Positions 1 to 59,284 of a DNA stretch of 59,284 nt are shown in pieces. A program made the position numbers and the translations under genes. Each line of letters begins with the position of its first letter. Positions within the stretch are counted from its first letter, which is position 1. Where the stretch lies: assembly GCA_028714335.1 (NCBI GenBank), contig JAQTMM010000004.1, forward strand, positions 1 through 59,284, written 5' to 3'. This DNA comes from Dehalococcoidales bacterium (lineage in GTDB: Bacteria; Chloroflexota; Dehalococcoidia; Dehalococcoidales; RBG-16-60-22). Below the pieces are notes generated by a model that was given only the letters and a program-made list of their open reading frames with translations, was not told the DNA's origin and did not search any database.

Positions 1-137
1 GTACAGCCAAAGGCGGCATTGTCCTTGCCATCTGCGATGAACTCAAACTCCCCATTCAACTTGTCGGCGTTGGCGAGGGGCTGGAAGATATGGTAACCTT
101 TAATGCAGCGGACTTTGTAGAGGCTTTAACCTCTTAA
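1..137 (+). CDS. ftsY: Signal recognition particle receptor FtsY, C-terminal end (partial)
   Basis: Only the last 44 codons are inside the window, read in the frame that begins at base 3. The peptide begins TAKGGIVLAICDELKLPIQ and continues with the VGVGEGLEDMVTF run, which is the conserved end of the SRP-family GTPase NG domain. The ending ADFVEALTS is typical of FtsY. FtsY docks ribosome-SRP complexes at the membrane for co-translational insertion. Its stop lies 72 bases before lgt, with a dispersed repeat between them. The identification rests on this C-terminal piece only, but the motif is distinctive. Confidence 0.9.
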   Translation, partial: TAKGGIVLAICDELKLPIQLVGVGEGLEDMVTFNAADFVEALTS

Positions 138-143
138 CCGGTT

Positions 144-171
144 TGTCATCCTGAGCGTAGCGAAGGATCTC
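144..171. repeat. Dispersed intergenic repeat (TGTCATCCTGAGCG family)
   Basis: The stretch starts TGTCATCCTGAGCGTAGCG and ends GAAGGATCTC. This is the short intergenic repeat type that is scattered through many bacterial genomes. A relative on the other strand sits at about 22630-22692. It lies between ftsY and lgt and encodes nothing. Confidence 0.6.
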
Positions 172-209
172 GTGGGGTGGGGCAGAGTAAACACAAAAGC
201 GAGTGAAAC

Positions 210-1031
210 ATGATAGACATTAACGTTGACCCGGTAGCCTTTTATATCGGCTCTCACGGCATCCGCTGGTACGGTGTGATGGTCGCTTTAGCAGTTCTCA
301 CCATGGTCACCTGGCTGGTGCTTTGGGCGAGGAAAGACCCCCGCATTAAAATTGATACCGCCATTAATGCCGCCCTCGTTGGCATCCCTTCCGGCATTAT
401 CTTATCCCGCCTCCTCCACGTCATTGATAAGTGGGATTACTTCATGCATAATCCTGGTAAAATCATCGGTGGGGATGGGCTGACTATTTGGGGTGCGGTT
501 CTGGGTGCCTCGTTAGGTATCTGGATTTACTCTAAAATCAGCAAGCATTCCTTCGCCCACATCGCCGACGTTATGGCGCCCGGCATTATCCTTTCGCAGG
601 CGGTTGGTAGAATCGGCTGTACCCTCAACGGCTGTTGTTTCGGTACACAAACTGATGTTCCCTGGGCTATTGTTTACACCAATCCGGCTTCCGAGGCAGG
701 GAGTTTTCTCGGCGTCCCGGTGCACCCCACGCAGATTTACGAGATTATCTATAACCTGATAGTTTTCGGCATCCTGCTGGCGTTCCGCAAGCGCCTCAAG
801 CCCGACGGTTCATTATTCATTGTCTATCTGGCGTTCTATGCTATTTGGCGTCTTGGCGTTGACTTTATCCGTGATGGCTCGCCATTCCTCTTTGGCTTGC
901 ATCAGGCGCAGGTCATCGGCATTATCGTTCTGATTATCTGCATCGTAATCCTGATAGTCAGGCGCACTCGCTGGGTGAAAAAAGGCGAAGAAGATAAAGT
1001 AGAGCCGGCCCCTAAAAAAGCTAAAGCCTAA
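210..1031 (+). CDS. lgt: Prolipoprotein diacylglyceryl transferase
   Basis: This inner-membrane enzyme moves diacylglycerol from phosphatidylglycerol onto the lipobox cysteine of prelipoproteins, the first step of lipoprotein maturation. The 273-residue protein has the expected hydrophobic helices. The Lgt signature GRIGCTLNGCCFG is at residues 133-145 and contains the family arginine R134. A GGDGLTIWGA glycine-rich segment lies near residues 88-97 and HPTQIYE at 172-178. Length is normal for the family. A Lys-rich tail of about 25 residues follows the last helix. Several lipoproteins elsewhere in the window (TupA and those at 18801, 46514, 48810 and 51790) are its likely substrates. It is probably read through from ftsY, since no strong promoter is visible in the 72-base gap. 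Confidence 0.96.
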   Translation: MIDINVDPVAFYIGSHGIRWYGVMVALAVLTMVTWLVLWARKDPRIKIDTAINAALVGIPSGIILSRLLHVIDKWDYFMHNPGKIIGGDGLTIWGAVLGASLGIWIYSKISKHSFAHIADVMAPGIILSQAVGRIGCTLNGCCFGTQTDVPWAIVYTNPASEAGSFLGVPVHPTQIYEIIYNLIVFGILLAFRKRLKPDGSLFIVYLAFYAIWRLGVDFIRDGSPFLFGLHQAQVIGIIVLIICIVILIVRRTRWVKKGEEDKVEPAPKKAKA

Positions 1032-1035
1032 AAAG

Positions 1036-1066
1036 AACGTCATTCCCGCGAAAGCGGGAATCCAGG
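1036..1066. repeat. GTCATTCCCGCGAAAGCGGGAAT hairpin between convergent genes
   Basis: The perfect inverted repeat ATTCCCGC-GAAA-GCGGGAAT occupies 1042-1061, flanked by GTC and CCAG. This is the common dispersed palindromic repeat of many bacterial genomes. It sits between convergent lgt and the IMP cyclohydrolase gene, where it may also serve as a bidirectional transcript end. No T-tract follows it directly. Confidence 0.6.
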
Positions 1067-1097
1067 TGAGGGGAAAAGGGGTATAGCTTTTGAGCTG

Positions 1098-1820
1098 TTA
1101 GTCCTTTTCCCGGTTGATAAAAGCCACTTTCCAGGTATTGTCTGCTTCCCTTACCCCGCCTATCGCACAAACCCGGATGTCATCGTCTTTATAGGTGGCG
1201 GCGGAAATTTCATAGATATAGTCGGCTATCTCCTGCGGCGTTGTTGTATTGAACTCCAGCTCCACCGGGCCCCGGTCGGCTCTATATGGCGTCGGGTTCT
1301 CCATGTCGCCCTGGTAGGTTGAAACCCCGAGGAATAAACCTGGTTTGGGCTTTACCGACCATACGAAGGCCGGTTTATCGGCTGTCTTTATGCTGATGAT
1401 ATAGACAGGAGTTTTCCCTTCACTCGTGTTGGTAATCACGATGGATATCCGGGGTGTTTTCATGCTGTCCGGCTCGTAATTAGCCCCGTCCATGATTTTT
1501 TTCAAATAACTTGCCGCCGGTTCGCTGCCGCAATGGTAAAGCAGGCGGTACATCTCAAAAACTGCTTCCGTCTGGATGCCGTTGGTCACAGCTATAAGCC
1601 CGATGCTGTTGTCATACTTTAACGCCGGGTAATGCTTTAGCCAGTCGTAGGGCTGGTCCCCGATGGGCGCGTTGTAAATGCCGTTTTCAGTCTCGCGTAA
1701 ACGCCGTTGACGGCTTGCTGGACTCCGCCCCGTGACCAGATAGGCGAAAGCCGGTTTGTTCTCCCGCGTTATCCCCAGGAATAATTGTCTGCCCGGATAT
1801 GGCCCGTTCGGATTACTCAT
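1098..1820 (-). CDS. IMP cyclohydrolase, archaeal PurO-like
   Basis: The 240-residue protein begins MSNPNGPYPGRQLFLGITRENKPA and contains the AYLVTGRSPASRQRR region. This arrangement matches the archaeal-type IMP cyclohydrolase family, which closes FAICAR to IMP in the last step of purine synthesis. The sequence shows no membrane segment or signal peptide. A good ribosome site (AGGAGT) precedes the ATG. It is the last gene of a leftward operon with fabF and recJ and starts 5 bases after the recJ stop. Bacteria usually use bifunctional PurH, so an archaeal-type enzyme here is notable. The family match is by recognition, not alignment, and catalytic residues were not mapped. Confidence 0.75.
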   Translation of the reverse strand: MSNPNGPYPGRQLFLGITRENKPAFAYLVTGRSPASRQRRLRETENGIYNAPIGDQPYDWLKHYPALKYDNSIGLIAVTNGIQTEAVFEMYRLLYHCGSEPAASYLKKIMDGANYEPDSMKTPRISIVITNTSEGKTPVYIISIKTADKPAFVWSVKPKPGLFLGVSTYQGDMENPTPYRADRGPVELEFNTTTPQEIADYIYEISAATYKDDDIRVCAIGGVREADNTWKVAFINREKD

Positions 1821-1825
1821 TTTCT

Positions 1826-3517
1826 TTACTCCTGCCCCACGCTTTTTTTAAAGTCCAGGATATTAAGCCTCAAGGTGTTTTTTCCGTTCCAGGTGTCTAC
1901 TTCCAGATTATATACCACGTCTATCTGTTGTGCGAATTCCTCCTGGTGGTTGCTTAGGCGGAAGGCTACGGCGTCCCAGACGGTACTCCCCTGCATCAGC
2001 CTCATGCGCAGATGGTCATTGGTGGCGCCCATCGTCCGCCGCTCCACCACATTTACCCCCCGGCTTAAGAACGTCGGGACTGGGTTGCCGTGCCCGAAGG
2101 GTGCCAGCAGTAGAGTAGTGGGGTAAACATCCCCGCCTAAATCGTTGAGTTTTACCTCGGCGTCTATGTTCAAATGTGGTTGCAGTTCTACGCCGGTCAG
2201 TTTTTGGGTAGCAAAAGCGATGAGTTCTTTCTCCAGTTGTGGTAAATCTTTACACGGCATCGTAAAGCCTGCTGCGGCGGCGTGACCGCCGTAGCGTGAT
2301 AAATAACCGCTGTACTTATTCAGCGCCGCGATGATATCGAATTCCGGTATACTGCGGCAGCTACCGTGGCAGACGTCATCCGCCACGTGAATCACCACCG
2401 ACGGGCGGTAGAATTCTTCGGTCAACCGGCTGGCCACCAGCCCGGCGATGCCCATGGGGTATTCCTTGTTGGCGGTTATCAATAATGGTTGCAGTCCGGT
2501 GGCAATGACCTGTTCGCGCGCTTTAGCCAGCGTCGTTGTTGTCAGTCTTTGTCGCTCCTCGTTCGTGCGCGTCAGCCAAGATGCCAGTTCCTGCGCCTCT
2601 TTTTCCGACTGCGTAGTTAATAAATGATACCCCGTCAGCCCATCGGCGAGCCGTCCGGCGGCGTTAAGACAGGGGGCGATTACCCACCCGATTTTCTCCG
2701 CGTCAATTTTGCCCGCTTCCAGCCGCGTCTGGTTAATCAGTTCCCGGATGCCCAGGCGCGGGCTGTTGTTCATGGTATTCAGCCCTTCTTTAATGAAGTA
2801 CCGGTTCTCCCCCAGCGGCGATGACATATCGGCAATAGTCCCGATGGCTACTAAATCCATAACCGTGTTTAGCTGGTCTTCCTTCCCCTCGCTCCGGTAA
2901 AGCGCCTGCAATAACTTTAGTGCCACCCCCACCCCTGCCAGATTCGTATAAGGATATTGCTCTCCCACCTTGGGATTGATTACTGCCAGAGCCTTCGGGA
3001 TTTCGTCCAGCGGGCTGTGGTGGTCGGTGATAATGACGTCCAGCCCCATTTCCGCCGCGCTTTGCACCTCTGCCACGTCCGTGACGCCGCAGTCAACGGT
3101 TATCACTAAACCTACTCCCTTTTCGTGGAGCATCTTCAGTACCTGTGTAGTCAACCCGTGTCCTTCCGTCTGGCGGTGAGGGATATAAGGGATTGTTTTG
3201 CCGCCCAGCAGCCCCAACCCTTGGGTGAGTAAAGCGGTGGAGGTGATGCCGTCGGCATCAAAGTCCCCGTAAATAGCGATTGTCTCGCCCTTTTGCACTG
3301 CCTGTTGCACTCGCTCAACGACTTTTTGCATGTCGGTGAACAAAAACGGGTCAGCCATCAGGGTGCGGTCGCTGGCAATGAACGATTTTATATCATCTAG
3401 CTTATTGATGCCGCGGTTGTGCAGTAGCTGAATCAACAGCGGTGAATAGTCGGTTGAGCCGCCCTTCTCTGGGAGGCTTGTGACTGGTGGTAGCAGGTTC
3501 CAGCGGCAGTGACTCAA
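1826..3517 (-). CDS. recJ: Single-stranded-DNA-specific exonuclease RecJ
   Basis: RecJ degrades single-stranded DNA 5' to 3' in recombination and mismatch repair. The DHH-superfamily motifs are all visible: GDFDADG at residues 84-90, VDCG at 141-144 and the defining TDHHSP around 164-169. A glycine-rich RYGGHAAAAGFT segment of the DHHA1 domain lies near residue 400, and a C-terminal OB-type region follows. At 563 residues it is a normal short RecJ. The start is a TTG one base after the fabF stop, and a GAGG sequence inside the end of fabF serves as ribosome site, so translation is probably coupled. The next gene begins 5 bases after its stop. Confidence 0.95.
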   Translation of the reverse strand: MSHCRWNLLPPVTSLPEKGGSTDYSPLLIQLLHNRGINKLDDIKSFIASDRTLMADPFLFTDMQKVVERVQQAVQKGETIAIYGDFDADGITSTALLTQGLGLLGGKTIPYIPHRQTEGHGLTTQVLKMLHEKGVGLVITVDCGVTDVAEVQSAAEMGLDVIITDHHSPLDEIPKALAVINPKVGEQYPYTNLAGVGVALKLLQALYRSEGKEDQLNTVMDLVAIGTIADMSSPLGENRYFIKEGLNTMNNSPRLGIRELINQTRLEAGKIDAEKIGWVIAPCLNAAGRLADGLTGYHLLTTQSEKEAQELASWLTRTNEERQRLTTTTLAKAREQVIATGLQPLLITANKEYPMGIAGLVASRLTEEFYRPSVVIHVADDVCHGSCRSIPEFDIIAALNKYSGYLSRYGGHAAAAGFTMPCKDLPQLEKELIAFATQKLTGVELQPHLNIDAEVKLNDLGGDVYPTTLLLAPFGHGNPVPTFLSRGVNVVERRTMGATNDHLRMRLMQGSTVWDAVAFRLSNHQEEFAQQIDVVYNLEVDTWNGKNTLRLNILDFKKSVGQE

Positions 3518-3518
3518 A

Positions 3519-4769
3519 CTATGCCTCGGAGAATTTTCTTAAAATTACTACCGAATTATGCCCCCCAAACCCGAACGAACTGGTCAGCGCCGTTTTTACG
3601 TCCTTTTTCCGGGCGGTATTCGGCACATAATCCAGGTCGCAGGCAGGGTCGGGAGTTTCGTAGTTGATGGTAGGCGCAATGATGCCTTCCTGTATCGTCT
3701 TGATACAGATGGCGGGTTCCAGCGCCCCGGCGCACCCTATAAGGTGCCCCGTCATTGATTTGGTAGAACTGACGGGTATCTTATAGGCGTATTCGCCAAA
3801 GGCGGTTTTAATCGCTTTAGTTTCCATGGCGTCGTTAAGCTGAGTGGACGTGCCGTGTGCGTTAATGTAGTCGATATCTTCCGGTTTAATGTTGGCTCTC
3901 TTTAACGCCATCTGCATAGCTTTAGCCGCGCCGTCGCCGCTTTCCAGCGGCTGCGTGACGTGGAAGGAGTCCGCCGTAGCGCCGTAACCGATGATTTCCG
4001 CAAGTATTCTGGCGCCGCGTTTTTGGGCGTGCTCCAGGCTTTCCATTATCAGCACGACCGCGCCCTCGGAAAGAATGAAGCCGTCCCGGTCTTTATCGAA
4101 GGGGCGCGAGGCTTTCTGGGGTGCGTCGTTCCTCGTAGATAGGGCTTTAAGCTGACTGAAGGCGGTGACGCCCAGCGGATTGATAATGGCTTCTGCCCCG
4201 CCGGCAATCATCACCTCGGCATTGCCGAACTTGATGTATTCCGTCGCCAAACCTATCGCATCCGACCCGCTGGAGCAGGCTGATGTCATGCACATGTTGG
4301 GTCCCTTAACCCCCAGTGCGATGGATATCTGGGCGGCGGCGATGTCTGCAATCATCATTGGGGCTAAAAAGGGCGTGACTCTGTCCGGCCCCTTTTCCAC
4401 CAGTATTTTGGCTTGTTCAAAGAGCGTCGTCAATCCGCCGATGCCGCTCCCGATGAATACGCCGATGTCGTTCTCGTTAGAGGGGTCTATTTTCAAATTG
4501 GCGTCTTTGACCGCCTGGAAGCCGGCAGCTACTGCCAGCTGCGCAAAGCGGTCCATGCGGCGCGCGTTTTTCTTGTCTATATAGTCCTCCGGGTTGAATC
4601 CCTTGACCTCCCCGGCAAACTTCACTTCCATGTCCGAGGTATCGAATAAGGTGATATAATCTATACCTGATTTACCGTTGATGAGCCCCTCCCAGGTGGT
4701 CGCCATGTCCAGCCCCAGCGGGGTAAGCGCTCCAATGCCGGTAATTACAACTCTGCTGCTCGTACTAAT
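3519..4769 (-). CDS. fabF: Beta-ketoacyl-ACP synthase II (FabF), apparent ATT start
   Basis: FabF condenses malonyl-ACP with the growing acyl-ACP in fatty acid synthesis. With the start used here the protein has 416 residues. The catalytic Cys is at 165 (in TSACSSGSDA), His at 305 (NAHGTST), Lys at 337 and His at 342 (STKSMTGHL), very close to the spacing in E. coli FabF. The first ATG in frame (4706) would remove the conserved N-terminal strand RVVITGIGALTPLG. Upstream of that ATG the frame holds no ATG, GTG or TTG before an in-frame TAA. An ATT at 4767-4769 lies 8 bases after a strong GAGGAGG, so ATT is the likely start. It heads an operon with recJ and the IMP cyclohydrolase gene. Confidence 0.9.
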   Translation of the reverse strand: MSTSSRVVITGIGALTPLGLDMATTWEGLINGKSGIDYITLFDTSDMEVKFAGEVKGFNPEDYIDKKNARRMDRFAQLAVAAGFQAVKDANLKIDPSNENDIGVFIGSGIGGLTTLFEQAKILVEKGPDRVTPFLAPMMIADIAAAQISIALGVKGPNMCMTSACSSGSDAIGLATEYIKFGNAEVMIAGGAEAIINPLGVTAFSQLKALSTRNDAPQKASRPFDKDRDGFILSEGAVVLIMESLEHAQKRGARILAEIIGYGATADSFHVTQPLESGDGAAKAMQMALKRANIKPEDIDYINAHGTSTQLNDAMETKAIKTAFGEYAYKIPVSSTKSMTGHLIGCAGALEPAICIKTIQEGIIAPTINYETPDPACDLDYVPNTARKKDVKTALTSSFGFGGHNSVVILRKFSEA

Positions 4770-4877
4770 GGTGAAAACCTCCTCGTATTAGTGCGGGATG
4801 GGAAAGAAACAGGGGTTGATGAATTAGTTAATTCTTACATATTCTACGCCGCTTTTCAAGTGAGTTTGCTTTCTCTT

Positions 4878-4907
4878 TTGCCCCCTTACGATGATGTAAA
4901 GTATAAT
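4878..4907 (+). promoter_or_regulatory. Probable sigma-70-type promoter of mtaB
   Basis: A perfect TATAAT at 4902-4907 lies 18 bases after TTGCCC at 4878-4883. The predicted transcription start near 4914 leaves only about 15 untranslated bases before the ATG at 4929. This also argues against any earlier start codon for mtaB. Confidence 0.6.
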
Positions 4908-4928
4908 TTTCTATGTACCCTTAACGAT

Positions 4929-6200
4929 ATGAAAAACAAAGAATCTCGCACCACCGTTGCTTTGGACAGCCTTGGCTGTAAGCTGAATCAAGCGGAAATC
5001 CAGTCGCTGGCACGTAAGCTTGAAGCCGCCGGCTATAAGGTAGTGGCATCGGACGCCCAAGCCGATATCTTTATCCTTAATACCTGCACCGTCACCCACG
5101 TCGCCGACCGTAAATCGCGCCACCTCTTAAGGCAGGCGCGCCGCCGCAATCCCAAAGCCCGCCTTATCGCCGTCGGTTGTTACGCCCACCGCGCCCCAGC
5201 CGACCTTGAAAAGATAGAAGGCGTCGAACTCGTCCTAAGCAACGACCTCAAAGCTGACCTCCCCGATTTACTTAAAGACCCCACCCTCCAGCCGCCTGAC
5301 CCTTTTCCCCCCGCCCGCTCCCGCACAGCAGGGCGTACCCGCGCTTTCCTTAAAATCCAGGACGGCTGCCACAACTTTTGCGCCTACTGCATCGTGCCCT
5401 ACGTACGGAGTAGTGAATACTGCGTTCCGGCGGACGATGTCCTGACGCTAATTAACGACTTCTTAGCTGAAGGCTGTCAGGAGGTTGTCCTTACCGGTAC
5501 AGAAATCGGCGACTATCAAAACGGTGAAGTTAATCTGACGGGGCTTATCTCCCGCATTCTCTCCGCAACCACCCTCCCGCGCTTAAGGTTATCCTCCCTT
5601 CAACCCTGCCACATCTCAACTGGCCTCGTTGAACTTTGGCGGGACGCGCATTTGTGTCCCCATTTCCACCTCTCCCTCCAGAGCGGCAGCGATGCTGTCT
5701 TGAAGCGGATGAAGCGGCGCTACACAACGTCCGACTATAAAAAAGCCGTTGAGCTAATTCGTAGCATGGTGCCGGACGTAGCCATCACCACCGATGTAAT
5801 AGTCGGCTTCCCCGGCGAGACGGATTCCGAGTTTAAAGAGTCGCTGGACTTCTGCCGCGCCATGCAATTCGCCCGCATTCATGTCTTCCCCTTTTCCCCC
5901 CGCCCCGGCACGGCCGCCGCCACTATGCCCAACCCTCTCCCCGATTCTGTAAAAAAAGAACGAAGCAATCAAATGCTCGCGCTTTCTATGCAAAGCGTCA
6001 TCGCTTTTCACGAACGCTTCATCGGTAAAACGCTGGACGTTCTCTGGGAACAGCAGTCCGGCGGCTTCTGGTCGGGTTTAACTGGAAACTATGTCAAGGT
6101 CTATGTTAAAAGCTCTAAAACCCTGGCTAACAGGATTACCCCCGTCAGGCTGGTTAAGCTCTACCGCGACGGTATATTGGGAAATATCCAGCGAACTTAA
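4929..6200 (+). CDS. mtaB: tRNA t6A37 methylthiotransferase MtaB-like
   Basis: This MiaB-family radical-SAM enzyme adds a methylthio group to t6A37 of ANN-decoding tRNAs. The N-terminal UPF0004 domain supplies cluster ligands C17 (in LGCKLNQAE), C53 (NTCTV) and C84 (VGCYA). The radical SAM motif CxxxCxxC is at C147, C151 and C154, and a C-terminal TRAM-like region ends the 423-residue protein. The LGCKLNQ form of the first motif points to MtaB rather than MiaB or RimO. The ATG at 4929 is preferred because the conserved domain starts there and a promoter ends just before it. There is no clear Shine-Dalgarno sequence, so the mRNA is nearly leaderless. Confidence 0.9.
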   Translation: MKNKESRTTVALDSLGCKLNQAEIQSLARKLEAAGYKVVASDAQADIFILNTCTVTHVADRKSRHLLRQARRRNPKARLIAVGCYAHRAPADLEKIEGVELVLSNDLKADLPDLLKDPTLQPPDPFPPARSRTAGRTRAFLKIQDGCHNFCAYCIVPYVRSSEYCVPADDVLTLINDFLAEGCQEVVLTGTEIGDYQNGEVNLTGLISRILSATTLPRLRLSSLQPCHISTGLVELWRDAHLCPHFHLSLQSGSDAVLKRMKRRYTTSDYKKAVELIRSMVPDVAITTDVIVGFPGETDSEFKESLDFCRAMQFARIHVFPFSPRPGTAAATMPNPLPDSVKKERSNQMLALSMQSVIAFHERFIGKTLDVLWEQQSGGFWSGLTGNYVKVYVKSSKTLANRITPVRLVKLYRDGILGNIQRT

Positions 6201-6265
6201 ATAGTAACTGTTATTTTTTTCTTTTCTTTTATGCTATAATTTACGTATTGCTGCATATATCTTCC

Positions 6266-6297
6266 CGGGGCAAATGTCCTGCCCGTTTTTTCTTTTC
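6266..6297 (+). terminator. Rho-independent terminator after mtaB
   Basis: A stem of GGGCA (6268-6272) with TGCCC (6280-6284) is followed by a run of six T and more pyrimidines. An extended -10 sequence (TGCTATAAT, TATAAT at 6235-6240) lies just upstream of it, so a very short transcript could also end here. Confidence 0.6.
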
Positions 6298-6388
6298 TTT
6301 TCTTGTCCTGGGTGAAGGTATTTGCTGTTTCGGTTTAGAGAACTGGTAAAATTAACCGGAGAGAAAGATCCTTATTGAGGGGGTAGCT

Positions 6389-8272
6389 GTGAAAAATTAC
6401 CTTGCGGCTTTACAGGCTAAAACCAGCCAGAGTGACTATGAAAAACTGGCTGCCATTGATAATACCGAGGTTCATCGTGCCGTGTATGAGTCTGCCGAGC
6501 TTTGTAACCCGGACTCCGTCTTTATTTGCAGCGATACCCCCGATGAGGTTGCTTATATCAGGAATATGGCTATTGTCTCTGGTGAAGAGAGTGCCGCCTT
6601 GGCTATCCCGGGGCATACCTTCCATTTTGATGGCCCCCAGGACCAGGGGCGCGACCGCGCGGTTACCAAACTACTGGTGCCTAAAGGCGAACACCTTAAC
6701 GAAGCTCTCAACCAGATTGAACGGGAAGAAGGCCTTACCGAAGTACTAGGCCTGTGCAGGGATTCGATGAAGGGACGCACCATGATTGTGCGCTTCCTGA
6801 CTCTGGGCCCCGCCAATTCAGAGTTCACCGTCTTTTGCCTGGAGTGCACTGATTCCTGGTATGTAGCACACAGCGTTGACCTCCTCTACCGCAAGGGCTA
6901 TGACGCCTTCCGCAAGGCGGGTGCGGGGACCGAGTTTTTCAATACCCTGCACTCGGCGGGCAAGTTGGACGAAAAAATGATTAGTATCAATCATAAGAAA
7001 AAGCGTATTTACATAGACTACACAGACAATATGGTCTATAGCATCAATAACCAGTATGCCGGTAACTCCATAGGCTTTAAGAAACTGGCTCTCCGGTTGG
7101 CTATCCGTAAAGCCCATAAAGAAGGGTGGCTGGCGGAGCACTTTATGATAATGGGAGTTTTTGGGCCCAAGAAACGCAAGACTTATATCGCGGGGGCTTT
7201 CCCCAGTGCCTGTGGTAAAACTTCAACCGCTATGCTGCCGGGAGAGAAAATCCTTGCCGACGATATCGGTTACGTCCGCAATATCGGCGGCGTTTGCCGG
7301 GCGGTAAATATCGAATGCGGCATTTTCGGTATTATCCAGGACATTAACCCCGATGATGACCCCCTTATCCACGAAATCCTCACCAGCCCCGGCGAGATTA
7401 TATACTCCAATGTCTTAATCAAGGACGCCAAGCCTTGGTGGCAGGGCATGGATGTTGAGCTTCCCAAAAACGGCACCAATTACACCGGTGACTGGTTTGA
7501 AGGCAAAACCGATGAAAAAGGCGAGAAGATATCGCCGGCGCATAAGAATGCTCGTTATACTGTTGCTCTTAATGCGGTATCTAATTGCGACCCTGAACTG
7601 GATAATCCCGCCGGTGTGGAGCTTGGCGGCATCTTGTACGGTGGCCGCGATTACCGCAGTTATGTGCCGGTACAGCAGGGGTATGATTGGGAGCATGGCA
7701 TCGTTGCCTACGGCGCGGCTTTAGAGACGGAAACAACCTTCGCTATCGTCGAGGCGGAAGGCAAACACGAGATAAATATCATGAGCATTCAAGACTTTAT
7801 CTCGATACCTCTGGGGCAGTATCTCCACAACTACCTGCAGTTCGGCAAAAAACTCAATAAACCGCCGCTGGTATTCGGTGTAAATTACTTCCTGCGTGAT
7901 TTAGAAACCGGCGAATTCTTAAATGACCATCAGGATAAGCATATCTGGGTCAAGTGGATGGAACTTCGTATTAACAAAGACGTTGACGCCATAAAGACGC
8001 CTACCGGCTGGATTCCCAAGTATGAGGATTTAAAACCGCTCTTCCGGCAGGTGCTGGATAAGGATTACTCTAAAAAGGACTATACCAAGCAATTCTCTAT
8101 CCGTGTGTCAGAAAACCTGGCTAAGCTTAACCGCGTCGAGGCTTTTTACCATGAAAACATCCCTGATGTGTCCTCTGAAGTCTGGCACGTTCTTACCGAA
8201 CAGCGTTCCCGCCTGATTAAGGCTCAAAAGAAGTTCGGCAACTATATACCGCCGGAAAGCTTTTGCACCTAG
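6389..8272 (+). CDS. pckG: Phosphoenolpyruvate carboxykinase (GTP)
   Basis: The enzyme interconverts oxaloacetate plus GTP with PEP, CO2 and GDP, linking C4 acids to gluconeogenesis. The 627-residue protein carries the GTP-class P-loop FPSACGKTSTAM near residues 271-282, followed by the metal-binding LADDIGYVR segment. Further conserved segments follow, including the nucleotide-site NYFLRDLETGEF loop. Length fits the GTP family, and no ATP-type signature is seen. It starts with GTG behind GAGGGGG and ends just before a strong terminator, so it is probably a single-gene unit. An autotrophic or acetate-assimilating anaerobe would need it for sugar synthesis. Confidence 0.97.
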   Translation: MKNYLAALQAKTSQSDYEKLAAIDNTEVHRAVYESAELCNPDSVFICSDTPDEVAYIRNMAIVSGEESAALAIPGHTFHFDGPQDQGRDRAVTKLLVPKGEHLNEALNQIEREEGLTEVLGLCRDSMKGRTMIVRFLTLGPANSEFTVFCLECTDSWYVAHSVDLLYRKGYDAFRKAGAGTEFFNTLHSAGKLDEKMISINHKKKRIYIDYTDNMVYSINNQYAGNSIGFKKLALRLAIRKAHKEGWLAEHFMIMGVFGPKKRKTYIAGAFPSACGKTSTAMLPGEKILADDIGYVRNIGGVCRAVNIECGIFGIIQDINPDDDPLIHEILTSPGEIIYSNVLIKDAKPWWQGMDVELPKNGTNYTGDWFEGKTDEKGEKISPAHKNARYTVALNAVSNCDPELDNPAGVELGGILYGGRDYRSYVPVQQGYDWEHGIVAYGAALETETTFAIVEAEGKHEINIMSIQDFISIPLGQYLHNYLQFGKKLNKPPLVFGVNYFLRDLETGEFLNDHQDKHIWVKWMELRINKDVDAIKTPTGWIPKYEDLKPLFRQVLDKDYSKKDYTKQFSIRVSENLAKLNRVEAFYHENIPDVSSEVWHVLTEQRSRLIKAQKKFGNYIPPESFCT

Positions 8273-8294
8273 AGCCAAATAAGATAAAGTAACT

Positions 8295-8338
8295 AAGACG
8301 CCCCTTTTTCTTTAATAGGAGAGGGGCGTCTTTTATTT
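8295..8338 (+). terminator. Terminator of pckG
   Basis: A perfect 11-base stem AAGACGCCCCT (8295-8305) with AGGGGCGTCTT (8322-8332) is followed by TTATTTG. It is a strong rho-independent terminator. Confidence 0.9.
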
Positions 8339-8401
8339 GACATCCCACCCATCGCCCCGCTAATCTTTAGGTAACATACTTTTCAGGAGGATTGCCCTTA
8401 A

Positions 8402-8557
8402 ATGTCCAAAAACCTGCTCGCCACCATCACCATCATCTTAAGCATCGTCACCATACTAGCTGCTTGCTTCAACTTCATCTCCAACCAGTCAACCATCATC
8501 GTCCTCTCGGTTGCGGTACTGGTGCTCGCTTTAGGCACGCTTAGTGGGAAAAAATAG
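8402..8557 (+). CDS. Small two-helix membrane protein (51 residues)
   Basis: The ATG lies 11 bases after a perfect AGGAGG. The 51-residue product begins MSKNLLATITIILSIVTI. It has two hydrophobic stretches (about residues 5-26 and 31-48) split by a short polar FNFISNQS turn, and ends in GKK. It looks like a helical hairpin in the membrane. I do not recognise a family. It sits between the pckG terminator and tRNA-Arg, which is on the other strand. The ribosome site and hydrophobic periodicity support a real gene, but function is unknown. Confidence 0.55.
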   Translation: MSKNLLATITIILSIVTILAACFNFISNQSTIIVLSVAVLVLALGTLSGKK

Positions 8558-8566
8558 CTAAAAGAC

Positions 8567-8643
8567 TGGTGCGCCTGGAGGGATTCGAACCCACGACCCT
8601 CGGTTCCGAAGACCGATGCTCTGATCCGCTGAGCTACAGGCGC
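8567..8643 (-). tRNA. tRNA-Arg (anticodon TCG)
   Basis: On the minus strand the acceptor stem is GCGCCTG paired with CAGGCGC. The anticodon loop CTTCGGA gives TCG, and the T-loop TTCGAAT is standard. The discriminator A and the CCA end are encoded. One T-T mismatch appears in the T stem. The cloverleaf is otherwise complete. Confidence 0.92.
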
Positions 8644-8700
8644 ACGTAAGCTAAGCAAATTATATCATATCCGGGGAGTCTTTAGAGGTTGGTAAAAATA

Positions 8701-8735
8701 CAGTAGAGTCGAGTGGGGTGGGTGGAGGGATTTGA
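8701..8735 (-). repeat. Partial copy of the tRNA-His 3' end (direct repeat)
   Basis: These 35 bases are identical to 8778-8812, 77 bases away. The second copy is the real 3' end of tRNA-His (CCA, acceptor strand and the start of the T arm) plus 13 bases beyond it. The first copy lies outside any complete tRNA. A duplicated tRNA 3' end is the usual footprint of site-specific integration. Confidence 0.85.
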
Positions 8736-8790
8736 TTACTTGTCGGAACAAGGAACAAATGGAGGTTGGGTGGGAGGCAGTAGAGTCGAG

Positions 8791-8868
8791 TGGGGTGGGT
8801 GGAGGGATTTGAACCCTCGATCTTCAGGGCCACAACCTGACGCCTTAGTCCTCTGGGCTACACCCACC
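8791..8868 (-). tRNA. tRNA-His (anticodon GTG)
   Basis: The minus-strand sequence has acceptor GTGGGTG with CACCCAC, the extra G(-1) opposite discriminator C that marks tRNA-His, the anticodon loop TTGTGGC (anticodon GTG), a TTCAAAT T-loop and encoded CCA. Its 3' 22 bases and flanking sequence are duplicated at 8701-8735. Confidence 0.95.
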
Positions 8869-8924
8869 ATAAGAACCCTATAATTATAGCGGAAATCAAC
8901 CTTGCCCTTCAATCATCAAGAAAG

Positions 8925-9215
8925 TTACTTCTCGCTCAATTCCACTATCGTAACCCCTTCTCCCCCCTCCCAGTTCTCCCCCGGCCTAAAGCTCTTCACC
9001 AGCAAGTGCCTCCCCAGTTCCCGTCGCACCTGTTCTCTTAAAGCGCCAGTGCCCTTGCCGTGGATTATCTTTATCTGTGGGAAACCCGCCACATAGGCGT
9101 CGTGCAGAAAACTCGCTACTTTAGGTAGCGCTTCGTCTATAGTCTGATACCGCAGCCGCAGTTCGTCGGGCGCCGGAGGTTCAGAGTAATATTCTTCTTC
9201 TCTAGAATTTGTCAT
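8925..9215 (-). CDS. Stand-alone Smr-domain protein
   Basis: The 96-residue protein consists of an Smr domain, the nuclease module found at the C terminus of MutS2. Visible hallmarks are the TIDEALPKVASFLHDAY helix and the strand-loop KIIHGKGTGALREQV, whose HGKGTG loop is the family signature, then the C-terminal strands ending GVTIVEL. Smr domains bind or nick DNA or RNA. The MutS ATPase is absent. The usual N-terminal LDLRG strand is replaced by LRLRYQ. Its start overlaps the end of the upstream nitroreductase gene by 14 bases, so the two are co-transcribed. Confidence 0.8.
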   Translation of the reverse strand: MTNSREEEYYSEPPAPDELRLRYQTIDEALPKVASFLHDAYVAGFPQIKIIHGKGTGALREQVRRELGRHLLVKSFRPGENWEGGEGVTIVELSEK

Positions 9216-9795
9216 GGTGGATAATGTCCGCCAGCTTGCGCTTCGGCACGTGCCGCACGCCCTTATCGTCCACCCACACGTTCACCGAGTCTTTGGCTTC
9301 CTCCGCCACCGGGCTTTCGTCGGGGTAGCCCACCGTTATCACTAGCCCGATGTCGTAATTGTCCGGAATTTCCAGTATCATCTTAATTTCGGCTTCGTTG
9401 AACATCAATATCGGGCAGCAGCCCAGGCCTTGTGCCACCGCCGTCAGCATGATATTTTCCGCTGCTAGTCCTATATCGACGAGTGTTACGTTCCGTCGCC
9501 CGAATTGCTCCTCCCTCGTCTTGTTTATCAGGACGATGATATATGCCTTGGGCGACTGGTCAGGCTTGGGACCGCCTTTGTCCGGCGGCATCTTTGCCGA
9601 CCCTCCTATATGCTCGAACACACCCGGCAATACCTTAGCGTCGTTAATGACGATGTATTCGCAAAGCTGCTGGTTGCGTCCCGTAGGCGCTACCCTTGCC
9701 GCGTCGATGCATTTCTCCAGCACAATGTAAGGTACTTCCTTGTTTTTAAACCGCCTTATCGAACGGCGTTTGATAATAGCTTCATTAACATTCAT
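9202..9795 (-). CDS. Nitroreductase-family flavoprotein
   Basis: The 197-residue protein begins with the FMN-binding RRSIRRFKNKEVP motif at residues 11-23. PTGRNQQLCEYIVI follows near 37-50, and a GLAAENIMLTAVAQGLGCCPI helix region near 108-128 matches the nitroreductase fold. Such enzymes reduce nitro groups, quinones or related substrates with NAD(P)H. The C-terminal tail of about 40 residues after the VGYPDESP segment is polar. A GGGGGAG ribosome site precedes the ATG. A second, only moderately similar nitroreductase lies at 42033. The physiological substrate cannot be read from the sequence. Confidence 0.85.
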   Translation of the reverse strand: MNVNEAIIKRRSIRRFKNKEVPYIVLEKCIDAARVAPTGRNQQLCEYIVINDAKVLPGVFEHIGGSAKMPPDKGGPKPDQSPKAYIIVLINKTREEQFGRRNVTLVDIGLAAENIMLTAVAQGLGCCPILMFNEAEIKMILEIPDNYDIGLVITVGYPDESPVAEEAKDSVNVWVDDKGVRHVPKRKLADIIHHDKF

Positions 9796-9837
9796 CTTTA
9801 CTCCCCCTGATATTTAAGTCCGACTGTTCTCTCCCGT

Positions 9838-10605
9838 TTAGACTTTTATCCTCATACCTTCGTACCCGAGGCGTATCTTTATTGAAAGCGCTTTTTCTAC
9901 TTCACGAATTTCTTCTTTAACGGTTTCTTCCGCCAGCGGGTCAAGGTGATACAGCACTACCTGAGGTAGATAACCTTTCATCTCCCTAAAACTCTCTAGT
10001 TCCTTTTCAAGGAGTTGAGGGGAAAGATGTCCGGCTTTGCGGGGCCCTTCGATATCATTCAACATGGTCATTTCAGCGATGATTAGGTTAGGATTAATTT
10101 GCTTCCAGCAGTCCTCCAGCCCCGGGCCAGTATCTGCTGTGATGAAAACCTTTTTCCCATCGAACGAGGTTATTTCATAGCCCACGGTTGGCACGGCGTG
10201 GTTAACCGGTACCGGGAGTACGCTATAACCGGCTACTGAAACCGCTTTACCAGCCTCCACGATATTGAAGTGAAATACCGGTTTTTCCGGCGGTCTTTCC
10301 GCCCAGTTAGGAAAAACGACGTTATTTAATAGATGGGTTGTTAATACATCATAGACCTGTTGGGTAGTGTAGATTTCCAACGATGCTTTTAACACAAAGA
10401 AATTCATTCCCAGTACCGGGATGTCTTTAGTGTGGTCATAATGCTGGTGGGTGAGGAGTACGGCTTTGAGGTTTTGTTGCTGGGCAATCGTCAGGCTGGA
10501 GGTAAGCGCCCCGGCGTCCACCGCCAGGATATCGTCAATCAACAAACAGGTGCTGCCTGTGGTCTTGGTCTCGATGTTATGCGCCCCGAGGATGCGTATC
10601 TCCAT
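9838..10605 (-). CDS. Metallo-beta-lactamase-fold hydrolase
   Basis: The protein has 255 residues. The metal-binding motif THQHYDHTKD (HxHxDH) lies at about residues 52-61, and the later ligands appear as VNHAVPT, the TADTGPG loop and LYHLDP. The layout resembles the cAMP-phosphodiesterase or RNase Z-like branch that acts on phosphodiesters, but substrate cannot be assigned. The ATG overlaps the TGA of the upstream queuosine-transporter gene by one base, a sign of translational coupling. It is cytoplasmic, with no signal peptide. Confidence 0.82.
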   Translation of the reverse strand: MEIRILGAHNIETKTTGSTCLLIDDILAVDAGALTSSLTIAQQQNLKAVLLTHQHYDHTKDIPVLGMNFFVLKASLEIYTTQQVYDVLTTHLLNNVVFPNWAERPPEKPVFHFNIVEAGKAVSVAGYSVLPVPVNHAVPTVGYEITSFDGKKVFITADTGPGLEDCWKQINPNLIIAEMTMLNDIEGPRKAGHLSPQLLEKELESFREMKGYLPQVVLYHLDPLAEETVKEEIREVEKALSIKIRLGYEGMRIKV

Positions 10606-11282
10606 CAGGCTTTTTCCTTTTCAGCGAATATAAAGGGATTATATTTTGTCTGTGAGTCGTAGACGTCGATGTTCTCTGCCTTCTTCAGCCAGTTAACGAT
10701 TACGTATGTCAGCGGCGTAAAGATTATTTCTATAGCGACTTTACAGACCCAGTGATTCCAAATCATCGTCCAGATGGTAGCGCCGGTGCCTGCGTAGCCG
10801 ATGGTGATGAATAAAGCCGTATCCAGCGCCTGCCCGATTAATGTTGAGCCGATGGTGCGGCTCCATAGCCAGCGCCCCTTGGTAAGGATTTTCATTTTAG
10901 ACAGCACGAATGAATTGGCAAATTCACCCACCAGATAGCCGCAGAACGAGGCGGCCAGAATACGCGGTGCTACTCCGAGGATGTTAACGTACGACTGCTG
11001 GTCGCCCCAAAAGCTGGCCGGCGGTAAAATTTGCCCTATCCAGGCAAAGAAGACGAAAAGGAGATTACAGATAAATCCCAGCCAGATAACCCGCCGCGCC
11101 GTTCGGTAGCCGTAAACCTCCGTTAGCACATCCCCGAAGATGTAGCTGATAGGGAACACGAAAATAGCTGCCGGGAGGATAAATGGCCCAAGGCTGATAA
11201 CTTTAACTGCAATGATATTGGCCGTAAGCAGGCAGGTGATAAATATGGCAGTGATTATCACCAGTCGGTAAGAAATTTTCAT
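10605..11282 (-). CDS. yhhQ: Queuosine precursor transporter (YhhQ/VUT family)
   Basis: The 225-residue membrane protein has about six hydrophobic helices. It carries the family pattern TANIIAVKVISLGPF, then PISYIFGDVLTEVYGYRTARRVIW, then a central GYLVGEFANSFVLSKMK segment. These are signatures of the vitamin uptake transporter family that imports the queuosine precursors preQ0 or preQ1 for tRNA wobble-base modification. No queuosine synthesis gene is visible in the window. It lies 3 bases downstream of corA and overlaps the metallo-hydrolase gene by one base, so the three are one operon. Confidence 0.88.
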   Translation of the reverse strand: MKISYRLVIITAIFITCLLTANIIAVKVISLGPFILPAAIFVFPISYIFGDVLTEVYGYRTARRVIWLGFICNLLFVFFAWIGQILPPASFWGDQQSYVNILGVAPRILAASFCGYLVGEFANSFVLSKMKILTKGRWLWSRTIGSTLIGQALDTALFITIGYAGTGATIWTMIWNHWVCKVAIEIIFTPLTYVIVNWLKKAENIDVYDSQTKYNPFIFAEKEKA

Positions 11283-11285
11283 CAG

Positions 11286-12284
11286 TTAAATCCAGCGTTT
11301 GCGGTGGAAGAAAAAGAGCATGAAACCGGCGGAAGCCGCCATCACGATTATCAATATGATAAAAGCCGTTAAGTCACCCTGCTCTATGCCGCCGGGGGCA
11401 AATACGTTCATCCCAAAGATACTGGAGATGGCGACAAAGGGTAGGGTAATCGTGGCGATGATGTTGAGAATACGAACAACGCGGTTAAGGCGGTTGGTTG
11501 CTAGAACGTAATCCGTGTCTTTGTAAACCTCAATCATCTCCTGGCATTCGTCCAGCGTGCTGCAGATTCTGTCTATGTGGTCCATCAAGTCGTTATAATA
11601 CGCGGTTACGTCGGTCTTGCTGAACCGCTTTAGCTTGTTCTCCATTTCCGTGAACAGCTTGCGTGTGGGGAACATTACCGCCCGTTGTGTAATAATATCC
11701 CGGCGTAAAATACTTAATTCTTTGGCGACCTCGACATCCTCGTCAAAGACGGCATCTTCCAGGTCTTCCATTAAACTTAAAATTTTGTCCAGGACAGGGA
11801 AGTATGCGTCGATTGACCGGTCGAGGATGCGGTAAAGCAGGAAGCCGGGTCCTTGTTGCATGTATTCCTGGCGGGTATCTTCGTTGGCAATACAGTCGCG
11901 GAAGAGGGCGCCGATTGTCCTAATATCCAGTGTATTGATGGTAACCAGGAAGTTTTCACCAATGAACGCCGACCATTGTTGCTTGGTGGCGATGCGCGTT
12001 TCCTTATGATAAAGCGGATAGTGGAAAACAAAGAAAAGGTAGCCTGGATATACGTCTAACTTTGATATCTGTTTGCGGCTAAGGCAGTCATCTAAGGCGA
12101 GTTGATGGAAGTTATACTTCTTCGCCAGCCAGTCAATTTCTCGTTCGGTGGCTGCCTCAATATTAACCCAGGTCAGGCCTTCCCAGGTGACGGTTTCAAG
12201 GCTTAACGGAGTTTCCGGGGAATTCTCATTAGGAATTTCTCCCTTTTTCCCCGGTTTCATGTTCCAGTTCAGTAGCTTTGCCAT
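11286..12284 (-). CDS. corA: Magnesium/cobalt transporter CorA
   Basis: CorA forms a pentameric channel for Mg2+ and Co2+. The 332-residue protein has a large acidic cytoplasmic domain, long helices around residues 160-265, and two C-terminal membrane helices. The selectivity motif GMN is at residues 291-293 and is followed by VFAPGG instead of the more usual FxxMPE loop. A second helix ends in the positive tail HRKRWI. The ribosome site AGAGGTC precedes the ATG. An AT-rich gap with an inverted repeat lies upstream. It heads the corA-yhhQ-hydrolase operon. Confidence 0.93.
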   Translation of the reverse strand: MAKLLNWNMKPGKKGEIPNENSPETPLSLETVTWEGLTWVNIEAATEREIDWLAKKYNFHQLALDDCLSRKQISKLDVYPGYLFFVFHYPLYHKETRIATKQQWSAFIGENFLVTINTLDIRTIGALFRDCIANEDTRQEYMQQGPGFLLYRILDRSIDAYFPVLDKILSLMEDLEDAVFDEDVEVAKELSILRRDIITQRAVMFPTRKLFTEMENKLKRFSKTDVTAYYNDLMDHIDRICSTLDECQEMIEVYKDTDYVLATNRLNRVVRILNIIATITLPFVAISSIFGMNVFAPGGIEQGDLTAFIILIIVMAASAGFMLFFFHRKRWI

Positions 12285-12312
12285 GACTTCGACCTCTTAT
12301 GCCCATGCTGTA

Positions 12313-12357
12313 ATAATATTGTAACACAAAAAATGTCTAGTGACATAACAATATTAT
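12313..12357. promoter_or_regulatory. Inverted repeat upstream of corA
   Basis: Arms ATAATATTGT (12313-12322) and ACAATATTAT (12348-12357) form a 10-base inverted repeat in the AT-rich gap 29-73 bases before the corA start. It could be an operator or an mRNA hairpin. No known consensus is recognised. Confidence 0.4.
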
Positions 12358-12373
12358 ATTCACGTAAAAAGGA

Positions 12374-12413
12374 CAAAAAATATGGGACATACCGGTTTCA
12401 GTTTGCCCCATAT
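12374..12413 (-). terminator. Terminator of the SDR-thiolase operon
   Basis: On the minus strand ATATGGG (12413-12407) pairs with CCCATAT (12386-12380) and is followed by six T. It lies 27 bases after the thiolase stop. Confidence 0.75.
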
Positions 12414-12439
12414 TGGTTTGTTAACCTTGGTTGATTACT

Positions 12440-13714
12440 TTATTTTTGTTCGACGATAATCGCCATACCCTGGCCGCCGCCGATACAGAGCGCGGCTAAG
12501 CCGTAGCGCAGAGAGCGGCGTTTCATTTCATTCATCAGAGTGACGATAATGCGGGCGCCGGTGCAACCGATGGGATGGCCAAGAGAGATACCACCACCAT
12601 GCAGGTTCACTTTACTAGTGGGGATATTGAGCTCTTTAAGACATCCGAGGGATTGTGCCGCAAAGGCTTCATTGAGTTCAAAATAATCAATGTTTTTTAA
12701 TTCAAGACCGGCTAGTTTTAACACCTTACGGGTAGCGGGAACGACGCCGATGCCCATGTAGGCCGGGTCAACACCGCCGGTAGCATAAGCTTTAATACTG
12801 ACGATGGGCGTGAGTCCGAGTTGTTTGGCCTTCTCGGCGGACATGATGACTAATGCGGCCCCGGCATCGGTGATGGCGGAAGCATTGCCGGCGGTAACGG
12901 TAGGGTTTGGGGCAGGGAAGGCCGTGCCCAGCTTGCCTAACAACTCCATAGACGTCTCACGGGGATGCTCGTCTACATCAAATGCTTTTACTTCTCTCTT
13001 GACTCTAACTTCTACCGGAACAATTTCTTCCTTGAAAATGCCGTTCTTGGTAGCGGCAATAGCGCGATTGTTGCTTTCCAGCGCAAACTCATCCTGTTCG
13101 TTGCGGCTAATGTTATATTTGACAGCGATATTTTCTGCTGTTACACCCATGTGATAGTTATTGAAAATTTCCCAGAGACCGTCATAGACCATGCCGTCAA
13201 CCATTTCGGCATTGAACATACGGGCGCCCCAGCGCATCTTGGGTACATAGTAGGGGACAGAACTCATATTCTCAATACCCCCGGCTATCACGCAACTGGC
13301 ATCGCCGGCTTTAATGGACTGGGCGGCTAGTGCCACTGCTTTCATACCAGAAGCACAAATTTTATTGACGGTAAAAGCGTTGACTTCTTTCGGTACCCCA
13401 GCATAGATAGCAGCCTGGCGGGCAGGGTTCTGGCCTTGGCCGGCCTGGACGACGTTGCCCATAATCACTTCGTCAACCATTACTTCTTGAGCGGAAGCAT
13501 CCCATTTATAATATTTCTTTTCTAGGTCAATCAGGCCCAAGCCCTTGAAGGCTGTTGGTTCGTAGGTTGTGTCGCCCTTGGGTTTTAGGTTGACTTTATT
13601 GAGTGCGCCTTTAATGACTGTGGCGCCTAGTTGGACTGCCGGGACATCCTGTAACGCCCCTCCGTAATTACCAATGGCTGTTCTAACACCGCTAACAATT
13701 ACCGCCTCGTTCAT
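12440..13714 (-). CDS. Acetyl-CoA C-acyltransferase (thiolase) with an N-terminal insertion
   Basis: Thiolases join or split acyl-CoA with acetyl-CoA. All active-site elements are present: acylated Cys C120 in VNKICASGMKAV, the LNEAFAAQ segment, His380 in GISLGHPIGCTG, and the second Cys C410 in ALCIGGGQG. At 424 residues it is about 30 longer than a standard thiolase. The extra piece is a charged stretch at about residues 46-78 (PKGDTTYEPTAF to WDASAQEV). The frame is open through it, so it is a real insertion or loop. It lies 58 bases downstream of an SDR gene, suggesting a beta-ketoacyl-CoA synthesis and reduction pair. Confidence 0.92.
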   Translation of the reverse strand: MNEAVIVSGVRTAIGNYGGALQDVPAVQLGATVIKGALNKVNLKPKGDTTYEPTAFKGLGLIDLEKKYYKWDASAQEVMVDEVIMGNVVQAGQGQNPARQAAIYAGVPKEVNAFTVNKICASGMKAVALAAQSIKAGDASCVIAGGIENMSSVPYYVPKMRWGARMFNAEMVDGMVYDGLWEIFNNYHMGVTAENIAVKYNISRNEQDEFALESNNRAIAATKNGIFKEEIVPVEVRVKREVKAFDVDEHPRETSMELLGKLGTAFPAPNPTVTAGNASAITDAGAALVIMSAEKAKQLGLTPIVSIKAYATGGVDPAYMGIGVVPATRKVLKLAGLELKNIDYFELNEAFAAQSLGCLKELNIPTSKVNLHGGGISLGHPIGCTGARIIVTLMNEMKRRSLRYGLAALCIGGGQGMAIIVEQK

Positions 13715-13772
13715 GTTTTCTCCTTCTTCTAGCGAACTTAAAATGACTTAATTATTTGACCTGTATTATCGA

Positions 13773-14531
13773 TTAAAAGATGAATAATCCGGCGCCGCCG
13801 CTTATCTCAATAGCTTCGCCGGTGATATAACTGGAATCCTCTGACGCTAGGAAGACCACCAGATGCCCCAGTTCTTCCGGGCTACCAGCGCGCCTTAGGG
13901 CAGTGGACTTGATAATACGTTCTTGAAACTCTGGCACAACCTCGTGGAAAGCTCCTGCATCCATCACCCCCAGAACGAGTGCATTGCAAGTAACGCCTTT
14001 ACGCGCCCCTTCCAGAGCGACGGTTTTCGTCAGACCGATTAGACCGGCTTTGGTCGTTGCGTAACTGCACTGGCCGGCGCCGCCCATCGTACCAGCGATG
14101 GAGGAGATATTGATAATGCGTCCCCAACCCCGTTCCATCATACCCGGCAGGCATCGCTTAATCGTGTTGAATGGGCCGGTCAGGTTGACCGCCAGATCTC
14201 CTGCCCAATCCTGAATTTTTGTCTTGACAATAGTAGCAGCGCGTACGATGCCCGTGGCAGCGTTATTTACCAGAACGTCTACCGGGCCGAGTGTTTTTTC
14301 CACGTTATCAATGCTCGTTTCCACTTCATCAGGGTTTGATACGTCCATTTTGACGGCCATTGCCTGGTTGCCCATAGATTTTATTTTATCCACAACAATT
14401 TTGGCTTTTTCAATCTGGGTGTGGGCAGCAACAGCGACTTTAAAACCTGCTTCCGCCAGAGACAGGCAGTGTACACCTCCCAGTCCACCTGAACCACCGG
14501 TAACTAAGGCAACTTTTTCTTTGATGCTCAT
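13773..14531 (-). CDS. Short-chain dehydrogenase/reductase, FabG/PhaB-like
   Basis: The 252-residue protein has the SDR cofactor loop TGGSGGLGG near residues 11-19, NNAATG near 88-93, the catalytic serine in NISSIAG and the YxxxK pair in GQCSYATTKAG. These define a classical NAD(P)H-dependent oxidoreductase such as 3-oxoacyl-ACP or acetoacetyl-CoA reductase. Pairing with the downstream thiolase suggests a role on 3-oxoacyl-CoA. The cofactor loop reads GGLGGVH where FabG has GxGIGxA, so it diverges from the housekeeping FabG. An AGGAGT ribosome site precedes the ATG. Confidence 0.85.
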   Translation of the reverse strand: MSIKEKVALVTGGSGGLGGVHCLSLAEAGFKVAVAAHTQIEKAKIVVDKIKSMGNQAMAVKMDVSNPDEVETSIDNVEKTLGPVDVLVNNAATGIVRAATIVKTKIQDWAGDLAVNLTGPFNTIKRCLPGMMERGWGRIINISSIAGTMGGAGQCSYATTKAGLIGLTKTVALEGARKGVTCNALVLGVMDAGAFHEVVPEFQERIIKSTALRRAGSPEELGHLVVFLASEDSSYITGEAIEISGGAGLFIF

Positions 14532-14654
14532 ATTACACTCCTAATAGTAAACATGAGGCTGGTAATCTGAATAATACTCCTTGAAAATTGTAACATAGGG
14601 CACTTGCGGCGTCAAAGCTGACAAAAAAAATATAAACATGTATTAGATGTATTA

Positions 14655-14684
14655 TTGTAATTAATATAATATAAATGATATAAT
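14655..14684 (+). promoter_or_regulatory. Probable promoter of the tupABC operon
   Basis: TTGTAA (14655-14660) is 18 bases from a perfect TATAAT (14679-14684). The expected start near 14691 gives a short leader with AGGAGG at about 14704. No molybdenum- or tungsten-cofactor riboswitch fits in this leader. Confidence 0.6.
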
Positions 14685-14724
14685 GCTTGAAACGAAATAA
14701 CTAAGGAGGAAATATAGTTAAAAC

Positions 14725-15606
14725 ATGAAAAAAATCTTAGGAATCCTATTGGTAGTTGTGTTGGTAGTTGGGTTATTGCCGCTTGTGGCCGGCTGCAGCA
14801 GTGATACGGTTGACCCGTTAGCTGCAAAAGTTAGGCTAAAGGTGGGCACTACCACCAGTCTTTATGACACTGGTCTTTGGAGTTATCTGGAACCCAAATT
14901 CGAAGAAATGTATGATTGTGAAGTAGATATCCTGTCGCTGGGTAGCGGCGCCGCTTTCGAATATGCCAAAAAGGGCGATATTGATGTGCTGACGATTCAC
15001 TCCAAGGCGGATGAATTGAAGTTCATCGCTGATGGATACGGCATTGAGAGAGTCCCCTTCGCCTTTAATTATTTCTTAATTGTCGGTCCGGAGTCTGACC
15101 CAGCTGGCATCAAAGACATGAGTCCGGCTGATGCTCTGAAGAAACTCATGGAGACCGGAGCCGGCACATTCGTCTCCCGCGGTGATAATTCCGGCACACA
15201 TTCCAAAGAAAAAGCCATCTGGGCGGAAGCCGGTTATGACTATGCTACCCAAGTTGTTGGCGCTGGCGATTGGTACGTTGAAGCCGGTGGTGGCATGGGC
15301 GCAACCCTGACCATGGCGAATGAAAAGAACGCCTATACCTTGACCGATATGGGAACTTATGTTTCTTACAAGAGCAAACTGAATTTAGTGCCCATCGTCA
15401 ACAGCGGCTCGATACTGCTTAATGTCTATTCGGTGATTGTTGTCAATCCGGACACGATTAAGACATTAAAGCATGCTGACTTAGCCCAGAAGATGGTTGA
15501 ATTCCTCACCTCACCGGAGATCCAGGAACTAATCGGCAAATACGGTGTGGATGCCTATGGTATTCAACTTTTCACTCCGTGCGCCGGCAATGAGCCGACC
15601 CAGTAA
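14725..15606 (+). CDS. tupA: Tungstate ABC transporter, substrate-binding lipoprotein
   Basis: TupA captures tungstate outside the cell and hands it to the permease. The 293-residue precursor has a lipoprotein signal ending in LVAGC at residue 24. The mature part begins with the oxyanion-binding LKVGTTTSLYDTGLW segment, and the SRGDNSGTHSKE and GMGATLTMANEKNAYTLTD segments follow. These match TupA-type proteins rather than ModA. Tungsten is needed for aldehyde ferredoxin oxidoreductases and some formate dehydrogenases of anaerobes, none of which lie in this window. A hairpin after the gene may let it be expressed above tupBC. Confidence 0.9.
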   Translation: MKKILGILLVVVLVVGLLPLVAGCSSDTVDPLAAKVRLKVGTTTSLYDTGLWSYLEPKFEEMYDCEVDILSLGSGAAFEYAKKGDIDVLTIHSKADELKFIADGYGIERVPFAFNYFLIVGPESDPAGIKDMSPADALKKLMETGAGTFVSRGDNSGTHSKEKAIWAEAGYDYATQVVGAGDWYVEAGGGMGATLTMANEKNAYTLTDMGTYVSYKSKLNLVPIVNSGSILLNVYSVIVVNPDTIKTLKHADLAQKMVEFLTSPEIQELIGKYGVDAYGIQLFTPCAGNEPTQ

Positions 15607-15624
15607 AAACTGTAGCGTTAATTT

Positions 15625-15669
15625 TTCCCGCATGTCCTTTTCCGGTTTATGGAAGGGGGCATGCGGGAA
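15625..15669 (+). promoter_or_regulatory. Intra-operon hairpin between tupA and tupB
   Basis: TTCCCGCATG (15625-15634) pairs perfectly with CATGCGGGAA (15660-15669) across a 25-base loop. No T-tract follows, so it is more likely an mRNA-stabilising or attenuating hairpin than a full terminator. Confidence 0.6.
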
Positions 15670-15760
15670 GTGCGCTTACATGGTTTGCTATAAACAAATA
15701 AGTATGGCATGATTGATGCCGTAACACACATTTTTCTTACATTCGTGGAGAAAATATCCA

Positions 15761-16450
15761 TTGGCTGAAATCTGGAACGGTCTAGTAGAAGCATTCCGTC
15801 TTATTTTTACTTTCGACCCGGAAGTGATGTCCATCGCCGGGCTTTCGTTAGAGATAGCGCTTTCTTCTGTCGTTATCGGTTCGATTATTGCCTTACCTTT
15901 AGCCAGCCTCATTCATTTCAACAACTTCCGCGGTAAACATATTTTAGTTAGCGTTATTCAGACCTTTTACAGTATTCCCACCGTAACTGTCGGTTTACTT
16001 GTTTTTGTGTTATTTTCCCACTCCGGACCATTAGGGGGACTCGACCTGCTTTTCACGCCGACAGTAATGGTCATCGGTCAGGTGATTTTAGTGATGCCGA
16101 TTTTACTCGGCATGACCATTTCTGCTCTTAGCGGCGTGGATAGAAATATAATTGATACTGCCCGTTCAATGGGTGCCAATAGCTGGCAAACGATGCTGGT
16201 GGTGCTTAAAGAAGCCAGGTTCGCCGTAATTGCGGCGGTAGTGCTGGCTTTCGGGCGGGCTATCTCTGAAGTCGGTTTGGCGATGATGGTAGGCGGCAAT
16301 ATCCGGGGCTTTACTCGTGTGCTTACTACAGCCATTTCATTGGAAACATCCAAAGGCGACTGGGAACTCTCCATGGCGCTGGGTATTATCCTGATTTTCA
16401 TCGCACTGGTGATTAATATCATTATGAACAGAATACAGCAGAGGCGTTGA
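15761..16450 (+). CDS. tupB: Tungstate ABC transporter permease
   Basis: The 229-residue integral membrane protein has about five helices and a MetI-like coupling loop, seen as DTARSMGANSWQTMLVVLKEA near residues 131-150. The later region GRAISEVGLAMMVGGNI is characteristic of tungstate and molybdate permeases. It starts at TTG behind a weak GGAG site. Its TGA overlaps the ATG of tupC, so the two are translationally coupled. Position between tupA and tupC fixes its role. Confidence 0.9.
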   Translation: MAEIWNGLVEAFRLIFTFDPEVMSIAGLSLEIALSSVVIGSIIALPLASLIHFNNFRGKHILVSVIQTFYSIPTVTVGLLVFVLFSHSGPLGGLDLLFTPTVMVIGQVILVMPILLGMTISALSGVDRNIIDTARSMGANSWQTMLVVLKEARFAVIAAVVLAFGRAISEVGLAMMVGGNIRGFTRVLTTAISLETSKGDWELSMALGIILIFIALVINIIMNRIQQRR

Positions 16451-17532
16451 TGGCTTTTATCGAGTTAAAAAATCTGGGGCAAAAACGGGATGGCCGTCAT
16501 ATTCTTAGCGGCGTCAACCTTAGCGTTGAACGCGGAGAATCTGTTGCCTTAATCGGGCCCACCGGCGCCGGCAAGACGACGCTGCTGCGTTTGCTGGATA
16601 TGCTGGACAAGCCGGCGACCGGAAAGATATTGATTGATGGGGTCAATGTAACATCATCAGAGAAAGAACGGCTGGCAACACGGCGGCGTATGGCTTTTGT
16701 GCTGCAAAAGCCGGTTGTCTTTAACTTGAGTGTTTATGAAAACGTGGCTTACGGCCTAAAATGGCGCGGCCTTGACCGGCACCAAATCCGGGAAAAGGTA
16801 AATCATATCCTGGAGACCGTGGAACTAACTAAATACAGTAAACGCAACGCCCGCACGCTTTCCGGCGGCGAGATGCAGCGCGTCGCTATCGCCCGGGCTA
16901 TCGCCACCAGCCCCGAGGTTTTGCTCCTGGACGAGCCCTCGGCTAACCTCGACCCTGTTTCCTCGGCAAAGATTGAAGACTTAATAAGTAAAATCATCAG
17001 AGAAAATGCCATCACGGTTATCATGGCGACTCATGATATGGCGCAGGGGCAGCGCCTGGCGCATAAAATCTGCGTTCTGGTTAATGGCGAGATTGTGCAG
17101 ACCGGCAATGCCCAGCAAATCTTCGAACTCCCAAAAAACCGCGAGGTTGCGGAATTCGTCGGTATGGAGAATATCCTCGACGGCGTGGTTGCCACCAACA
17201 AGAGCGGGCTCGCCGTCATTAAGGTAGGAGGCAAGGAGATTGAAACCGTTACTAAATTCGGCGCGGGGAAAGAGGTATCACTCTGCATTCGCCCGGAGGA
17301 CGTCACCGTAGCATTAGCCAGACTATCCAGCAGCGCCCGTAACCGGTTGGCCGGCACCATTAGCTGGGTTGCCTTTAACGGCCCCCTTTGCCGGCTGGAA
17401 ATTGACTGCGGATTCCCCTTAATCGCGCTGGTTACTAAGCGGTCGGCGGTGGAGATGAAGCTTAAAAGAGGCGTTAAAGTTTACGGGATAATCAAGGTTG
17501 TCAGCATCCACGTCATCGAACGTCAGGATTGA
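16450..17532 (+). CDS. tupC: Tungstate ABC transporter ATP-binding protein
   Basis: This ATPase powers tungstate import. It has a Walker A motif GPTGAGKTT near residues 35-43, a Q-loop LQKPVVFN, the ABC signature LSGGEMQRV and a Walker B LLLDEPSANLDP. The C-terminal part, from about residue 235, resembles the TOBE or regulatory domain of molybdate-type ATPases. The ATG at 16450 overlaps the tupB stop (TGATG). A TTG one codon earlier is also open but less likely. The 360-residue product closes the operon 35 bases before tRNA-Met. Confidence 0.92.
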   Translation: MAFIELKNLGQKRDGRHILSGVNLSVERGESVALIGPTGAGKTTLLRLLDMLDKPATGKILIDGVNVTSSEKERLATRRRMAFVLQKPVVFNLSVYENVAYGLKWRGLDRHQIREKVNHILETVELTKYSKRNARTLSGGEMQRVAIARAIATSPEVLLLDEPSANLDPVSSAKIEDLISKIIRENAITVIMATHDMAQGQRLAHKICVLVNGEIVQTGNAQQIFELPKNREVAEFVGMENILDGVVATNKSGLAVIKVGGKEIETVTKFGAGKEVSLCIRPEDVTVALARLSSSARNRLAGTISWVAFNGPLCRLEIDCGFPLIALVTKRSAVEMKLKRGVKVYGIIKVVSIHVIERQD

Positions 17533-17567
17533 CAGCTACTTTGCCTAGATGTTATATTTTTTCTTGT

Positions 17568-17642
17568 GGTAGCGTAGCTCAGTGGTAGAGCAGGGGACTC
17601 ATAAGCCCTTGGTCGGCGGTTCAAATCCACCCGCTACCACCA
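17568..17642 (+). tRNA. tRNA-Met (elongator, anticodon CAT)
   Basis: The acceptor stem is GGTAGCG with CGCTACC. The anticodon loop ACTCATAAG gives CAT, and the T-loop TTCAAAT, discriminator A and encoded CCA are present. The GGGGACTCATAAGCCCTTGGTC region matches elongator tRNA-Met. A tRNA-Ile2 with modified C34 cannot be fully excluded from sequence alone. Its 3' end is partly copied at 18735-18769. Confidence 0.93.
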
Positions 17643-17675
17643 GATCTCCCCAGGTGATATTTCCTTGCAGTTATT

Positions 17676-17930
17676 ATGGCAAAAATAGTTTTGGATTTAC
17701 ACGAAATATATAACAAAGGCGGCCAGATTGACGCGGCGCTTAACCGTGTAATTGATGACGCCGTTACCAAAAAGATCAGCTTAGTGGAAATAATACCCGG
17801 CAAGGGTTCCGGGCAGCTAAAAAAGCGTATCCTGCGGTTTTTAGCCCAGCCGGATATCAAGAAGCTCTACCACCGCGTTGAGAAAGACGATAAGAACTTC
17901 GGGCGGGTCTTTGTCCATTTCCGGCACTAG
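17676..17930 (+). CDS. Small Smr-domain protein (84 residues)
   Basis: The protein begins MAKIVLDLHEI, the LDLH strand of Smr domains, and has the signature loop EIIPGKGSGQLKKRIL near residues 39-54. It ends with a strand FGRVFVHFR. Such small proteins are predicted nucleic-acid endonucleases. It lies 33 bases after tRNA-Met and has no obvious Shine-Dalgarno sequence. It is one of two genes in the islet bounded by tRNA-Met and its partial 3' copy. It differs clearly from the Smr protein at 8925. Confidence 0.8.
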   Translation: MAKIVLDLHEIYNKGGQIDAALNRVIDDAVTKKISLVEIIPGKGSGQLKKRILRFLAQPDIKKLYHRVEKDDKNFGRVFVHFRH

Positions 17931-17991
17931 CCATATTAAGGGCAGATAAAATCCACACGTTGCTACCAAATTCCCATCAACACTTACTTCA

Positions 17992-18660
17992 TTATGCCGT
18001 GGCTTCGGGTATTTGCTTTGCTTCACTTTGATTCTGTCTAAGTATTGCATAAATCATTACACTGATGAGGGCTGCAAAGAAGCACCAAACTGATGTCAGA
18101 TATTCAACAAAGAATATTCCGGAAATCAAACACGATACCGCCAAAAGAACACCAAAAATCCACATCCGTTTAACCGAAGACACAAATAGCGGAGTGATAG
18201 TAGCGACCAGGTAGATAACGAAGGCAATCCTTACCAACGCGCGGGGGAATTCATCCATGTAGACAATGTGGAAATTTTGTATCTGCGGGTAGACATCATA
18301 AAGAATGAGACAGCAAGTATAAAACAGTGAAACTATTCCCCCCGCTGCTATTAAACCAGCCAGGATTTTTTTCCTCTGTTTCCCCTTTTCTAAAAGCCAG
18401 ATGGAAAATGGTACCATCATTGGCCAGATAATCAACGCTGTTATCAGGAATATATACGTACTGGTAGATTGGAGTTTATCTGCAGTACCGGATTTCAGAG
18501 TTATCCACACGATACCCTCGGCGCATTGTTGTATGCCAAATATGAACGGGATCGCCGCGAAAGGTATCTGCGCAGGTTTTTTAACTTTCGTCAGTGTAAC
18601 CACACCGATGGCGGATATTACAGCACTCCCCGCAAAACTGGCTTCAGCTGAAAAACACAT
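17992..18660 (-). CDS. DUF6629-like membrane protein
   Basis: The 222-residue protein begins MCFSAEASFAGSAVISAIGV and has about seven hydrophobic segments. The invariant-looking MCFSA start and the FGIQQCAEGIVW motif near residues 43-54 are typical of the uncharacterised DUF6629 family. No catalytic motif is evident. The gene runs leftward, convergent to the Smr gene, inside the region bounded by tRNA-Met and the tRNA-like fragment at 18735. Function unknown. Confidence 0.65.
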   Translation of the reverse strand: MCFSAEASFAGSAVISAIGVVTLTKVKKPAQIPFAAIPFIFGIQQCAEGIVWITLKSGTADKLQSTSTYIFLITALIIWPMMVPFSIWLLEKGKQRKKILAGLIAAGGIVSLFYTCCLILYDVYPQIQNFHIVYMDEFPRALVRIAFVIYLVATITPLFVSSVKRMWIFGVLLAVSCLISGIFFVEYLTSVWCFFAALISVMIYAILRQNQSEAKQIPEATA

Positions 18661-18734
18661 GGGAACCTTTCCTATTACCGATATTTTTGTGGATATTATA
18701 ACAGGATTCTATTTCTAGTTAAAAATTCACCACT

Positions 18735-18769
18735 CTTAGTCGGTGGTTTGAATCTACCCGCTACCACCA
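18735..18769 (+). repeat. Diverged copy of the tRNA-Met 3' end
   Basis: These 35 bases match the last 35 bases of tRNA-Met (17608-17642) at 30 positions and include a T-arm-like region, the acceptor strand CCCGCTACC and ACCA. No 5' half of a tRNA precedes them. The last 14 bases are identical, and the mismatches fall in the anticodon-side and T-arm part. Confidence 0.8.
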
Positions 18770-18800
18770 TTTTTTATCCAAAACTTATATCTTGATAATT

Positions 18801-20264
18801 CTATTTCTTGGGACTGAATTTTATTACCCGGTCATAAAGTAGTTCTACAAACGCTGGCCCTACCTTGGTAGCTGGCTCAAGGTACGCCCTGAATCCTATA
18901 AACGCCAGTTCGCCAAGCCCAACCCCTTGCGCCCCGGGACCGGTTGGCACTACTATGCAATAACTTTCCGAGCTCTGAATGCGAGTAAACTTACAGACGT
19001 AAAGATATTTCGCCATCGGATTACCCGGTAGATATGCCTCGGCGCTACCCTCGTACTCTATATTGTAAATGCCAGCCACTCCGTTCCAGAGCGCTTCACC
19101 ATAGAAGGATAAATTGGCGTAGGTAGCCTTACCACTCGCAGCATGGTTAACACCATAAACAATAACGCACTCGTTTGGGTCGTCACCCAGCGTAAAGGAA
19201 TCACTGCGTAGATAAACTGTATCTCGGCTTTCTCCGGCCACAAAGACTCCTCTCTGGACGGCGTCATAAGATTCGGTGAGCCAGACTGAAGTCTCGATTT
19301 CTTCGGTATCAAGTTGATTGTATTTTGTCAGAATCGCCTGACGCAACTCATCAAGAGCAGGTTGGAAATCTACCTCGGTTTGACCGGTACCTCTGACGCG
19401 TAATACAGGCGCTGGAAATGAGTCTAGCTCGCCCTGCGACGTTGGTGTTACCCGGTAAGCTAATGATATTTTATTTCTATATGCCTCTCCCTTTTCTTCG
19501 TCAGTAAAGAGAGCCATACGGTGCCCGAAAACAATCGTATCACAATCTGTTCCTATGCCTAACTTAACCATGGAGCTTGGTATTACGTAGGTATTGATGA
19601 TATCTTCCGGATACCCCGTTGCCACCAGAGCATTACGTATGCGTTGGTCGGTGTTTTTATCAGCGGTAAGAATAATCACCGTATCCTGGTCGTATGGATT
19701 ACCCGCCTCGCCATTCGGAGTGCCGGAAGTTTTAATAGTGAGGTTATTCAGGGGGTCGTTAAAGCTGGTCCAGACCCATTTACTTGCTTGGTCTTTCTCA
19801 TAGTATTTATAGAATATAAATCCGCAATAGCTAAAGTATGCACATTCCGGGGGAGTTTTTGTGATAAGCACAATCGCCTCGTCAGGGTTCAATTGCCAGC
19901 CTTTAATCAGTCCCGATGAACTATACAGCCAATTATCGATTTGTTCTTGAGCATTGGTCAACTGGCTCTCATCGGTAATTTCCATATTACCCGGAAGAGC
20001 CCCGAAAACTCCTTTGTACGGTGCGCCGAAATTATTGCCCGCAACGGAGGGCAATCTTCCGGCTTCATATAATTTCACTAAATCTACAGGTAAAAACGGC
20101 ACTGATTTAAATGTAAATCCATCCTTTTCCAGCGTAGCCCGGAAAGCATTCATGGTCTCGCTGGATGTAAGGTTGTTTTCAGCTGCTGGAGTACATGATG
20201 TCGCTAAACATATGAACGCTAATATGAGATTAGTTACTAAAGCCGCCTTTATAAATTGTTTCAT
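18801..20264 (-). CDS. Uncharacterised lipoprotein, 487 residues
   Basis: A signal peptide ends in LATSC with the lipidated cysteine at residue 24, so the protein is exported and anchored. The mature part is rich in beta-strand patterns and contains no motif I recognise. Phrases such as DEAIVLITKTPPECAYFSYCGFIFY and QDTVIILTADKNTDQRIRNALVATGY suggest alpha/beta packing, and several Trp, Tyr and Pro residues suggest a carbohydrate- or protein-binding surface. A near-perfect AAAGGAGGT ribosome site precedes the ATG. It stands alone between the islet and a divergent cupin gene. Confidence 0.75.
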   Translation of the reverse strand: MKQFIKAALVTNLILAFICLATSCTPAAENNLTSSETMNAFRATLEKDGFTFKSVPFLPVDLVKLYEAGRLPSVAGNNFGAPYKGVFGALPGNMEITDESQLTNAQEQIDNWLYSSSGLIKGWQLNPDEAIVLITKTPPECAYFSYCGFIFYKYYEKDQASKWVWTSFNDPLNNLTIKTSGTPNGEAGNPYDQDTVIILTADKNTDQRIRNALVATGYPEDIINTYVIPSSMVKLGIGTDCDTIVFGHRMALFTDEEKGEAYRNKISLAYRVTPTSQGELDSFPAPVLRVRGTGQTEVDFQPALDELRQAILTKYNQLDTEEIETSVWLTESYDAVQRGVFVAGESRDTVYLRSDSFTLGDDPNECVIVYGVNHAASGKATYANLSFYGEALWNGVAGIYNIEYEGSAEAYLPGNPMAKYLYVCKFTRIQSSESYCIVVPTGPGAQGVGLGELAFIGFRAYLEPATKVGPAFVELLYDRVIKFSPKK

Positions 20265-20385
20265 TTGATGGACCTCCTTTAGTGGCTGAATAATTATAGC
20301 ATCAGGTTTATTCTGCGTCTATTGAGCCTCCTAAGCCTTTAGTACTAGATTGCACAAATTCAGCAATTAATGAAAGGTAACAAAT

Positions 20386-20415
20386 TTGACTATTTTATCT
20401 GCCAAAAAGTAAAAT
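20386..20415 (+). promoter_or_regulatory. Probable promoter of the cupin gene
   Basis: TTGACT (20386-20391) and TAAAAT (20410-20415) are 18 bases apart. An AAGGAG ribosome site lies at about 20441, before the ATG at 20455. Confidence 0.5.
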
Positions 20416-20454
20416 TGTTGATGATCTAAAAGTATAGATGCGATAAGGAGTGCC

Positions 20455-20940
20455 ATGCCTGATAAAAAATACCAGCAGTTAGTTTTTTCTGAGTTTAAAG
20501 AGGATATGGACCTGCCGTTTATGTCCAAACCCCAGGCGTACTTTAGAGGAGAAAGCCAGATACCCGGGGCGAATATGAACTTTGGGTGGCAGTGCTTTAC
20601 AAAGCCTATCCTGCTGGAAAAAGAGCCTCACACCCATGACGCCCATGAGTACCTGATATTCCTCGGCAATGATACAGCCGATTTATTCAGAAGCTTTGAT
20701 GCGCAGATTGATTTTTACCTCGGGGAGGAAAAAGAGCATTACCTGATTGATAAACCCACGGTCGTCTATGTTCCGCCGAACATGGTGCATTGCCCGCTGA
20801 ACTTCCGCGTTATCAACAGGCCGGTGTTTTTCACCGCCCTTTTACAGAGCCCCGTCTTTACCAAGACGATGAACGGCAAGGAGTTCACTTATAACGGCCC
20901 GAAAGCCGACGGCCCGATTAAACCGGAAGCCTTCGAGTAA
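20455..20940 (+). CDS. Cupin-fold protein
   Basis: The 161-residue protein has a cupin motif 1 seen as PHTHDAHEYLIFLG near residues 59-72, with His and Glu metal ligands. Motif 2 is seen as YVPPNMVHCPLNFRV near residues 104-118. This gives a single beta-barrel domain that probably binds a metal and a small ligand or sugar. No signal peptide is present. Its convergent neighbour on the other strand ends 3 bases after its stop. Substrate is unknown. Confidence 0.75.
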   Translation: MPDKKYQQLVFSEFKEDMDLPFMSKPQAYFRGESQIPGANMNFGWQCFTKPILLEKEPHTHDAHEYLIFLGNDTADLFRSFDAQIDFYLGEEKEHYLIDKPTVVYVPPNMVHCPLNFRVINRPVFFTALLQSPVFTKTMNGKEFTYNGPKADGPIKPEAFE

Positions 20941-20943
20941 TCG

Positions 20944-21561
20944 TTAGCTGTTAAACTCCTCGGTTTTGCCGTAACACAGCAGGTAATCACCAGTCTTTAA
21001 CGGCTCCGTGTCTTTAGGAGAGGTGATTACAGCGCCGCCTCTTTCAACGGCTAAGACCGTTATCTTGCCCTTGATGAATTTGCCAACCGTTAAGTCCTTG
21101 TCGGTTATCTTGATACGGGCGACGCCATAAACATCCGCCTCATGCAGCACTTCAACGTTGACAGGTCTTTTACGGAATAGCTTAAGGATTCCGGTGGTCA
21201 GTTTACCGATGATGCCGGTCCAGATTAGCAGGATAAAGAAGACGACAATACATACCAGTACAACGATATATGTAAGAGTCGGCGCGGCGATTCCAGCACG
21301 CACGTAAAGAATCGCAAAAACAAGAAAAGACGTCAACCCCACACTACCCAGGAAAATCAGCCAAGACGTAATCCGGCGGCGTTTTGGGTGGTTAACAATG
21401 CCCTCTGCTTCCCGCGTCGTGAAACCGGTGCCGCTTAAAGCGGAGAGGGCCTGAAAGCGCGCTTTAGACCTTTCCATACCGGTTGCCTCTAAAGCCATCG
21501 AGCCTATCCACAGGATTAACAGCCAAACCAGCAGGAAGATGAACATTCCTGTTATCTGCAT
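20944..21561 (-). CDS. Membrane protein with C-terminal RCK_C (TrkA-C) domain
   Basis: The 205-residue protein has membrane segments near residues 4-24, 65-88 and 93-115. The C-terminal region, residues about 135-203 (VEVLHEADVYGVARIKITDKD to TGDYLLCYGKTEEF), matches the TrkA-C ligand-binding fold used to gate K+ channels and transporters. Between the first two helices is SALSGTGFTTREAE, which resembles the TGF or TTGF pore signature of Trk/Ktr subunits. The protein is far too short for a full transporter. It may be a small regulator of ion transport. A strong AAGGAGTG ribosome site precedes the ATG. Confidence 0.7.
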   Translation of the reverse strand: MQITGMFIFLLVWLLILWIGSMALEATGMERSKARFQALSALSGTGFTTREAEGIVNHPKRRRITSWLIFLGSVGLTSFLVFAILYVRAGIAAPTLTYIVVLVCIVVFFILLIWTGIIGKLTTGILKLFRKRPVNVEVLHEADVYGVARIKITDKDLTVGKFIKGKITVLAVERGGAVITSPKDTEPLKTGDYLLCYGKTEEFNS

Positions 21562-21577
21562 ACTTCACTCCTTAAAG

Positions 21578-21901
21578 TTATTTAATGACGTGCTCTTCGA
21601 CGAGCCACATCCTGGCGTTGCGCAGGTCGCAGAACTTAGCGCCGTCTTCCGCCAGCTCTTTGGAGGCGCGGATAGCCTCCATTGATTTTTGCCACGCTTC
21701 TACGTCGTCGTACCAGGTTTCCACGATGCCGTCGCCCTCGAACTCCATGCCGGGGACGGCGATGATGTGATTCTGCACGTATCGCCTGACGCCGGGCATC
21801 AGTCTGGCGGCAAGGGGGGCGTGCTCCTCCAGCCAGTAACGGCTGAACTCCTCGCGGGTCATGCCGGCTTTGCGGTGGGCGACTACTATCGACTTAATCA
21901 T
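21578..21901 (-). CDS. EthD-domain protein (paralog 1)
   Basis: The 107-residue protein fits the EthD family of small ferredoxin-like-fold (dimeric alpha-beta barrel) proteins. It carries the pattern RKAGMTREEFSRYWLEEHAPLA near residues 10-31, including the conserved HAPL, and ends MWLVEEHVIK. EthD proteins are often linked to degradation pathways but their chemistry is unclear. It runs divergent to a second EthD gene at 22013. The two proteins share the C-terminal VEEHVIK and the RKYVQNH/RRYVQNH region. They arose by duplication. Confidence 0.8.
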   Translation of the reverse strand: MIKSIVVAHRKAGMTREEFSRYWLEEHAPLAARLMPGVRRYVQNHIIAVPGMEFEGDGIVETWYDDVEAWQKSMEAIRASKELAEDGAKFCDLRNARMWLVEEHVIK

Positions 21902-22012
21902 GGTTTATACTCTCCTGAAAAGAATGGTATATTCTACACTGAAACGGGGCGGGGCTTCAATTTGACGCTGGAGCGCGGGGACGCATATGATGGACGCAAA
22001 GGAGTGAGAGAC

Positions 22013-22351
22013 ATGATTAAGGTGATGATGATGGTCAAGAGGAAGCCGGGCATCAGTAAAGAGGAGTTTTACGATTATTGGAAGAACGTCCACGGGCCGC
22101 TGGTGGCAAAGAGCATCCACAGCCTGCGCAAGTACGTCCAGAATCACTTTGTAGAGACGCCGGGGCAGGAACAGGAAGGCGACGGCATTATCGAGATTTG
22201 GTACGACAGCATCGAGGACTGGCAGCAGCCGAAGGATGTTGATAAGTCTACCGCCGACCCGTTAATGGAGGACTGGGCGAAGATTGCCGACATGAGCCCG
22301 CCGAAGATATGGGTGGTGGAGGAGCACGTTATCAAGGACGAAATTAAGTAG
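22013..22351 (+). CDS. EthD-domain protein (paralog 2)
   Basis: The ATG at 22013 follows GGAG by 8 bases. The 112-residue product carries KRKPGISKEEFYDYWKNVHGPL near residues 9-30, then LRKYVQNHFV, EGDGIIEIWYD and IWVVEEHVIKDE, the same blocks as the divergent paralog. The open frame extends upstream, but the good ribosome site and domain start support this ATG. The 111-base gap between the pair must hold both promoters. Confidence 0.8.
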   Translation: MIKVMMMVKRKPGISKEEFYDYWKNVHGPLVAKSIHSLRKYVQNHFVETPGQEQEGDGIIEIWYDSIEDWQQPKDVDKSTADPLMEDWAKIADMSPPKIWVVEEHVIKDEIK

Positions 22352-22699
22352 CAAGTGATTCGTTACAAAATATTTTTTTATTTTAGCTTCAAAACGTAAT
22401 ATCCGTTTTTGGTTATATGGTAAGTTGGCCCAGGGGTCTGGAGTCGGTACAGGTTTATTGTGGCATGGGAGTGGGGAAAAGTGAAGGGGGTTTTGGCGGG
22501 GGGAGTTGACTAATTACATAAGGGAAAAAGAGGGGTGATTTAACGCCCCCACCGGGGGATTCTTAGCTTCGCTCTAGAAAGACAAGGGAGTGGCGAGACG
22601 GCTGGATACCGGCCCCGTATCGGGGTACGGGGCATGCTTTTGCCGGTATGGGATACGAGATTCTTCGGTCGCCGTACTCCCTCAGAATGACAGGTAACT
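22352..22699. repeat. Gene-free stretch with a compound dispersed repeat at about 22588-22692
   Basis: The first 220 bases show no feature. From about 22588 to 22692 lies a relative of the TGTCATTCTGAG repeat family. Read on the minus strand it starts CTGTCATTCTGAGGGAG and continues with CGAAGAATCTCGTATCCC. It also contains nested inverted repeats such as CCCCGTA/TACGGGG and ATACCGGC/GCCGGTAT. It could fold into a long hairpin at the end of the ABC-F transcript. Confidence 0.55.
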
Positions 22700-24673
22700 T
22701 TAGATGCTCCCCTTCTTTTCTTCGTGCTGCTGTTTGAGGGTTTCGGCTTCCGCCGTCAGTTTTTCCCACTCCGCCGTTAAAGCGCGGATGGACTCTTTAG
22801 CCTGGACGTATTCGCGGTTGACCTCCGCCACTTTATTGCCGTCTTTATAGTGGTCGGGGTCAGCAAAAAGCTCCTCGATTTCCCCAAGGCGCGCGGTCAG
22901 CCGGTCAATTTTCTGCTCAATGTCCGCAATACTCCTTTTAACCGGCGCAGCCTTGCGGTAAAACTCATTCCGCAGTTCGGCTTCTATCGTCTTACGTTCC
23001 CGCCGCTGTTCTTTGGGTTTAGCCGGTGCGTGTTCCCTAATCGCCCTCAAAGTTTCCGGGACGTTATCAACGCGCGGCGCCTCCGTCTCCAAAAACTCGT
23101 CGTAGTTGCCGTTAAAGACCCGCGACCTGCCGTCTTTGATGTCAATGATTTTATTAGCGATTTCTCGTATCAGCGTGCGGTCATGGGTGATAAAGCATAT
23201 CGTGCCAGTATAAGCCTCTAAAGCGTCGGTCAGGATTTCACGGCTGGGGATATCCAGGTGGTTGGTCGGCTCATCCAGCAGTAAAAAGTTGGCGGGACGC
23301 AGCAGCATCTTGGCGATAGCCAACCGGGTCTTTTCACCGCCCGAAAGCACCGCCACCTCTTTAGAGACGTCCTCCCCGGTGAACAGGAAAGCCCCCAAAA
23401 GCCCCCTAAGGCGCTGGTCGGTTTCGTCCGGGGCGACCACCTGCAGCTCCTTGATGACGGTGTTCCTGGGGTTAAGCAGTTCGATATAGTACTGGGCAAA
23501 GTAAGAGGTAGTGACGTTATGCCCCAGAATCCTTTCGCCTTTTTCAAAGGGCAGGACTCCCGCCAGCATCTTTAAGAGGGTGGTTTTACCCGCCCCGTTC
23601 GGCCCTACTAGAGCCACACGGTCGCCGCGATTCAGCACCAGGTTGAGATTCCGGTAAACAGTTTTATTTTCGTAGGACTTATCAATATCTTTAAGCGTGA
23701 TAACCACGTGGCCACTACGCTGCGGCTCCGGGAAGGAGAATTTTATCTTCTTGGTCTGCCGCGGCACCACAATGCGCTCGATTTTATCTAAAGCCTTGAT
23801 ACGGCTCTGCACCTGCACCGCCTTGGTGTTCTTGGAGCGGAAGCGCTCGATAAAACGCATCTGCTTGGCAATCTTCTTTTCCTGACGCTGGGCCGCCGCC
23901 TGACGCGTCTCCATTTCCTTTTCCCGCGCCTCGACGTAAGCGTCGTAGTTGCCGTGGAAAAAGACAACCTCGTCTAACTCGATAGAGATGACTTTTTTCA
24001 CAACGTTGTTCAAAAAGGCGCGGTCGTGGGAGGTCACCAGCACGGCGCCGTGATAACCCTTAAGATAGTTTTCAAACCAGCGCTGTGTTTCCAGGTCGAG
24101 GTGGTTGGTCGGCTCATCCAGTATCAGGAGGTCGGGGTTGGTGAAAAGCAGTTTTGCCAGCTCGACGCGGGTCAGCCAGCCGCCGCTGAACTCCGCCAGT
24201 TTGCGGGTAAAGTCGGACGGCAGAAAGCCCAGCCCCGCCAGAATCATCTCCGCCTCGTGCTCGGCGTTATAGCCGCCAGACGATTCGAATTCGTGCTGAA
24301 CCTTGCCCAGCTCGCGCATCAGCAAGGCTCTTTCTTCCTCGTCCTTGGCTTCGGCGAGGTCTTCCTGCAGCATCTGCACCTTGTGCGCCAGTTTATTGAT
24401 GTTGCCGGCGGACTCGACGACTTCTTCCAGCAATTGGCGGGTAGAGGAGTGCTGGACGTCCTGCCGCAGGTAGCCGATGGTCGTCCCGCGGCGCACAGCG
24501 ACGCTGCCGGTATCCGGCGTAATACTGCCGGTGATAATCTCAAAAAGCGTCGTCTTGCCGGAGCCATTAGGCCCGATAACGGCAATGCGGTCGCCCATGC
24601 CGACGTTAAAACTAACGCCGTCAAAGAGGTACTCCGCATTATATGACTTGGATACGTTGGATATATTAAGCAT
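22700..24673 (-). CDS. ABC-F family ATPase
   Basis: ABC-F proteins have two nucleotide-binding domains and no membrane part. They act on the ribosome, either as translation factors or as antibiotic target-protection proteins. Here the first Walker A (GPNGSGKTT) is at residues 34-42 with signature FSGGWLTRVELA, and the second Walker A (GPNGAGKTT) is near residue 355 with LSGGEKTRLAIA. The inter-domain linker, residues about 235-320, is rich in Lys and Arg, as expected for the ribosome-contacting arm. A coiled-coil C-terminal extension covers about the last 100 residues. At 657 residues it resembles the Uup/YdiF-like group. The upstream leader looks like a transcription attenuator, which suggests induction by ribosome stalling. 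Confidence 0.93.
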   Translation of the reverse strand: MLNISNVSKSYNAEYLFDGVSFNVGMGDRIAVIGPNGSGKTTLFEIITGSITPDTGSVAVRRGTTIGYLRQDVQHSSTRQLLEEVVESAGNINKLAHKVQMLQEDLAEAKDEEERALLMRELGKVQHEFESSGGYNAEHEAEMILAGLGFLPSDFTRKLAEFSGGWLTRVELAKLLFTNPDLLILDEPTNHLDLETQRWFENYLKGYHGAVLVTSHDRAFLNNVVKKVISIELDEVVFFHGNYDAYVEAREKEMETRQAAAQRQEKKIAKQMRFIERFRSKNTKAVQVQSRIKALDKIERIVVPRQTKKIKFSFPEPQRSGHVVITLKDIDKSYENKTVYRNLNLVLNRGDRVALVGPNGAGKTTLLKMLAGVLPFEKGERILGHNVTTSYFAQYYIELLNPRNTVIKELQVVAPDETDQRLRGLLGAFLFTGEDVSKEVAVLSGGEKTRLAIAKMLLRPANFLLLDEPTNHLDIPSREILTDALEAYTGTICFITHDRTLIREIANKIIDIKDGRSRVFNGNYDEFLETEAPRVDNVPETLRAIREHAPAKPKEQRRERKTIEAELRNEFYRKAAPVKRSIADIEQKIDRLTARLGEIEELFADPDHYKDGNKVAEVNREYVQAKESIRALTAEWEKLTAEAETLKQQHEEKKGSI

Positions 24674-24709
24674 TTTTTCTTCCTTATTATTTTAAGTTAT
24701 TTGTCGCGG

Positions 24710-24901
24710 AAAATAAAAAACCCAGGGTTTTTACGCCTGGGCTCAAATGTATACCGATAACTAATCTAGCTACGTTTGAAAAAGGGTGCAATGAGCCCTT
24801 GGCGACACGCCGGCCGATATGGCTACGTTCGTTGTGCTTATCCGGCTGCCCAAAAACTGAAAGCTCAAATGCACCGCATGGGTTTCCTTTCCTTTAGAAT
24901 C
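24710..24901 (-). ncRNA. Candidate attenuator leader RNA of the ABC-F gene
   Basis: A leader of about 190 bases should run from near 24901 to a terminator at 24741-24710. Four segments can pair in exclusive ways. Segment 1 (24875-24863, GGTGCATTTGAGC) lies over a tiny upstream ORF. Segment 2 (24798-24784, GGGCTCATTGCACCC) pairs with segment 1 by 6 plus 5 base pairs. Segment 3 (24745-24736, TGAGCCCAGG) can pair with segment 2 through GGGCTCA/TGAGCCC, or with segment 4 (24726-24721, CCTGGG) to form the terminator stem, followed by TTTTTTATTTT. A stalled ribosome over segment 1 would free segment 2, break the terminator and let ABC-F be transcribed. This is inferred from complementarity and not computed. 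Confidence 0.65.
24865..24879 (-). CDS. Upstream leader peptide MRCI of the attenuator
   Basis: The frame ATG-CGG-TGC-ATT-TGA encodes Met-Arg-Cys-Ile. A purine-rich GGAAAGGAAA lies 4 bases before it. The whole ORF overlaps segment 1 of the proposed attenuator. Such very short leader ORFs are used in known antibiotic-inducible leaders. Whether this one is translated is not known. Confidence 0.5.
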   Translation of the reverse strand: MRCI

Positions 24902-24907
24902 CAAAAG

Positions 24908-24936
24908 ATTATATTACACTGTATTTGGCATGTCAA
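24908..24936 (-). promoter_or_regulatory. Consensus promoter of the ABC-F leader
   Basis: On the minus strand TTGACA (24936-24931) and TATAAT (24913-24908) are both perfect and separated by exactly 17 bases. It is the strongest-looking promoter in the window. This fits a constitutively started transcript controlled by downstream attenuation. Confidence 0.85.
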
Positions 24937-25005
24937 TCATGACTATTTTATTGATGATATGATAACATGAAAGGAAATAACCCCTCGTAACAAGGAGGTA
25001 AATCC

Positions 25006-25608
25006 ATGGAAGAAAAAATAGTTTATTATGAGAAGCCGGGAGGCGAAGAAAATACCGAGACCACCTTAAAATTAGCTTTAGAACGCGCCAAAGCCCGCAA
25101 CATCAAAAAGATTATCCTTGCTTCAACACGAGGCGACACGGCACGTAAAGCCACCGCACTCTGGACGTCAAGCGGCATCAAGATAATTGTAATACCGCAC
25201 CAGTTCGGGTTTGCGGGCATGCATTTTCCGCCGGAACTGATTAAAGAACTGGAAGCGCAGGGGCACGTCGTCCACTTTGGGACGATGCTGTTTCACACCG
25301 AGCGTTTTTACAGCATGGATACGCCCACTATCATGGCGAACCTCCTGCGCACCTTTTGCCAGGGAATGAAGGTCTGTGTGGAAATTGTTTTAATGGCGGC
25401 TGACGCCGGGCTTGTAGATATCGGAGAACAGGTTATTGTGGTCAGCGGCTCGGGGAGGGGGGCGGATACCGCTGTAGTTGCTGTGGCTTCCACATCAACA
25501 CACCTAGCCGACCTGCATATCACCGAGGTTATCTGTAAGCCCCTCCAGACTAAGCAGGGACCGCCGCCGCCACCACCCGGGCAAGGTCCTCCACCCGGAC
25601 AGAAATAG
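25006..25608 (+). CDS. Stand-alone pyruvate-kinase alpha/beta (C-terminal) domain protein
   Basis: The 200-residue protein corresponds to the regulatory C domain of pyruvate kinase without its catalytic barrel. Segments that fit are NTETTLKLALERAKARNIKKIILASTRGDTARK near residues 16-48, then IIVIPHQFGF and the late VIVVSGSGRGADTAV. It ends in a low-complexity tail of Pro, Gly and Gln from about residue 184. The fold may bind a phosphorylated small molecule. A strong AAGGAGGT precedes the ATG. The hydrolase gene begins 26 bases later, so they may be co-transcribed. Confidence 0.75.
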   Translation: MEEKIVYYEKPGGEENTETTLKLALERAKARNIKKIILASTRGDTARKATALWTSSGIKIIVIPHQFGFAGMHFPPELIKELEAQGHVVHFGTMLFHTERFYSMDTPTIMANLLRTFCQGMKVCVEIVLMAADAGLVDIGEQVIVVSGSGRGADTAVVAVASTSTHLADLHITEVICKPLQTKQGPPPPPPGQGPPPGQK

Positions 25609-25634
25609 ACACGATAATTATTAGTGAGTCTGAC

Positions 25635-26540
25635 TTGAACAAGAGAACTAAAAAGATACTTAAGATAACGGCTATCGTTATCAGCGCGCTGCTGGTGATT
25701 TATGTAGGCCTCTCGGTGTACAGCGCCAAGGAGGTTATGGAAATACCCCGCCTTCCATTGGTGGACGTGGGGCAGGAGCTAGGTGTGCCTTTTCAAGACG
25801 TCTCCTTTCCCACCCGCGGCGACAACCTGACGCTCAAGGGGTGGTTTGCGCCCGGCGAGAGGGACGAGGTTATCATCATCCTGCACGGGGGCTTCCAGAA
25901 CCGCGTGGACGATAACGTGAATACGCTGGACCTGGTGCACGACCTGGCGCTGAAAGGCTATAACGTTTTGACTTATGACCTTAGGGGGAGGGGGGAATCG
26001 GAGGGGGCGTCCCGGGCACTTTCCTATATAGATGAGGACGTGGGCGGGGCGGTGGATTATGTGCAGAGCCGGGGCTTTAAAACAAAAAACATTTACCTGC
26101 TGGGTTTTTGTTCCGGGGCGGCGGCGGCTTGCATTTACGCCAGCCATAACGACGTGGGCAAGGTAATACTGGACGGCTGTTTCATCGACGTGCCGACAAT
26201 GCTCATCCGGCAGGCTAATTCGGTAGGAGTGCCGTCGTTCCTGGCGGCCAGCTTTATACCGGGGACTTATCTGTTTACGCGGATTATTTACCATTACGAT
26301 ATGGTCAACTGTATTGACGTTGTGCCGCTGATAAAGTGCCCGGTTTTATTTATCCATGAAGAGAATGACGAGTTCATTACGCTGGATGAGGTGGAGGCGC
26401 TCTTTAAAGCATCGACCAATCCCGCCAGCAGAATCTGGGAAGTGCCTGACGCCGAACACAGCCAGAGCTATAAAACGCACCCGCTGGAGTACATCGAAAA
26501 GGTTGATTACTTCCTGACGTCGCTTATAATTCCCTCATAA
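25635..26540 (+). CDS. Membrane-anchored alpha/beta hydrolase with Cys in the nucleophile position
   Basis: A membrane segment at residues about 9-29 anchors an alpha/beta hydrolase domain. The oxyanion HGG is at 84-86 and DLRGRGES at 115-122. The nucleophile elbow reads G157-F-C159-S-G161, with Cys where most family members have Ser, as in dienelactone hydrolases. The acid lies in HEENDEF and the His in DAEHSQS near the C terminus. The TTG start at 25635 has only a weak ribosome site. It follows the pyruvate-kinase-domain gene closely. The substrate cannot be inferred. Confidence 0.8.
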   Translation: MNKRTKKILKITAIVISALLVIYVGLSVYSAKEVMEIPRLPLVDVGQELGVPFQDVSFPTRGDNLTLKGWFAPGERDEVIIILHGGFQNRVDDNVNTLDLVHDLALKGYNVLTYDLRGRGESEGASRALSYIDEDVGGAVDYVQSRGFKTKNIYLLGFCSGAAAACIYASHNDVGKVILDGCFIDVPTMLIRQANSVGVPSFLAASFIPGTYLFTRIIYHYDMVNCIDVVPLIKCPVLFIHEENDEFITLDEVEALFKASTNPASRIWEVPDAEHSQSYKTHPLEYIEKVDYFLTSLIIPS

Positions 26541-26608
26541 ACCATCGGTTAAATATCGTCTGTATACTACATTTTAGCCTCAACTGTCTACGCATGTAAA
26601 ATTAATAC

Positions 26609-26637
26609 TTGCATTTCTTTGTGAAAATGCGTATTAT
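26609..26637 (+). promoter_or_regulatory. Probable promoter of the Lrp/AsnC gene
   Basis: TTGCAT (26609-26614) and TATTAT (26632-26637) are 17 bases apart, about 40 bases before the ATG, which has a GGAGGT ribosome site. Confidence 0.5.
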
Positions 26638-26675
26638 ATTATATTGTTCTCATGGGGATTTAGTGGAGGTACGCC

Positions 26676-27143
26676 ATGCTGGATGAATTAGGACAGAAAA
26701 TAATCAAAGAGCTGCAGGATGACGCCCGGCAGAGTTTCCGGGAAATCGGCAGGAAACTAAAGATATCCGAAGGGACGGTGCGCAACCGCGTCAAGAGCCT
26801 GGTCAGCACCGGCGCGATGAAAATCAGCGCCATACCCAACCCGGAAAGACTCGGGCTTAACTTTATGTGCGTCATGTGCATCGAGGTGAGGGTGGGCACC
26901 GCCGAAAAGGTAGAGGAACTGTTAATCAAAAGCCCCAACGTCTATTACCTGTGCGGCTGCACGGGCAACTACGATATCATTGGCGTGTTTCTCTTCCAGA
27001 GCCCCCGCGACTTCGACATTTTTGTTAAAGACGTCATCGCCAATATCCCGGATATCACACGGACCAGCACGCACGTAGTCATGCACGTTTCCCGCAGTCC
27101 CTGGGAACATAACCTGGATGTAGGCCCTCTAAACAAATCCTAA
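26676..27143 (+). CDS. Lrp/AsnC-family transcriptional regulator
   Basis: The 155-residue protein has an N-terminal helix-turn-helix, with LDELGQKIIKELQDDARQSF then GRKLKISEGTVRNRVKSL, up to about residue 48. A C-terminal RAM ligand-binding domain follows, seen in the strand VMCIEVRVGTAEKVEELL and in YYLCGCTGNYDIIGVF. These regulators sense amino acids or related metabolites as octamers. It is followed by a terminator and has no clear target gene, though the neighbouring hydrolase and propeller genes are candidates. Confidence 0.9.
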   Translation: MLDELGQKIIKELQDDARQSFREIGRKLKISEGTVRNRVKSLVSTGAMKISAIPNPERLGLNFMCVMCIEVRVGTAEKVEELLIKSPNVYYLCGCTGNYDIIGVFLFQSPRDFDIFVKDVIANIPDITRTSTHVVMHVSRSPWEHNLDVGPLNKS

Positions 27144-27158
27144 GAATCAAGTAAAGAA

Positions 27159-27197
27159 AGGCGCGCGGTTTTCAAGCATTATCGCGCGTCTTTTTAT
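27159..27197 (+). terminator. Terminator of the Lrp/AsnC gene
   Basis: A GC-rich stem (GGCGCGCG with CGCGCGTC, containing one mismatch) is followed by five T at 27190-27195, between the regulator and the propeller gene. Confidence 0.75.
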
Positions 27198-27243
27198 TGA
27201 CTTGGCTGACAGTTTCAGCATATCATCTTGTTTGGAGAGAGGT

Positions 27244-28557
27244 ATGGCTGAAATCCAGAAAAATCCCGAAGAAAAACGCAAAGAGGAATACGACGCCAAA
27301 AGAAAAGCGGCAAGAAAACGCCGCTGGGTGATTACTTTAAGCATCATCGGGGTTTTTTGCCTGGTCATCTCGCTATTGAGCCTTGTACAATGCACCGACC
27401 TGATTATTCGTGTTGCGGGAGAGGTGAAATCGGACCCCGGTTATAATGAATGGGCGATGTTCCACCGCGACCTGCTGCATTCCGGCACTGACGGCAGTTC
27501 CACCACCGCGCCGCAGGGCAACCTCAAGTGGACTTTTACCGCCGGCGACGCCATCCATTCTTCACCGGCTGTTTGCGGCGGCAGGGTATATGTAGGTTCC
27601 AGAGACGGGTATCTTTATACGCTGGACGCGCAAACCGGCGAAATTGTCTGGACATTTAAAACGGGCAGCTGGGTGGAGGCATCGCCACTGGTGGTTGACG
27701 GCATTGTTTACTGCGCCTCTACCGACGGCAATTTTTACGCCCTGGACGCCGAGACAGGTGGAAAGCTCTGGTCGTTCGATACGGCTTCAAGCATCAGGTC
27801 GACCCCGGCTATTGCCGACGGCGTAGCGTATTTTGGGTGCGACAATTATAAGTTCTACGCCGTGGATTTGACCACCGGCCTGGAACTATGGCATATGTCA
27901 ACCGAAGGACAGATAACCGGGTCGCCGGCGGTGGATAAAGGCATCGTCCTCTTTGGCTCCGTCGGCAACATGTTTTACTCCCTAAATGCCAAGTCCGGCG
28001 ACGCCCGGATTCAATTCGACGCTAAAACCCCCGTTTACTCCTCACCGGCAATACAGAACGGCATCGCATACTTCACCGACGGGCGCGGGTTGTTTATAGC
28101 AATGGATATTACGGCGAGGAACTGGTGGCTGGAAAATATGTTCCGGAATTACTGGAACACGCTTTATGCCTATGGCTTAATGCCCAAGCCTTCGCCGCGC
28201 TCCGGTTTTATCTGGGGCGTTGCGCTGGGGGTAGATACGCGGTCGGTTTCCTCACCGTCACTGGCGGGGAACTACGCCTACGTTGGGTCGGGGACAAAGC
28301 TGTTCTCGATTAATGTCATTGGTTATAACATACAGTGGGAGTTCACTACCAACGGCGACGTCACTTCTTCACCGGCAGTGGCTAACGGCGTGGTTTATGT
28401 CGGCAGTGAGGACGGGCATATATATGCTGTCGATACCACCACCGGCTTACTGCTGTGGGATTACGCAACCGGCGGGCAGGTATCATCCTCACCCGCCATC
28501 GTTAACGGCTTATTATATGTGGGCTCGATGGACGGCACGCTTTATTGTTTTGAGTAA
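27244..28557 (+). CDS. Membrane-anchored PQQ-like beta-propeller repeat protein
   Basis: The ATG at 27244 follows GGAGAGAGG and gives 437 residues. A very charged N-terminal stretch (residues 1-29, many Lys, Arg and Glu) precedes one membrane helix (about 30-50), so the rest is outside the cell. The outer part is a series of PQQ-enzyme-type blades with the pattern SSPAVxxGxVYVGSxDGxLYALDxxTGxxxW, seen at least six times. This is a BamB-like or dehydrogenase-like propeller without enzyme signatures, probably a scaffold for protein contacts. An earlier in-frame start at 27202 lacks a ribosome site. Confidence 0.85.
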   Translation: MAEIQKNPEEKRKEEYDAKRKAARKRRWVITLSIIGVFCLVISLLSLVQCTDLIIRVAGEVKSDPGYNEWAMFHRDLLHSGTDGSSTTAPQGNLKWTFTAGDAIHSSPAVCGGRVYVGSRDGYLYTLDAQTGEIVWTFKTGSWVEASPLVVDGIVYCASTDGNFYALDAETGGKLWSFDTASSIRSTPAIADGVAYFGCDNYKFYAVDLTTGLELWHMSTEGQITGSPAVDKGIVLFGSVGNMFYSLNAKSGDARIQFDAKTPVYSSPAIQNGIAYFTDGRGLFIAMDITARNWWLENMFRNYWNTLYAYGLMPKPSPRSGFIWGVALGVDTRSVSSPSLAGNYAYVGSGTKLFSINVIGYNIQWEFTTNGDVTSSPAVANGVVYVGSEDGHIYAVDTTTGLLLWDYATGGQVSSSPAIVNGLLYVGSMDGTLYCFE

Positions 28558-28566
28558 CCCCGCGCG

Positions 28567-29340
28567 TTAGTCCTTAGCCCCCGGGCCGCGGTAGTTTTGC
28601 TTTAGCTTTTTACTCATCTCCACCGTCCTTTTGGTCACTTCTTTAATAAAGCCTTCCCGCCCCAGTTTGAACCAGTAAGGCTCCCACTCCATTTCTTTAA
28701 GGTTATCAATCAGGGGAGAAATGGTGTCAAAGGGGAAGGAGATAATAATCAAGCCTTCCGGTAAAGCGCGCCGGGCTTTCATACTAAAGCCTAAACCACT
28801 GACGGTATAATTGATTTCGCCGCTCAAGTAGGGGTGGGCGTATATCCAGGCGCAGGCAAGGCAGGTTGAGCCTTTGGCGTTCCACATCTTGCCGTCGGAA
28901 AAGCTGCCGGCTCTAAGCAGTATTTCCGCCTGCCTGGTATCGGCGATGAAGATAAGCAAATCAGGATCGAAGGTCATCTTGTCTAAAGAGGCGTGGCTGA
29001 TATAAGGGGCGGAGTCCAGAGGCAGGTGGGGCACATAATCGTAAATCCTGCGGTTGGCGCCGGCATTTTTGAACATGGAGAAGATGGGGCCCAGTTGGCC
29101 GCTGTACATGATGGGCGGGTAATCCATAAATCCCACCACCTGCTCGCCGCACTGGATGTTGGCTTTGGTAAGGCAAAACGGCTGGCCGGTCTGGGCTTCC
29201 TTAAGGCATTCGCACAGCGCTATCTGTTTTTTTATCTCTTTACTATCCTGCGGTTTCTCCAGCGAAAACTTTACTGCCACGGGTTTATATTTAAACTTGA
29301 ACCCATCGAATATTTTATAATCCAGTTTTTTCTTTGCCAT
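28567..29340 (-). CDS. DUF169 family protein
   Basis: The 257-residue protein has features of DUF169. These are a VAVKFSLEKP strand near residues 21-30, a cysteine-containing LCECLKEAQTGQPFCLT stretch near 42-58, LLIFIADTRQAEILLRA in the middle, and the late STCLACAWIYAHPYLSG. Members are common in strict anaerobes and methanogens, and their role is unknown. Four or five cysteines could bind metal. It is convergent with the propeller gene and has its own AAAGGAGGGG ribosome site. Confidence 0.8.
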   Translation of the reverse strand: MAKKKLDYKIFDGFKFKYKPVAVKFSLEKPQDSKEIKKQIALCECLKEAQTGQPFCLTKANIQCGEQVVGFMDYPPIMYSGQLGPIFSMFKNAGANRRIYDYVPHLPLDSAPYISHASLDKMTFDPDLLIFIADTRQAEILLRAGSFSDGKMWNAKGSTCLACAWIYAHPYLSGEINYTVSGLGFSMKARRALPEGLIIISFPFDTISPLIDNLKEMEWEPYWFKLGREGFIKEVTKRTVEMSKKLKQNYRGPGAKD

Positions 29341-29462
29341 TGAAGTTCCCCTCCTTTGCGCCGATTATAACAACTATGTACTCACACTACAAACAAGACG
29401 ATGCGGTGCGGGGCATTCAAGGCTGTTGACGCTGGATTGGTTTTAAGGCTATCATCTGGAAT

Positions 29463-30188
29463 ATGCACCGCTTTTTAGTCGAGCAAGTTCAGAGCGATAA
29501 AGCCGCGCTGACCGACGCCGCCCAACTGCACCACCTCCGCGACGTACTGCGCTTAAAGACCGGCGACGCCATAGTTGTGTTTGACGGCGCGGGGAAAGAG
29601 TTTAGCGGGGTTATTACTTCCATTAATAATAAGCAGGCGGTGTTTAAGGTGACTCCGTTAAAAACAAAGGGGGGAAAAGGGGTGGCGGTAACAATAGCCT
29701 GCGCGATACCCAAAGGCAGCCACCTTGACGACGTCATTGATAACCTGACGCAGTTGGGGGTAAAGCGCATTATCCCGATGCGGACGGACCGGGTGGTGGT
29801 GAAGCTTGATGATGTAAAGGGGGAAGCCAGACTAAAGCGCTGGCAGAAAATCGCACAGAGCGCCGCCCGGCAGTGCCAGCGTAGCGAAGTCCCGGTCATT
29901 GACGCGGTGACGGACTTTAAAAAAGTAATTCAGGATTCACAACAATACGACCTAAAGCTTATCCCGCACCTTGCCGGCAAGCGCAACCTGATTAAGGAAG
30001 TTTTGAGTAAAACCAAGCCAAAGAACATCATCGTGGTGATTGGGCCGGAGGGGGACTTTACGCCCGCGGAGGTTCAAGAGGCTTTAGGTAACGGTTTTAC
30101 TCCCGTGTCTTTAGGGGATACTGTCTTACGCGTTGCCACCGCCGCCGTTGCCGTGACGGCTTATATCAGGTTTGCTCTGGATAGTTGA
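29463..30188 (+). CDS. rsmE: 16S rRNA (uracil(1498)-N(3))-methyltransferase
   Basis: RsmE methylates U1498 of 16S rRNA near the decoding site. The 241-residue protein has the N-terminal PUA-like start HRFLVEQVQ and HHLRDVLRLKTGD, and a SPOUT methyltransferase domain. Its knot residues are VIGPEGDFTPAEV and SLGDTVLRVATAAVAVTAY, both classic for RsmE. Length is normal. It reads rightward between leftward DUF169 and DUF1003 genes. The ribosome site is weak. Confidence 0.95.
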   Translation: MHRFLVEQVQSDKAALTDAAQLHHLRDVLRLKTGDAIVVFDGAGKEFSGVITSINNKQAVFKVTPLKTKGGKGVAVTIACAIPKGSHLDDVIDNLTQLGVKRIIPMRTDRVVVKLDDVKGEARLKRWQKIAQSAARQCQRSEVPVIDAVTDFKKVIQDSQQYDLKLIPHLAGKRNLIKEVLSKTKPKNIIVVIGPEGDFTPAEVQEALGNGFTPVSLGDTVLRVATAAVAVTAYIRFALDS

Positions 30189-30227
30189 TAGTTTGCTGGA
30201 TTTCCCATTAAGTTGGCAACGATATTT

Positions 30228-30938
30228 TTACTGTTTCCGTTTATTGACTAGTTGTTCCATAAGCTCTGTCTGGACTTCCTGTATCTCCAGGAGCCGCTGC
30301 CATTGAGTTAGGAGCAGGTGGTCTATCTTCTCATGCAGGTGCCGGATTTCCAGTTCTGCCTTAAGGTTAACCCGGTAATCGTGTTCCGACCTTAGCCTGT
30401 CTTTGGCTTCCTGGCGGTTCTGGCTCATCATTATCACCGGAGCCTGAACGGCGGCGATACACGAAAGAATCAAGTTCAAAAGAATGAAGGGATAAGGGTC
30501 GAAGGGTTTTTGAATCAGTACTACGGTGTTGATACCAATCCAGATAAATAGCGCAGCAAAAAAAATACAGATAAAGCGCCAGCTGCCGGCGTATTCGGCT
30601 ACCTTATCCGCCATGCGCTCGCCAAAGGTCAGCTTACGGTTAAATTCAGCGTTGATGTTGGTAGATACAAGTTCATGCTCCTTGAGGCTTTTTATAACCT
30701 GCTCTTCCAGAACCGTAATATCGCCCTTGCCTTTAGCCAACACATCCTTGACATATTCTTCCCTGAAATGATTAAGGTCGGTAATACATATGAAACCTGT
30801 TGAAGACCAGTCGGGGTGTGTTTTCTTAATTAACTCTACGATGGGTTCACGGACAATTGCCGCCGGCACAACATTACTTAATTTCTTTTTCAACTGACAA
30901 ATCTGGCAAATGACTGTTGCCTCTTGTTTGTTCGGCAT
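30228..30938 (-). CDS. DUF1003 membrane protein with N-terminal Cys pair
   Basis: The 236-residue protein has the DUF1003 core: GERMADKVAEYAGSWRFICIF, two membrane helices around residues 119-170, and then the RQEAKDRLRSEHDYRVNLKAELEI segment followed by a coiled coil. Before it, residues 9-17 carry VICQICQLKK, a CxxC pair that may bind metal with later residues. The first 100 residues are cytoplasmic. Function of the family is unknown. A GGAGGT ribosome site precedes the ATG. Confidence 0.85.
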   Translation of the reverse strand: MPNKQEATVICQICQLKKKLSNVVPAAIVREPIVELIKKTHPDWSSTGFICITDLNHFREEYVKDVLAKGKGDITVLEEQVIKSLKEHELVSTNINAEFNRKLTFGERMADKVAEYAGSWRFICIFFAALFIWIGINTVVLIQKPFDPYPFILLNLILSCIAAVQAPVIMMSQNRQEAKDRLRSEHDYRVNLKAELEIRHLHEKIDHLLLTQWQRLLEIQEVQTELMEQLVNKRKQ

Positions 30939-30983
30939 AATAATTACCTCCGCTTTTTTATAACGAAAGCTGGAAAACCTGAT

Positions 30984-31592
30984 TTACTTCCCCGTTACCG
31001 GGTGGGTAAAGTGGTAGGGCACGTTGCCGCGGTGGCAGGGGTAGGGATGAAAAGCGGTCGGCGGCTGATCGGCGTCGGGGAGGGGCATCCAACCCATTTC
31101 CGGGAGGTTAAGCCAGCCCTGTTCAACCGGCGAGCAGAAGGTGTTGTTCCAGTAGAGTTTGCTGAACAGCCATTTGCCGTTTTCTTTAACGTACTTGTTT
31201 TCGTAGTAACCGTGCAGAAACTCCTGCCGCGGTAAAGCGCCGTAGGGCTTGGCCTCGAAGAGCCAGGTCTGCCAGCGCCCCGTAGCCGTCTTGCCGTCGG
31301 ATCCAACGTTAACCACCCCGCCGATTTGCATGACGACGAACTGCATCCACAGCGGCGACTGGCGGTTGCCCCCGCCCGCAAACATGTCCCAGTAAATGCG
31401 CCGTATGCCCTGCTTGCCTTTGAAAAGCCCGTGGTCGGCGATTTCCACCGACTCGGCGTTTTCAGAGAAAAGGTCAATGATTTCCGCCCACATATTATTA
31501 TCGAAGTAGTAGCCGTATATCTTTTGCAGGTTCTCTATCTCCTGGATGTCTTCCTGGAGCTGTACCTGCTTTTCTAAATCTTCCAGATTCAT
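30984..31592 (-). CDS. NTF2-like (SnoaL-type) protein, paralog 3
   Basis: The start ATG at 31592 gives 202 residues and aligns with the starts of its two upstream paralogs. The open frame extends further, but into sequence shared with the previous gene's end. An N-terminal coiled helix (LEDLEKQVQLQEDIQEIENLQK) leads into IYGYYFDNNMWAEIIDLFSENAESVEIADHG, the first helices and strand of an NTF2/SnoaL cone fold. The C terminus ends in HPVTGK, as in its siblings. Ligand or enzymatic role is unknown. Confidence 0.75.
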   Translation of the reverse strand: MNLEDLEKQVQLQEDIQEIENLQKIYGYYFDNNMWAEIIDLFSENAESVEIADHGLFKGKQGIRRIYWDMFAGGGNRQSPLWMQFVVMQIGGVVNVGSDGKTATGRWQTWLFEAKPYGALPRQEFLHGYYENKYVKENGKWLFSKLYWNNTFCSPVEQGWLNLPEMGWMPLPDADQPPTAFHPYPCHRGNVPYHFTHPVTGK

Positions 31593-31608
31593 CTTGCACC
31601 GCCTTGAT

Positions 31609-32202
31609 TTATTTGCCCGTGACCGGGTGCTTAAAGGGGTAGGGCACATGATAACCGGAGGGGTAGGGATGATATGCCGTAGCCGGGGCATCGGCGTGGG
31701 GAAAGGGAGTATCGGAGAGCTTGGGGATTTTTAAGAAACCGCTTTCATAAGATGTCCAATAAATGATGTTCCAGTGCAGTTTCTTAAAGTACCACCGTCC
31801 GTTTTCCTTGACGTAAACGTTGTCGTAAACGCCGAACTCCCAGGTCTGCTTTTTGGTTCCGCCGAAGGGACGGCACTCGAAGGCGGGGGTATACCAGCGC
31901 CCGGTGGCCGTCTTGCCGTCCGGCGCGATATCCACAACACCCTGCGACTGCATAATCTCAAAGAACATCCAGCCAGGACGCTGCATGCCCACCATGCCGC
32001 CGTACATCCGGCTGACCGCGCCCTTGCCGCGGAACACGCCGTGGTCGGTAATCTCCACCGACTCTACGTTTTCCGAAAAGAGGTCCATGACCTCCTGATA
32101 CATGCCGAGGTCGAAGTAATAGCCGTATATCTTCTGGAGGTATTCAATTTCCTGAATGTCCTCCAGCCGGGTAACCTGTTTTTCCAGTTCTTCCAGTGTC
32201 AT
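31609..32202 (-). CDS. NTF2-like (SnoaL-type) protein, paralog 2
   Basis: The 197-residue middle copy shares the coiled-coil start (LEELEKQVTRLEDIQEIEYLQK), IYGYYFDLGMYQEVMDLFSENVESVEITDHGVF, the GRWYTPAFE strand, VYVKENGRWYFKKLHWN, and the ending PYPFKHPVTGK. It is about half identical by eye to paralog 3. The pocket-lining residues differ, which suggests related but distinct ligands, or heteromer partners. A GAGG ribosome site is present. It lies 16 bases downstream of paralog 1 and 16 upstream of paralog 3. Confidence 0.75.
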   Translation of the reverse strand: MTLEELEKQVTRLEDIQEIEYLQKIYGYYFDLGMYQEVMDLFSENVESVEITDHGVFRGKGAVSRMYGGMVGMQRPGWMFFEIMQSQGVVDIAPDGKTATGRWYTPAFECRPFGGTKKQTWEFGVYDNVYVKENGRWYFKKLHWNIIYWTSYESGFLKIPKLSDTPFPHADAPATAYHPYPSGYHVPYPFKHPVTGK

Positions 32203-32217
32203 TAGTTCAACCTCTTT

Positions 32218-32847
32218 TTATTTGCCGGTAATGGGATGTTTAAAATGGACGGGAAAGTGATAGCCGAAGGGATAAGGGCGCCAGGTGGTGGGCGGGGCGT
32301 CAGGCGGTATTTCCATGCTCGGCCCGTTGTGCCCGACGACCGGCGTCTTCAGCCAGCCGTCTTCATAAGGCGTGCGGAAGTTGAGGAAGAAGTAGAGCTT
32401 TTTAATCAGCCATTTGCCGTTCTCTTTAACGTACTCGTTCTCGTAGATGCCGTGCGCCCAGAGCTGACGCAGCTCGCCTTCGTGGAGGGTTAAGGTGGGG
32501 CGGGCTTCCACAAAGAATCCGTACCAGCGGCCCTTAGCGTTAACGCCGTCGGGGTCAACGGTAACCACTCCCTGAATCTGCATCCCGATGGACATGTAGC
32601 CGGTGCGGGGCTTGGCGTCCTTGCCGCCCTTAAGCAGGTCGATATAGTAACGCTTTACCCCTTTCTTGCCCTTATAGACGCCATAATCGCACTCCTCTAC
32701 AGACTCGGTGTTATCGCTGAAAAGGTCAACGACTTTTTCCCAATCTTCATAATCGCGGTAGTAGCCGTAAATCCTTTGCAGCTTTTCTATCTGCTTGATG
32801 TCTTCCAGCCTTTGGATTCTCTTTTGTAATTCTTCCAGTGTTGCCAT
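32218..32847 (-). CDS. NTF2-like (SnoaL-type) protein, paralog 1
   Basis: The 209-residue first gene of the triplet begins MATLEELQKRIQRLEDIKQI. It has IYGYYRDYEDWEKVVDLFSDNTESVEECDYGVY, GRWYGFFVEARP, EYVKENGKWLIKKLYF and ends HFKHPITGK. An ideal AGGAGG lies 6 bases before the ATG. A TATAAT on the minus strand (32897-32892) is a likely -10 for the three-gene unit. The SnoaL fold serves cyclases, dehydratases and binding proteins, and no catalytic set is certain here. Confidence 0.75.
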   Translation of the reverse strand: MATLEELQKRIQRLEDIKQIEKLQRIYGYYRDYEDWEKVVDLFSDNTESVEECDYGVYKGKKGVKRYYIDLLKGGKDAKPRTGYMSIGMQIQGVVTVDPDGVNAKGRWYGFFVEARPTLTLHEGELRQLWAHGIYENEYVKENGKWLIKKLYFFLNFRTPYEDGWLKTPVVGHNGPSMEIPPDAPPTTWRPYPFGYHFPVHFKHPITGK

Positions 32848-32943
32848 GCTTGACCTCCTGTAGATGACTGTTTTATAATGACTTTTTTCGCATTATATAT
32901 TAAAGATGGTAGGAATGAAAGTAAAGTATTATAAAGATGCCGC

Positions 32944-33060
32944 AACAAGAAGTTCAGCATGCTTTATACCGACCTCGCTAATCCCACATCCAACTCTATT
33001 TATATGAAGATAGGGTACAAGCCGGTGTGCGATTCCGCGCAACACACCTTCAAGATATAG
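32944..33060 (+). pseudogene. Remnant of a GNAT N-acetyltransferase (C-terminal 38 residues)
   Basis: The open segment reads NKKFSMLYTDLANPTSNSIY and continues MKIGYKPVCD to a TAG. The TDLANPTSNSIYxKIGYxPV block is the conserved C terminus of a GNAT acetyltransferase subfamily. There is no matching N-terminal domain or start upstream. It is the tail of a decayed gene, lying just after the promoter side of the NTF2-like triplet. Confidence 0.75.
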
Positions 33061-33118
33061 TCACCAATTAACTCCCCCGAATAACCACAAGTATTAAATT
33101 ATTTTTTATGGTTATTTG

Positions 33119-33134
33119 TGTGATAACCGTCACA
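33119..33134. promoter_or_regulatory. CRP/FNR-type palindrome in a long AT-rich gap
   Basis: The site TGTGA-TAACCG-TCACA matches the CRP consensus TGTGA-N6-TCACA exactly. Further TTGTGA half-sites lie at 33168-33173 and 33179-33184. The site is about 490 bases before the large gene at 33625 and about 150 before a small possible ORF. The rest of 33061-33624 is AT-rich with no other clear feature. The regulator is not in the window. Confidence 0.55.
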
Positions 33135-33284
33135 TAATCATTTGCTGAAAATTGTTAAAATTTTATATTGTGATGGTTTTGTGACTATTTACTCCAAAAT
33201 CGTGACTTAAAAATGATATAAAAGTGTCAACATTAAATTATACATAAAGTATGTAAGGTTTATCACGAAAGGCAAAAGGGAAAT

Positions 33285-33401
33285 ATGAACATCATTAAGT
33301 CAAAGCGATACAAATGTTACGAGGGTGTCCCGTTTTTATCTTGTAATTGGGGAATGCAATCAACAATCGCGCCAGATGATATTTTAATGAAATCTATATG
33401 A
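33285..33401 (+). CDS. Possible small protein (38 residues)
   Basis: An ATG follows AAAAGGGAAAT. The 38-residue frame begins MNIIKSKRYKCYEGVPFLS and ends in LMKSI. It has two cysteines and no membrane segment. It lies between the CRP-like palindrome and the 822-residue gene. It resembles no family I know. It may be chance. Confidence 0.25.
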   Translation: MNIIKSKRYKCYEGVPFLSCNWGMQSTIAPDDILMKSI

Positions 33402-33624
33402 AAATTTATGAAAAATTTACATAACTACAGGAGTATCTTTATACATCCCCCATATAATACCAAATGAAACATGCGAAAAAAGCATAACAAAACACGGAAG
33501 GAAATAGTAAAAACTAAATAGGATATTTACAGATTGTTTATATGTCACAAATACGATTTTATGTGTCATATACGTGTAAAAAGCAAAAATAAACAAGGCA
33601 AAAAGAGTCAAAAGAGGTGTCAAA

Positions 33625-36093
33625 ATGGGAACAGTCTTAATACTATCAGACAAACCGGTACTTACAAAGAAGGAGGAAGAGTCCCTCGCGAATGAAGGCG
33701 TGCAGGTCACGAATTCCGCGCAGTATTCACTGTTTACCGAATATTGCATTAAGACCGGCAAACTTCATTATGATGTAATCGTCATTGACGATTCTATTAA
33801 GGACATCGATCCTTACATCATCAGCCACAAGCTCCACAGCGCCTCTGACTCTGTTGTTCTATTAATAGGTAAGAGATTCTCCGCTGAGATGGAAGAAAAA
33901 CGTGAAGACATTGGTTACCACCGCTATTACAAGAAGCCGATAGAACCCGACAAGCTTTACCAGGATATTCTTAAAGCAGTCAGGGAACCGGAAGTCATGA
34001 AAGCCGCGGAGTCGGAAGTGAAAGTTTCGCCTATCCAGGAAAACTTTACAACGGTTACTTCGCCAGTAATGGCCTCGGTTATTTCCAGAGACAATTCTCT
34101 GGTATTACCGGTCAATCTTGAAAAAAGCAACATAAGTGAAGCCCAGTGTGAAACAGAGCTGGTTGAAGAAAAGTTTGAACCGGCTGCCAAAGAAGCCGCT
34201 CCGGTTGAACAAATGCATGTTACCGGAAAAGGACAAACTGCTCCTATATTTACAAAATCGGAAGAAGGCCTCAGCAATTTATGGAATGATGCCAGAGTCA
34301 ACAACTTAGTCACCGGCATACTTAAAGGCCAAATTACCAAAATTATTCCGACCATCAACCTGGGCATCGAAGGCGGTTTTTCCTATCCTGAAATTGAAAA
34401 AGTCATGGAAGCTTCTACTAAGGAAGTCGTCAAAGTGCTGGAAACACTGGTTAAACACGGCATCCTGATTAGGAACGTTGTGGAAAGAATCATGGTAGCG
34501 CCCGACGGCGAAGTCCAGCTGGTTCCCATGGAATTATGCCCCAACTGCGATTCGCCCAACTTAAACCGGGGCCAGTTAGTTGAACACTTCTCCTGCGGTT
34601 ACATCGGGCTTGAAGAAGAGTTCGCCCACGGCTACAACCAGATATGCCCCAAGTGCCATCGCGAACTCAAGCTCATCGGCACCGACTACCGCCGGCCGGG
34701 GATGCGCTATATCTGTAACAGCTGCCACGGCATTTTCCCCGCACCCACGATTAAGAACCGCTCTATAAAGACCGGTAAAATTTACCTACTTGAAGAACTA
34801 AGCAATATTACCATATATAACTACGAGATTAATGAAACGTACCGCCAGAAACTCGAATTCGAGATGGAGCCGAAGAAACAGCTTATCGATTACCTAGTCC
34901 GCCTGGGCTATCAGATTAAAGAATCTGTACAGGTTAAGGGCCGCTCCGGCGCCAACCATAAAATCGATATTCTGGCAACGATGGACGACCTTATCACCAA
35001 TCATACCGTAGCTATCGGTATCCTGGCGGCGGAGAACAATGAGAGCGAAGTGCCCATTGAACCGCTCTTTAACTTCGACAGCCGCATTTACGATACCGGT
35101 ATAGACGGTAAAATGGTTATTGCTGTGCCTAGCTTTAGCGCGGAAGCGATGAAATTCGCTGAGCGGCAGGGCATCAGAGTGTACGGCTTAGCCGATTTAA
35201 GAGACCTGCTGTCCCTGAAGACCCAGATTAACCAGGTGATTGATGCAGCGGCAGCTCCGGAAGACATCATCGAGCAGCCGGCCGTGAAAAAACCCGGCGC
35301 TAACGACTTCCTGAAGATGTTCCTGGAGAACAAGGGATATGAGGTTGAGGAAAATATAACGGTAACCGGCCAATCCGGCACCGAACATACTCTGGAACTG
35401 TTCGCCCATAAAGATGACGGCATTGTCAATCACAAGATAGCCGCCAGTATTATCAATAAAGAAGAAATTGAAGACGATACTAACGATATCATGCTGTTCG
35501 ATACCAAGGCTTACGACGCCGGCGTTGACGTTAAAATGGTTGTCGCCGTGCCCGAGCTAAGCCAGGATGCGATGGAATTCGCCGAACGGCAGGGCATTAA
35601 AGTGTACAGCCTTGCTGAACTGAAAGAACAGCTGACCCTGAGCGGAATCGAGTTGGGTGATGAAGAGGATTCTGAAGACGCAGACGGCCAGCCCAGCAAC
35701 GGCGACAAGTCCAACCCGAGAGCCTGGCTGAAGTGGATACTGGAAAACAGAGGCTACGAGGTTGAGGAAAAACTGAAGGTAACCGGCCGTTCCGGCGCGG
35801 AGCACGTACTTGATATGTTTGCCCAGAAAGACGACGGCATCATCGACCATAAGATAGCGGCTTGCGTCATCACCTCCGACGACATCTTTGAGAACGACGT
35901 CAACGAGGTTATGCAGTTCGATACCGCAGCTTATGATGCCGGCATACGCGACAAGATTCTTGTCTGCGGGCCTAACCTAAGCAAAGAAGCCAAACAGTTT
36001 GCGGAGTATCAGCGCATCAAGATTCTCGAGACCAAGGAATTGATTGATATTTCCACCCGGCGTGAAACCGAGAGCATCGTCAGTAGCGAATAG
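33625..36093 (+). CDS. Receiver-like, TackOD1-like Cys-rich and triple Mrr-like nuclease-fold protein
   Basis: The 822-residue protein has five visible parts. Residues 1-118 look like a response-regulator receiver: VLILSDK, DVIVIDD with the acceptor Asp near 55, and YKKPIEP. After a linker, 215-300 forms a winged-helix-like region. Residues about 303-375 hold three Cys pairs (LCPNC, ICPKC, ICNSC) with HFSCGY and ELKLIGTDYRRPGM, resembling the TackOD1 output domain. Then three repeats (about 415-530, 559-670 and 697-809) share LxxxLExxGYEVEExxxVxGxSGxEHxLD, then HKIA, and KMVVAVPxLSxxAxxFAERQGIKVY. The layout recalls Mrr-type PD-(D/E)xK nucleases. Repeat 2 has Glu for the LD aspartate. A GAGGTG site precedes the ATG. 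The function is not known. Confidence 0.75.
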   Translation: MGTVLILSDKPVLTKKEEESLANEGVQVTNSAQYSLFTEYCIKTGKLHYDVIVIDDSIKDIDPYIISHKLHSASDSVVLLIGKRFSAEMEEKREDIGYHRYYKKPIEPDKLYQDILKAVREPEVMKAAESEVKVSPIQENFTTVTSPVMASVISRDNSLVLPVNLEKSNISEAQCETELVEEKFEPAAKEAAPVEQMHVTGKGQTAPIFTKSEEGLSNLWNDARVNNLVTGILKGQITKIIPTINLGIEGGFSYPEIEKVMEASTKEVVKVLETLVKHGILIRNVVERIMVAPDGEVQLVPMELCPNCDSPNLNRGQLVEHFSCGYIGLEEEFAHGYNQICPKCHRELKLIGTDYRRPGMRYICNSCHGIFPAPTIKNRSIKTGKIYLLEELSNITIYNYEINETYRQKLEFEMEPKKQLIDYLVRLGYQIKESVQVKGRSGANHKIDILATMDDLITNHTVAIGILAAENNESEVPIEPLFNFDSRIYDTGIDGKMVIAVPSFSAEAMKFAERQGIRVYGLADLRDLLSLKTQINQVIDAAAAPEDIIEQPAVKKPGANDFLKMFLENKGYEVEENITVTGQSGTEHTLELFAHKDDGIVNHKIAASIINKEEIEDDTNDIMLFDTKAYDAGVDVKMVVAVPELSQDAMEFAERQGIKVYSLAELKEQLTLSGIELGDEEDSEDADGQPSNGDKSNPRAWLKWILENRGYEVEEKLKVTGRSGAEHVLDMFAQKDDGIIDHKIAACVITSDDIFENDVNEVMQFDTAAYDAGIRDKILVCGPNLSKEAKQFAEYQRIKILETKELIDISTRRETESIVSSE

Positions 36094-36126
36094 CCGGTTT
36101 ACCGATGTGCTATACTAGTTAGTGAA

Positions 36127-37596
36127 ATGATTAAAAGTATAGTCCTGGCCGTAATCGTCCTGGCCTTACTGGTATCATTCGTAATCTTCATGCCTTCGAG
36201 CCAGAGCTATTTGTCTCTGGGGCTGGGCGCGGGTATAGCCGTTATATTCCTGGTCAATTTCATCGTCTCGACTTCTTCAAAAAAGAACTACATCGAACGG
36301 GCGGCAATCTGGATTCCTGTTTTAAGCCTATCGACCTTCTTTATCCTGCTACCGATAATCTTTGCCGCCCTGATGAATGTCTGGGGCGCATTTTCCGTAG
36401 CCACCTGGGTATTAATGATCAGTCTCACGTTGACCATGTATTACAACTTCCTTAACGTGCCGCTGGCTATCTATCAAAAACGCCGCGAGCTTAAGCAGCT
36501 GGAATCGCCGGGGTATTTTCCTCCCATCTCCATCCTTATCCCGGCTTATAATGAGGAAAAGGTCATCGCCCGCACGCTCAATTCTATAATTGAAGCGTCT
36601 TACCCCGATAAAGAAATCATCGTCGTAGATGACGGTTCCAAAGACCAGACCTACCGCATCGCCGCGTCTTTTGAAGACCGGGGCGTTAAGGTAATCCATC
36701 GGCCCAACGGCGGCAAGGCTACCGCCCTGAATCACGGTTTGATGTTCGCCAAGGGCGATGTTATTGTGGTAGTTGACGCCGACAGCCAGATATCAAAGAA
36801 CACACTGGTAGAGCTGATAAAACCCTTCCGCAATCCTGAAGTTGCGGCTGTTGCCGGCAACATTAAAGTACTTAACCGCGTTAACATATTGACCAAATGC
36901 CAGGCTATAGAATACATTGCCAGCATTAACATCTACCGGCGCGCGCTGGACGTATTCGGCAGCGTTTCGGTAGTTCCCGGCGCTCTGGGCGCTTACCGCC
37001 GCGAGGTAATGAAGAGCGGCGGTTATTACGATCCGGATACGCTGGTAGAAGATTTCGATCTTACCGTTAAAGCCCTTAAGACCGGCTTGATTGTCCAGGC
37101 AAGCACTTCGGCTATTTCATATACCGAAGCACCGAAAAGTATTAAGGACATGATAAAACAAAGACTAAGATGGTATCGCGGCAATTTCCAGGCTATTTGG
37201 AAGCACCGCGATATATTGTTTAATTCCCGATTCGGCTTTTTACAGAGACTATCTTTCCCGCACATGGTTATTTCCATGATATTTCTGCCACTATCCGGCT
37301 GGGTCAATGTAGGCGCCATTATCATGGTGCTTATTCAGGGAGACGGGATGGTGCTTGTTCCGGCTTTCCTGTTCTTTAATCTGCTGCAGTTTTTCCTGTC
37401 TTTACTGGCAATTCAGCTGGATAATGAAGATTATAAGCTGGCTTTCTATTCGCCGTTCCTGATTTTTGGGTACAAGCAGTTATGCGACCTAATTTTGATG
37501 AAGAGCTTCTTTGACGTTCTTTTCAAGAGCAAGAAGCTAAAATGGACCAGCGCCCAGCGTATTGGCGAGACGACTACGGGGCAGCGCTTAAACTAA
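36127..37596 (+). CDS. Processive family-2 glycosyltransferase (PgaC-like)
   Basis: The 489-residue inner-membrane protein has three or four N-terminal helices (to about residue 113) and C-terminal helices from about 380. The catalytic GT2 domain between them shows VDDGSKDQT, VDADSQ (DxD), VEDFDLT (ED) and QRLRWYRG (QxxRW). This set marks synthases such as poly-N-acetylglucosamine, cellulose or hyaluronan synthases that polymerise and export sugar. The best resemblance is PgaC/IcaA-like. It begins 33 bases after the receiver/Mrr-like gene and is probably in the same transcript. Product sugar is not known. Confidence 0.87.
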   Translation: MIKSIVLAVIVLALLVSFVIFMPSSQSYLSLGLGAGIAVIFLVNFIVSTSSKKNYIERAAIWIPVLSLSTFFILLPIIFAALMNVWGAFSVATWVLMISLTLTMYYNFLNVPLAIYQKRRELKQLESPGYFPPISILIPAYNEEKVIARTLNSIIEASYPDKEIIVVDDGSKDQTYRIAASFEDRGVKVIHRPNGGKATALNHGLMFAKGDVIVVVDADSQISKNTLVELIKPFRNPEVAAVAGNIKVLNRVNILTKCQAIEYIASINIYRRALDVFGSVSVVPGALGAYRREVMKSGGYYDPDTLVEDFDLTVKALKTGLIVQASTSAISYTEAPKSIKDMIKQRLRWYRGNFQAIWKHRDILFNSRFGFLQRLSFPHMVISMIFLPLSGWVNVGAIIMVLIQGDGMVLVPAFLFFNLLQFFLSLLAIQLDNEDYKLAFYSPFLIFGYKQLCDLILMKSFFDVLFKSKKLKWTSAQRIGETTTGQRLN

Positions 37597-37612
37597 GAGA
37601 GATAATAAAATG

Positions 37613-37643
37613 AGGGGGCTCGGATGAGCCCCCTCTCTTTTTA
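37613..37643. terminator. Terminator between convergent glycosyltransferase and glutamate-synthase-like genes
   Basis: A perfect stem AGGGGGCTC (37613-37621) with GAGCCCCCT (37626-37634) has a 4-base loop and is followed by CTCTTTTT on the plus strand. It probably ends the rightward transcript. Confidence 0.85.
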
Positions 37644-37659
37644 CACTTTATTCGCGGGA

Positions 37660-39255
37660 TTAACGCCCGCCGAGAATTTTCATAGCCTCTTCGCGATAGG
37701 CATTCATCAGGTAGGGGATACCGGTGACTTTGGCACATTCTTCGGTCAGGGACATTAGTTCTTTGCGGGTAATCACCGGCAGGCTGAAACACCTGGAGCC
37801 AGCCATTATTTGCTGAAGTCCCACTCTTATCTTTTCGGCGTAGCTGTAAATACCGATGGCGCCGAGTGGTATATTGTTAATCTCTTTAGCGCCTACCAGG
37901 TTCTTGACTTCTTCGTAGCAGACAAAGATTTCTTCCGGCGTGCTGCCGAACTGGCCGACGGTTTGCGGCAGTTTGCCTTCCTTAAGCCAGATAGCGATGT
38001 TCTTGCCGACCATGCCCGGAATCATCAGGGCGCGGCCCATACACACCGCTTTGGTGAACGGAGCGCCCAGCGCCAGGGCTTTAAAGACACCGTCTTCGCT
38101 GCTGAAACCGCCGGCAAATGCGATGTCCGGCACGCGCTCGCCTTTATCCGACAGAATCTTACAGAATTCGTAGGCTGCCGAATGCAGGTAGAGGCTGGGC
38201 ATACCCCATTCCTCCATCATGCGCCAGGGGCTCATGCCGGTGCCGCCGCCGGAACCGTCAATAGTCAGCAGGTCGATTTTTGCCTTGGACGACCATTTAA
38301 TCGCCATTGCTAACTCGCGGAGGCCGTAGGAGCCGGTTTTCAGGGTTATACGTTTGAAGCCTAAATCGCGGAGGCGTTTAACCTCGGCGTAGAAGCCTTC
38401 TTCATCAATAAAGCCTAAACGGCTGTGGCGTTCGAATTCCTTGAGGGAACCGTCTTTGAAAGCCGCTTGGCTGATGGGGTCGGAGGGATCGGGGGTGACG
38501 ATATAGCCGCGCTTCTGCAGTTCGATGGCGCGCTCCAGGCTGTTTACCTTAATCTCGCCGCCGATGCATTTGGCGCCCTGCCCCCATTTTAACTCAATGG
38601 TGTTCAGGCCGTGCTTTTTGCTGACGTATTCGGCAACACCGAGCCGGGTATCTTCAACATTCATCTGCACCAGGAGTTCGCCGTAGCCCTGGTGGTAACG
38701 TTTGTAGATTTCAATACGGCGGTCCATGTCCGGGGACAGGGTGATTTTCTTGTTCTTATCGAGTTCGAGCTTAGGGTCAATGCCGCAGACATTTTCACCG
38801 CAGACAAGGGTGACGCCGCTGATAGCCGCACCGACGGCAAAGTGTTCCCAGTTCTTGCGGGCGATTTCCGTCGAGCCCAGCGCGCCGGTAAAGATGGGCG
38901 CCTTCATTTTGACTTTAATATCCCAGCCATAAGAGGTCTCGGTGTTCACCGAGGGGAAGGTGGCGGAATCGGAATCGCCTTTAACGCCCTGGGGGAGTCC
39001 ATTGGCGCCGAGGGCGTAACCCTGGATGTTCAGGTGGGAATAATCAATAGGGTAGTCTTTATCTCCTCCGGCGGTGATTTCACCGAACGGGCCGGGGTAA
39101 ATCAGTTCACGGCTGCGGAAGGTTGCTTTAAAAACCTCGCAGTTGCCAGTGCAACCGTCAATACAGCGGGAACATAAGCCGCTGAACGGTGCGATGCTCC
39201 GAGAACGGTTAACGGTTCTGGTGGCATCATCAGAGTTAGGTCGTTGTAGATTCAT
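37660..39255 (-). CDS. FMN-binding glutamate synthase-family protein
   Basis: The 531-residue protein matches the synthase domain of glutamate synthase, an FMN and Fe-S barrel. It starts with a cysteine cluster CSRCIDGCTGNC at about residues 28-39. Later it shows LKWGQGAKCIGGEIK, LLTIDGSGGGTGMSPWRMMEEWG, FAGGFSSEDGVFKALALGA and CMGRALM. There is no glutaminase domain. Such stand-alone forms occur in archaea and anaerobes and may use ammonia or a separate partner, and some act on other substrates. It lies next to NrpR, a nitrogen regulator, which supports a nitrogen-assimilation role. An AAAGGAAAG ribosome site precedes the ATG. Confidence 0.85.
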   Translation of the reverse strand: MNLQRPNSDDATRTVNRSRSIAPFSGLCSRCIDGCTGNCEVFKATFRSRELIYPGPFGEITAGGDKDYPIDYSHLNIQGYALGANGLPQGVKGDSDSATFPSVNTETSYGWDIKVKMKAPIFTGALGSTEIARKNWEHFAVGAAISGVTLVCGENVCGIDPKLELDKNKKITLSPDMDRRIEIYKRYHQGYGELLVQMNVEDTRLGVAEYVSKKHGLNTIELKWGQGAKCIGGEIKVNSLERAIELQKRGYIVTPDPSDPISQAAFKDGSLKEFERHSRLGFIDEEGFYAEVKRLRDLGFKRITLKTGSYGLRELAMAIKWSSKAKIDLLTIDGSGGGTGMSPWRMMEEWGMPSLYLHSAAYEFCKILSDKGERVPDIAFAGGFSSEDGVFKALALGAPFTKAVCMGRALMIPGMVGKNIAIWLKEGKLPQTVGQFGSTPEEIFVCYEEVKNLVGAKEINNIPLGAIGIYSYAEKIRVGLQQIMAGSRCFSLPVITRKELMSLTEECAKVTGIPYLMNAYREEAMKILGGR

Positions 39256-39400
39256 TTTTCTTTCCTTTCGAATTTCTATTGGTACAGTCCGTCTTTAGCG
39301 GCACGGATAGTATGGCGGTTTTCCTTATAATTTTCGTTGTCAGCGCGGTTGACCCTTCCTCCTCCTTTGCCTGGGGTAAAAAGACCAGAGAGTATCTTGT

Positions 39401-40399
39401 TTATTTAATATCGTCAATAGGTACTAATTTTTCATATTCCAGCAGGGTGCTCATCGCGAAGTTTTCACTCTCGATGCCGGCTTCATAGGCGGCGGCGATG
39501 GGATTCAGACCGCCGATGAGAATTGCCCCGACCCTGTTCAAATCAATTGCTACCTCGCAGACAGATTCGCTGACGTTGCCCATTAGCAGCAAGCCGTTGA
39601 TTCTGGCGCCCTTGAGTTTTTCTACAACCTCCTGGGCGGTAGGGCGGCATACAGCAGGTATTTCGCGGAAGTTGGCCAGGATTTCGCCGTTGCCGGTTTT
39701 AGCCGCCTGCGTTACCGAGGTCATATTGGCTTGAATAAAAATCTCCGATGGGTCTAATGAGCTGCCTTCGTAGTGAATTAACTCGGTAAAGCGCAAAGGC
39801 TGGCGGTTTTGTATCTGCAGCGTCCCCCCAAAGCGGGAATCAACCGGTATGCCGGCTTTAAGCAGGACGGCGTTCACCACGATGCTGCAGACCGTAGCCA
39901 GCGCTACCTTGTTGTCCGGCACAATGATGTCCCCGATGATTTCCCCACCATGCCCGATTGTCACCAGGTCGCTGACGCACAGTCCGGCTTTAAAGATGCC
40001 CTTCATTATCTTTAGGGCGGCGGGGAATTCTTTTTCGGCGAATACGGAGACGTTAACCGGCAGTAAACCGGTGTTAGTTTTGAAGTCGAAGGTGGTGCGG
40101 AAAGCCAGGTCTTCAATCCGGGCAAAGGCGAATCCCACTTTATCTCTGACGAGGGCTTTCTTAAGTTCGGTTTGGCCCAGCTCGGTAATTTCTCTGCCGT
40201 CGCGCCGTCCCACCAGTCTGGTCAGGCCGCGTTCATCGGTCAATTTGAGGTGATACCTGACGGCTCTTTCTGTAAGTTCAATGCCAAGGTCCTTAAGATA
40301 TCTGGCTATCACCCGCGCCCCCTGCGACTGTTGGGACGAGGCTAATATCTTAAGGATGGCTAAGACTTTTCGTTCTATGGCGGTAGACTCGTTAGTCAT
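39401..40399 (-). CDS. NrpR-like nitrogen regulator (DUF128)
   Basis: The 332-residue protein has an N-terminal winged helix, about residues 8-75 (RKVLAILKILASSQ, ELTERAVRYHLKLTDERGL). A single NrpR/DUF128 domain follows, with GKxx-type blocks such as TNTGLLPVNVS, TIGHGGEIIGDIIVP, DSRFGGTLQIQ and LLMGNVSE. In methanogens NrpR represses nitrogen genes and is released by 2-oxoglutarate. Here it is transcribed toward the glutamate-synthase-like gene, about 145 bases upstream of it. No Shine-Dalgarno sequence is visible before the ATG. Confidence 0.85.
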   Translation of the reverse strand: MTNESTAIERKVLAILKILASSQQSQGARVIARYLKDLGIELTERAVRYHLKLTDERGLTRLVGRRDGREITELGQTELKKALVRDKVGFAFARIEDLAFRTTFDFKTNTGLLPVNVSVFAEKEFPAALKIMKGIFKAGLCVSDLVTIGHGGEIIGDIIVPDNKVALATVCSIVVNAVLLKAGIPVDSRFGGTLQIQNRQPLRFTELIHYEGSSLDPSEIFIQANMTSVTQAAKTGNGEILANFREIPAVCRPTAQEVVEKLKGARINGLLLMGNVSESVCEVAIDLNRVGAILIGGLNPIAAAYEAGIESENFAMSTLLEYEKLVPIDDIK

Positions 40400-40409
40400 A
40401 ACACAATAA

Positions 40410-40461
40410 GGAAAACCATTGCCGTTTACCTACTATATAGCACATCGCCGGCTGTTGTCAA
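40410..40461 (-). promoter_or_regulatory. nrpR promoter with a possible NrpR operator
   Basis: On the minus strand TTGACA (40461-40456) is 16 bases from an extended -10, TGC-TATATA (40439-40434). Just downstream, 40423-40410 reads GGCA-N6-TTCC, one mismatch from the GGAA-N6-TTCC operator known for archaeal NrpR. The position overlaps the expected start region, which suits auto-repression. The operator call is tentative. Confidence 0.5.
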
Positions 40462-40517
40462 TAGTATGGTAAAATTTGTATTTTGCCGGCGAATATTTCC
40501 TATATATTTGCATCAGT

Positions 40518-40546
40518 TTGACTTATCCTAACAAATTAGCTACACT
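40518..40546 (+). promoter_or_regulatory. Probable promoter of the CoA-transferase operon
   Basis: TTGACT (40518-40523) and TACACT (40541-40546) are 17 bases apart. The predicted start near 40553 precedes a TGGAG ribosome site and a TTG start codon. Confidence 0.5.
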
Positions 40547-40588
40547 CCATTCGTATCCACGGAAAAATCTACGTTACCTGGAGCAATT

Positions 40589-41302
40589 TTGGCTGTAAAC
40601 AAGCTATTCCCAAATGCTGATAAAGCGGTTTCTGATGTGTTTGACGGCGCCACCATCATGATAGGGGGCTTTGGGTCTTACGGCGGCCTGCCCATCAACT
40701 TGATTGTTGCTTTGGCCAAGCAGGGCGCTAATGACCTGACGGTTATCGCCAACATGGGCGGGGTGGGCCTTGAGTTAAGCAGCCGCATCAAGCCGGGAGG
40801 CTACCAGGACCACGGCATCCTCTTTAAGAACGGACAGGTAAAAAAGTTCATCGGGTCGGTACCGGCGCTGGGCGGTATGCCCCCCACTTCGCCACTGGAA
40901 AAACTCTACAACGAGGGCAAGGTGGAAATGGAGACCGTGCCACAAGGCACTTTGGCCGAACGCATCCGGTGCGGCGCAGGGGGGCTGGGCGGTTTTTATA
41001 CCAGGGCCGGCGTGGGCACCGTGGTGGCTAAAGGCAAGGAAACAAAAATCATCAACGGCAAGGAGTATATCTTTGAATTGCCGCTGTATGCCGACTTCGC
41101 GTTAATTAAAGCCCATAAAGCCGATACGCTGGGCAACCTAGTCTACCGCAAGACCGCCCGATGCTTTAATCCCGTCATGGCAATGGCGGCTAAAACAACT
41201 ATTGTTGAGGTTGATGAAGTAGTGCCGGTAGGGCAGCTCGACCCGGAGGCTATTATCACTCCCCACGTCTATGTTCACCGCATTGTGGAGGCGCGGCGAT
41301 GA
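40589..41302 (+). CDS. 3-oxoacid/acetate CoA-transferase subunit A
   Basis: The 237-residue alpha subunit of a class I CoA-transferase starts at TTG. It shows the glycine-rich IMIGGFGSYGGLP segment near residues 21-33, the GGVGLELSSRIK region, and the later GLGGFYTRAGVGT. These enzymes move CoA between acids such as acetate, acetoacetate and succinate. It overlaps subunit B by four bases, ATGA, so the two are made in equal amounts. Which acids are used cannot be told from the sequence. Confidence 0.9.
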   Translation: MAVNKLFPNADKAVSDVFDGATIMIGGFGSYGGLPINLIVALAKQGANDLTVIANMGGVGLELSSRIKPGGYQDHGILFKNGQVKKFIGSVPALGGMPPTSPLEKLYNEGKVEMETVPQGTLAERIRCGAGGLGGFYTRAGVGTVVAKGKETKIINGKEYIFELPLYADFALIKAHKADTLGNLVYRKTARCFNPVMAMAAKTTIVEVDEVVPVGQLDPEAIITPHVYVHRIVEARR

Positions 41303-41961
41303 AATCACGCCTGGACGAGCAGACGATTGCCCTGCGCGCTGCCCGCGAATTTGCCGACGGAGCAGTAGTCAACCTTGGTTACGGCATGCCGGGTTTATGC
41401 GCCAACTTTATCCCTGAAGGCAGGACGGTTTACTTCCAGAGCGAGAACGGCATGCTGGGTTATGGGAGTCTGGCTGCCGACGCGGAAAAAGACTATGAAA
41501 TGATTAACGCCTCCGACCAGCCGGTGACGCCGCTGCCCGGCATGAGTTTTTTTGATAGCGGCATAGCCTTTGACATGATACGGGGCGGACACATTGACGT
41601 GGTTGTCCTCGGGGCTTATCAGGTATCGGAAAACGGCGACCTGGCCAACTGGGGACGTCCCGGACGGGGGGCGACGGGAATGGGTGGCGGTATGGACCTG
41701 GCGGTGGGCGCTAAAAGGGTCATCGTCACCATGTTGCATACTACTAAGGAAGGTGAACCGCGCATTGTGAAAAATTGCACCTACCCCTTAACGGCGCGGC
41801 AGTGCGTCAATCTGATTATCACTGACCTTGCCGTCATCGAGGTTGCCGAAAGAGGTTTAATCCTTAAAGAAACGGCGCCCGGCTGGACGGCGCCGGAAAT
41901 CCAGGACCTGACCGAAGCGAAACTCACCCCAGACAAGGACTTGAAAGAAATCGAACTATAG
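41299..41961 (+). CDS. 3-oxoacid/acetate CoA-transferase subunit B
   Basis: The 220-residue beta subunit carries the catalytic glutamate in FQSENGMLGYG near residues 48-58, the residue that forms the glutamyl-CoA thioester. LGYGMPGLCANFIPEG near the N terminus and GMGGGMDLAVGAKRVIVTMLHTTKEG are also family blocks. It completes the pair begun at 40589. With the thiolase and SDR at 12440-14531 the organism can handle acetoacetyl-CoA-type intermediates, though the genes are 27 kb apart. Confidence 0.92.
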   Translation: MKSRLDEQTIALRAAREFADGAVVNLGYGMPGLCANFIPEGRTVYFQSENGMLGYGSLAADAEKDYEMINASDQPVTPLPGMSFFDSGIAFDMIRGGHIDVVVLGAYQVSENGDLANWGRPGRGATGMGGGMDLAVGAKRVIVTMLHTTKEGEPRIVKNCTYPLTARQCVNLIITDLAVIEVAERGLILKETAPGWTAPEIQDLTEAKLTPDKDLKEIEL

Positions 41962-42032
41962 ATTATATTGTTAACCATTGGCGGGTAACTTTAAGTATCC
42001 CAAAAGTACAACGTAATAGAGGAGGAACTCTC

Positions 42033-42656
42033 ATGGAACTCACCGCAGCTATCCAGAAAAGATGCAGCATCAGAAGATTCAAAGACACACCTGTGGAAAA
42101 AGAGAAAATAACCAAAATACTGGAAGCCGCGCAAAGGGCGCCTTCCTGGGGGAATACCCAACCCTGGCGTTTCCTAGTTATTACCGACAAGGCAAAAATG
42201 GCCGAGGTAGCGCAAGCTGCCGGCGGGCAGCCCCAGGCGGCCGGCGCTCCGGTATTAATCGTTTGCTGCGCAACAATTGACGACATGACAAAAAAAGGCC
42301 ACGGCGAGGCTTTAAGGTCGCTTATCCCAGCCGGAGCGATGACCGAAGAACTGGTGAATATAGTTTTAGGCAGTGACATTTTTGCGCCCTATCGCCGGGG
42401 CGATGCCTATATGGCTATAAAAGCCGGAGAGCAGATGATGATTGCTGTTGCCTACATGACACTGGCGGCGGTAGATCAGGGTCTGGCTACTTGCTGGGTT
42501 GGGGCGATTACTCCTAAAGAAATACACAAAGTCCTGAACCTGCCGGATAACATCTTTGTGCATTCTCTGTTGCCTGTGGGCTATGCAGACGAAGACCCCA
42601 AGCCCAGACCCAGGAAAGACTTAAATAAGATAGTTTTCTGGGAGAAATACAGCTAA
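42033..42656 (+). CDS. Nitroreductase-family flavoprotein
   Basis: The 207-residue protein has an FMN-contacting KRCSIRRFKDTPV segment near residues 9-21, AAQRAPSWGNTQPWRFLVI near 32-50 and a GLATCWVGAI segment near 151-160. It is a typical nitroreductase with a longer central helix region. A GAGGAGG ribosome site precedes the ATG. It follows the CoA-transferase genes by 71 bases and ends before a strong terminator. It may act as an electron-transfer partner for an enoate or quinone substrate, but that is speculation. Confidence 0.85.
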   Translation: MELTAAIQKRCSIRRFKDTPVEKEKITKILEAAQRAPSWGNTQPWRFLVITDKAKMAEVAQAAGGQPQAAGAPVLIVCCATIDDMTKKGHGEALRSLIPAGAMTEELVNIVLGSDIFAPYRRGDAYMAIKAGEQMMIAVAYMTLAAVDQGLATCWVGAITPKEIHKVLNLPDNIFVHSLLPVGYADEDPKPRPRKDLNKIVFWEKYS

Positions 42657-42688
42657 AATACAGTTTTTAACCAAATTGTCTAAAATGA

Positions 42689-42719
42689 GGGGCATGACAA
42701 CCAAATCATGCCCCTTTTT
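42689..42719 (+). terminator. Terminator after the nitroreductase gene
   Basis: A perfect stem GGGGCATGA (42689-42697) with TCATGCCCC (42706-42714) is followed by five T. Confidence 0.9.
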
Positions 42720-42823
42720 GTTTTTATAGCTGATTTTTGGGCGCTCAATAGAACATAATACTAGAACAAATATAAAGTAATGTAAAGATATTGTAAATAA
42801 TTATAAAGGCTGACCGTTTTTTA

Positions 42824-42852
42824 TTGACACGGGTTTTTAGCTACGATATCAT
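42824..42852 (+). promoter_or_regulatory. Promoter of the UDP-sugar dehydrogenase gene, long leader
   Basis: A perfect TTGACA (42824-42829) is 17 bases from TATCAT (42847-42852). The start near 42859 leaves an untranslated leader of about 125 bases, A-rich and with short self-complementary pieces. The rest of the 42657-42983 gap, apart from the terminator, shows nothing else. Confidence 0.65.
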
Positions 42853-42983
42853 AATTATGTAAATGATTATAGGAAATAAGTCCTAGTCACAACGTCACAA
42901 AAAAAGCCGCGAAAAAGATCATTTTTAAGCCTAAAAAACAAAAAAAATTGATTGCCTGTCAAAACTAGAAAAGGAAGTAAAAA

Positions 42984-43874
42984 TTGAAGATTTTAGTCAT
43001 AGGTTCTGGAGTAGTAGGTAAGGCCACCGGTAAAGGAATTGCCGAGAAGGGCCACCAGGTTATATTTGTTGATATTAATCCCGAAACCGTCGCAGAACTC
43101 GTGGCTGAAGGCTACGATGCCCGCAACCCTTCAGGTATTGAACAGGAAAAAGCAGACATTACGATGTTTTGCGTGAGTACTCCCTCCCGCGTTAATGGGG
43201 AAGTGGAGTTGGACTATATTCGCGACGCCGTGACTAAACACGCTGACTGGTTACGCAGGCAAGATGAATACCACCTAATCGTTGTAAGAAGCACGGTTCC
43301 CCCGGGAACAACCCGTAATGTACTCCTGCCCCTACTGAAAACCTCCGGTAAAAAGGTGGGTAAGGACTTTGGTTTATGTATGCAGCCCGAATTCCTCCGC
43401 GCTGTATCCGCGGTTGAAGATTTCCGGCATCCCTGGATGACCCTCATCGGTGAATATGATAGGCGTTCCGGCGATATTCTGGAAGGGCTTTATATGGACT
43501 TCGAGGACAAGCTTTACCGAGTAGATATTGAAACGGCGGAAATGGAAAAATATGCGCACAACCTCTTTAACGCCTTCAAAATATCGTTCACTAATGAAAT
43601 TTACGAAGTATGCCATAAACTTGGGCTCAACGGCGACGAAGTAATGGAACTGGTTTCCCACAGCGCCGAAGGCATGTGGAATCCTTCCTACGGCACGAAA
43701 GGCGGTTATCCCTTTGACGGCGCCTGCCTGCCTAAAGATACCAGCGGATTTTTAGCCTTTGCCAAATCCAGGGGCATACCAATGCCGCTTTTGGAAGCCG
43801 TAATTAAAGTGAATAAACAGCTGGAGCTTGAAGAAAATAAAGTAAAAGAAGTGAACAAGCCTCTGGTGCTTTAG
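42984..43874 (+). CDS. UDP-glucose/GDP-mannose dehydrogenase-family protein, short form
   Basis: The family oxidises UDP-glucose or a related nucleotide sugar twice to the uronic acid. The 296-residue protein has the N-terminal NAD fold (VIGSGVVGKATGKGIAEKGHQ, residues 5-25) and the central domain with the catalytic cysteine in GGYPFDGACLPKDTSGF, near residue 249. It stops about 35 residues later. The normal C-terminal UDP-binding domain of about 110 residues is absent, and the stop is clean with no trace of it downstream. Activity would need substrate binding in another way. It starts at TTG behind AAGGAAG. The hyaluronan-synthase-like gene follows. Confidence 0.85.
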   Translation: MKILVIGSGVVGKATGKGIAEKGHQVIFVDINPETVAELVAEGYDARNPSGIEQEKADITMFCVSTPSRVNGEVELDYIRDAVTKHADWLRRQDEYHLIVVRSTVPPGTTRNVLLPLLKTSGKKVGKDFGLCMQPEFLRAVSAVEDFRHPWMTLIGEYDRRSGDILEGLYMDFEDKLYRVDIETAEMEKYAHNLFNAFKISFTNEIYEVCHKLGLNGDEVMELVSHSAEGMWNPSYGTKGGYPFDGACLPKDTSGFLAFAKSRGIPMPLLEAVIKVNKQLELEENKVKEVNKPLVL

Positions 43875-43963
43875 TTCAAAAAGGCTAAACGCCGAGTTTA
43901 TCCAACCATATCTTTTCGCTCTGTAATATTCCCGATAGGTCTACCCAAAAATTGTTTACATCT

Positions 43964-43993
43964 TTTACACATTAATTATCTGGGATATATATA
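43964..43993 (+). promoter_or_regulatory. Possible promoter of the hyaluronan-synthase-like gene
   Basis: TTTACA (43964-43969) and TATATA (43988-43993) are 18 bases apart. The leader of about 90 bases contains a tiny frame MKRLTVA (44016-44039, TTG start behind AAAGGGG). The meaning of that frame is unclear. Confidence 0.4.
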
Positions 43994-44090
43994 AAAGAAC
44001 TTAAAGGGGTAATATTTGAAACGGTTGACGGTTGCCTGAATAAAAAGAAAGGTTAACGCCGAAGACTAAAGTAAAACATTTGATAGTAAC

Positions 44091-45458
44091 ATGATTTTCT
44101 GGTCATTACAGCTAGCCGATTTACTCCAGAACGGCACCATACACTTCTTCTTTATCTTTGGTGCTTTCTGCTGGTTTGTATGGATTGTCAGGTGGATAGT
44201 CTCGCTCCAATATAAACCTTTCCAATCAGACAAGCCGCGCCCGGCAGTCTCCATTCTGATACCCACATTTAATGAAAGCAACATATTCTTTGAAGATTGT
44301 TTGCACAGCGTCGTGGACCGGCTTGGGCCCGGCGATGAGCTGATAGTGCTGATGGATGAGCGCGACCGTAACGCGCCCATCGGCAAGCTGCCGTTTTTCC
44401 ACCCCCAGATGCGCATATCTATCGCCCCTCCCGGTAAGAGGGCCGCCTTGCGCCTGGGTTTCCAGCAGTCGAGAAATCCAATCGTCATCGTTACCGCGAG
44501 CGATACTTACTTTACAGACAGCACTATTCCGGAGATATGTAAACCATTTGACGACGAGGATATCATGGGGGTTTCCGGCAGGGTAACGGTGAGTCAGACC
44601 AGAGGCATCGGGGCCAGGTGCTATGCCTGGGCCAACAGCATGCGCAACCTGATGATTTACCCCGCCTTAAGCACGCGCGGCACGGTACATGTTATGAACG
44701 GCGAGTGTTACGCGATTAGGCGTTATTTTGCCCTGGAATACCAGTTTGAGTTTACGAACCAAACATTTTTAGGCCGCAAGTGCGATTCCGGAGACGATGG
44801 CTGGATGACGACGCTGATTTTGCGGAACGGGTATAAAGCGGTCTATCAAAGCACAGCGGTAACGATTACCGAAGCGCCCAATTCCCTTGAAGGCTTCATC
44901 GACCAGCAGACGCGCTGGAATCGCAACTCCTTCCGACGTTCGACGACGGTACTGTTTTCCGGCTGGTCGTGGAGGCGCGGCTTCATGTATATGCTGCAAA
45001 TTTTTACCGCTCTGGTGCGGTGTCCGGCATGGCTGGTAGTACTGGCGCTGGCGATTTATTCGCTGATATTCCATTCCTTTGTCCCCACGGCGACCACTGT
45101 TTATCTGGAGCCGTGGTGGAGCGACTGGAGGATACTTATCTTCCTTGGTTCTATCGTACTCATCAGGGCTTTGCGCGGGCTGCCTTACCTGATAGAAAAC
45201 CCGAGGGCTGTATTATTCCTGCCTTTGTACGCCTTTATCGCCCCGTTTATTCTGGCGCCAATCAAGTTCTATGCAATGCTGACGGCCTGGGATACCAGAT
45301 GGATTACAAGAAATCCGGACAAACCTGTTGAAGAAACTCCCAAACCGAAGAGGAACGTACCTATGGCAGCGATAGTACTGCTGTTGGCACTGTTAGCCAG
45401 CGTAAACCTGTTCGTTGCTGTGCCGGTATTGGCGATGGATGAAGAGTGCTGTTATTGA
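44091..45458 (+). CDS. Hyaluronan-synthase-like processive glycosyltransferase
   Basis: The 455-residue membrane protein has one or two N-terminal helices (about residues 5-40). The GT2 domain carries VSILIPTFNES near residue 57, TASDTYF as the DxD-equivalent, DDGWMTT as the base motif and QQTRWNRNSFR, the QxxRW motif of processive synthases. Four or five helices follow from about residue 300. It resembles hyaluronan and chitin synthases. The dehydrogenase just upstream could supply a uronic-acid donor. The Pro- and Lys-rich patch near residues 410-422 is followed by a final helix. Its last 7 bases overlap the convergent gene. Confidence 0.85.
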   Translation: MIFWSLQLADLLQNGTIHFFFIFGAFCWFVWIVRWIVSLQYKPFQSDKPRPAVSILIPTFNESNIFFEDCLHSVVDRLGPGDELIVLMDERDRNAPIGKLPFFHPQMRISIAPPGKRAALRLGFQQSRNPIVIVTASDTYFTDSTIPEICKPFDDEDIMGVSGRVTVSQTRGIGARCYAWANSMRNLMIYPALSTRGTVHVMNGECYAIRRYFALEYQFEFTNQTFLGRKCDSGDDGWMTTLILRNGYKAVYQSTAVTITEAPNSLEGFIDQQTRWNRNSFRRSTTVLFSGWSWRRGFMYMLQIFTALVRCPAWLVVLALAIYSLIFHSFVPTATTVYLEPWWSDWRILIFLGSIVLIRALRGLPYLIENPRAVLFLPLYAFIAPFILAPIKFYAMLTAWDTRWITRNPDKPVEETPKPKRNVPMAAIVLLLALLASVNLFVAVPVLAMDEECCY

Positions 45459-46507
45459 GCCGATTCCGGCAGTATCTCTATCCGGAACCGACTGGTCAAT
45501 TCGCTTAAGCTGATTTCCGCATAACAAGTGCGCACTCGGGCGTTTTCATTGCCCCCCTCGTACCACATCCGCACCGTATCGCCCTCAATGAGAATCCAGG
45601 GGCTTGTCGCCCACTTAACATCCCAGTTACCCGGTGTTAAGCCCTTATTGAAAATAACGCCTTTCTTGCTCCAGTGAATGCCGTCGTAGCTGGTCAGCAT
45701 GAACAGGGTCAGGTGTTCTGCCATGGTGTGGAACAGGCAGTAGGTATCCCCGATTTTAAAGAAGTGCAGATTTCTGTAAAGAGTAGTTTCGCCAAGTTCG
45801 GGCTGGGGCATGATTACTTTACCCTTTTTCTCCCAGTGTACGCCGTCACTGGACGTTGCCAGGCCGTAAAAGGCCCAATCCTCGGCTAAGTCGCCATAGC
45901 CCTTGTAAATCATCGTATAGCCGGTCTCAGTGCGGATGACGCAGTGCTGGCCGCCAGCCCCCTCGTTATCCCACGAGCCGTTGGTCTTCTTAAGCACCGG
46001 ATTGCCGGCGTAGCGCGTCCAAAAGATGCCGTCTTGCGAGGTTGCGTAGCAGGCGCAGCCCCCCGCAGAGTCGCCGCCGTACCACATCTTATAGATACCG
46101 TCTTCATACATTATGGTCATTGGGTCTATTTTAGAGCCTTCATAAGAGGCCGTGGGAATCATTACCACGCCGGTTTTAGTCCAGTTTATGCCGTCGTCGG
46201 AAACAGCCCGCAAAACACGCCCGTAATCGTCAGTGACGTTCATACCGCGGTACCACATGGTGTAAGTACCGTCGGCGTTCTTCAGGACGATGGGCGACTC
46301 GATATTCTTATCGTCGTAGTCGTATCGGCTGCTGCGGTCGAGCACCACACCAAAGCGAACCCAGTCCGGCTCCGGCGGCGCTAAAATGTCATGATAAATT
46401 AATCGGGTGATAGTGCTGCCGATGGCGGCGTAGCCAAAAGTGTTGGCGGGAATGAGGAGGCAGATTGCTATAAGTAAGGATATTAGAAAATACAGTTTTT
46501 TATTCAT
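45452..46507 (-). CDS. Secreted five-bladed-propeller glycosidase-like protein (paralog B)
   Basis: A signal peptide covers residues 1-25 and ends with ANTFGYA, with no lipobox. The mature part has repeated blade motifs (ESPIVLKNADGTYTMWYRG, DPMTIMYEDGIYKMWYGG, SPWILIEGDTVRMWYEGG), the ASTDGxxW/SDDGINWTKTG type of strand, and conserved Asp and Glu residues. This is the fold of glycoside hydrolase families 32, 43, 62 and 130. It is the second gene of a tandem pair and begins 6 bases after its paralog's stop. No lipid anchor means it may be released. Substrate is unknown. Confidence 0.75.
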   Translation of the reverse strand: MNKKLYFLISLLIAICLLIPANTFGYAAIGSTITRLIYHDILAPPEPDWVRFGVVLDRSSRYDYDDKNIESPIVLKNADGTYTMWYRGMNVTDDYGRVLRAVSDDGINWTKTGVVMIPTASYEGSKIDPMTIMYEDGIYKMWYGGDSAGGCACYATSQDGIFWTRYAGNPVLKKTNGSWDNEGAGGQHCVIRTETGYTMIYKGYGDLAEDWAFYGLATSSDGVHWEKKGKVIMPQPELGETTLYRNLHFFKIGDTYCLFHTMAEHLTLFMLTSYDGIHWSKKGVIFNKGLTPGNWDVKWATSPWILIEGDTVRMWYEGGNENARVRTCYAEISLSELTSRFRIEILPESAQ

Positions 46508-46513
46508 ATTAAT

Positions 46514-47563
46514 CTATTGTGCCTGGCCGGGGATTATCCAGGTATTGAACTTGCCGGTGAGTTCGCTTAAGTTGACCTCGGCATAAAGGGTGCGCACCCG
46601 TCCATTGATATCGCCCCCTTCATACCACATCCTTACTTTGTCGCCCTCCACTAAAATCCAGGGGCTGGTTGACCACTTGGCGTCCCAACCGCCGGGGGTT
46701 AACCCTTTGTTAAAAACGACGCCTCGCTTGTACCAGTCAACACCATCTTCACTGGTTATTAAGTATAAGTTGAAGTGTTCTACCATAGTATGAAACAGGC
46801 AGTAAGTATCGCCGATTTTAACGACATGCAGATTTCTGTAAAGAGTAGTTTCGCCTAATTCTGGTTCAGGTGAAATGACTTTGCCCTTCTTCTTCCAGTC
46901 AATACCATCGTCAGATTTAGCCAAAGCGTAAAAAGCCCAGCCATCGGTATCCTCACCATAGCCTTTATAAATCATCAGATAACCGGTCTCTGTGCGGACA
47001 ACGCAATGCTGGCCTCCCGCACCTTCGTCGTCCCAGGAGTGTTTTGATACATCAAGTACCGGATTATCGTCATAACGTATCCAGTTAATGCCGTCTTCCG
47101 ATGTGGCATAACAGGCACAAGTTTCATCATCTTCCTCTCCGCCGTACCACATCTTGTAGCTGCCGTCTTCGTACATAATCGTCATCGGGTCAATTCTGTT
47201 ACCTTCATACCTTTTTGACGGGGTCATGACCACGCCGGTCTTGGTCCAGTGTATACCGTCGTCAGAAACAGCGCGCATTACCCGCCCGAGATCATCCACT
47301 GTGCTTACACCGCGGTACCACATGGTATAAGTGCCGTCGGAATTCTTAAGCACGATAGGGGATTCGATGTTCTTGTCATCATAAGCGCCGGACTCACCGA
47401 GGTCCAGTACCACGCCCATGCGTACCCAGCCGAGCTCGGTTGGGTCATTGATGTTGTTGTATTCCTCATAATTCGGCTCTGGGGCTGCTCCAGCCGCGCA
47501 TCCCGGTAAAAGGGGGATGATGACTAAAGCAATTACCGAAAAAACTAGCCACTTCATTTTCAT
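46514..47563 (-). CDS. Lipoprotein five-bladed-propeller glycosidase-like protein (paralog A)
   Basis: This 349-residue precursor has a lipobox LLPGC with the cysteine at 21, so it is membrane-anchored. Its propeller is very close to paralog B, sharing DDKNIESPIVLKN, TYTMWYRG, SDDGIHWTKTGVVM, DPMTIMYEDGSYKMWYGG, QHCVVRTETGYLMIYKGYG and SPWILVEGD. A paired anchored and released enzyme set suggests work on the same extracellular glycan. They lie next to glycan synthase genes, so trimming of the organism's own polysaccharide is plausible. Confidence 0.77.
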   Translation of the reverse strand: MKMKWLVFSVIALVIIPLLPGCAAGAAPEPNYEEYNNINDPTELGWVRMGVVLDLGESGAYDDKNIESPIVLKNSDGTYTMWYRGVSTVDDLGRVMRAVSDDGIHWTKTGVVMTPSKRYEGNRIDPMTIMYEDGSYKMWYGGEEDDETCACYATSEDGINWIRYDDNPVLDVSKHSWDDEGAGGQHCVVRTETGYLMIYKGYGEDTDGWAFYALAKSDDGIDWKKKGKVISPEPELGETTLYRNLHVVKIGDTYCLFHTMVEHFNLYLITSEDGVDWYKRGVVFNKGLTPGGWDAKWSTSPWILVEGDKVRMWYEGGDINGRVRTLYAEVNLSELTGKFNTWIIPGQAQ

Positions 47564-47628
47564 GCTTATTCTCTAAACTGAAACATATTACTACTAAAAG
47601 TATACTTGGCATTACCCCGGCTGACAAG

Positions 47629-47664
47629 GAAAAATGCCACGTTTGGCGATTTTCAACGTGGCAT
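47629..47664 (-). terminator. Terminator of the 47697-48506 gene
   Basis: On the minus strand ATGCCACGTT (47664-47655) pairs perfectly with AACGTGGCAT (47643-47634) and is followed by four T and CC. It lies 33 bases after the stop. Confidence 0.8.
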
Positions 47665-47696
47665 CAGTCATATTGCTAAAAGGATACTAGGTTAAA

Positions 47697-48506
47697 TTAG
47701 CTGGCTTTGACGTTTTTAAGGTTGACTTCTTCAACCAGCGCGGTGTTCAGGTTCTGCCAGTCGAAGTTTCCAACGGTCATGAATTCGTTGCTATAAGCCC
47801 AGCCGTCAGTCGAACGATGGCCCAGGGCGATGATGGCGTATTCCTTGCCTTCGAACTGGATATCGATATCCAGAATGCCCTTGACTACGTCATCAACGAA
47901 GAAGACGACCGTGGAGCCTCTGATGATTACCCTGTAATCGTGGGTCAAGCCGTCGTTGACCATCAGGTCAACGTTCTTCTGGGCGGCTTTCTTACCGTTC
48001 TTAATATCGGGGAACTGAATGTATCCCTCTACCTTGGCGGTGCGCAGGGAATTGCGGATGCCGAACTCGTAGCCATTATAGCTATCGGTATCGGAGGCGG
48101 CGAAAACCGCGAAACCGTCCCAGTCGCTGGTTGAGCCTTTGCAGGAATCGAACTGCGCGGTGAAGGAGAATTCGTTAATGATGTATTTTTCATTGGTGTA
48201 CATGCGGGAGGTAGCCGGTTTATAGCCCCTGGTCTCTTCGGGCAGTGTTATCTTCCAGCTGTCGGTAGTTAATGCTTCGGGGTAGAGACCGACGTTGGAG
48301 TAGGTATCGAATACCTGGGATTCACCAGCTACCATAGCCAGCGCCGGGGTTGCATTAGCTTCCGCCGCAAAGACGTAGGTAGGAATTGAGACGGCAATGA
48401 GCAAAACCGCTATGAGTACGAAAATCCACTTCTTCTTCATTCCTTTAGAAGCGTAAGATTTAGGCCGTAAACAAGAGGTAAATTTTCCCGACTTAGTTGT
48501 AAACAT
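47697..48506 (-). CDS. Secreted jelly-roll-like protein, 269 residues
   Basis: The start at 48506 has GGGAG 8 bases upstream. An in-frame ATG at 48440 has AGGA directly against it, a poor spacing. The protein therefore has an unusually long N-terminal region of about 26 residues before the signal helix (WIFVLIAVLLIAVSIPTYVFA). The mature part is beta-rich with the pattern of a concanavalin-A-like sandwich: FSFTAQFDSCKGSTSDWDGFAVFA, YEFGIRNSLRTAKVEGYIQF, DYRVIIRGSTVVFFVDDVVKGILDI. Such domains bind carbohydrates. It lies within the polysaccharide group. Function is otherwise unknown. Confidence 0.7.
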   Translation of the reverse strand: MFTTKSGKFTSCLRPKSYASKGMKKKWIFVLIAVLLIAVSIPTYVFAAEANATPALAMVAGESQVFDTYSNVGLYPEALTTDSWKITLPEETRGYKPATSRMYTNEKYIINEFSFTAQFDSCKGSTSDWDGFAVFAASDTDSYNGYEFGIRNSLRTAKVEGYIQFPDIKNGKKAAQKNVDLMVNDGLTHDYRVIIRGSTVVFFVDDVVKGILDIDIQFEGKEYAIIALGHRSTDGWAYSNEFMTVGNFDWQNLNTALVEEVNLKNVKAS

Positions 48507-48526
48507 TATCTAAACTCCCTATGACC

Positions 48527-48544
48527 GTGATTACTCTTAATCAC
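48527..48544. promoter_or_regulatory. Perfect palindrome upstream of the jelly-roll gene
   Basis: GTGATTA-CTCT-TAATCAC is a perfect 7-base inverted repeat, 21 bases before the start codon. It could be an operator or an mRNA hairpin. Confidence 0.45.
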
Positions 48545-48600
48545 CTAATTTCAGAGTACTTTTCGGGTGTTTCATCATGGTCACAGGGGGGTGTTTTACT

Positions 48601-48640
48601 GTCTCATTTGACTCACAGTTTTGAGACCGTTTTTTGAGAC
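48601..48640. promoter_or_regulatory. GTCTCA/TGAGAC repeats in the jelly-roll gene upstream region
   Basis: GTCTCA at 48601-48606 faces two TGAGAC copies at 48622-48627 and 48635-48640, about 95-135 bases before the start codon. The set of half-sites suggests binding by a dimeric regulator. The remainder of 48507-48809 holds the palindrome, the terminator at 48752 and nothing else clear. Confidence 0.4.
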
Positions 48641-48751
48641 AAAAACGCCATGTTTACACAATGGGGGTGAGGAGTAGGAGGAACATTACATAATGTTGCG
48701 CAATTTTGATAAAAGGAGTTAATGGAGCGGGGGCAAAAAGGGGCACAAAAA

Positions 48752-48787
48752 CAAAAAAGCCCTTAAGCGTTTTTCAGCTTAAGGGCT
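48752..48787 (-). terminator. Terminator of the polysaccharide deacetylase gene
   Basis: On the minus strand AGCCCTTAAGC (48787-48777) pairs perfectly with GCTTAAGGGCT (48768-48758) and a run of T follows. Confidence 0.92.
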
Positions 48788-48809
48788 ACATTAAACCGGG
48801 GGTTTTATT

Positions 48810-49604
48810 TTATGGCGCCAGAGTACTGCCTAAACGGAACAAATCGCACAGTGGGATAACGGTAAAACCGGCTTCGTTGAGGTAGGCCATCTGTAACTTG
48901 AAGTTTTCTACAGGAGTGGAGGTAGATGCCGGGCCGTCACCGGTAATAAAGTGATAAACCAGGCAGACTACGGCGTTAGGGCCGGCTTTATCAACGATGG
49001 ATTTAAAAGTAGTTAAATTCTGGTTGCTGATTTGCCAGGCAGCAACGTGGAATCTGGCTTCGGGGTCGGGGTTGTTAGGGTCGAAGGTTTCATTAAGCGT
49101 CCAACTGCCTCTCGAGCAGGTATAGTTAGCCGCCATGATTTCACTAATAATTTGTTCGTTCCACTCATAATAGGGGGGAATGAATGTATCTACCACGAAG
49201 CCCATATCCTCGAGCGTTTTCTTTGAATCGAAAATTTCAGCATGCATTTGTTCGGCGGTTAGAGTAGTTAAGTTGGGGTGGGTTATCGTGTGGCTACCGA
49301 TGTCCATGCCGTACTTGGCTAACTCTTCCAGTTCGGCCGTGGACATGTATTGGTATAATCCGCTGCCTACGTCGGTGTGGCCGGTGATTACGCCGAAGGT
49401 AGCTTTAAAGCTATACTGCTTTAAAACCGGGAAAGCTTCATCGTACTGATTTTTGTAACAGTCATCAAAAAAGATGCAAACGATTTTAGCATTGGGGGGT
49501 ATAACTGCCGGCGGCGGTTTTAAGATGGTCGAATTCTGCGAACAGCCTGTGAAAACAAGGAGCAATACTAAAACAATACTAACTAATAAAAATACCCGTT
49601 TCAT
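48810..49604 (-). CDS. Lipoprotein polysaccharide deacetylase (NodB-type)
   Basis: The 264-residue precursor has a lipobox VFTGC with the cysteine at 21. The NodB fold shows IVCIFFDDCYKNQYDEAFPVLKQY (the catalytic Asp and metal Asp in FFDD), KATFGVITGHTD, and the metal His pair in DIGSHTITHPNL. A later PPYYEWNE region matches motif 3. It would remove acetyl groups from N-acetylated sugars at the cell surface. This fits the neighbouring GT2 synthases of PgaC and hyaluronan type. The second position of the TFDD motif is Phe, a mild variation. Confidence 0.88.
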   Translation of the reverse strand: MKRVFLLVSIVLVLLLVFTGCSQNSTILKPPPAVIPPNAKIVCIFFDDCYKNQYDEAFPVLKQYSFKATFGVITGHTDVGSGLYQYMSTAELEELAKYGMDIGSHTITHPNLTTLTAEQMHAEIFDSKKTLEDMGFVVDTFIPPYYEWNEQIISEIMAANYTCSRGSWTLNETFDPNNPDPEARFHVAAWQISNQNLTTFKSIVDKAGPNAVVCLVYHFITGDGPASTSTPVENFKLQMAYLNEAGFTVIPLCDLFRLGSTLAP

Positions 49605-49754
49605 TGAACCTGTACTTTATAAGATTTAAGCCTGTAGCAGACTCATCATAGATGATATCACACGAAACATAAGATGGCAACCTGTTAATAACATAAACAA
49701 TGTATACATAGTTTACAGATTGGTACTCAACGAATCATGCCATCAACCTAAGAA

Positions 49755-50765
49755 TTATCCCTTTTTTCTTCCGGTCATGCCTTGTTTTCTGAACCACTCC
49801 AACTGGTCGTGGGCGGACTCCTGCCACGGCCGGGAGGTAAAGCCCAATTCCTTGCGCGCCTGCGCCGAGCTTATTAACGAGTTACCGGCAAGGACTTCTA
49901 TGGAGTAGGCCGTAAAGACCGGCTTTTTGTTGATTAAGCGGTAATACACACTGGCTAACGCCCCGGCGGTGCGTGCCAGCAGGGTGGGTATCATAAACCT
50001 CGGTGGCGGTTGGCCGGTCTGGCGGGCAAGCTCCTTCATGAAGTCCACAACCTGCACTTGAGCGCCGGACAGGATATAGTGCTGGCCGTTTTTACCCTTC
50101 TCCGCCGCTAAAATCAACCCGTTAGCGGCATCCCGCACGTCCAAAAAGTCGTAAGCGCCTTTGACATAGGTTTTAACGCGCCCGTTATCGTAGTCTATGA
50201 TTAACTGGCCGACGTTGGAGACGTTAAAGTCGTAGGGGCCGGTGACGGCGGTGGGGCAACAGATAATGATATCCAGCCCCTTCTTTTTGGATTCATCGAG
50301 CAGCATCAAGCTGGAGCGGGCTTTGCTCCAGGCATAGTCTCCCATGACGCTTTCGGGCTTAAAGGGCAACGATTCGTCGATAGGCACACCTTGAGGCGGC
50401 GGTGCGATGGCATCCGTCGAGCTGGTGTAAACAAGGCGGCGGACGCCAGTAGCACGGCAGGCGGCTACAACGTTGCGCGTGCCCTCGATGTTCACCTTTT
50501 CCAGCACAGCTTTCATGTTGGGCATGATGGTGATGATGCCCGCCAGGTGGAATACAACGTCAACGCCTTTAAGGGCCTGGGTAATACCGGCTTTGTCGGT
50601 AATGTCGGCTTCTACTACCTCAATGTTCAGCCCTTCAATGGGCTTGAGGTTATCGTTGGGAAGGACGATAGCGCGCACGGCGTTACCGCGTTCCAGCAGC
50701 AGCCGGATGAGGACGTTGCCGATGTGGCCCGTAGCGCCGGTGACAGCGTACTTTTTAGCAGCCAA
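49755..50765 (-). CDS. NAD-dependent epimerase/dehydratase (extended SDR)
   Basis: The 336-residue protein has the Rossmann loop TGATGHIGNVL near residues 8-18, the acidic Asp in EADITD, VFHLAGI, the serine segment YTSSTDA and the catalytic YxxxK in GDYAWSKAR near residue 149. It resembles the dihydroflavonol-reductase-like or 3-beta-hydroxysteroid-dehydrogenase-like atypical branch more than a sugar epimerase. Start TTG with GAGGTG 6 bases ahead. Substrate unknown. It lies just upstream of the polysaccharide region on the same strand as the deacetylase, without a strong link. Confidence 0.85.
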   Translation of the reverse strand: MAAKKYAVTGATGHIGNVLIRLLLERGNAVRAIVLPNDNLKPIEGLNIEVVEADITDKAGITQALKGVDVVFHLAGIITIMPNMKAVLEKVNIEGTRNVVAACRATGVRRLVYTSSTDAIAPPPQGVPIDESLPFKPESVMGDYAWSKARSSLMLLDESKKKGLDIIICCPTAVTGPYDFNVSNVGQLIIDYDNGRVKTYVKGAYDFLDVRDAANGLILAAEKGKNGQHYILSGAQVQVVDFMKELARQTGQPPPRFMIPTLLARTAGALASVYYRLINKKPVFTAYSIEVLAGNSLISSAQARKELGFTSRPWQESAHDQLEWFRKQGMTGRKKG

Positions 50766-50807
50766 AATACACCTCGATACCTGGTTACACAGAAAAACTG
50801 GTTATAC

Positions 50808-51491
50808 TTAACTTAAATTCTCGTTGAATTTACCAGTGACAGCCCGGTGAATTAAGTATAGGATGGGAATGCCAAGGTTGGTCTCGACGAGGGAATTGAC
50901 GATTAACGGCACAATCCCCGTAGGGCGGATGTTGGAAATCAGTAAAACGGCTTCCCAACTGAATTGGATGCCGATGCCGATAGCCAGCAATTTTAGCAGG
51001 TTGGTTTTTTCGATTGTTTTAGTGCGCAGATTCTGGATTATCAACCACAAGTACCCGGCAAACATGACCCCAGCCATGATGGAATGATACCTTGCCGTAC
51101 CGCGCGCAATGGATATCTGGGCGAAGTTTGTCCCCAGCCCCTGGCTTAAAAACGCTATAGCTACCCACCCCGCAACAATCAGCAGGCTCCATTCCACCCA
51201 GCGGCTGTTACGGTCAAGCAAGAGCCATATCCAGGCAAAATTAGTCAGCCCGTAACTGATGCTTAACCATAGCAGGAGCCACATAGGGTCAGCACCGGTA
51301 ACCACCCGCGTACCCATTAAGTGATAAAAAATCCCGTAATCTACCGCAAAGTAGATGATACTGCCGGCAACTCCGGCAATTAACGCCAGGTAACGCTTTT
51401 TCCATAACAGGATGGCGGTAAATATGACGAGGAAAACAATATCCAGATAGATATAAAGCGAGTTAAATGCGCGTTCAACGGCGAAATCCAT
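50808..51491 (-). CDS. Seven-helix-type membrane protein, unknown family
   Basis: The 227-residue protein has about seven hydrophobic segments separated by short loops. Visible details are WKKRYLALIAGVAGSIIYFAVDYGIFYHLMG, a Trp-rich third and fourth helix (MWLLLWLSISYGLTNFAWIWLLLD) and a Tyr/His-containing GTARYHSIMAGVMFAGY. No catalytic motif or known signature is recognised. An AGGGGTG ribosome site precedes the ATG. Its stop is 42 bases before the epimerase start, so they are probably co-transcribed. Confidence 0.6.
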   Translation of the reverse strand: MDFAVERAFNSLYIYLDIVFLVIFTAILLWKKRYLALIAGVAGSIIYFAVDYGIFYHLMGTRVVTGADPMWLLLWLSISYGLTNFAWIWLLLDRNSRWVEWSLLIVAGWVAIAFLSQGLGTNFAQISIARGTARYHSIMAGVMFAGYLWLIIQNLRTKTIEKTNLLKLLAIGIGIQFSWEAVLLISNIRPTGIVPLIVNSLVETNLGIPILYLIHRAVTGKFNENLS

Positions 51492-51586
51492 ACAGCACCC
51501 CTATACTATGTTACTCTAGGTATAATTCAGTTTAGTATACAATAAACTGAAAACGTGATTCAAAGAGGTTTTATTAAAGAGGATTT

Positions 51587-51662
51587 TGGTGGAGCCGGGG
51601 GGATTCGAACCCCCTACCTTTTGACTGCCAGTCAAACGTTCTCCCAAGTGAACTACGGCCCC
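51587..51662 (-). tRNA. tRNA-Ala (anticodon GGC)
   Basis: Minus-strand acceptor GGGGCCG pairs with CGGCTCC through one G-U. The anticodon loop CTGGCAG gives GGC. The T-loop TTCGAAT, discriminator A and CCA are encoded. Confidence 0.92.
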
Positions 51663-51789
51663 GTGGACTCTTAATAATTTATCATAAACGCGGCATAACC
51701 CGCAAGATTGACCTTTCAAACATATATTGAACGGCAAGTATAAATGAGTTAGAATTCAAACAATTGCGTCGTTCATGAGGAGCGGAGAT

Positions 51790-52383
51790 ATGGCTCGTAA
51801 AATAGTTACCGGCTTTTTTGTTTGTATACTATTAGCTTCTATAGGCTTATTATCAATATCTTGCGGAGAGGATGTGCTAATTATGAAATGGAGTTCTCCC
51901 CCGGCGATGGCCATCGATGTAGATAAAAAATACACGGCGACCATTGTCATGGAAACAGGTAATCTCACACTGGAATTGTACGCTAAGGATGCGCCGATAA
52001 CGGTGAACAACTTTGTCTTCCTCGCCAGGCAGGGGTATTATGACGGCTGTACTTTCCACCGCGTTATCCCCGGCTTTATGGCCCAAGGCGGCGACCCCAC
52101 CGGCACCGGCTTCGGCGGCCCGGGCTATACTATCCCGAACGAAATATCGAACCATAAACACCTCGCCGGCACGTTATCTATGGCTAACTCCGGCAAAGAC
52201 AAGAACGGCTCGCAGTTTTTTATCTGCTATACCGATCAACCGGACCTAGACGGCAGCTACAGCGTCTTTGGAGAGTTGACAGGCGGGTGGGATGCATTCT
52301 TAAAGCTTACGCCGCGTAATCCGTCGCAGAACCCCTCGTTCGAGGGTGACAAGATAATAACGATAACTATTACCGAAGAATAG
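51790..52383 (+). CDS. Cyclophilin-type peptidyl-prolyl isomerase, lipoprotein
   Basis: The ATG at 51790 follows a GGAG that is 4 bases away. The 197-residue precursor has a signal with LSISC (Cys near 25), so it is anchored outside the cytoplasm. The cyclophilin domain shows the substrate-site [32 protein letters not shown] and the later [11 protein letters not shown]. It would help extracellular proteins fold by isomerising proline bonds. An earlier in-frame ATG at 51775 has no ribosome site. It is a single gene with no operon partner. Confidence 0.9.
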
Positions 52384-52385
52384 TC

Positions 52386-53099
52386 CTAAAGCTCAATGCC
52401 GATGGCGCGGAAAATACCTTTCAGGCCAAAGTATCCGGCATAGACTACGGTAAACGACTTTATCAGCTTGCCGGCAAAAACTACCAGTATGTATTTCTTA
52501 ATCCCGAACCTCATCGCTCCCGCAGCAAAGGCGGCGGGATAGAAGAACGGATTGACAATGCTGGTGACGACGAACAGCGTAATCGCGGCGTGTTTTTTAA
52601 GAAAGCCGACAAACTTATCGTAAGCTTTTTGAATCCAGCCGGTTTTACTCTGGCTAAGCGCATGCCCCGCGCTGCGCCCTGTGAAATATATTGTTATCGC
52701 CCCCACCAGTTCGCCCGCGGCTGCCAAAATGGCAACCAGCCAGGGCATGGGCATAACCGCCCCAAGGGCGAACACAATCGCCAGCATTGGCACCGGGACG
52801 ATGACCGTTGCGCCTCCCAGAATACTGATAAAAAACGCGCCCAGGTAGCCGTAATTGGCCAGTTCCTTTACCTGGTCCTTGTAAACGATGATGGCAACGC
52901 ACATCAGTACGGTGATGACAACGCACAAAATACCGATAATTAAAACCCACTTGTTAGACTTCTTTTGCTCGGTGGGTTCTTTGGCGGTTTTTTTGGTCTT
53001 GAGCGCAGTACTTTTTGTCGTTAAAGATGTTTTTTTAGAGATAGGTGAAATCTTTTTTGTTTTTCCTGCGGTTTTTTCTTCGGCAGCGCGCTCCGTCAT
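52386..53099 (-). CDS. VTT-domain (DedA/TVP38-like) membrane protein with Lys-rich N terminus
   Basis: The 237-residue protein starts with about 45 hydrophilic residues rich in Lys and Thr (KKTSLTTKSTALKTKKTAKE). A membrane helix and a VTT domain follow, with LGAFFISILGGATVIVPVPMLAIVFALGA and NPFFYPAAFAAGAMRFGIKKYILVVFAGK. The family includes lipid scramblase-like and flippase-like proteins. The positively charged N-terminal tail is unusual and could contact nucleic acid or phospholipid headgroups. It ends 3 bases from the cyclophilin gene on the other strand. The mRNA seems nearly leaderless. Confidence 0.82.
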   Translation of the reverse strand: MTERAAEEKTAGKTKKISPISKKTSLTTKSTALKTKKTAKEPTEQKKSNKWVLIIGILCVVITVLMCVAIIVYKDQVKELANYGYLGAFFISILGGATVIVPVPMLAIVFALGAVMPMPWLVAILAAAGELVGAITIYFTGRSAGHALSQSKTGWIQKAYDKFVGFLKKHAAITLFVVTSIVNPFFYPAAFAAGAMRFGIKKYILVVFAGKLIKSFTVVYAGYFGLKGIFRAIGIEL

Positions 53100-53108
53100 A
53101 TTGTCTAT

Positions 53109-53137
53109 ATTATACCTTTGTAGGGTAGCGCAGTCTA
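53109..53137 (-). promoter_or_regulatory. Promoter of the VTT-domain gene, near-leaderless
   Basis: Minus-strand TAGACT (53137-53132) and perfect TATAAT (53114-53109) are 17 bases apart. The start would fall near 53102, only a few bases before the ATG at 53099. There is no room for a Shine-Dalgarno sequence. Confidence 0.6.
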
Positions 53138-53264
53138 CTCTTTGTGTTTAGACTTTGGTTATGGTTAATATTAGTTTCATTGGCTTATGAAAACCTTGGC
53201 AACTCAAGTCAAGTATAATTTACGCTATAATCATATAATCGTAACGGAAGGGAGGTAAGGCGTT

Positions 53265-54167
53265 TTGTTCGAGTGGAATATGAGCGTGCAGAAAATGCTC
53301 GACTGCGTAGAAGAAAACCTGACTGCGCCGCTGACGCTGGAGATGCTGGCCGCCCGGCTGAACTACTCGCCGTTTTATTGTACCCGCCAGTTTCATAAGT
53401 ACGCAGGGATATCACTGCGCAACTACATCCGTCTGCGCAAGGTCGCTTCCTCCGTTATCGATTTACGGGATACCGGTGACCGTATCATCGATATCGCCGT
53501 GAAGTACGGTTTTTCATCGCAGGAGGCTTTTACGCGCTCGTTCAAAAAGGCTTACGGCATGACTCCCCACGAATACCGCGTGATGCCCAAGCCGCTGCCG
53601 CTCCTCGTTAAGCGCAACGCCTTTAACCCTTACTACTTAGGATTAATGGAGGATAGAGTGAACGAGGATTTATCTAAAAACATCACCGTCAGCGTTCAGG
53701 TAGTCCCCGCCCATAAGTTTATCGGCATCCGCTACCTGGGGGCGCCGGGCTACTTTGAGTTCTGGCATATGGACGAGGCGAAGTACCACCGCGACCGCTG
53801 TGACGAGGTTGACGGCTTATTATCCAGCATCAAGAGCTTTAACGGCATCGTGGGGGCGTGGTACACCCAAAACGGTAAAAACGGCTACATGTACGGCGTG
53901 GAAGTCCCACCCGGTTATTCGGGGGAGATTCCGGAGGGCATGGAGTGCATTTCCTTCCCGGAAAGCCCTTACGCCGTTTTCCACCACCCGCCTTACGACT
54001 TTGCCAAGCAGGAACTATCGGTGCACGAGGCTTTAAAGAAAATCATCGCTGGCTGGGACCCCGCCGAGCACGGCTATGCCTGGCGCGACGACCTGCCCAC
54101 TTACCAGCGCCATAACACCGAGAACTGGGGACAGGCCTGGGTCAAGCCGATGAAAAAGCTCAAGTAG
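53265..54167 (+). CDS. AraC-family regulator with GyrI-like ligand domain
   Basis: The 300-residue protein has two helix-turn-helix motifs in residues 1-108 (LTLEMLAARLNYSPFYCTRQFHKYAGI, then IIDIAVKYGFSSQEAFTRSFKKAYGMTPHEY), which is the AraC/XylS signature. The C-terminal part (about 138-300) is a GyrI-like small-molecule-binding domain, with SVQVVPAHKFIGIRYLGAPG and a GYSGEIPEGMECISFPESPYAVFHH segment. This build resembles the Rob/BmrR-type drug-sensing regulators. The TTG start has a strong GGGAGGT upstream. Target genes are not evident. Confidence 0.9.
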   Translation: MFEWNMSVQKMLDCVEENLTAPLTLEMLAARLNYSPFYCTRQFHKYAGISLRNYIRLRKVASSVIDLRDTGDRIIDIAVKYGFSSQEAFTRSFKKAYGMTPHEYRVMPKPLPLLVKRNAFNPYYLGLMEDRVNEDLSKNITVSVQVVPAHKFIGIRYLGAPGYFEFWHMDEAKYHRDRCDEVDGLLSSIKSFNGIVGAWYTQNGKNGYMYGVEVPPGYSGEIPEGMECISFPESPYAVFHHPPYDFAKQELSVHEALKKIIAGWDPAEHGYAWRDDLPTYQRHNTENWGQAWVKPMKKLK

Positions 54168-54170
54168 TCA

Positions 54171-54200
54171 AAAAGAAAGAGGGGGCTGAAAAGCCCCCTC
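54171..54200. terminator. Bidirectional terminator between the AraC gene and clpC
   Basis: A perfect stem GAGGGGGCT (54179-54187), loop GAAA, and AGCCCCCTC (54192-54200) has a T-rich run on the minus strand (TTTCTTTTT), so it mainly ends the clpC transcript. Confidence 0.85.
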
Positions 54201-54231
54201 CCCTTATCCCTCTTAGGGTGAATTTTCTAAG

Positions 54232-56676
54232 TTAAGCCGACTTGGTCTTGAATGTCAGCTCGTCTTTTTCTTTGTCCTTATCAACCTTCACCACGTCGCC
54301 CTCTTTAAGCTGGCCGCGCAATAGCTGGCTGGACAAAGGATTTTCCACAAACCGCTCTATAGTGCGGCGCAACGGCCGGGCGCCGTAGACGGGGTCGTAG
54401 CCTTTTTCCAGCAGCCAGTCTTTGGCATTATCCGTCAACTCCAGGGATAACTTGCGTAAGTTTAACCTTAATTCCAGGTCTTTAAGTATTATATCTACTA
54501 TCTTACGAAGTTGTTCTTTCGTCAGCTCATGGAACACGATGAAGTCATCCAGCCGGTTCAGAAATTCCGGACGGAATTTGCTTTTAAGGTCGTCTTCGAC
54601 TTTTTTCTTCATGTCTTCATAGTTTTGTTTTTCTGTGGTCGTTTTGTCCTTACGAACAGAAAATCCAATTTGGCTTTCTCTCTTGATGGTATCCATACCG
54701 ACATTACTTGTCATAATGATGATAGTATTTTTGAAGTTTACTGTCCGTCCATGCCCATCTGTAAGGCGGCCGTCATCCATTATCTGTAGCAGGGTATCAA
54801 AAACTTTTTGATGGGCTTTTTCAATTTCGTCCAACAGGATGACACTGTAAGGCCTCCGCCTCACGGCTTCGGTTAGCTGTCCGCCTTCGTCGTAACCCAC
54901 ATAGCCGGGCGGCGCGCCAATCATACGTGATACAGTGTGTTCTTGCTGGTATTCGGACATATCCAATCGGACCATAGCGTTTTCGTTCCCGAAAAGGAAC
55001 CATGCCAATGACCTAACCAGTTCGGTTTTGCCCACACCCGTCGGCCCCAGGAACATAAAGCTTCCAATGGGTCGATTCGGATTGGTTAATCCGGCGCGAC
55101 TGCGTCGTATCGCTTCTGAAACGGCTTTCACTGCTTCTTCCTGGTCAATCATCCGCTCGTGAATGCGTTCTTCCATATGAACGAATTTTTCTGTTTCACC
55201 TTCGGTCATTTGAGAGACCGGTACGCCCGTCCAACTGGATATCAGCTCGGCGATTTGTTCGCTGCTGACTTCTTCATTGATTTTCTCTTTCTTAAGCCAT
55301 TCTTCCTTGGCTTTTTCGTACTCCGGTTCCAGCTTCATCCGCTCGGCTTTAAGCTCCGCCGATTTCTGGAAGTCGTTGCGTTGTGAAGCCGCTTCTTCTT
55401 CGTTGGTCAAACGCTTGAGGGCCTGCTCCAGTTTCTTAACCTCCGGCGGCGCGCTTTCGGTATCAATGCGCAGTTTACTGGCGGCCTCGTCTATAAGGTC
55501 GATAGCTTTATCCGGCAGCTGCCTATCGGAGACATAGCGCTGTGATAGTTTAGCCGCCGCTTCTAAAGCCTCGTCGGTTATTTTTATCTTATGGTGCGCT
55601 TCGTACCTGGGGCGCAGCACTTTAAGAATTTCGATAGTCTGCTCGACGGTCGGTTCTTCAACGAAGACCGGCTGGAAGCGCCGCTCCAGCGCTTTGTCTT
55701 TTTCAATGCGCTTGCGGTATTCATCCAGCGTGGTAGCGCCGATGCATTGTAGTTCGCCGCGCGCCAGCGCCGGTTTTAACATATTGGAGGCGTCGATAGC
55801 GCCTTCCGCCGCGCCCGCACCCACGACGTTGTGAATCTCGTCTATAAAGAGGACGACCTCTTTTTTGGCTTCTTTAACCTCGTCCATGACCGCCTTGAGA
55901 CGTTCCTCAAATTCGCCGCGGAACTTGCTGCCGGCCACCAGCGCCCCCATATCCAGGGCGATGACCTTACGGCCTTTTAAAGAATCGGGGACGTCATCGG
56001 CGGCGATTTTCTGCGCCAGTCCTTCAGCGATAGCGGTCTTGCCGACGCCAGCCTCGCCCACGATGACCGGGTTGTTCTTGGTGCGGCGCGTAAGAATCTG
56101 CATAACGCGCTTAATTTCATTATCCCGCCCGACCACCGGGTCGAGTTCGCCTTTACGCGCCAGTTCCGTCAGGTCGCGCCCGTACTTTTGAAGAGAACGG
56201 TACTTGCTCTCCGCCCGGGCATCGTCAACGCGGCGGCTGCCGCGCAGTTTCTGTAGAGCGGCGTAGACCTTCTCCTGGGTGATGCCCGCTTCGTGCAGTA
56301 TCTTGGCGGCATCGCCTTTATCGTCGTTGACGATGGCGATGAAGAGGTGCTCGGTGCTGATAAACTCGTCCTTAAGCCGCCGGGCTTCCTCGTCGGCCTT
56401 CTGCATTACCTGGGCAATGCGCGGCGTGGCGTAAATCTGGGGCGTCTGGTAGGCTACTTTGGGCGTGTTTTCCAGGATTTCTTCCACCTTACCACGCACC
56501 ACGTCCACGTTGACCTGTAATTCTTTAAGTATCTCTCCCACCAGCCCCTGGCGCTGCACCAGTAACGCTAAAAGGATATGCTCAATATCCCACTGGCTGT
56601 GCTTGTGCTGCATCGCCATCTGCTGGGACATTTGAATAGCTTCCTGTGCCTGTTCCGTAAATCTTTCCTGCCTCAT
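54232..56676 (-). CDS. clpC: ClpC-type AAA+ unfoldase
   Basis: The 814-residue protein has the double Clp-N repeat (residues about 1-145) and two AAA+ domains with Walker A motifs GEAGVGKT (near 203) and GPTGVGKT (near 541). The middle domain is short, about 70 residues, with a UVR-like [21 protein letters not shown] piece, so this is ClpC rather than ClpB. The SQIGFSV segment near residue 671 carries the IGF tripeptide that docks on ClpP. It feeds unfolded substrates to the ClpP protease. Its start overlaps the hspR stop by four bases, in the dnaJ-hspR-clpC operon. Confidence 0.93.
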
Positions 56677-57002
56677 TCTTCGTCGCCTCCTCTCAACTCT
56701 TCAATTTCTCTTTGCGCTTCTTCCAGTTGCGTTTGCATGTCATTCATTCTTTGCATCATCCGCAGGATTACCTCCACCCCGGGCAGGTTAATGCCCATAT
56801 CGTCCACCATTGCCTTGACGCGCTTTAGCAGGGCGATGTCGTAGTCCGAGTAAAGCCTCTGCTTGCCCTGTGAGCGCCGCGGCTCGATGACGCCCACGCG
56901 TTCGTAGTAGCGCAGGGTGTAGGTGTTGGTGCCAAGCATCCTGGCGGCGATGCTGATGATGTATCTTGGCTCTCTATCGAAATTTTCTGTGTTCATAATC
57001 AA
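56673..57002 (-). CDS. hspR: MerR-family heat-shock repressor HspR
   Basis: The 109-residue protein has a MerR helix-turn-helix (YIISIAARMLGTNTYTLRYYERVGVIEPRRSQGKQRLYSDYDIALLKRV, residues about 14-62), then a long coiled helix ending EIEELRGG. HspR represses DnaK/ClpB operons by binding HAIR sequences with DnaK as co-repressor. It lies between dnaJ and clpC, the standard place for it to control its own operon. I could not find the canonical HAIR (CTTGAGT-N7-ACTCAAG) near the promoter. Confidence 0.92.
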   Translation of the reverse strand: MIMNTENFDREPRYIISIAARMLGTNTYTLRYYERVGVIEPRRSQGKQRLYSDYDIALLKRVKAMVDDMGINLPGVEVILRMMQRMNDMQTQLEEAQREIEELRGGDEE

Positions 57003-57017
57003 ATCACCTCGCTAGCG

Positions 57018-58013
57018 TCAAGCCGGTCGCAAATTGCCCAGCTGTTTGAATAACTCCTTTTCTTTGTCCGTCAGCTTCGTCGGAAGGATGACGTTTACCG
57101 TAGCTTTAATATCGCCGCTGCCGGTTTTACCTAAATGCGGCATGCCCTGACCGGCCAGGCGGAAAGTCTTGCCGTTCTGGGTCTCCGGCGGGATTTTCAG
57201 CGCTACTTTGCCTTTAAGCGTGGGAACCTGAACCTCGCCGCCCAGCACCGCTACACTCAACGGCACCGGTATGCTCGTAATCAAATCGTCGCCCTGACGC
57301 TCAAAAACAGCGTGTGGCCTGACGGTGATATTCAGGTAAAGGTCACCGCTGGCGCCGCCGCCGTAGCCTGCCTGCCCTTTGCCGGATATCCTGACGCGCG
57401 AGCCGGTGGCAACACCAGCCGGAATCTTTACTTCCAGCCGGCTCATTTTAGCCGCCACGCCCGTACCGCGGCAGGTTGAGCAGGCGACGTTCTGAATGCG
57501 CCCCGTGCCTTTACAGGCGGCGCAGGGCTCTTCGCCCTGCAGGTTAATCATGCGGGAGGTGCCGGTAAAGGCTTCCTCCAGCGTTACTTCAATGTTGGTT
57601 TCCAGGTCGCGGCCCGGCATGGCGCGGCTGCGCCTTGAAAAATTGCGGCCCCCCAGACCCCCGAACAAATCCTCGAAGATATTGTCCATCCCCCCGATGT
57701 CCCCGCTATACTGGTAGGTTGTGCCGTCGCCGGTAGGGTAGCGGCGGTACTGCGACTGCTGGCGTTCCGCCTGCTCAAATTGGTCGGCGTGCTGCCACTG
57801 GTCGCCGTATTTATCGTACTTCTTCCTTTTTTCCTTATCGGACAGCACCTCATAAGCGGCGTTCATCTCTTTAAACTTAGCCTCCGCCGCCTTATCCCCC
57901 GGGTTAACGTCCGGGTGGTACTTGCGCGCCAGCCGCCGGTACGCCGCTTTTATGTCCTTTTCCGTGGCGCCTTTGCTGACGCCTAGTATGTCGTAATAAT
58001 TTTTATTAGGCAT
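57018..58013 (-). CDS. dnaJ: DnaJ-like co-chaperone with half a zinc finger
   Basis: The 331-residue protein has a J-domain with the HPD motif at residues 33-35, so it can stimulate DnaK ATPase. A Gly/Phe-rich linker follows to about residue 135. Then only two CxxCxGxG repeats appear (C163-C166 and C177-C180), where classical DnaJ has four. The C-terminal substrate domains follow, with [24 protein letters not shown]. It is intermediate between DnaJ and the zinc-less CbpA type. DnaK and GrpE are not in the window. It is the first gene of the heat-shock operon and has an AAGGTG ribosome site. Confidence 0.9.
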
Positions 58014-58033
58014 ATTTTTACACCTTAATATAT

Positions 58034-58063
58034 ATTATAAAGTGGTTGCAAAGTAATTGTCAA
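58034..58063 (-). promoter_or_regulatory. Promoter of the dnaJ-hspR-clpC operon
   Basis: Minus-strand TTGACA (58063-58058) and TATAAT (58039-58034) are perfect and 18 bases apart. The start near 58027 gives a leader of about 14 bases before the dnaJ ATG. No HAIR or CIRCE inverted repeat is seen around it. The remaining 58064-58280 gap up to the divergent gene is AT-rich with no other clear site. Confidence 0.75.
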
Positions 58064-58280
58064 TGATATTTCAGCAATGTTAATAATATATTGTTAAGTA
58101 TTCAACTGATAGGAAAACCTGTTTTGTATAGCTGTACGCGTTTTGCCACGCGCGGTTTTCTAGAATTTTCCAGGCAACCTGAACACAATGAAGCAACCTG
58201 TAAGGCACTAAAACGTATATATATATTGTAAGAGTAGACAATTAATATAAATGACACGTAGAATGATAGGAGTAAAACGA

Positions 58281-59284
58281 ATGAAAAAGAAGATAATAAA
58301 GTTTCCGCAAGTTTTCCTGGCAATACTTATCTTGTTACTGATAGCAAGCATCGGCTTACCTTGCGCGGCCGTACAGGCTGCCGCTGACGACCCCAAATGC
58401 TGGGGGGCTTTTGTGGGGATTGGGGCTTTTGATGAATACGGCGCCTGGGAAGGTGTTTGGGATGAAGACGCCGAGGAGCTTTATAACGAAATCAGTCCTA
58501 CCTGGGGAGTCAGCCATACCCAACTGATTAAGAACGATGAAGCGACTAAAGCCGGTGTTTTAGCGTCTCTTGACTGGCTGGCGAATAGCGCCGGTCCCAA
58601 TGATACCGTGCTGTTTTATATCTCTACATTCGGTTCTTATACGTCTGGTATCATGTGGGTTTACGATACCGTTTACAGCAACGCTTCTACTTTCATTAGT
58701 GCCGCGGAATTGGGTAATGCCATCGATCGGATTGATGCAGGTGAAATCACCGTAATTCTGCAGATGAATAATGCCGGAGCTTACGAGTCGGATTTGGAGG
58801 GAGATAACCGCGTTATTATTACATCCTCCGATATAGGCGAGCCGGCCTGGTATTCTATACCGATGGGACATTCCTATTTTGGTAAGTTCGTTATTGATGC
58901 ATTTAAAAACTTCAATGATGCCGATGAAAACCACGACTTTGAACTAACCGCCGAGGAAGTTTACGCTTATGCCACTCCCTTAACCACCGATGAAAATTCG
59001 GACCAACACCCCCAGATAAACGACCAGTATTCGGGAGGGCTTCCTATATTAGCCAAATTCGCCTGCGCTACTATAGCGCCAACTTCCGGCTCAACACTGA
59101 TAACGCTGGATGGCGTGGACTATACATCCTCTATTGCGCCGCGACTCTGGGTGCCGAGAATTCCTCACACGCTTGAAGTCCCCGAGGTTATCAACGTGGA
59201 CAGCGGCACTCGTTTTGCCTTTACCGGCTGGAACGATGGCGTTAGTTCAGCCTCGAGGGTGGTGACTCACGGGTCGCTGCAAGC
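58281..59284 (+). CDS. Secreted caspase-fold protein lacking the catalytic dyad (C-terminally cut by window end)
   Basis: The frame is open from the ATG at 58281 to the end of the window (334 codons). A signal peptide ends near residue 35 (AAVQAAA). Residues about 38-215 match the bacterial caspase-like (C14) layout. The His motif, usually FYFSGHG, reads FYISTFG at 112-118. The Cys motif, usually VILDACHSG, reads VILQMNNAG at 158-166. The following RVIITSSDIGEPAWYSIPMGHSYFGKFVIDAF and DADENHDFELTAEEVYAYA with QHPQINDQYSG are typical of that family. So both His and Cys are lost. Residues from about 275 begin a beta domain resembling a surface repeat. GGAG lies 8 bases before the ATG. Confidence 0.8.
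   Translation, partial: MKKKIIKFPQVFLAILILLLIASIGLPCAAVQAAADDPKCWGAFVGIGAFDEYGAWEGVWDEDAEELYNEISPTWGVSHTQLIKNDEATKAGVLASLDWLANSAGPNDTVLFYISTFGSYTSGIMWVYDTVYSNASTFISAAELGNAIDRIDAGEITVILQMNNAGAYESDLEGDNRVIITSSDIGEPAWYSIPMGHSYFGKFVIDAFKNFNDADENHDFELTAEEVYAYATPLTTDENSDQHPQINDQYSGGLPILAKFACATIAPTSGSTLITLDGVDYTSSIAPRLWVPRIPHTLEVPEVINVDSGTRFAFTGWNDGVSSASRVVTHGSLQ

Follow-up and report, generated by a model that had tools for sequence, protein, structure and literature searches.

The question raised by this locus is whether ribosomes on a short reading frame decide, by stalling or not, if transcription continues into an ABC-F gene. The gene (22700–24673, minus strand) encodes a 657-residue ABC-F ATPase of the YheS/YdiF-like type and lies in the window, by which we mean the whole 59,284-nucleotide stretch of Dehalococcoidales DNA that was analysed. 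An earlier note, made from the sequence of the window alone, had seen in front of this gene an attenuator controlled by an upstream ORF (uORF) in a Chloroflexota genome. A homologous leader in a second species keeps promoter, SD, an ORF over segment 1, the alternative stems and the terminator, but the note's assignment of the ORF and its inference of an antibiotic role fared less well.

Promoter, terminator and alternative stems

The promoter is perfect, as the note had read it: TTGACA (24936–24931) and TATAAT (24913–24908) match the sigma-70 consensus at 12 of 12 positions across a 17-nt spacer (24908–24936, minus strand). Since the 1.74-Mb genome has 28 copies of the exact TTGACA-17-TATAAT pattern and only two of a reversed control, we take it as a meaningful signal and not a chance match. 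Between promoter and gene lies an intrinsic terminator (24715–24744, minus strand) consisting of the stem CCCAGG/CCTGGG and a T-run, which ends 37 nt before the ABC-F ATG at 24673, again as had been claimed. Its loop is 9 nt long and it was therefore passed over by an automated terminator scan with a loop limit of 8.

A homologous leader is present in a genome of the same genus (G027, also L016/L032; CAIWTG010000012.1, uncultured Chloroflexi bacterium). The ABC-F proteins of the two species are 91% identical and their genes 85% identical over the 485 codons available, and the leaders, aligned from near the start site to the terminator, are 73% identical. Both promoter hexamers, the leader SD, GTGCATTTGAGC, an inner hairpin, segments 2 and 3 (see below), the terminator and a 33-nt block between the terminator and the ABC-F start (24675–24707, minus strand; identical in both species and including the SD AAGGAAG at 24685–24679) are all kept in the relative, the two hexamers without any change; conservation is much lower in the loops and upstream of the promoter.

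The alternative pairings 1:2, 2:3 and 3:4 described in the note were found, and all three are kept in the second species. Segment 1 (24860–24875, minus strand), the 5′ arm of the putative anti-antiterminator, pairs with 24785–24799; segment 2 (24785–24803, minus strand) can partner either segment 1 or segment 3; and segment 3 (24735–24749, minus strand), the 3′ arm of the antiterminator, overlaps the 5′ arm of the terminator in both species. The 9-mer CATTTGAGC does indeed occur at 24871–24863 and again at 24749–24741. Right after the 1:2 hairpin comes a run of five U (24779–24783, minus strand; six U in the relative), so that the hairpin may itself act as a second terminator or a pause site, in which case an early stall would relieve both.

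Comparison of the two leaders bears directly on these stems. Of 13 aligned pairs in the 1:2 stem, eight are unchanged and five carry one-sided changes that keep pairing; among the 12 aligned pairs of the 2:3 stem, ten are unchanged, one has a one-sided change and one a two-sided change (24792–24745, A-U to G-C), and in neither stem is any pair broken. Base 24792 is common to both stems, and its change to G keeps both pairs (in 1:2 as G-U). In the terminator, whose arms in the relative are GAGCCCGGG/TCCGGGCTT, nine pairs are kept with one A-U to G-C change in the structural register, which was set by hand; by alignment columns two terminator pairs look broken. An outcome of 0 of 25 pairs broken was reached in a fraction of 5e-5 of trials when substitutions were shuffled over the whole leader and in 0.14 when they were shuffled among helix positions only, with two leaders as the entire sample. 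The paired segments are thus clearly under constraint. The note had looked to conserved and covarying stems in related genomes as a check; the stems are kept in the one relative, but covariation proper is weak and depends on very few events.

The pairing energies by themselves are suggestive, and the case rests on comparative conservation. The predicted pairing of segment 2 with upstream sequence was matched in 47 of 2000 dinucleotide shuffles (220 of 2000 for the relative), that of segment 3 in 62 of 2000 (9 of 2000 for the relative), and the z-scores of the whole-leader folds are modest (−1.44 for the source DNA and −2.38 for the relative). Unmasked, the leaders of both species fold as 1:2 plus 3:4. 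We modelled stalled ribosomes by masking the 5′ part up to 16 nt past the start of the P site. Before segment 4 exists, 2:3 is predicted to form in the masked source leader when the ribosome stalls at codon 6 or 9, and in that of the relative when it stalls at codon 1, 3, 6 or 9; with the source leader stalled at codons 1–3, segment 3 is paired with a different part of the sequence in the fold that precedes the terminator. Once segment 4 is present, 2:3 wins in the relative, whereas in the source DNA the terminator is the more stable at equilibrium, so any model in which 2:3 prevails needs co-transcriptional kinetics.

Reading frames of the leader

A purine-rich SD region, AAAGGAAAGGAA (24884–24895, minus strand), could serve either of two start codons, lying 5 nt from an ATG at 24879 and 10 nt from a GTG at 24874 with a core SD:anti-SD duplex of −6.3 kcal/mol. 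The ATG opens the five-codon frame MRCI-stop (24865–24879, minus strand) that the note had proposed as the uORF. Both the frame and its ribosome site are there, but in the relative the ATG aligns with ATC, and the only short frame of that leader, MKGTITCI, has an ATG without an SD. MRCI as a conserved uORF is ruled out by the relative's sequence, which settles negatively the note's question of its conservation. The GTG, in contrast, has an SD in the relative as well (7 nt away, duplex −5.9 kcal/mol).

The uORF common to both species thus appears to be the frame that starts at the GTG, which is not the frame of MRCI. It runs for 34 codons, (V/M)HLSFQFLGSRISTTNVAISAGVSPRAHCTLFQT-stop, from the GTG at 24874 to a TAG at 24770 (24770–24874, minus strand), with a predicted peptide, reading the GTG as M, of VHLSFQFLGSRISTTNVAISAGVSPRAHCTLFQT; its GTG and TAG are both aligned in the relative, where the frame has 30 codons and the peptide MHLSSLVKDSRITISAGLSPRAWCAFFETQ. 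Indels within the frame measure 15 and 3 nt, those outside it (from the promoter spacer to the terminator loop) 1, 1, 2 and 1 nt, and the two multiples of three are modest evidence for coding. Of 18 codons with the same residue in both species, 16 are identical in nucleotides (against 0.667 per codon expected from the ABC-F gene; binomial 0.03), a sign that the RNA is constrained over and above any constraint on the peptide. A block ISAGxSPRA is conserved in the peptide, and its codons are identical too. The middle of the peptide is not conserved (FQFLG against SLVKD in the relative), leaving a specific nascent-chain sensor without support.

In both species the anti-antiterminator overlaps the uORF, which spans segments 1 and 2 and has an SD that would place the predicted ribosome footprint over segment 1; an initiating ribosome on either the ATG or the GTG would sit there. 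The note's statement that segment 1 is covered by a small ORF therefore stands, although with the GTG frame as the conserved one.

One could still suppose that the switch is the same but senses through MRCI, with the long GTG frame incidental. Its ATG does have an SD, at 5 nt, and uORFs of ARE ABC-F genes can be very short, as with MIN for VmlR (PMC9226507) and MR[I/M] for CplR (PMC10201436); given the latter consensus, MRCI is not unreasonable as a sensor. The loss of its ATG in the relative, where it is the GTG that has an SD, and the fact that all indels across the GTG frame are multiples of three make this rather unlikely in our view, and we retain the GTG frame as the candidate sensor.

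A putative stall-controlled switch and its ABC-F protein

A promoter, an SD, an ORF over segment 1, mutually exclusive stems and a terminator are all kept in two diverged species, and on these grounds we consider the leader probably to be a ribosome-controlled transcription attenuator of the ABC-F gene. If nothing is translated, 1:2 would form, leaving segment 3 free for 3:4, and transcription would stop near 24715. Free translation of the GTG ORF should lead to termination too, as 3:4 would be synthesised with the ribosome positioned on segment 2. Only a ribosome held at the start codon or within about the first nine codons would mask segment 1 and let 2:3 form before segment 4 has been synthesised; with the terminator so blocked, the ABC-F gene would be transcribed. 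The most likely trigger would be some condition in which ribosomes halt during initiation or early elongation, such as a ribosome-targeting antibiotic or a shortage of stall-rescue capacity, and the circuit would be closed by the action of the ABC-F on the stalled ribosomes.

What kind of ABC-F is made matters for this reading. The protein has two ABC_tran domains, ABC_tran_Xtn and a C-terminal ABC_tran_CTD, and is the sole PF12848 match, and hence the only ABC-F detected, in an assembly about 89% complete. It scores 441.6 bits with the generic NCBIfam model of ribosomal-protection-like ABC-F proteins (cut-off 380) and 423.9 bits, well short of the cut-off of 917, with PRK10636, which we take to be the YheS-type model; all specific ARE models of NCBIfam score far below cut-off. 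Its best solved relatives are YheS and YbiT, and a tree groups it with these two and with Collinsella. The interdomain linker has 142 residues, as in YheS, against 172–176 in Lsa(E), Msr(E) and Vga(A), and long linkers are a tendency of AREs (Murina 2019, PMC6723617). The sequence features therefore point to a non-ARE, YheS/YdiF-like protein of housekeeping appearance, from which the antibiotic role that the note had inferred does not follow; the linker of OptrA is also 142 residues long, however, which leaves room for a role in resistance.

A non-ARE protein that is the only ABC-F detected in its genome could instead regulate itself: the leader ORF would be hard to translate, the ABC-F would relieve the pause, and too little ABC-F activity would switch on its gene, antibiotics playing no part. 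MsrD reportedly counteracts the leader-dependent induction of its own gene (PMC10314930), and the conserved ISAGxSPRA could be the difficult stretch. RNA constraint explains that block equally well, its codons being identical, and a ribosome paused at this block would sit over segment 2 and promote termination, the opposite of what such a loop requires. We regard autoregulation as distinctly unlikely.

Returning to control by early stalls, we suggest only tentatively that a lineage-specific attenuator has put the sole, housekeeping-type ABC-F under stall control, so that it would be made on demand for early stalls, whether endogenous or induced by drugs. If true, uORF-controlled attenuation of ABC-F genes would reach the Dehalococcoidia, beyond the ARE cases of streptococci, Bacillus and Clostridioides, and would extend to an ABC-F resembling a housekeeping ribosome-stall factor.

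Origin of the leader and comparison with known attenuators

An ABC-F orthologue above threshold is present in nine of 31 genomes of the family, and the homologous leader in one genome of the same genus. Searches with the peptide (31 family and 393 class genomes) and with a DNA core pattern allowing three mismatches (156 genomes of the order) returned no leader beyond the two, and neither viral contigs and plasmids nor the remainder of the source genome gave another copy. Upstream of 18 other Dehalococcoidia orthologues no terminator was found within 320 nt or the shorter stretch available, and 16 of them have a 5/6 or 6/6 match to the −10 hexamer 14–30 nt before the start codon; the other two (L029 and L030) lie closely behind another gene, with a −10 match of only 4/6. 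With nearly all of these orthologues having a −10 hexamer near the start codon and none a terminator, the most parsimonious history is that the leader was gained, probably recently, on the branch leading to the two species that carry it. Most of the genomes compared are draft metagenome bins. Two of the 18 belong to the same genus and occupy the same locus, adjoining a divergent PK_C-domain gene, and such sister species without the leader provide a natural before-and-after comparison.

The 33-nt identity at 24707–24675 exceeds what an SD needs, and the block contains TAAAAT and AATAAT near the position of TATAAT in other orthologues, possibly as the remnant of a promoter. It could be argued that the upstream promoter and terminator belong to a small gene or small RNA and that the ABC-F gene is driven by a weak promoter downstream, since these hexamers stand just before the ATG, the place of TATAAT in most orthologues. 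Inspection by eye shows no good −35 at the correct spacing, and the pairing of segment 2 with both 1 and 3 that is kept in the relative would be needless for a plain terminator; we judge this arrangement improbable. A leader of riboswitch type, in which the inner hairpin (24846–24809) senses a metabolite or protein and the ORF is unused, is highly improbable: although the hairpin, GCCGGATA...TATCGGCCGGC, falls within the most nucleotide-conserved stretch of the ORF region, no Rfam family matches the leader above its gathering score, and an ORF would account for the 15 nt inserted in the loop of the hairpin and for a start, stop and SD that align. A T-box or amino-acid attenuator was rejected, there being no codon run, no biosynthetic gene and no Rfam match.

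In trp-type amino-acid attenuators an ORF lies over segment 1, translation reaches segment 2, and 1:2, 2:3 and 3:4 compete. The present leader shares that logic but has neither a run of a single amino acid nor a downstream biosynthetic gene. It is also analogous, in logic and not demonstrably by descent, to the attenuators of vmlR, cplR, msrD and hflXr, but belongs to another lineage, has a longer uORF that spans segment 2 as well, and precedes a gene of non-ARE type. In the vmlR leader of Bacillus subtilis an early ribosome stall leads to read-through (Takada 2022, PMC9226507), and it too has a short uORF in an anti-antiterminator stem, an antiterminator and an intrinsic terminator before an ABC-F gene; unlike here, that gene encodes an ARE, the uORF has three codons inside SL-1, and an SD-sequestering hairpin and a NusG pause take part (PMC9226507). 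In Clostridioides difficile, the chromosomal ABC-F gene cplR is preceded by an MR[I/M] uORF (MRCI resembles MRI), an anti-terminator and a terminator, but the terminator overlaps the gene's SD, the protein is an ARE and the host belongs to the Firmicutes (Obana 2023, PMC10201436). In streptococcal msrDL-msrD it is again a leader-peptide stall that lets transcription pass the intrinsic terminator ahead of an ABC-F gene, but the stall is caused by macrolides at the stop codon of MYLIFM, in a resistance operon with mefA (PMC10314930). Finally, hflXr/rli80 of Listeria shares a uORF within the anti-antiterminator and the attenuated transcription of a ribosome-rescue factor, and differs in its 14-residue RLR peptide and HflX-type gene (PMC6310831). 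A literature search (open-licence papers) for Dehalococcoidia together with leader-peptide attenuation found no paper. The leader appears to belong to an established class of switch, here in a lineage and before a type of gene where it was not expected.

Three further observations concern the surroundings of the switch. A pyrimidine run after segment 2 (24785–24777, CCTTTTTC; CCTTTTTT in the relative) can pair with the ABC-F SD region (24685–24675), possibly adding a translational layer like those of vmlR and cplR. The ABC-F is patchily distributed, with a PF12848 match in only nine of 31 family genomes, including two of the five better assemblies, so that many genomes of the family may have no ABC-F. 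The divergent neighbour (25006–25608, plus strand) encodes a stand-alone pyruvate-kinase C-terminal (PK_C) domain protein, and the start of this gene adjoins the ABC-F gene in same-genus genomes too.
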